Source: Verrucomicrobiota bacterium (GTDB lineage: Bacteria > Verrucomicrobiota > Verrucomicrobiia > Verrucomicrobiales > DEV007). Taken from it: a stretch of 14,625 bases of DNA. Below the pieces are notes generated by a model, which had not been told where the DNA came from, did no database searches, and saw only the letters and a program-made list of their open reading frames with translations. Shown here piece after piece: positions 1 through 14,625 of this stretch. The stretch's first letter is position 1. Each line of letters opens with the position of its first letter. The stretch covers positions 1 to 14,625 of the forward strand of contig JAQCER010000016.1 in assembly GCA_027618625.1 (NCBI GenBank), given 5' to 3'. The position numbers and the translations under genes were made by a program.

Positions 1-538
1 GCAGGCGTTCCATCTCAGCGAGTTCGAATCCGTAGGCTTTTGCCGCAGTCTCAAGCCCAGGGTAAGTGCGCAGATCGCACACCGGATAGATCGCCGCGAT
101 GGCTGCCACCTTGTCAGGATTCTCGACAGCCCAGTTATACAGCATCAATCCGCCGCGACTGCGCGCCAGCAGGCAGGCCTTTGCGGTGAGGCCGTGTTGC
201 TCCGTGAGGACTTCGTGAAACGAGGTGTAAATCCGGCGGCCTTCGGGATTCCCCATAGACTCACCCACATCGATTCCCGCGACAGCCACGCCGGCCGCGA
301 GCAATCGCTCAAGCATCCAGTGCTCTTCCTGACCTGGATACGGAGGCAAGGACGGTGCGTAGAGAACCCACGGTGTTGCATTAGGCCCTGGCCAGCGTGC
401 GTCCGGCTTGAGGAGGAACCCACGGTGGCCGTCGATCTCGATGGTCATCGGCTCTACGCCCAGCCCAGTCAGATCACGCCCACCTGCCGACCAGGCGGAC
501 ATAGATAGCAAGAGTGCAAGTAAAATCGGTTTCATCAT
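1..538 (-). CDS. Exported alpha/beta-hydrolase, C-terminus cut off by window edge
   Basis: Reading the minus strand from ATG at 538 gives 179 codons without a stop to the window edge. A second in-frame ATG at 535 is equally possible. The first ~18 residues (MMKPILLALLLSMSAWSAGG) form a Sec signal peptide, so the enzyme should act outside the cytoplasm. The core follows the alpha/beta-hydrolase pattern: a strand TPWVLYAPSLPPYPG, a strand AGVAVAGIDVGES, and a nucleophile-elbow-like LLARSRGGLML near residue 130, with Ser in a xRSRGG context, then DKVAAIAAIYPVCD. This is seen directly. The superfamily (prolyl-oligopeptidase/dienelactone-hydrolase-like) is established knowledge, and a carbohydrate-ester or peptide substrate would be a guess. 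The acid and His of the triad lie beyond the window. It diverges from the gene at 595 across 56 bp that contain a short dyad. Confidence 0.8.
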   Translation of the reverse strand, partial: MMKPILLALLLSMSAWSAGGRDLTGLGVEPMTIEIDGHRGFLLKPDARWPGPNATPWVLYAPSLPPYPGQEEHWMLERLLAAGVAVAGIDVGESMGNPEGRRIYTSFHEVLTEQHGLTAKACLLARSRGGLMLYNWAVENPDKVAAIAAIYPVCDLRTYPGLETAAKAYGFELAEMERL

Positions 539-556
539 GGATTGTGCCAAAGTAGG

Positions 557-579
557 AAGTGGATACTGTTTGACCACTT
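557..579. promoter_or_regulatory. Short dyad in divergent promoter region
   Basis: AAGTGG (557-562) and CCACTT (574-579) are perfect 6-bp inverted arms separated by 11 bp. They sit in the 56-bp space between the divergent hydrolase and cyclotransferase-like genes. This is where an operator for both would be expected, but the dyad is short and no clear -35/-10 pair was seen, so a role is only inferred. Confidence 0.25.
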
Positions 580-594
580 TTAAATCGAACTGAA

Positions 595-951
595 GTGAAG
601 ATCTTTGTCTACGGAACTCTGAAACGAGACCAGCCGCTGCATTACGCGCTGCAGGCTCAAACATTCGTGGGAGAAGCATGCACGCTCCCACACTTTCGAC
701 TATTCAGCCTGGGCGAATATCCGGGCCTGGTGCAAGCCGATAGTCCTGAGACCGGCGTGTCGATCGACGGTGAGGTGTGGGAAATCGACGCCGTATGCCT
801 GGCAGAACTTGATCAGATCGAAGCCGTCGATCAAGGCCAATACGCGCGGATTCGGCTGCCACTGCAAGAGCCGTTTCAAGATGCTGACGTCGAGGGATAC
901 CTCTACCTCGGCAGCGTCGAAGGTCTGGAGGAAGTGGGCACACGCTGGTAG
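595..951 (+). CDS. Gamma-glutamylcyclotransferase-like (AIG2/GGCT fold) protein
   Basis: This is a complete 118-residue protein starting at GTG 595; no upstream ATG is in frame. It opens with the family hallmark FVYGTLKRDQPLHYAL (residues 4-19), where YGTLK forms the substrate-binding loop. Further on is LDQIEAVDQGQYAR (about 92-105), where the Glu matches the conserved acidic catalytic residue of the GGCT-like fold, and it ends with a VEGYLYLG strand. The length is typical for bacterial YtfP-like members. Characterised relatives cleave gamma-glutamyl amino acids or gamma-glutamylamines to 5-oxoproline, but bacterial single-domain members mostly have no proven substrate, so only the fold and likely chemistry are claimed. 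It is cytoplasmic, with no signal peptide. It does not look operonic with the ABC transporter 381 bp downstream. Confidence 0.85.
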   Translation: MKIFVYGTLKRDQPLHYALQAQTFVGEACTLPHFRLFSLGEYPGLVQADSPETGVSIDGEVWEIDAVCLAELDQIEAVDQGQYARIRLPLQEPFQDADVEGYLYLGSVEGLEEVGTRW

Positions 952-1332
952 AGATGGGCAAATGGGATGCCGTGGGGAACTCCGCTGCCCTTGCTGATGG
1001 CAGATGTAACAGTAGTACAGGACGGTGAGGTCTTGTAAAGTGTCAGACACTTTAGTTTCTCATTCCAGGCGGGCTTGTCCGCCGAAACCGTCTCTGTGCA
1101 GCAGGCGATTCGATTCGAAACAGACGATTGCCGGACAGACTGGTCCGCCTTGTTCGCCAGAAGGATAGCGGGCAGAAAATGCGCACCTCTGCATCACTAC
1201 ATAAATGACTCATATGCAATAATTTACGAAACAATCAACGGGCTGCCTTCACGACGGATCTGTCGACGGATCACCTCTGGCGTGCTATCGATGCCCGCCT
1301 CGCTGTCCGTCTGACGCCGGCGGGCTCTCGAT
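952..1332. other. 381-bp intergenic region with palindromic elements
   Basis: I see no convincing gene here; open frames in it lack family motifs. It holds a small hairpin CTGCC/GGCAG (985-989 with 999-1003), the palindromic repeat at 1029-1054, and a second inverted repeat GGCGG…CCGCC around 1068-1083. An AT-rich stretch at about 1196-1230, including CAATAAT, could hold the ABC transporter promoter. The compact G+C-rich inverted repeats resemble REP-type intergenic elements; that comparison is by eye only. Confidence 0.5.
1029..1054 (+). repeat. REP-like palindrome, copy 1
   Basis: TAAAGTGTC (1036-1044) and GACACTTTA (1046-1054) are perfect 9-bp inverted arms around a single A. The 25 bp at 1029-1053 recur at 4812-4836 with only two mismatches, both inside the palindrome arms. 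Being short, palindromic, intergenic and dispersed fits a REP element mobilised by a REP-associated tyrosine transposase; no such transposase is in the window. Confidence 0.55.
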
Positions 1333-3483
1333 ATGGAAAAAGTTTCACGGAAAGACATTTCCCAGATGTCGACCAAGGAGTTCCTGCAGGCGGCAAAAAC
1401 GCCCTATAGGCGACTCCTCGGCCGCCTGAAGCCGTATAAGGCTCGCTTCGCTGCGGGTGTTGTATTCGGCGTACTCGCGGGCCTGTTCAATGTGGTGATG
1501 CTCGGCACGTTCAAGCTGGTATTCGGGCTGGTGTTGGCGTCTGGTTTTTCGGACGAAGCGACGGTACTCACGCAGGCTCTCAACTCCGTGGTAGAACCCG
1601 ACAAGGAGTTCGAGGTGAAGCAGATCGACGCGGCGCTGAGCGGTCGGCCAGCGGAGGCCGTGCGCCTTCAAGCAAAGCTGGTGCCACCGCAGCCTGTCAA
1701 AACGCTCGAGACGGCACTCACAGCTGCCGAGACGGCTGAATTCGAGCGCTTCACGGCTGAATTCAACCGCAGCACGGGTGCCAGGATTACCGTGGAACAG
1801 GTGCGAGCGGCGAATGTGGAAATGGAAAGGACAAAGGAAACAGGAAAGCCTGGTGGAAAGCCGGATAAGGTAATCGACAAGATCCTGAACAAGTTGCCGC
1901 CGATCGATTTGAAGGACAACATCTGGGCAGTGATCGGTGTGTGCTCGCTGATTCCCTTGATGATCCTGGCCCGGGGCATGCTCGGTTACATGCACCAGTA
2001 TTGCATGATCTGGGTGGGCAACCGGGTGCTGTATGATTTGCGATCCGAGTTGTTCGATAGACTGCTGAACCAATCCCTCAGCTTCTTCAACAAACAGAAA
2101 ACCGGTGAGCTGATTCAGACCGTCTTTAACCAGACGCGCATGGCGCAAACGGCTGGCACCAACCTTGCCAGCGACTTGATCAAACATCCGATCTCGATCG
2201 TTGCCATCGTCGCGTTTCTGCTCGCCGTGGACCCTTGGTTCACCTTCGCCGCCCTGGTATTGTTCCCGCTCTGCCTCATTCCTGTGGTGGCCGTGAGCAA
2301 AAAAGTGCGCAAGGCAGGCGGGCGCGAGGAGGAGCAAGCCGGGATGCTCATGGTCATGATGCAGGAGAGTTTTGCCGGAATTCGCGTGGTCAAAGCGCAT
2401 GCTCGCGAAGACTACGAGTGCGAGAAATTCGACGCGGCATCAAAGCGCATGCTGGAGTTTGTCATGCGCTGGCAGAAGGCGATGGAAATCGTTGGGCCAT
2501 TCGTGGAAGCCTTCGCATCGCTGGGCATCGCCGCTGGACTGGTCTATGCATGGAAGTTCAACATCGCGACCGACGACTTCCTAATCCTTTATCTCGCACT
2601 CATCGGCATGTATCCGCATGCCAAAGCGCTTTCGAAGATTCAGATACAACTGCAGAAGTGCCTCGTGGCGACGACGAAAGTGTTCGCCTATATCGACGCA
2701 CCAGCAGCGGTCGCTGATCAGGAAGACGCGGTTGTGCTCACGGTGCCGGAAGGCCGCATCGAGTTCCGCAATGTCCACTTCCGCTATCACAGCAAAGCGC
2801 CTGCGTTGAACGGAGTCAATCTGACGTGCGAGCCGGGAAAAACCTATGCTCTGGTCGGCGAAAGTGGCGCAGGAAAGACGACCATGCTGTCGCTCATCAT
2901 GCGCTTTTATGATCCGGAAGAGGGGGGCATTTACATCGATGGAAAAGATATACGCAGCGTCACCCAGCAGTCATTGCGTGACAAAATTGGCATCGTGAAC
3001 CAGGAAACATTCCTGTTCCACGACTCCATCTACAACAACATCCGTTACGGGAAACTTGGGGCCACACGTGGGGAGGTCGAACTGGCTGCGAACCAGGCGT
3101 TCGCTCATGAATTCATCACCGAACAACCAAACGGCTACGAAACGGTTCTCGGCGACAAAGGGTGTACGCTTTCGGGTGGTCAACAGCAGCGCCTGAGCAT
3201 CGCGCGCGCCTTCCTGCGCAATGCGCCGATCCTCCTGCTCGACGAAGCCATGTCCGCACTTGACTCCAAATCGGAACAGAAAGTGCAGGAAGCCATCGAG
3301 AATCTTGAGCGAGGCAAGACTGTGATCGCCATTGCGCACCGCCTTTCCACCGTCCTCGGCGCGGACCAGATCGTCGTCATGGATCAAGGCCAGATCATCG
3401 ACGTCGGCACTCACGCAGAGCTGCTGGAGAAGTCAGAAATCTATCAGCGCCTCTACCGCATCCAGTTCCAAGGCGGCGAGTAA
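1333..3483 (+). CDS. MsbA-type ABC exporter, fused permease and ATPase
   Basis: This 716-residue half-transporter is expected to work as a homodimer in the inner membrane, exporting a lipid or hydrophobic compound. The type-IV-exporter membrane domain spans about 41-425, with helices near 41-67, 196-215, 285-321, 387-407 and 413-425. The nucleotide-binding domain spans about 475-712. All ATPase motifs are present: A-loop Tyr485, Walker A GESGAGKT (509-516), Q557, signature LSGGQ (613-617), Walker B ILLLDE (633-638) and switch His669. The D-loop reads DEAMSALD, with Met where most relatives have Thr. Between helices 1 and 2 lies a charged insert of about 125 residues (68-195) where MsbA has a short loop. 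ATG 1333 is taken as the start; ATG 1366 (MSTKEFL) is a possible alternative. MsbA-like lipid transport is inferred from the family; the substrate cannot be read from the sequence. Confidence 0.94.
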   Translation: MEKVSRKDISQMSTKEFLQAAKTPYRRLLGRLKPYKARFAAGVVFGVLAGLFNVVMLGTFKLVFGLVLASGFSDEATVLTQALNSVVEPDKEFEVKQIDAALSGRPAEAVRLQAKLVPPQPVKTLETALTAAETAEFERFTAEFNRSTGARITVEQVRAANVEMERTKETGKPGGKPDKVIDKILNKLPPIDLKDNIWAVIGVCSLIPLMILARGMLGYMHQYCMIWVGNRVLYDLRSELFDRLLNQSLSFFNKQKTGELIQTVFNQTRMAQTAGTNLASDLIKHPISIVAIVAFLLAVDPWFTFAALVLFPLCLIPVVAVSKKVRKAGGREEEQAGMLMVMMQESFAGIRVVKAHAREDYECEKFDAASKRMLEFVMRWQKAMEIVGPFVEAFASLGIAAGLVYAWKFNIATDDFLILYLALIGMYPHAKALSKIQIQLQKCLVATTKVFAYIDAPAAVADQEDAVVLTVPEGRIEFRNVHFRYHSKAPALNGVNLTCEPGKTYALVGESGAGKTTMLSLIMRFYDPEEGGIYIDGKDIRSVTQQSLRDKIGIVNQETFLFHDSIYNNIRYGKLGATRGEVELAANQAFAHEFITEQPNGYETVLGDKGCTLSGGQQQRLSIARAFLRNAPILLLDEAMSALDSKSEQKVQEAIENLERGKTVIAIAHRLSTVLGADQIVVMDQGQIIDVGTHAELLEKSEIYQRLYRIQFQGGE

Positions 3484-3521
3484 GGTCGGGCGTTTTTCGT
3501 TGCGAGGCCTTGAATAGCTTT

Positions 3522-3597
3522 GATTGGCTACGCGCATGAATCGTTAGCCCAATCGCGAATCAATCTGCAAAAAGTGGCACGGAACGATAAAGATTGA
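3522..3597. repeat. Imperfect stem-loops upstream of the epimerase gene
   Basis: GATTGGCT (3522-3529) pairs with AGCCCAATC (3546-3554) with one bulged C. A second pair, TCAATCT (3560-3566) and AGATTGA (3591-3597), encloses a 24-nt loop. They lie between the ABC transporter stop and the epimerase start, with no T-tract. They could be a repeat element or a weak attenuator; the sequence does not decide. Confidence 0.25.
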
Positions 3598-3617
3598 CCC
3601 CAGAGTGTTGAGGACAT

Positions 3618-3621
3618 AGGA
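3618..3621 (+). promoter_or_regulatory. AGGA ribosome binding site of the epimerase gene
   Basis: AGGA lies 9 bp before ATG 3631 and supports that start. It is one of few recognisable Shine-Dalgarno-like sequences in the window. Confidence 0.5.
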
Positions 3622-3630
3622 CCATCTTCT

Positions 3631-4635
3631 ATGCGCACACTTCCTTCGATTCTCTTTCTTGCTCTGGCAATGACGGCGGCTTCCTACGCCGGCAGCTTGA
3701 CCGTGACCAAAGACGGGAAGACCGGCTGGGACGTTTACGTGATGTCTCAGGGGGAGACTGTCGGCACCTTCGTTCCCGCAGCCGGGGCAAATGTGCAATC
3801 GGTCGTGTATCGGGGAGTCGAGTATCTCCACCAGCCCGAAGAGCTGTCGAAGCTGCCCGGCGTGCGTTGTGGAACCCCAGTGCTCTATCCGACACCGAAT
3901 CGCATTAAGGGCGGTCACTTCGAGTTTGAGGGAAACCAATTCGTATTCCAGGAAGGGACGGGCAATCACATTCACGGGCTGGTCAACGATGCGGAGTTCT
4001 ACTGTGAGTCAACACATGTCACCGCAGATGCTGTCACAGTCACCGCCGCGATCCGGTTCGATGACAAGAGTGAGCGCGGTCGACTCTTTCCCTTTGAGCA
4101 TACCTTCCGGCTCAAAGTAACCGTTCTGGATGGCTCCGTGCGATGGGACTACGAAGTCGATAACGACGCCAGCGGCAAGAACCTTCCCTTCGGCGTCGCT
4201 CTGCATCCTTATATCAAGTACCACGGATCACGCAAAGACACCTACCTTCAAGTCCCCGCGCAATCGTTGATGGAGTCGGTGCAGCAATTGCCGACCGGAA
4301 AGCTCCTGAGCCTTGATGGTAACAAGCTCGATGCCCGCCAGCCCGTGTCGCTGGAAGGCTACCAGTCAGACGATGTGTTCATCGGCATGGTTCCCGAAAA
4401 GCCCGCAAAAGTGGACTTCCGCAATGTCGGCCGCAGCATCACCTTCGAGGCGTCAAAAGAATTCACCCATCTCGTCGTCTGGACACCAGACCATCCCTTC
4501 ATGGGAATCGAAAACCAAACCTGCTCCACCGACGCCCACAACCTGGCGTCTCTTGGAAAGAACGATGTCGCGCACCTGCAAGTCTGCCCTCCCGGCGAAA
4601 AGCGGCACGGCTGGGTTAGCTACCATTTTGAATGA
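3631..4635 (+). CDS. Exported aldose 1-epimerase (GalM-like) family protein
   Basis: The 334-residue protein has a Sec signal peptide (residues 1-20, cleavage plausible after SYA before GS), followed by a galactose-mutarotase-like beta-sandwich. Family residues visible are PNRI with Arg91, NHIHG with His115, LHPYI with His192, the sugar-binding acidic pair around Asp247/248, and Glu294 in GIENQ as the presumed catalytic base. GalM interconverts alpha and beta anomers of aldohexoses using the equivalent His and Glu residues, so catalysis looks intact. What is unusual is the location: an exported form would act on sugars in the periplasm, perhaps before uptake. The substrate is unknown, and some family members only bind carbohydrate. 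It follows the ABC transporter after 147 bp and probably has its own promoter or is weakly coupled to it. Confidence 0.9.
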   Translation: MRTLPSILFLALAMTAASYAGSLTVTKDGKTGWDVYVMSQGETVGTFVPAAGANVQSVVYRGVEYLHQPEELSKLPGVRCGTPVLYPTPNRIKGGHFEFEGNQFVFQEGTGNHIHGLVNDAEFYCESTHVTADAVTVTAAIRFDDKSERGRLFPFEHTFRLKVTVLDGSVRWDYEVDNDASGKNLPFGVALHPYIKYHGSRKDTYLQVPAQSLMESVQQLPTGKLLSLDGNKLDARQPVSLEGYQSDDVFIGMVPEKPAKVDFRNVGRSITFEASKEFTHLVVWTPDHPFMGIENQTCSTDAHNLASLGKNDVAHLQVCPPGEKRHGWVSYHFE

Positions 4636-4868
4636 TCATCTGCCAATTTGCCAATCTGCCAACGCGTGGTCCGACTCCGCTTCTCCGCCGAGCTGGGGAA
4701 GCGCGTCCGGCTCGATGAATGTGCATCCCACAATCGGGCCACCGACTTCCCTGTGCCTTTGCTCGGGGTGGTGGGCAGCACACGAATCACTGATCGAATA
4801 GATACCAAAGGGGTCTTGTAAAGGGTCAGACGCTTTCTCTACTACCACTGCGTCCGCTTCATACGAAA
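4636..4868. other. Convergent intergenic spacer with short repeats
   Basis: This 233-bp space lies between the epimerase stop and the EpsI-like stop on the opposite strand. Three consecutive 8-bp units, CTGCCAAT, TTGCCAAT and CTGCCAAC, run from 4640 to 4663. The second REP-like copy lies at 4812-4836. No gene or clear hairpin-plus-T-tract terminator was seen. Confidence 0.45.
4812..4836 (+). repeat. REP-like element, copy 2
   Basis: This copy matches 23 of 25 bp of 1029-1053, in the same orientation. The two differences (G for T, G for A) degrade the palindrome seen in the first copy. It lies in the convergent space 33 bp past the EpsI-like stop codon, a usual location for REP elements. Confidence 0.5.
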
Positions 4869-5450
4869 TCACTTCGATTCATCGGCCCTTCCCCTGAAAT
4901 CCGCATCGAAAACCGTGACTGCGAGCCATGGCCCATCTTCACTGTGAAAGGTTGCATCCCAGAACCAGGCGGACACATCGGTCCATGTCTGGTGATTGCG
5001 TTGACAACGAATCTGCTCGAAGGCTTCGATGCCCGTGTCAGTCGTGAACCGGGCCCATTGGCTGTCATGGTTGTCATCTTCGCCGCGGGTGATGATGTCT
5101 CGCGAGCGGATCTGGTGTCCCATTCCCTGCAGGCAGTCGGCAGAGGAATGCAGTTGGCGTGTGGCCCGGGTCACGTGCCGTAAGAGAACGTAGCGCTCGC
5201 CATCGGTGAACAGAGCGACATCACCGGGGAATCGATGGAGCGCGGCTTTCGCTTTGGCATCGAGTTCAACGGGAGCCAGCGCAGCTCCTTCGAATGTCCG
5301 CGGCCATGCAAATCCTTGGGTCGCGGGCTGATGATCAGCTTGGGCGTCCGAGTCGTCCGATTGCAAAGTGGGCAGTGCTGCGGCGATGGCACACTGCATG
5401 CAAATGATCGCCAGCATGACGTTGGATCGGCGGATCTCAGGGAATATCAT
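4869..5450 (-). CDS. EpsI-like exosortase-associated protein
   Basis: This 193-residue protein is the last gene of the exosortase unit. Its start overlaps the end of the exosortase gene by 14 bp, implying translational coupling. ATG 5450 is used; ATG 5417 (MLAIICMQ) would leave a tidier hydrophobic N-terminus. Residues 12-26 are hydrophobic (signal peptide or anchor) and the rest should be extracytoplasmic. The motif LHSSADCLQGMGH (100-112), with His101 and Cys106, resembles the H-x(4)-C-L-x-G-x-G segment of EpsI, the protein found fused to or beside exosortases. The Trp-rich TWTDVSAWFWDATF (155-168) has no function I recognise. EpsI is of unproven function; a partner role in sorting or processing is inferred from position and motif. 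Overall similarity to EpsI cannot be measured here. Confidence 0.72.
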   Translation of the reverse strand: MIFPEIRRSNVMLAIICMQCAIAAALPTLQSDDSDAQADHQPATQGFAWPRTFEGAALAPVELDAKAKAALHRFPGDVALFTDGERYVLLRHVTRATRQLHSSADCLQGMGHQIRSRDIITRGEDDNHDSQWARFTTDTGIEAFEQIRCQRNHQTWTDVSAWFWDATFHSEDGPWLAVTVFDADFRGRADESK

Positions 5451-6243
5451 GATGATAGCGGTAGTAGTGGATCGACTGCCAACGAGTGGTTTTCAACTTG
5501 CCGGCGAGGCCGAGTAAAAGGAATCCGGTTCCGGCAAATACCGAGAGTCCAACGCCGACGTGCCAGCCGGCTGGCACGTCAGCGATTCCCGCTTCTTCGA
5601 CGAATACCAGGGCACAACGGACGGCATTCGCGGCAACAATGATCGCAACAGCGGCGAGTGATCCGACTAGAAACGGCCGCCACTGCAGGCCAGTCCTGGC
5701 TGCGCCGATGTTGAACATCACCATGCCCACCCACAGCATACGAATACCACTGCACGGCGCATCGACGAGAATCGACTCACCCTGCCAAAGCAATGCGGCC
5801 CCACTGGCGTTGACGTCACATCCAGAAAGGTGAAGCAGCGTTGCCGCGCCTTTTGCGGCAATCACCCGCAGCGGGAATCCCGCAAAGAACTGGGCGGATG
5901 CCATGACTGGCAGCGAAAGGAGCAACAAGCCACGGATCCCCGGCGCTCCAGCCCCTGCCGGTAGCGCCAGCGCAAACGTCACCATCATCAGGCATCCCTT
6001 CAGCAGCGGTGGCAGCCATGAGAAGGTTGCCAGATAGATTCCTAACACTGCCACGATCGGCGTGAGGTGCTTCGGAGGATCGGCTGATCGACGTGTTTTA
6101 AGTGCGAACGCCAGCGCAATCAACAGCGCCAGGATGCCCCACGGTTCATCGGATCCATCGGTCATGCGCATCACGTACCAGCGGCCAACTGGCCAGAACG
6201 CGATCGCCAATGCGAAAAGGAGCAGGGCTCGGGAACGGTTCAT
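5437..6243 (-). CDS. Exosortase (EpsH/Xrt family transpeptidase)
   Basis: A 268-residue polytopic membrane protein with about seven to eight hydrophobic helices. The exosortase signature residues are present: Cys164 in DAPCSGIR, Arg209 in NAVRC and His228 in GWHVGVG, all at extracytoplasmic helix ends as expected. Exosortases recognise PEP-CTERM tails and are thought to cleave the tail and transfer the protein to a surface ligand. The gene starts 11 bp after a gene whose product ends in such a tail, which makes that product the obvious substrate. ATG 6243 (MNRSRALLL) is preferred because it gives a normal N-terminus leading into helix 1; an upstream in-frame ATG at 6285 would overlap the substrate gene by 31 bp. 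The exosortase subtype was not assigned. Confidence 0.9.
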   Translation of the reverse strand: MNRSRALLLFALAIAFWPVGRWYVMRMTDGSDEPWGILALLIALAFALKTRRSADPPKHLTPIVAVLGIYLATFSWLPPLLKGCLMMVTFALALPAGAGAPGIRGLLLLSLPVMASAQFFAGFPLRVIAAKGAATLLHLSGCDVNASGAALLWQGESILVDAPCSGIRMLWVGMVMFNIGAARTGLQWRPFLVGSLAAVAIIVAANAVRCALVFVEEAGIADVPAGWHVGVGLSVFAGTGFLLLGLAGKLKTTRWQSIHYYRYHHDIP

Positions 6244-6254
6244 GTTGCTTCGGT

Positions 6255-8333
6255 TTATCGACGGCTTGGTCGACTGCGCCCACACAGCAGGATGAACGTG
6301 GCCACTAGTGCGAGCAGGGCTGTTTGCGGCTCAGGGACTGCGGCATTGCTAACACCTTGTGGCAATGTCAGGGGCTGCTTCACCAGCGTCGGCACATCTG
6401 AGTTTTCCGGCGCACCCACCTCCGTATCCACGGCAATGAACGAAGTATACTCCGTCAGCAGGTTGTAACTGATACCAAGATTGGTCACCTCGCGAACGTC
6501 CTCATCGGTCTTATTCACGCCGATGTAATCGCTCAGTGTTGCAATGCGATTGCGCGCCCACAGATAGGGCAGCGCTGGGTTGGTGCGAGCGTCGCCAGTG
6601 TTGACCTCATGAACGTGGCGATAGCGCGAGCCATCTCCCCGCAGGCCAGTGACCTCGATGTTTCCACCAGCACTTCCGTGCCATTTGCCCCAGACCACCA
6701 ACGGGCGTTCGGCCATCACGTCCGGGTACCCCTTCGATTTTGGCTCCACGTCGTAGGCCTCGAAACCGTTGTAGAGGATCTCGATGTCCGTGAGCACCGG
6801 CGCAGAGATGTGGGCGTGCAATTTTTGCGCCATACTGGCTGCTTCTGCGGGACGGGTGACTACGAACGATTCACCTCCGCCCGCACGAGCGATGCCCTCG
6901 ATCAGGAAACGATTCACACTTGAGCCGATGCCAAATGCGAACGCGTTGGCCTCGCCAAGATTGTTGCGAAGCATGTCAAAGGCCTCGCGCTCGACCTGGA
7001 CATATCCATCCGTCACGATCACAATGCTGCGCGAATAGCCTTCGGCTTTTTCCAACGCCATGGCTCTCGACAGCGCGGGCAACAATTCCGTGCCACCGCC
7101 ACCGCCCTGTCGATCGATCAGTGCGTTCGCCTTCTTCAGGTTTGATGCCGTGGCTGCAAGAGGCCGTTGCGACAGCACTTCGGACGAGCCGGCGAAGAGC
7201 AGGACATTAAAGCGATCGGTCGGGCGCATCTCTTTCAACAGGTTCGCCATCAGCTGCTTCGCTGTGTTCAGAGGAAACCCTTCCATCGATCCCGATACAT
7301 CCAGCACGAAGACGTATTCGCGCTTCGAGACATCTTCGTTCTTCACTCGCGCTGGAGGTTGCACGGTCAGCAGAAAGAAGTTCTCGCCAGCACCTGCTGC
7401 CGCTTCGTGCAGGAGCAGCCCGCTCGCCACTTCTTTCCCGGCGAGTTCATAGCGAAGAATAAAGTCGCGGTTGCCTCCATTGAGTTCTGACTCATCGAGC
7501 AGTATCTGCGCAGATGTTTCATTGCTGTAGTCGATCTTCACCGGATGGGAATCACAGGCGACAGACGTCAGCGGCACTCCGCCATTGACGCTCGCAGCGA
7601 TGCTGAATGCCGTGGGCGCCGGGATGTCCTTTTTCAGATACGGGTTGGCGATCCATTTCTCCGAATCCTTCGCTTCGCTCTCCCGCTGATTTGAGTAACG
7701 TGGCCCGACCACCGTAGGATACATGAACTCGTAGGTGCCCTCTTCCGGCACCAGATGCTCCGTGTAGCGCAGTTCGATCTCGACTTCGTCGCCCGGCAGA
7801 ACCCGTCCGATGTTCATCTGGAAAACGTTCGGTCTTTGCTGCTCCAGGAGCGCTGCGGTTTTCTTTTCGCTTTTCGCCTTTTCGAATTCCTGGCGTGCTT
7901 CGCCGCGTTCCAGCACCTTGGCTTCAATGGTCCGGTCGCCGATACGCATGGTCATGCCATGCACGGCAGAGCGCGTCGATGCGGGAAAAATATACACCGC
8001 GTCTATCACTCCACTACCCATGTTGGCGTAAAGCTGCTTGACCGTGACCTCCGCCATCACCCCGGAGATAATCACCGAAACATCGGTAGATCTCAGAGGG
8101 AACGCTACAGCGTTCGCATCACTGGTTTCCACGCTGAAGTAAGGGGACAACGTCTTGTCAGCGCCATCTGCGCCGCTGGCCCGCGCCGCCCACATCACGA
8201 TCGCAAGACCCACGCCTATCCCAAGAATTAGCGGTCGCAGCAACTGTTGCACGAGCCGGTTGATCTTGAGTTCATCTGGTAGATCTCCAACACCATCACA
8301 GGTATGCCATTCACGAATATCTTTCTTTGTCAT
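6255..8333 (-). CDS. VIT and vWA domain protein with PEP-CTERM sorting tail
   Basis: The 692-residue protein (from ATG 8333) resembles inter-alpha-trypsin-inhibitor heavy chains. Residues 31-51 form a hydrophobic segment preceded by an unusually long, charged ~30-residue N-region. The VIT domain spans about 78-207. The vWA domain (about 338-514) has a complete metal-ion-dependent adhesion site: D345-x-S347-x-S349, Thr415 and Asp442. Residues 667-669 are Pro-Glu-Pro, followed by a hydrophobic helix (about 672-684) and an Arg-rich end RSRPSRR, a textbook PEP-CTERM signal. The likely role is a surface-displayed adhesion or scaffold protein, anchored or released by the exosortase encoded 11 bp downstream. 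The frame stays open to ATG 8516, but those 61 extra residues look non-coding and would bury the export segment. The ligand of the vWA domain is unknown. Confidence 0.93.
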   Translation of the reverse strand: MTKKDIREWHTCDGVGDLPDELKINRLVQQLLRPLILGIGVGLAIVMWAARASGADGADKTLSPYFSVETSDANAVAFPLRSTDVSVIISGVMAEVTVKQLYANMGSGVIDAVYIFPASTRSAVHGMTMRIGDRTIEAKVLERGEARQEFEKAKSEKKTAALLEQQRPNVFQMNIGRVLPGDEVEIELRYTEHLVPEEGTYEFMYPTVVGPRYSNQRESEAKDSEKWIANPYLKKDIPAPTAFSIAASVNGGVPLTSVACDSHPVKIDYSNETSAQILLDESELNGGNRDFILRYELAGKEVASGLLLHEAAAGAGENFFLLTVQPPARVKNEDVSKREYVFVLDVSGSMEGFPLNTAKQLMANLLKEMRPTDRFNVLLFAGSSEVLSQRPLAATASNLKKANALIDRQGGGGGTELLPALSRAMALEKAEGYSRSIVIVTDGYVQVEREAFDMLRNNLGEANAFAFGIGSSVNRFLIEGIARAGGGESFVVTRPAEAASMAQKLHAHISAPVLTDIEILYNGFEAYDVEPKSKGYPDVMAERPLVVWGKWHGSAGGNIEVTGLRGDGSRYRHVHEVNTGDARTNPALPYLWARNRIATLSDYIGVNKTDEDVREVTNLGISYNLLTEYTSFIAVDTEVGAPENSDVPTLVKQPLTLPQGVSNAAVPEPQTALLALVATFILLCGRSRPSRR

Positions 8334-8548
8334 ATGAGTAAAACGTCTGGAATCAGTAGTTCCGTAGACCGTTTCACGCCGATGAGTAGAAGCCGTGAAC
8401 GCTGTGTGAATTCCCTGTGAAAAGGGGCGGCGCCAGAGAGGAGTCAGAGCGTGTGTTGGAATGTTGGAACCGGTGAAATTCCGCTCCAAATCTGCCATTT
8501 CCTGGGCGGTCGCCATCGCTGGGCACTCCGGGAAGTGCGAGCCGAATT
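8334..8548. other. 215-bp gap between the dikinase-like and VIT genes
   Basis: Both flanking genes read on the minus strand. A 5-bp-stem hairpin (GCACT/AGTGC, 8524-8538) lies just beyond the dikinase-like stop codon but has no T-tract. No confident promoter was recognised ahead of ATG 8333. Whether transcription runs through therefore remains open. Confidence 0.4.
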
Positions 8549-11131
8549 CTACTCCAGCCAGGGGCGTGCTTGCTTGATGATCAAATTACCCTCGGCTGTG
8601 ATTTTGAATTCGACTTCCATGGCGAATCCAGCAGGTGCTTCGTAGAGCGTTCGGAATCGTGCCTGGACGGTGTTGAGGCGGAGAGCCAGTTCTTTCGCTT
8701 GATCTGCTGTGAGAACTCTTTCGCCTTCAGGGATGCGGTTGGAAAAGCGCACGTATTGGATCTCGTAGGCGCTCCAGTCATCTGGATTGAGCTGGGCGAT
8801 GAGAAATTCCTCTGGAACGGATTCGTCTTCGGGATTCGTCACCAGATCCTCGCCGACCTGAACGTTAACGTAGATGCCGTTCCACGAGGGATTGACGATG
8901 TTCTTGGTGACGGCGACTCCATTGGCCTGCTCGTCGGCGTAGTTCGGATGGGCGAGGACGCCCATTGCTGCGGCGAAGTGGTTGATGCGATAGAAGTCGC
9001 GCTCTTCGAATGCCCGATAGGTCCACATGCCAGCCCAGACTTGACGCAGGGACTTGATCAGGTGCCCTTCGTCGGGATCGTGGGTGTAGGAATCGTAAAG
9101 CCCGGCACCATTGAAGTCTTTGAGGTCTTCATTGTTTGTGCTGGAGCGGCAGCGAATACCAGTGCCTGGCGGGAATGAATCCTTCAGCGCCTTCACTGCA
9201 TCCATCATCCATTGGGGTGCCTTTCCCGACTTTATCTTCGAGCGGAATTCTTTCAACCGCGCTTCCCGAACCGCCGGGTCAGCCTTGAAATCTGCCGCAC
9301 CGATCATCGTTTCCGCCATCTCATAGAATCCATTCGCCTGCATGAACGAATCATAAAAGTAGAACGGCACACCGAATCCATCAGGGGTCATCTCCAACGG
9401 CAGCATGCGGCGGAGTTCTGCAAGATTGGCAACCTTGGCTCCAAACGCAGAGGAACTCTCGAGCACCAGATCCGCCAACGGTGCAATACTGGTGGCGCTG
9501 AGGTCGCGTTCGGGACATTGCGACTCTTTGGGGCGCAGGTCTTCGAGGAATGCATCCACTTCTTCTTGAGTGGCTTCCCTGATCTCATAGCCGTCGGCAG
9601 TAACCTCGTAACGCACGTATTTGCCGATCAATGGAGCGATGTCAGGATTCGTCTCTGCGTCCCTGATGTAGGCGTTGGGCGTGTTGTTCTGGATGGCCTT
9701 GAGATTGACATGGGACAGCGGCGTCTGCGGGATCTCGGTGATGATGCCAGCGACGTGCGTCAGGTCATTAGGCAATGATCGAAAGATAACCAGATCCCTT
9801 GCGGTCAATGTTTCCCCTGCATTGGCAACGCGGAGCAAACCATAGCCCACTCCCATGTTCATGGCCGTGTAGGTGACGTTGCCAAAAAGTTCCTGTGTCG
9901 AAATCGATCGCACGTACGACTTTTCGAACTGCTCGCGCTCGACATTGAAGATCGTCCGCTGGGTCTCGGAAGCAGGATGGTAGACCACCTTGCTGTCCAC
10001 GAACGGCATCGCTGTGGTGAGCGCGTGGTAGGCTTTCTCCACGAATGAAAATTCGACCGGATCCGTGGGCCAGAATTCCATGGTGTAAATTCCAGCCCGC
10101 CCATCGGGGCCAACGTAGCTGTCGTGCGCGATCAGGCTGCCAGCCACGTTTTTCCGTTGAGAATTCGAAAAATAGGTCTCGGCATTGAACGGCGTGAGCA
10201 GGAAATTTTCGACGATGATATTCACATCCAGAATGGTCTCCCGCTGGAGTTCTTCCGAGCTGATTCCCGATTCCCAATAGGGGGCAAGGTCATCTTTCAA
10301 TGCGGCAATCAATGTTCGCTTTGAGCTGCGGAGCGCGTCTTCGCCAATGTCATCGATCTTGCGACTCCGGGAATCGAACACGCGGAAGTGCAGTTTGCCG
10401 TCGATGTTGCCAATGATCACCTGGCTCGTGCCGGTTGCAGGCAGTTCAGAAATGTTGTCTGCTTCGACCAGCGACAGGCTCATGTCGGCAGTGTAGCGGA
10501 GGACATCACGAGCGAAGAAAAAGTGATACAGGTGCCGGTTCGAGTTGAAGAAATGGATGGTCGGCGAGTCGGTGTCCGCGCCGAACATGAGGAACTTTAC
10601 TTCGCGCACATTCTGGGCACCTGGGACATCGTCACGGCGCGCGAGGAACTCGAAAGTCGCTCGATCGGGAATGGCGATGGCACCGTCGACCGAGGGAATG
10701 GAACGTCCAGGATTGAGTGGGTCATTCGCCGGATAGGTGGCCAATTCGACCGCATCAGAAATTCCGTCGCCATCCGCATCGCTCGCTGCCGCATCGGGAG
10801 TAATGACAACACTGTAGAGTGTGTCCTGATCGGGCAGAACGGGGTCACGCAGGGCCAGCTGGCCACCGGTGCCACTGGTGATCGCCACAACACTGCGTGC
10901 CGCAGGCTGCCCGATGCGTACCAGTTTGTAGTTGACGCCGGACTCGGAAGCAAATTGCACGCTGAACCGCCCGCTGGAGTCGAGCGCTGCATCGAGGCTG
11001 GGTGCGTCCAGCGGGTCCGCGGCCCGCGCCTGACTGATGCAGAGCAACGCGAGAGCAGCGACCGCAGGGATGGGAAAAACTCCCGGACCCGCGTGCATGC
11101 GCTGCTTCGCTGGGGGAAAGTGGTCGCTCAT
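8549..11131 (-). CDS. Secreted PPDK/glucan-dikinase-like protein, phosphohistidine and ATP-binding domains
   Basis: This 860-residue protein has a signal peptide (about 1-38, cleavage near ARA-AD). The start at 11131 keeps Lys/Arg in its n-region; ATG 11098 would lose them. After a short beta-rich region comes a calcium-binding thrombospondin-type-3-like motif, DADGDGISDAVEL (118-130). A unique region of about 300 residues follows. Around 445-485, AGIITEIPQTPLSHVNLKA contains His474 in the position of the swivelling phosphohistidine of PEP-utilising enzymes. Residues 561-858 match the PPDK N-terminal ATP-binding domain: FGAKVANLAEL, IRCRSSTNNEDL (659-670) and the closing EVEFKI…IIKQARPW. No PEP/pyruvate TIM barrel is present, so it is not a PEP synthase. 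His domain before ATP domain is the order of plant glucan water dikinase. The activity and target are unknown. It probably shares a function with the exosortase genes downstream. Confidence 0.87.
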   Translation of the reverse strand: MSDHFPPAKQRMHAGPGVFPIPAVAALALLCISQARAADPLDAPSLDAALDSSGRFSVQFASESGVNYKLVRIGQPAARSVVAITSGTGGQLALRDPVLPDQDTLYSVVITPDAAASDADGDGISDAVELATYPANDPLNPGRSIPSVDGAIAIPDRATFEFLARRDDVPGAQNVREVKFLMFGADTDSPTIHFFNSNRHLYHFFFARDVLRYTADMSLSLVEADNISELPATGTSQVIIGNIDGKLHFRVFDSRSRKIDDIGEDALRSSKRTLIAALKDDLAPYWESGISSEELQRETILDVNIIVENFLLTPFNAETYFSNSQRKNVAGSLIAHDSYVGPDGRAGIYTMEFWPTDPVEFSFVEKAYHALTTAMPFVDSKVVYHPASETQRTIFNVEREQFEKSYVRSISTQELFGNVTYTAMNMGVGYGLLRVANAGETLTARDLVIFRSLPNDLTHVAGIITEIPQTPLSHVNLKAIQNNTPNAYIRDAETNPDIAPLIGKYVRYEVTADGYEIREATQEEVDAFLEDLRPKESQCPERDLSATSIAPLADLVLESSSAFGAKVANLAELRRMLPLEMTPDGFGVPFYFYDSFMQANGFYEMAETMIGAADFKADPAVREARLKEFRSKIKSGKAPQWMMDAVKALKDSFPPGTGIRCRSSTNNEDLKDFNGAGLYDSYTHDPDEGHLIKSLRQVWAGMWTYRAFEERDFYRINHFAAAMGVLAHPNYADEQANGVAVTKNIVNPSWNGIYVNVQVGEDLVTNPEDESVPEEFLIAQLNPDDWSAYEIQYVRFSNRIPEGERVLTADQAKELALRLNTVQARFRTLYEAPAGFAMEVEFKITAEGNLIIKQARPWLE

Positions 11132-11360
11132 ATCATGTGCTTGTGCCTGCGTTTAAAGCCATCAGGGTCAGAGCTGTCACAGACTCCTCCTATTCCTCCA
11201 AAACTACTTCGTCCAGCGTGAACATGCAATGAATCCCGAGCAGTTGCAGTTGAGGGCCATTGGGGGCCATCGTTCGGGAAGCGAGCGAGATTTCTCGATC
11301 GAATGCGTAGCTGTGTTAGAAAGGTTGGCCTACTCTTCTTCCAAGACTATCGGTAACTCT
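11132..11360. promoter_or_regulatory. Divergent intergenic region, likely two promoters
   Basis: This 229-bp region separates the minus-strand dikinase-like gene from the plus-strand kinase–etherase gene and should hold both promoters. The frame of the latter stays open back to ATG 11229, so 11229-11360 could instead be coding. No clear -35/-10 pair or operator was recognised. The stretch AGGGTCAGA near 11164 shares nine bases with the REP-like repeat, too few to call. Confidence 0.35.
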
Positions 11361-13214
11361 ATGATTGAAAACGGCAAATGCGAGTCAAATGAACACATGA
11401 CCGTCCTCGGAATCGAGGGCGGGGGGACGCGAACGTCGGTGCTCGTTGTTGATGAAACGGATGCCGTTCTCGCCAGTCAAGCGGGTGGGCCTGCGAATTT
11501 TCGACTGATGACGACGCGCAATGTCGAGGACTGGCTCATCGGGATTCGTGAAAAGCTGGATGTGGTGCCTGACCGGATCGGCATTGGGATGGCGGGAGTG
11601 CGATCGGTGCGCGATCACTGGGTTCTGCGCGAGATTGTCCGCCGGGTTTGGCCAAATGCCTTGTGTGCGACCTCGGATGACATGCTGGTGGCGCTGGAAT
11701 CGGCGGAGTGGCTGGAACAGTGTCCGGCGCAAGTGCTGACGGTCAGTGGCACGGGATCGTGCTCGGTAGGGAGGCATCGTCACGGCGATGGTGTCAAAGT
11801 GGGTGGCAGGGGACATATTCTGGGCGACCGGGCCAGTTCCTGTGACATCGCGCAGCAGGCCCTCCGTGCAGTCGTCAGGGACTACGATTCGCGTGGTGAC
11901 TGGCCACAACTCGGCTCGGATATTCTCAGCTTCCTCCAACTGAATGAGCCGGATGAACTCATCGACTGGTCGATCGAAGCGACCAAGGCAGAGCTCGCTG
12001 GTGTCGCCCAAGTAGTCTTTCGGGCCGCAGAATCGCGACAGGATCCGATTGCGAACGAGGTCCTCGACGGCGCAGCTCGGCTGTTGTGTGCGGATACTCT
12101 GAAGTGTGCCGAGCGTATCGCCGAGCCTGACGAGCGCGTGCAGATTCTCTTTAATGGTGCGGTCTTTCTGAAGAATCCTGCCTTTATGCAAGAGGTGGCA
12201 AACCGGCTTCTTGAGGCGCGGCCTGGTTCCATTGTGACGCCACTGAGCCGGCCAGGTGTGCATGGCGCAATTGCCCTCGCGCGTGCGATCCCTGCTGGGG
12301 CAGAGAGTCGACCCTTGCCAATGTCACCAGAGAAGCAGCCTCGGAAGCCAGCGGCGCCCTCCGTTGACACCGTGCAAGCCGCGATCGGTTGGAAGCCTGT
12401 CTCGGCGTCACCTACGGAGCAACGCCATCCTCGGTCGATGAATTTTTCGGAGTTGCCGATTTCCGATGCGATCGCACTCATGCTCGACGAAGACGCAAAG
12501 ATCCCGGCAAAGATACTTGAGCAATCGGCATTCATCGAATGGACCATTCGTCGTGTGGTGCGTGCCTTTGCCGAAGGTGGTCGCCTGATCTACACCGGCG
12601 CTGGAACCAGTGGGCGTCTCGGCGTGCTGGATGCCAGCGAATGTCCGCCCACGTTCCGCACGCCGGGCGATCTCGTGCAGGGAATTATTGCCGGAGGGCG
12701 CTCGGCCTTGTGGAGTGCTGTGGAAGGTGCCGAAGATGACGCTGCCGCAGGTCGCCGTGCGGTACTCTTTCGCAGCGTCACCGAGCTCGACGTCGTTATC
12801 GGGATTTCCGCCAGCGGCCATGCTCCATTCACCTGGGGCAGTCTTGCAGAAGCAAAGGAACACGGTGCAGGCACAGTTCTCATCTGTTGCAATCCTGGCT
12901 ATCGGGATCATCCGCTGCCGGATTGCACTATTATCCCTGACACTGGTCCAGAGATCCTCACCGGTTCCACACGTCTCAAATCCGGCACCGCGACCAAGTT
13001 GATCCTCAATATGATCACCACCCTCGCGATGACCCATTCCGGCAAAGTGCTGAGCAACCTCATGATCGATCTGAATCCCTCAAACGCCAAACTCCGTGAC
13101 CGCGCCATCCGCATCGTGTCCGAGATCACTGGCGTCGAACCCCTGACAGCCCAACGAACCCTGGAGGACAACGGCTGGGTGGTCAGAGCAGCCTGCGATC
13201 AGCTGAGGGATTGA
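11361..13214 (+). CDS. murQ: Fused MurNAc/GlcNAc-type kinase and MurNAc-6-phosphate etherase
   Basis: The 617-residue polypeptide joins two enzymes. Residues 14-~310 form a BadF/BcrA/BcrD-type ASKHA sugar kinase: phosphate-1 loop GIEGGGTRT (17-25), presumed catalytic Asp106 in ATSDD, VSGTGSCS (128-135) and GGRGHILGD (148-156). After a Pro-rich linker (about 315-350), residues 357-617 match MurQ closely: SIS motif YTGAGTSGRLG (411-421), DASECPPTF with Glu427 and EGAED with Glu458 (equivalents of E. coli Glu83 and Glu114), TGSTRLKSGTA, and a UBA-like C-terminus. Expected reactions: ATP phosphorylates MurNAc, then the etherase yields GlcNAc-6-phosphate and D-lactate, recycling peptidoglycan in the cytoplasm. 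ATG 11361 was chosen; the frame opens at 11229, and ATG 11397 lies nearest the kinase core. The kinase's sugar is inferred from the fusion partner and from clostridial MurK. Confidence 0.92.
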   Translation: MIENGKCESNEHMTVLGIEGGGTRTSVLVVDETDAVLASQAGGPANFRLMTTRNVEDWLIGIREKLDVVPDRIGIGMAGVRSVRDHWVLREIVRRVWPNALCATSDDMLVALESAEWLEQCPAQVLTVSGTGSCSVGRHRHGDGVKVGGRGHILGDRASSCDIAQQALRAVVRDYDSRGDWPQLGSDILSFLQLNEPDELIDWSIEATKAELAGVAQVVFRAAESRQDPIANEVLDGAARLLCADTLKCAERIAEPDERVQILFNGAVFLKNPAFMQEVANRLLEARPGSIVTPLSRPGVHGAIALARAIPAGAESRPLPMSPEKQPRKPAAPSVDTVQAAIGWKPVSASPTEQRHPRSMNFSELPISDAIALMLDEDAKIPAKILEQSAFIEWTIRRVVRAFAEGGRLIYTGAGTSGRLGVLDASECPPTFRTPGDLVQGIIAGGRSALWSAVEGAEDDAAAGRRAVLFRSVTELDVVIGISASGHAPFTWGSLAEAKEHGAGTVLICCNPGYRDHPLPDCTIIPDTGPEILTGSTRLKSGTATKLILNMITTLAMTHSGKVLSNLMIDLNPSNAKLRDRAIRIVSEITGVEPLTAQRTLEDNGWVVRAACDQLRD

Positions 13215-13228
13215 TAACGGGGCTCCCC

Positions 13229-13290
13229 GGTTGCCGCTGTGCAGAGTCTGCCGCAGGATGCCGACTCTACATGGCGCCAGCACAGCAACC
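13229..13290. terminator. Structured convergent spacer, candidate bidirectional terminator or REP element
   Basis: GGTTG (13229-13233) plus CTGTGC (13237-13242) pair with GCACAG (13280-13285) plus CAACC (13286-13290), leaving a 3-nt bulge. Inside, AGAGTC (13243-13248) pairs with GACTCT (13263-13268). The sequence TGGCGCC occurs at 13272 and 13291 and again near 13348. The element exactly fills the space between two converging genes. There is no T-tract, so termination is inferred from position and folding only. Confidence 0.35.
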
Positions 13291-13303
13291 TGGCGCCGGC
13301 CCA

Positions 13304-13930
13304 TTAAGCGCTCATCTCCACCTGAGATGCACTCAGATCTAGAAAGTGGCGCCAGCTCTCATGGCATTCCTGGTTTCTAACCGAGGTCGAAAACGGTCGC
13401 CAGCGCGGTGCGACTGGCGTGCGCAGTGGGAACATGCGCGCCTCTGCGGGCATCTTGTTTGACTTCCGCGTATTGCAGGTAATGCACGATGTCACCAGAT
13501 TGTCCCAGCTGCTCTTGCCGCCCTTGTCCCGTGGAACCACGTGATCCAGATTGAGCTTCTTGGTATCGAACATGAGTCCGCAATACTGGCAGGGAAACTT
13601 GTCGCGTTGGAAAATATTCTGCCGCGTGAACTTCACTTCCTTCTTCGGCAGGCGGTCGTATTCGCATAGAACAATAATGCGTGGCAGCTTCAGCACCAGC
13701 TTCACAGAGTGCAGGAAATCATCCGTTGAGCTGCCCAGTTCCCGACTCGTTTCAGAAAAACCGATCCACGATGCGACGTCGTGAGTGTAGAAATTATTGG
13801 CTTCGTCCGATTGCACCACGTGAGCATGGCCAATGAAGAGAAGCGACACCGCCCTACGGGCAGAACAAGTATTGACCGGTTGCCAAAGTCGGTTCAGCAC
13901 AAGCACAGGAGTATCCAGCAAACGTTTCAC
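13304..13930 (-). CDS. HNH endonuclease family protein
   Basis: This 208-residue protein starts at GTG 13930; no upstream ATG is in frame. An N-terminal region (1-100), including VLVLNRLWQPVN, precedes a zinc-supported HNH nuclease domain. Visible elements are CQYC (114-117), LDHVVPRDKGG with the Asp129-His130 pair, WDNLVTSC with Asn144, and CNTRKSN, which completes the four-Cys zinc site (Cys114, 117, 149, 152). The motif set is intact, so DNA nicking or cleavage activity is plausible. This compact HNH family, often opening with a VLVLN-W-P segment, is widespread in bacteria as a stand-alone gene, and its physiological role is not established. It converges on the kinase–etherase gene. No methylase, toxin, phage or intron sequence is nearby, so there is no sign of a restriction or homing role. 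Confidence 0.92.
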   Translation of the reverse strand: MKRLLDTPVLVLNRLWQPVNTCSARRAVSLLFIGHAHVVQSDEANNFYTHDVASWIGFSETSRELGSSTDDFLHSVKLVLKLPRIIVLCEYDRLPKKEVKFTRQNIFQRDKFPCQYCGLMFDTKKLNLDHVVPRDKGGKSSWDNLVTSCITCNTRKSNKMPAEARMFPLRTPVAPRWRPFSTSVRNQECHESWRHFLDLSASQVEMSA

Positions 13931-14189
13931 ATGGGAAAGTTTTGGGCGACGCTAGCCCTTTCTTGCGAGGTATCAACCAAAAAGTGGTCTATGGGCTGAT
14001 CGAGAAACCGCCCTGTGGCGTGGCTTCGGGGCAGGAGCGACAAAGTTCGAGATTCGTAAAGAATCCTAGCCCAAGAGTGGTCCATTGCTTGCCCCTTCGA
14101 GCTACAACGAGGCCAGACTTCGCCCTTGCGGCCGTGGCCGATCCACAGATTGGGGTTGCCTCACCACTAGGCTGGATCAGTGGGCTGGA
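13931..14189. other. 259-bp spacer with no recognised gene
   Basis: This lies between the HNH start and the lipoprotein stop. I see two loosely similar segments, AGTGGTCTATGGG near 13982 and AGTGGTCCATTGC near 14075, and the start of a tandem duplication at its right edge. No RNA gene, terminator or protein with family motifs is evident. It probably contains the HNH promoter, but no clear promoter sequence was identified. Confidence 0.4.
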
Positions 14190-14195
14190 TCAGTG
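14170..14195. repeat. Exact 13-bp tandem duplication at a gene end
   Basis: GGCTGGATCAGTG occurs twice in immediate succession (14170-14182 and 14183-14195). The stop codon of the minus-strand lipoprotein (14190-14192) lies inside the right-hand unit. This looks like a recent slippage duplication. The copies are identical. Confidence 0.85.
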
Positions 14196-14420
14196 GCGTT
14201 CCGCCTTTACTGGCGTATGGGTGCCAGCAGCTTCAGGTGCGTGTTCAGCTTCTTTTGCGTGCGTATCATGCCCGCCATGTTCCTCACCAGAAGAGTGAAC
14301 GGCGTGATCACCGTGCGGCTGGGTCAAGTGCTTCGTCTCTTCCCACGAATGCTGTTCGCAGGCGCTAAGAATTACGATTGCTGCCAGGGATGTGAAAAGG
14401 GAGAAAACAGGACGCTTCAT
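14190..14420 (-). CDS. Small histidine-rich lipoprotein
   Basis: The 76-residue precursor begins at ATG 14420, with AGG a few bases upstream. KR at positions 2-3, a hydrophobic stretch and the lipobox ILSAC give acylation at Cys21. The residue after Cys is Glu, not Asp, so in a diderm it would be expected to go to the outer membrane. The mature 56 residues are hydrophilic, contain 11 histidines (HGDHAVHSS, EEHGGHDTH and others) and are acidic, which suggests metal binding at the cell surface or periplasm; this is an inference from composition. I do not recognise a named family. An upstream in-frame ATG at 14456 would place 12 residues before the signal peptide and is less likely. It diverges from the possible gene starting at 14575. 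Confidence 0.75.
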   Translation of the reverse strand: MKRPVFSLFTSLAAIVILSACEQHSWEETKHLTQPHGDHAVHSSGEEHGGHDTHAKEAEHAPEAAGTHTPVKAERH

Positions 14421-14455
14421 GCTGCCTGCTGTAGCAGCGAATGCCAACCGATGCA

Positions 14456-14475
14456 ACCGCGTATTACCGCGTATT
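14456..14475. repeat. Exact 10-bp tandem repeat upstream of the lipoprotein
   Basis: ACCGCGTATT is repeated head to tail (14456-14465 and 14466-14475), about 36 bp upstream of the lipoprotein ATG, in the divergent promoter region. Ten-bp spacing puts both copies on the same DNA face, so a regulator-binding site is possible. No regulator is known from the window. Confidence 0.45.
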
Positions 14476-14574
14476 CGCTCGACAAGCCCACCGGGATGGG
14501 GATGTATAAAAGACTAGCTTTTCTAGTGCTCAGTGTGCTTCCGCGGGCTGTAGCGCGTATATTCTGGACAGTTC

Positions 14575-14625
14575 ATGACGGAATCCTCGAAATCCCTCTC
14601 GCCACAATCGACGACGGCACCCGCC
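14575..14625 (+). CDS. Possible 5' end of a gene running off the window
   Basis: ATG 14575 opens a frame of 17 codons to the window edge, MTESSKSLSPQSTTAPA, a Ser/Thr/Pro-rich start like the cytoplasmic lead-in of many membrane proteins. TATAAA at 14505-14510 and TATATT near 14558 are possible -10 elements, but no good -35 or Shine-Dalgarno was found. The product is unknown, and the gene itself is uncertain because so little is visible. Confidence 0.35.
   Translation, partial: MTESSKSLSPQSTTAPA

Follow-up and report, generated by a model that had tools for sequence, protein, structure and literature searches.

A three-gene VIT/vWA and exosortase cassette in a Verrucomicrobiota bacterium and its apparent link to CreBC

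Genes and features of the cassette

The window, the whole 14,625-nucleotide stretch of Verrucomicrobiota DNA that was analysed, carried three co-oriented genes on the minus strand in the order VIT/vWA, exosortase, EpsI-like. The VIT + vWA protein gene (6255..8333, 692 aa), the presumed sole substrate of the cassette, was followed after an 11-bp gap by the exosortase gene (5437..6243, 268 aa; ATG at 6243, stop at 5437), which overlapped the EpsI-like partner gene (4869..5450, 193 aa) by 14 bp. The preliminary description had reported the same packing, gap and overlap, and the ORF calls confirmed all of it. The longest ORF of the VIT/vWA gene spanned 6255–8516, with an internal ATG at 8333. This ATG appears to be the better start, because the relative L033 has an ATG at the matching place, the stretch between the upstream cre tags (see below) and the ATG differs between the window and L033 by a 16-bp gap, which is not a multiple of three, and the similarity of the two sequences drops upstream of the tags.

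Both named domains of the VIT/vWA protein passed their profile cut-offs. The VIT domain (PF08487; 7764..8096, minus strand, residues 80–190) scored 111.9 bits against a cut-off of 26.5, and the vWA domain (VWA_3; 6870..7313, minus strand, residues 341–488) scored 69.2 bits against 27. A Pfam profile search identified no domain other than these two. Residues D345, S347, S349, T415, and D442 of the vWA domain were invariant in 40 aligned sequences, and we take them to be its metal-site pattern. An N-terminal helix, a signal or membrane region, was predicted at residues 21–51 (8181..8273, minus strand) by the structure model, whose confidence there was low to moderate. The C-terminal tail VPEPQTALLALVATFILLCGRSRPSRR (6270..6341, minus strand, starting VPEPQTALLALVATFILLCG) was PEP-CTERM-like by architecture, as motif, helix, and basic end were all present and the PEP was invariant in the 40 sequences; its score was 15.9 bits, under the PF07589 cut-off of 20.7. 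The PEP-CTERM tail of the preliminary description holds by architecture and not by score. The residue after PEP was Gln in the window and Glu in 20 of the 40 VIT/vWA tails.

The best Foldseek match of the VIT/vWA protein was human inter-alpha-inhibitor heavy chain 1 (ITIH1, 6FPY; E = 4e-36). The two proteins shared the VIT plus vWA architecture over 615 alignment columns, at 16 percent identity. Other structural matches included the vWA folds of the adhesins LapA and SpaC.

The exosortase passed PF09721 with 68.2 bits (cut-off 25.7). Cys164, the presumed nucleophile (5752..5754), Arg209 (5617..5619), and His228 (5560..5562), all encoded on the minus strand, were invariant in 35 aligned exosortases including that of the window, in agreement with the Cys/Arg/His residues noticed before, and are presumably the catalytic residues.

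The EpsI-like partner joined a single N-terminal helix to a small alpha/beta domain, in which Arg91, Arg98, His101, and Cys106 were invariant. It had no Pfam match up to E 1, and the EpsI model TIGR02914 was absent among its NCBIfam matches up to E 10; a weak match to the C-terminal part of XrtT reached 25.7 bits. The protein matched the EpsI-like portion of exosortase fusions in relatives. Its gene occupied the same position as EpsI and lay downstream of, or was fused to, the exosortase in 77 of 80 related loci.

Conservation and comparison with named systems

A VIT-protein homologue directly adjoined the exosortase in 76 of the 80 related loci, and one lineage (L051, L062, L078) had the enzyme with no VIT neighbour. 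In evenly drawn phylum samples, adjacency was found in 5/5 other Verrucomicrobiota (one of them the L111 genome again) and in 6/6 Pseudomonadota (one of them the centre genome G031). These counts support the earlier suggestion that the VIT/vWA protein is paired with a dedicated neighbouring enzyme.

Among the named NCBIfam subtypes, XrtQ (NF012182) scored best for the window's exosortase, at 153.6 bits, below its cut-off of 270. The scores for XrtN, XrtT, and XrtO were 38.3, 55.5, and 45.8 bits, against cut-offs of 200, 250, and 250, respectively. XrtQ, of Pseudomonas, Variovorax, and other Proteobacteria, shares the gene order VIT/vWA, exosortase, EpsI-like. All four enzymes over the XrtQ cut-off (L068, L102, L103, and L107) had a VIT/vWA gene upstream, but their EpsI-like part was fused, whereas it is a separate gene in the window. 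In a quick tree, which did not include XrtN sequences, the window's exosortase paired with L033 (support 100) outside the group of these four. On the question raised earlier, whether the enzyme falls in a named Xrt subtype, XrtQ is nearest and has the same cassette, but the window's enzyme is below the cut-off and branches outside those four. VIT-linked exosortases clustered separately from the other exosortases of the same genomes, and all 45 exosortases with no VIT link fell to the same side of one branch (SH-aLRT 98).

The dedicated sortase system (TIGR03784, TIGR03785, TIGR03787, TIGR03788) likewise combines a homologous VIT/vWA substrate with an adjacent dedicated enzyme and, by family name, an associated two-component system. 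It differs in having a sortase and an LPXTG tail instead of the exosortase and PEP tail of the window, and the regulators at the loci tested here scored as CreB/CreC. The window's VIT/vWA protein, with its PEP tail and exosortase neighbour, missed the TIGR03788 cut-off (407.9 vs 551.65 bits). In the XrtN system (TIGR04476, TIGR04477), too, one enzyme is named with one VIT protein, and TIGR04477-like substrates, scoring under the cut-off of that model, occur with relatives of the window's enzyme as well; the difference lies in the exosortase, which reached only the XrtN score given above.

Exosortases are usually treated in the context of exopolysaccharide genes and of numerous, dispersed substrates. 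The pairing of a VIT/vWA protein with an exosortase is already known, both from the XrtQ enzymes with the same cassette and from a 2011 paper (PMC3237569), which notes that Verrucomicrobium spinosum has a PEP-CTERM member of the VIT/vWA family, its cognate enzyme being an exosortase.

cre tags, CreC and the proposed function

Upstream of the VIT/vWA gene the window contained two exact TTCAC-N6-TTCAC tags on the minus strand, where 0.04 were expected; two tags occurred in 0/200 shuffles. Tag 1 (TTCACAGGGAATTCAC, 8406..8421) overlaps tag 2 (TTCACACAGCGTTCAC, consensus TTCACnnnnnnTTCAC; 8395..8410), giving TTCAC-N6-TTCAC-N6-TTCAC, and tag 2 ends 61 bp before the VIT/vWA ATG. Both lay within a conserved island common to the window and L033. 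TTCACN6TTCAC is the cre/blr tag of the CreBCD envelope-stress system. Exact tags were found upstream of 20/41 VIT/vWA homologues, and of 32/41 when up to one mismatch was allowed; the remaining 9/41 loci, both Pseudomonas among them, had no such tag in the searched stretch. For the 41 homologues, no exact tag occurred in eight shifted control windows or on the opposite strand, and 0/21 class-2 VIT upstream regions had one. Over the whole genome of the window, exact tags were not enriched (8 vs 11 for the reversed control pattern).

CreC was present in 27/28 genomes with the VIT/vWA cassette and in 1/13 with the other VIT class (p = 2e-8), and a further comparison gave 5/5 vs 11/110 (p = 3e-5); these p values are optimistic, as sequences that share ancestry are not independent. 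In 17 of the 28 genomes creC lay on the same contig as the VIT gene, at most 5 kb away from it, and at several loci creB/creC, passing the NCBIfam CreB and CreC cut-offs, were directly upstream. The CreC of the window's own genome (G000:C37) scored 543.2 bits against a cut-off of 356. No creB match was found in the 9 kb read around this creC, and creD was not found in the genome. The likeness to CreBCD thus consists of the cre tags in the window and the CreC sensor in the genome; the difference is that the known target is creD, while a sorted surface protein would be the output here. A 2009 paper (PMC2654508) calls CreD 'of yet unknown function'.

Judged from sequence, the cassette seems to belong to the CreBC envelope-stress regulon. 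This link is new relative to the preliminary description, which did not see it, and is the strongest functional clue for the cassette.

We consider it likely that the three genes form a dedicated exosortase system, induced by CreB and displaying an ITIH-like protein under CreBC control. Site and co-occurrence suggest that active CreB would switch on the three genes from the predicted TTCAC-N6-TTCAC-N6-TTCAC site. After export, the VIT/vWA protein would stay anchored in the inner membrane through its C-terminal helix. By analogy with its family, the exosortase may cut at PEP with Cys164, Arg209, and His228 and release or transfer the protein toward the envelope surface. The EpsI-like partner, often fused in relatives, may assist, perhaps in substrate handover to an acceptor. 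The displayed protein, shaped like an ITIH heavy chain and with a conserved vWA metal site, would probably support the envelope under stress.

A surface-adhesion device, the function suggested in the preliminary description, here taken to respond to cues from growth or surfaces and not to envelope stress, is a possible but rather doubtful reading. The conserved metal site and the LapA and SpaC matches are consistent with adhesion, CreBC has been linked to biofilm growth in P. aeruginosa, and XrtF is required for colonisation and biofilm in Flavobacterium. The protein, however, has no identified domain beyond VIT and vWA, and the associated regulator is known for metabolic and peptidoglycan-stress signals.

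A bolder form of the CreB-induced display, drawn by analogy, seems unlikely to us. The cassette would be an alternative CreBC output, replacing CreD or acting beside it, in which a counterpart of the ITIH heavy chain is displayed under stress and covalently attached to envelope or extracellular polysaccharide by the exosortase and its Arg/His/Cys partner, much as heavy chains are placed on hyaluronan. In animals, the heavy chain is joined to hyaluronan by a different reaction.

It is quite improbable that a different response regulator binds the TTCAC tags and that the CreC co-occurrence is indirect. The missing creB match near the window genome's creC would fit such a regulator, as would the loci of some CreC-positive genomes that had no recognised tag. 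Against it stand the tag orientation, 11-bp phasing, and position, which were specific to VIT/vWA genes, and the kinases and regulators over the CreC/CreB cut-offs directly upstream at several loci.

The one-substrate question

The count of other PEP-CTERM proteins proposed earlier gave 23 matches over the cut-off in the window's genome. This genome also had a second exosortase, which fell across the tree from the window's enzyme, and another VIT+PEP-CTERM protein. 'Self-contained', the earlier term, thus fits the cassette and not the genome. The claim of a sole substrate fared better comparatively. Among 13 relatives with a single exosortase, several of them MAGs for which completeness is not given, 12 had no PEP-CTERM protein over the cut-off besides the adjacent VIT protein: seven genomes had one match, always the adjacent VIT gene, five had none, and one (G018) had two. 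Variovorax ginsengisoli is an example of a species with one exosortase, of the window's group. In the other tails of the window's genome, Ser followed PEP in 12 of the 18 readable ones. The remaining PEP-CTERM proteins of this genome would probably be served by its second exosortase. A general exosortase, which also processes these proteins and adjoins the VIT/vWA gene by operon history only, is very unlikely: the 23 matches and the second match of G018 would suit it, but the second exosortase, the 12/13 relatives, and the Ser in most of the readable other tails, against Gln here and Glu in half of the VIT/vWA tails, speak against it.

One exosortase group carries a single adjacent substrate type and, for the VIT/vWA class, an apparent envelope-stress promoter. 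The cassette offers a simple enzyme–substrate pair for testing exosortase chemistry and the acceptor. For CreBC, the cassette is a new candidate output that extends over several phyla, and the apparent CreB link gives a poorly understood class of sorting systems a function that can be tested.

Organization and conserved residues of the cassette

The first of the three cassette genes encoded the VIT+vWA protein (6255-8333), whose C terminus carries a PEP motif, a helix and a basic end. The second encoded an exosortase with a PF09721 domain (5437-6243) and the third a 193-aa EpsI-like protein (4869-5450). The packing given in the preliminary description, an 11-bp gap and then a 14-bp overlap between genes of one strand, was confirmed; that strand is the minus strand. 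In the Pfam profile search of the window proteins, the VIT, VWA and exosortase domains exceeded their cut-offs, the EpsI-like gene gave no match, and the PEP tail of the VIT/vWA protein scored under the PF07589 cut-off.

The exosortase Cys, Arg and His residues showed no variation in an alignment of 35 sequences, made up of the window's own and 34 from the 120 listed of 251 homologues. Likewise, Asp345, Ser347, Ser349, Thr415 and Asp442 of the vWA domain did not vary among 40 sequences, one from the window and 39 from the 41 loci of sufficient length (L041 and L085 omitted). In the EpsI-like protein, Arg91, Arg98, His101, Cys106, Gly111, Trp162 and Trp164 were invariant among 55 sequences, the window's included, with 54 of 73 loci represented. 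The predicted VIT/vWA structure (mean pLDDT 79.5) had human inter-alpha-inhibitor heavy chain 1 as its top Foldseek match (E 4e-36). The EpsI-like model (mean pLDDT 87.6) showed a single N-terminal helix followed by a small alpha/beta domain, and its fold search gave no convincing match.

Two other genes of the window were also observed. An 860-aa protein (8549-11131, minus strand) had an N terminus resembling a signal sequence. It contained a PPDK_N ATP-binding domain (75.9 bits), with the rest of PEP synthase absent; export of an ATP-grasp-like protein would be unusual. On the plus strand (11229-13214), a BadF/NagK-like sugar kinase was fused to N-acetylmuramic acid 6-phosphate etherase, a peptidoglycan-recycling pair within a single protein. 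At six relative loci (L058, L068, L071, L094, L107, L109) a putative penicillin-binding-protein-like gene, judged by eye from one sequence, lay downstream of the cassette.

Distribution of the module and exosortase grouping

A one-genome-per-species scan gave 322 relatives, the best 80 of which were examined. A VIT gene lay directly upstream of the exosortase at 76 of the 80 loci, in agreement with the adjacency expected earlier. The VIT protein resembled that of the window at 45 of these best 80 loci and belonged at 31 to class 2, whose VIT proteins are longer and related to TIGR04477 (profile-scanned at ten loci, L051 included); some VIT genes were truncated by contig ends, and L047, L054 and L080 held C-terminal fragments only. 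The four loci without a VIT gene were L069, which begins at a contig end, and L051, L062 and L078, a single lineage. The L051 upstream protein was considered as a class-2 VIT protein and rejected, as the scan identified a kinase. An EpsI-like gene or fused part was present at 77 of the 80 loci, and the remaining three stop at that point.

Of 115 Verrucomicrobiota genomes sampled evenly, six had such an enzyme at E ≤1e-15, the window's own genome included, and none of the six enzymes reached the cut-off of XrtQ, the nearest named exosortase family. The VIT gene was directly upstream in all five others, one of which (G120) is by coordinates the genome of locus L111 again. Among 299 Pseudomonadota genomes, six carried the enzyme (the centre genome G031 included), four of them over the XrtQ cut-off; all six adjoined a VIT gene, which at L176 was downstream, not upstream. 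The module is thus sporadic yet tightly linked to the VIT gene.

Profile searches of the genomes that hold 40 of the 80 loci gave 89 exosortase and 106 VIT matches. Of the 89 exosortases, 42 were preceded by a same-strand VIT gene no more than 4 kb away, and all 42 scored ≤97.9 bits against PF09721. None of the 41 above that score was preceded in this way, nor were six low-scoring exosortases. In an unrooted tree built by a quick method from 131 exosortases (three fragments and one short row left out), a single branch (SH-aLRT 98) had all 45 non-VIT-linked enzymes on one side. The window exosortase paired with that of L033, a relative locus with the same type of cassette (support 100), outside the group containing enzymes over the XrtQ cut-off. 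Several swaps between the two VIT substrate classes were seen across the tree.

Some tree positions were observed separately. Four exosortases (L161-L164) lay beside the VIT-linked group, yet the 4 kb upstream of each contained no VIT gene. L051, L062 and L078 had near-identical exosortases of the VIT-linked group and no VIT neighbour; the L051 upstream gene, the only one of the three scanned, encodes a fusion of a protein kinase with an FGE-sulfatase domain.

Substrates of the exosortase

The preliminary description took the VIT/vWA protein as the sole substrate. In line with this, 12 of 13 single-exosortase relatives had no further PEP-CTERM protein over the cut-off. The window's own genome differs, with 23 other PEP-CTERM matches over the cut-off and a second exosortase. 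The 13 single-exosortase genomes were among 40 searched; seven showed one match over the cut-off (always the adjacent VIT gene), five none and G018 two. Weaker matches (E up to 0.3) added one elsewhere in each of G011, G020 and G031. The own genome's second exosortase (contig C35) lay on the opposite side of the exosortase tree. The residue after PEP was Ser in 12 of the 18 readable other tails of this genome (11 further loci yielded none), Gln in the cassette tail and Glu in 20 of 40 VIT/vWA tails.

Another VIT protein, 984-986 aa long and ending in a PEP-CTERM tail, was observed in the own genome (L169, G000:C580, 111-3071) and in G001 (L171, C3, 2621-5575), with no exosortase match within the stretches read. 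It was preceded by a 174-192-aa PEP-CTERM gene, and the pair was kept in both genomes.

Promoter tags, CreC and the proposed role

Two overlapping exact cre tags, the presumed site of the regulator CreB (TTCAC-N6-TTCAC-N6-TTCAC), were found at 8395-8421 by exact pattern match to the consensus TTCAC-N6-TTCAC, which appears in excerpts of PMC4689548 and PMC3660660. The chance expectation in the window was 0.04, and two tags occurred in 0 of 200 shuffles. The tag island was kept between the window and L033, and the sequence upstream of it diverges. Across the 80 loci (2.0 Mb, both strands counted) there were 26 exact tags; 25 fell, all gene-directed, in a 480-bp stretch that stops 40 bp short of the codon aligned with residue 62 of the window VIT/vWA protein, and the remaining one lay ~1 kb upstream of the VIT gene of L100. 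The exact tag was present at 20 of 41 VIT/vWA loci and a tag with ≤1 mismatch at 32 (four of the 45 loci had no upstream sequence); for the 39 full-stretch loci the values were 20 and 30. The opposite strand of these 39 gave none, exact or at one mismatch, and eight shifted control windows gave no exact tag and at most one with one mismatch. Class-2 loci (21 of 31 tested) showed no exact tag and one with one mismatch. Two results count against a cre link: nine of the 41 VIT/vWA loci, both Pseudomonas loci among them, had no tag in the searched stretch, and over the whole own genome exact tags were not enriched (8 vs 11 for the reversed pattern).

Flanking-gene clusters at the 80 loci contained sensor kinases at 23 and response regulators at 18. 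Ten such proteins were scanned against NCBIfam; all six kinases passed the cut-off for CreC, the sensor kinase of CreB, and three of four regulators that for CreB. The L058 regulator, beside a class-2 VIT gene, was under the cut-off and was rejected as CreB. CreC passed its cut-off in 27 of 28 VIT/vWA-cassette genomes (own included; G040 the sole exception) vs 1 of 13 class-2 genomes (p 2e-8, a value that overstates independence because these sequences share ancestry). For 17 of these 28 genomes, creC was on the VIT gene's contig and no more than 5 kb from that gene. In the even Verrucomicrobiota sample CreC (E ≤1e-80) occurred in 5/5 VIT/vWA-cassette genomes (own included) and 11/110 others; against the link, these 11 carry no such cassette. 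Strong matches (E <1e-40) to CreD, a known CreB target, were found in 10 of the 28 genomes, and not in the own assembly, which is only 71 percent complete. Also against the link, the own creC had no creB match within the 9 kb read around it. This arrangement was observed in the window's lineage at L206 (G000:C37, 2592-4085) and L213 (G001:C38, 1947-3437), with the same genes around creC in both genomes.

XrtQ is an already named family, and available text of PMC3237569 (2011) already mentions a PEP-CTERM VIT/vWA protein paired with an exosortase. PMC1569441 (2006) describes EpsI-like parts, either joined to EpsH-type proteins or next to them, with function unassigned then, and EpsH genes almost always amid polysaccharide genes. 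In two flocculating bacteria, according to PMC12188702, exopolysaccharide at the cell surface is stabilised by PEP-CTERM proteins. A limited literature search met no description of the group's breadth, of the two-class VIT substrate split or of a CreBC promoter link, the last combination not itself being a query.

Gene order, domains, conserved residues, promoter tags and co-occurrence were observed directly, and they suggest the following course. CreB would induce the cassette, the VIT/vWA protein would be exported, and the exosortase would cleave it at PEP. The EpsI-like protein may assist. The VIT/vWA protein would then be displayed on the envelope, where it may protect the cell under envelope stress.
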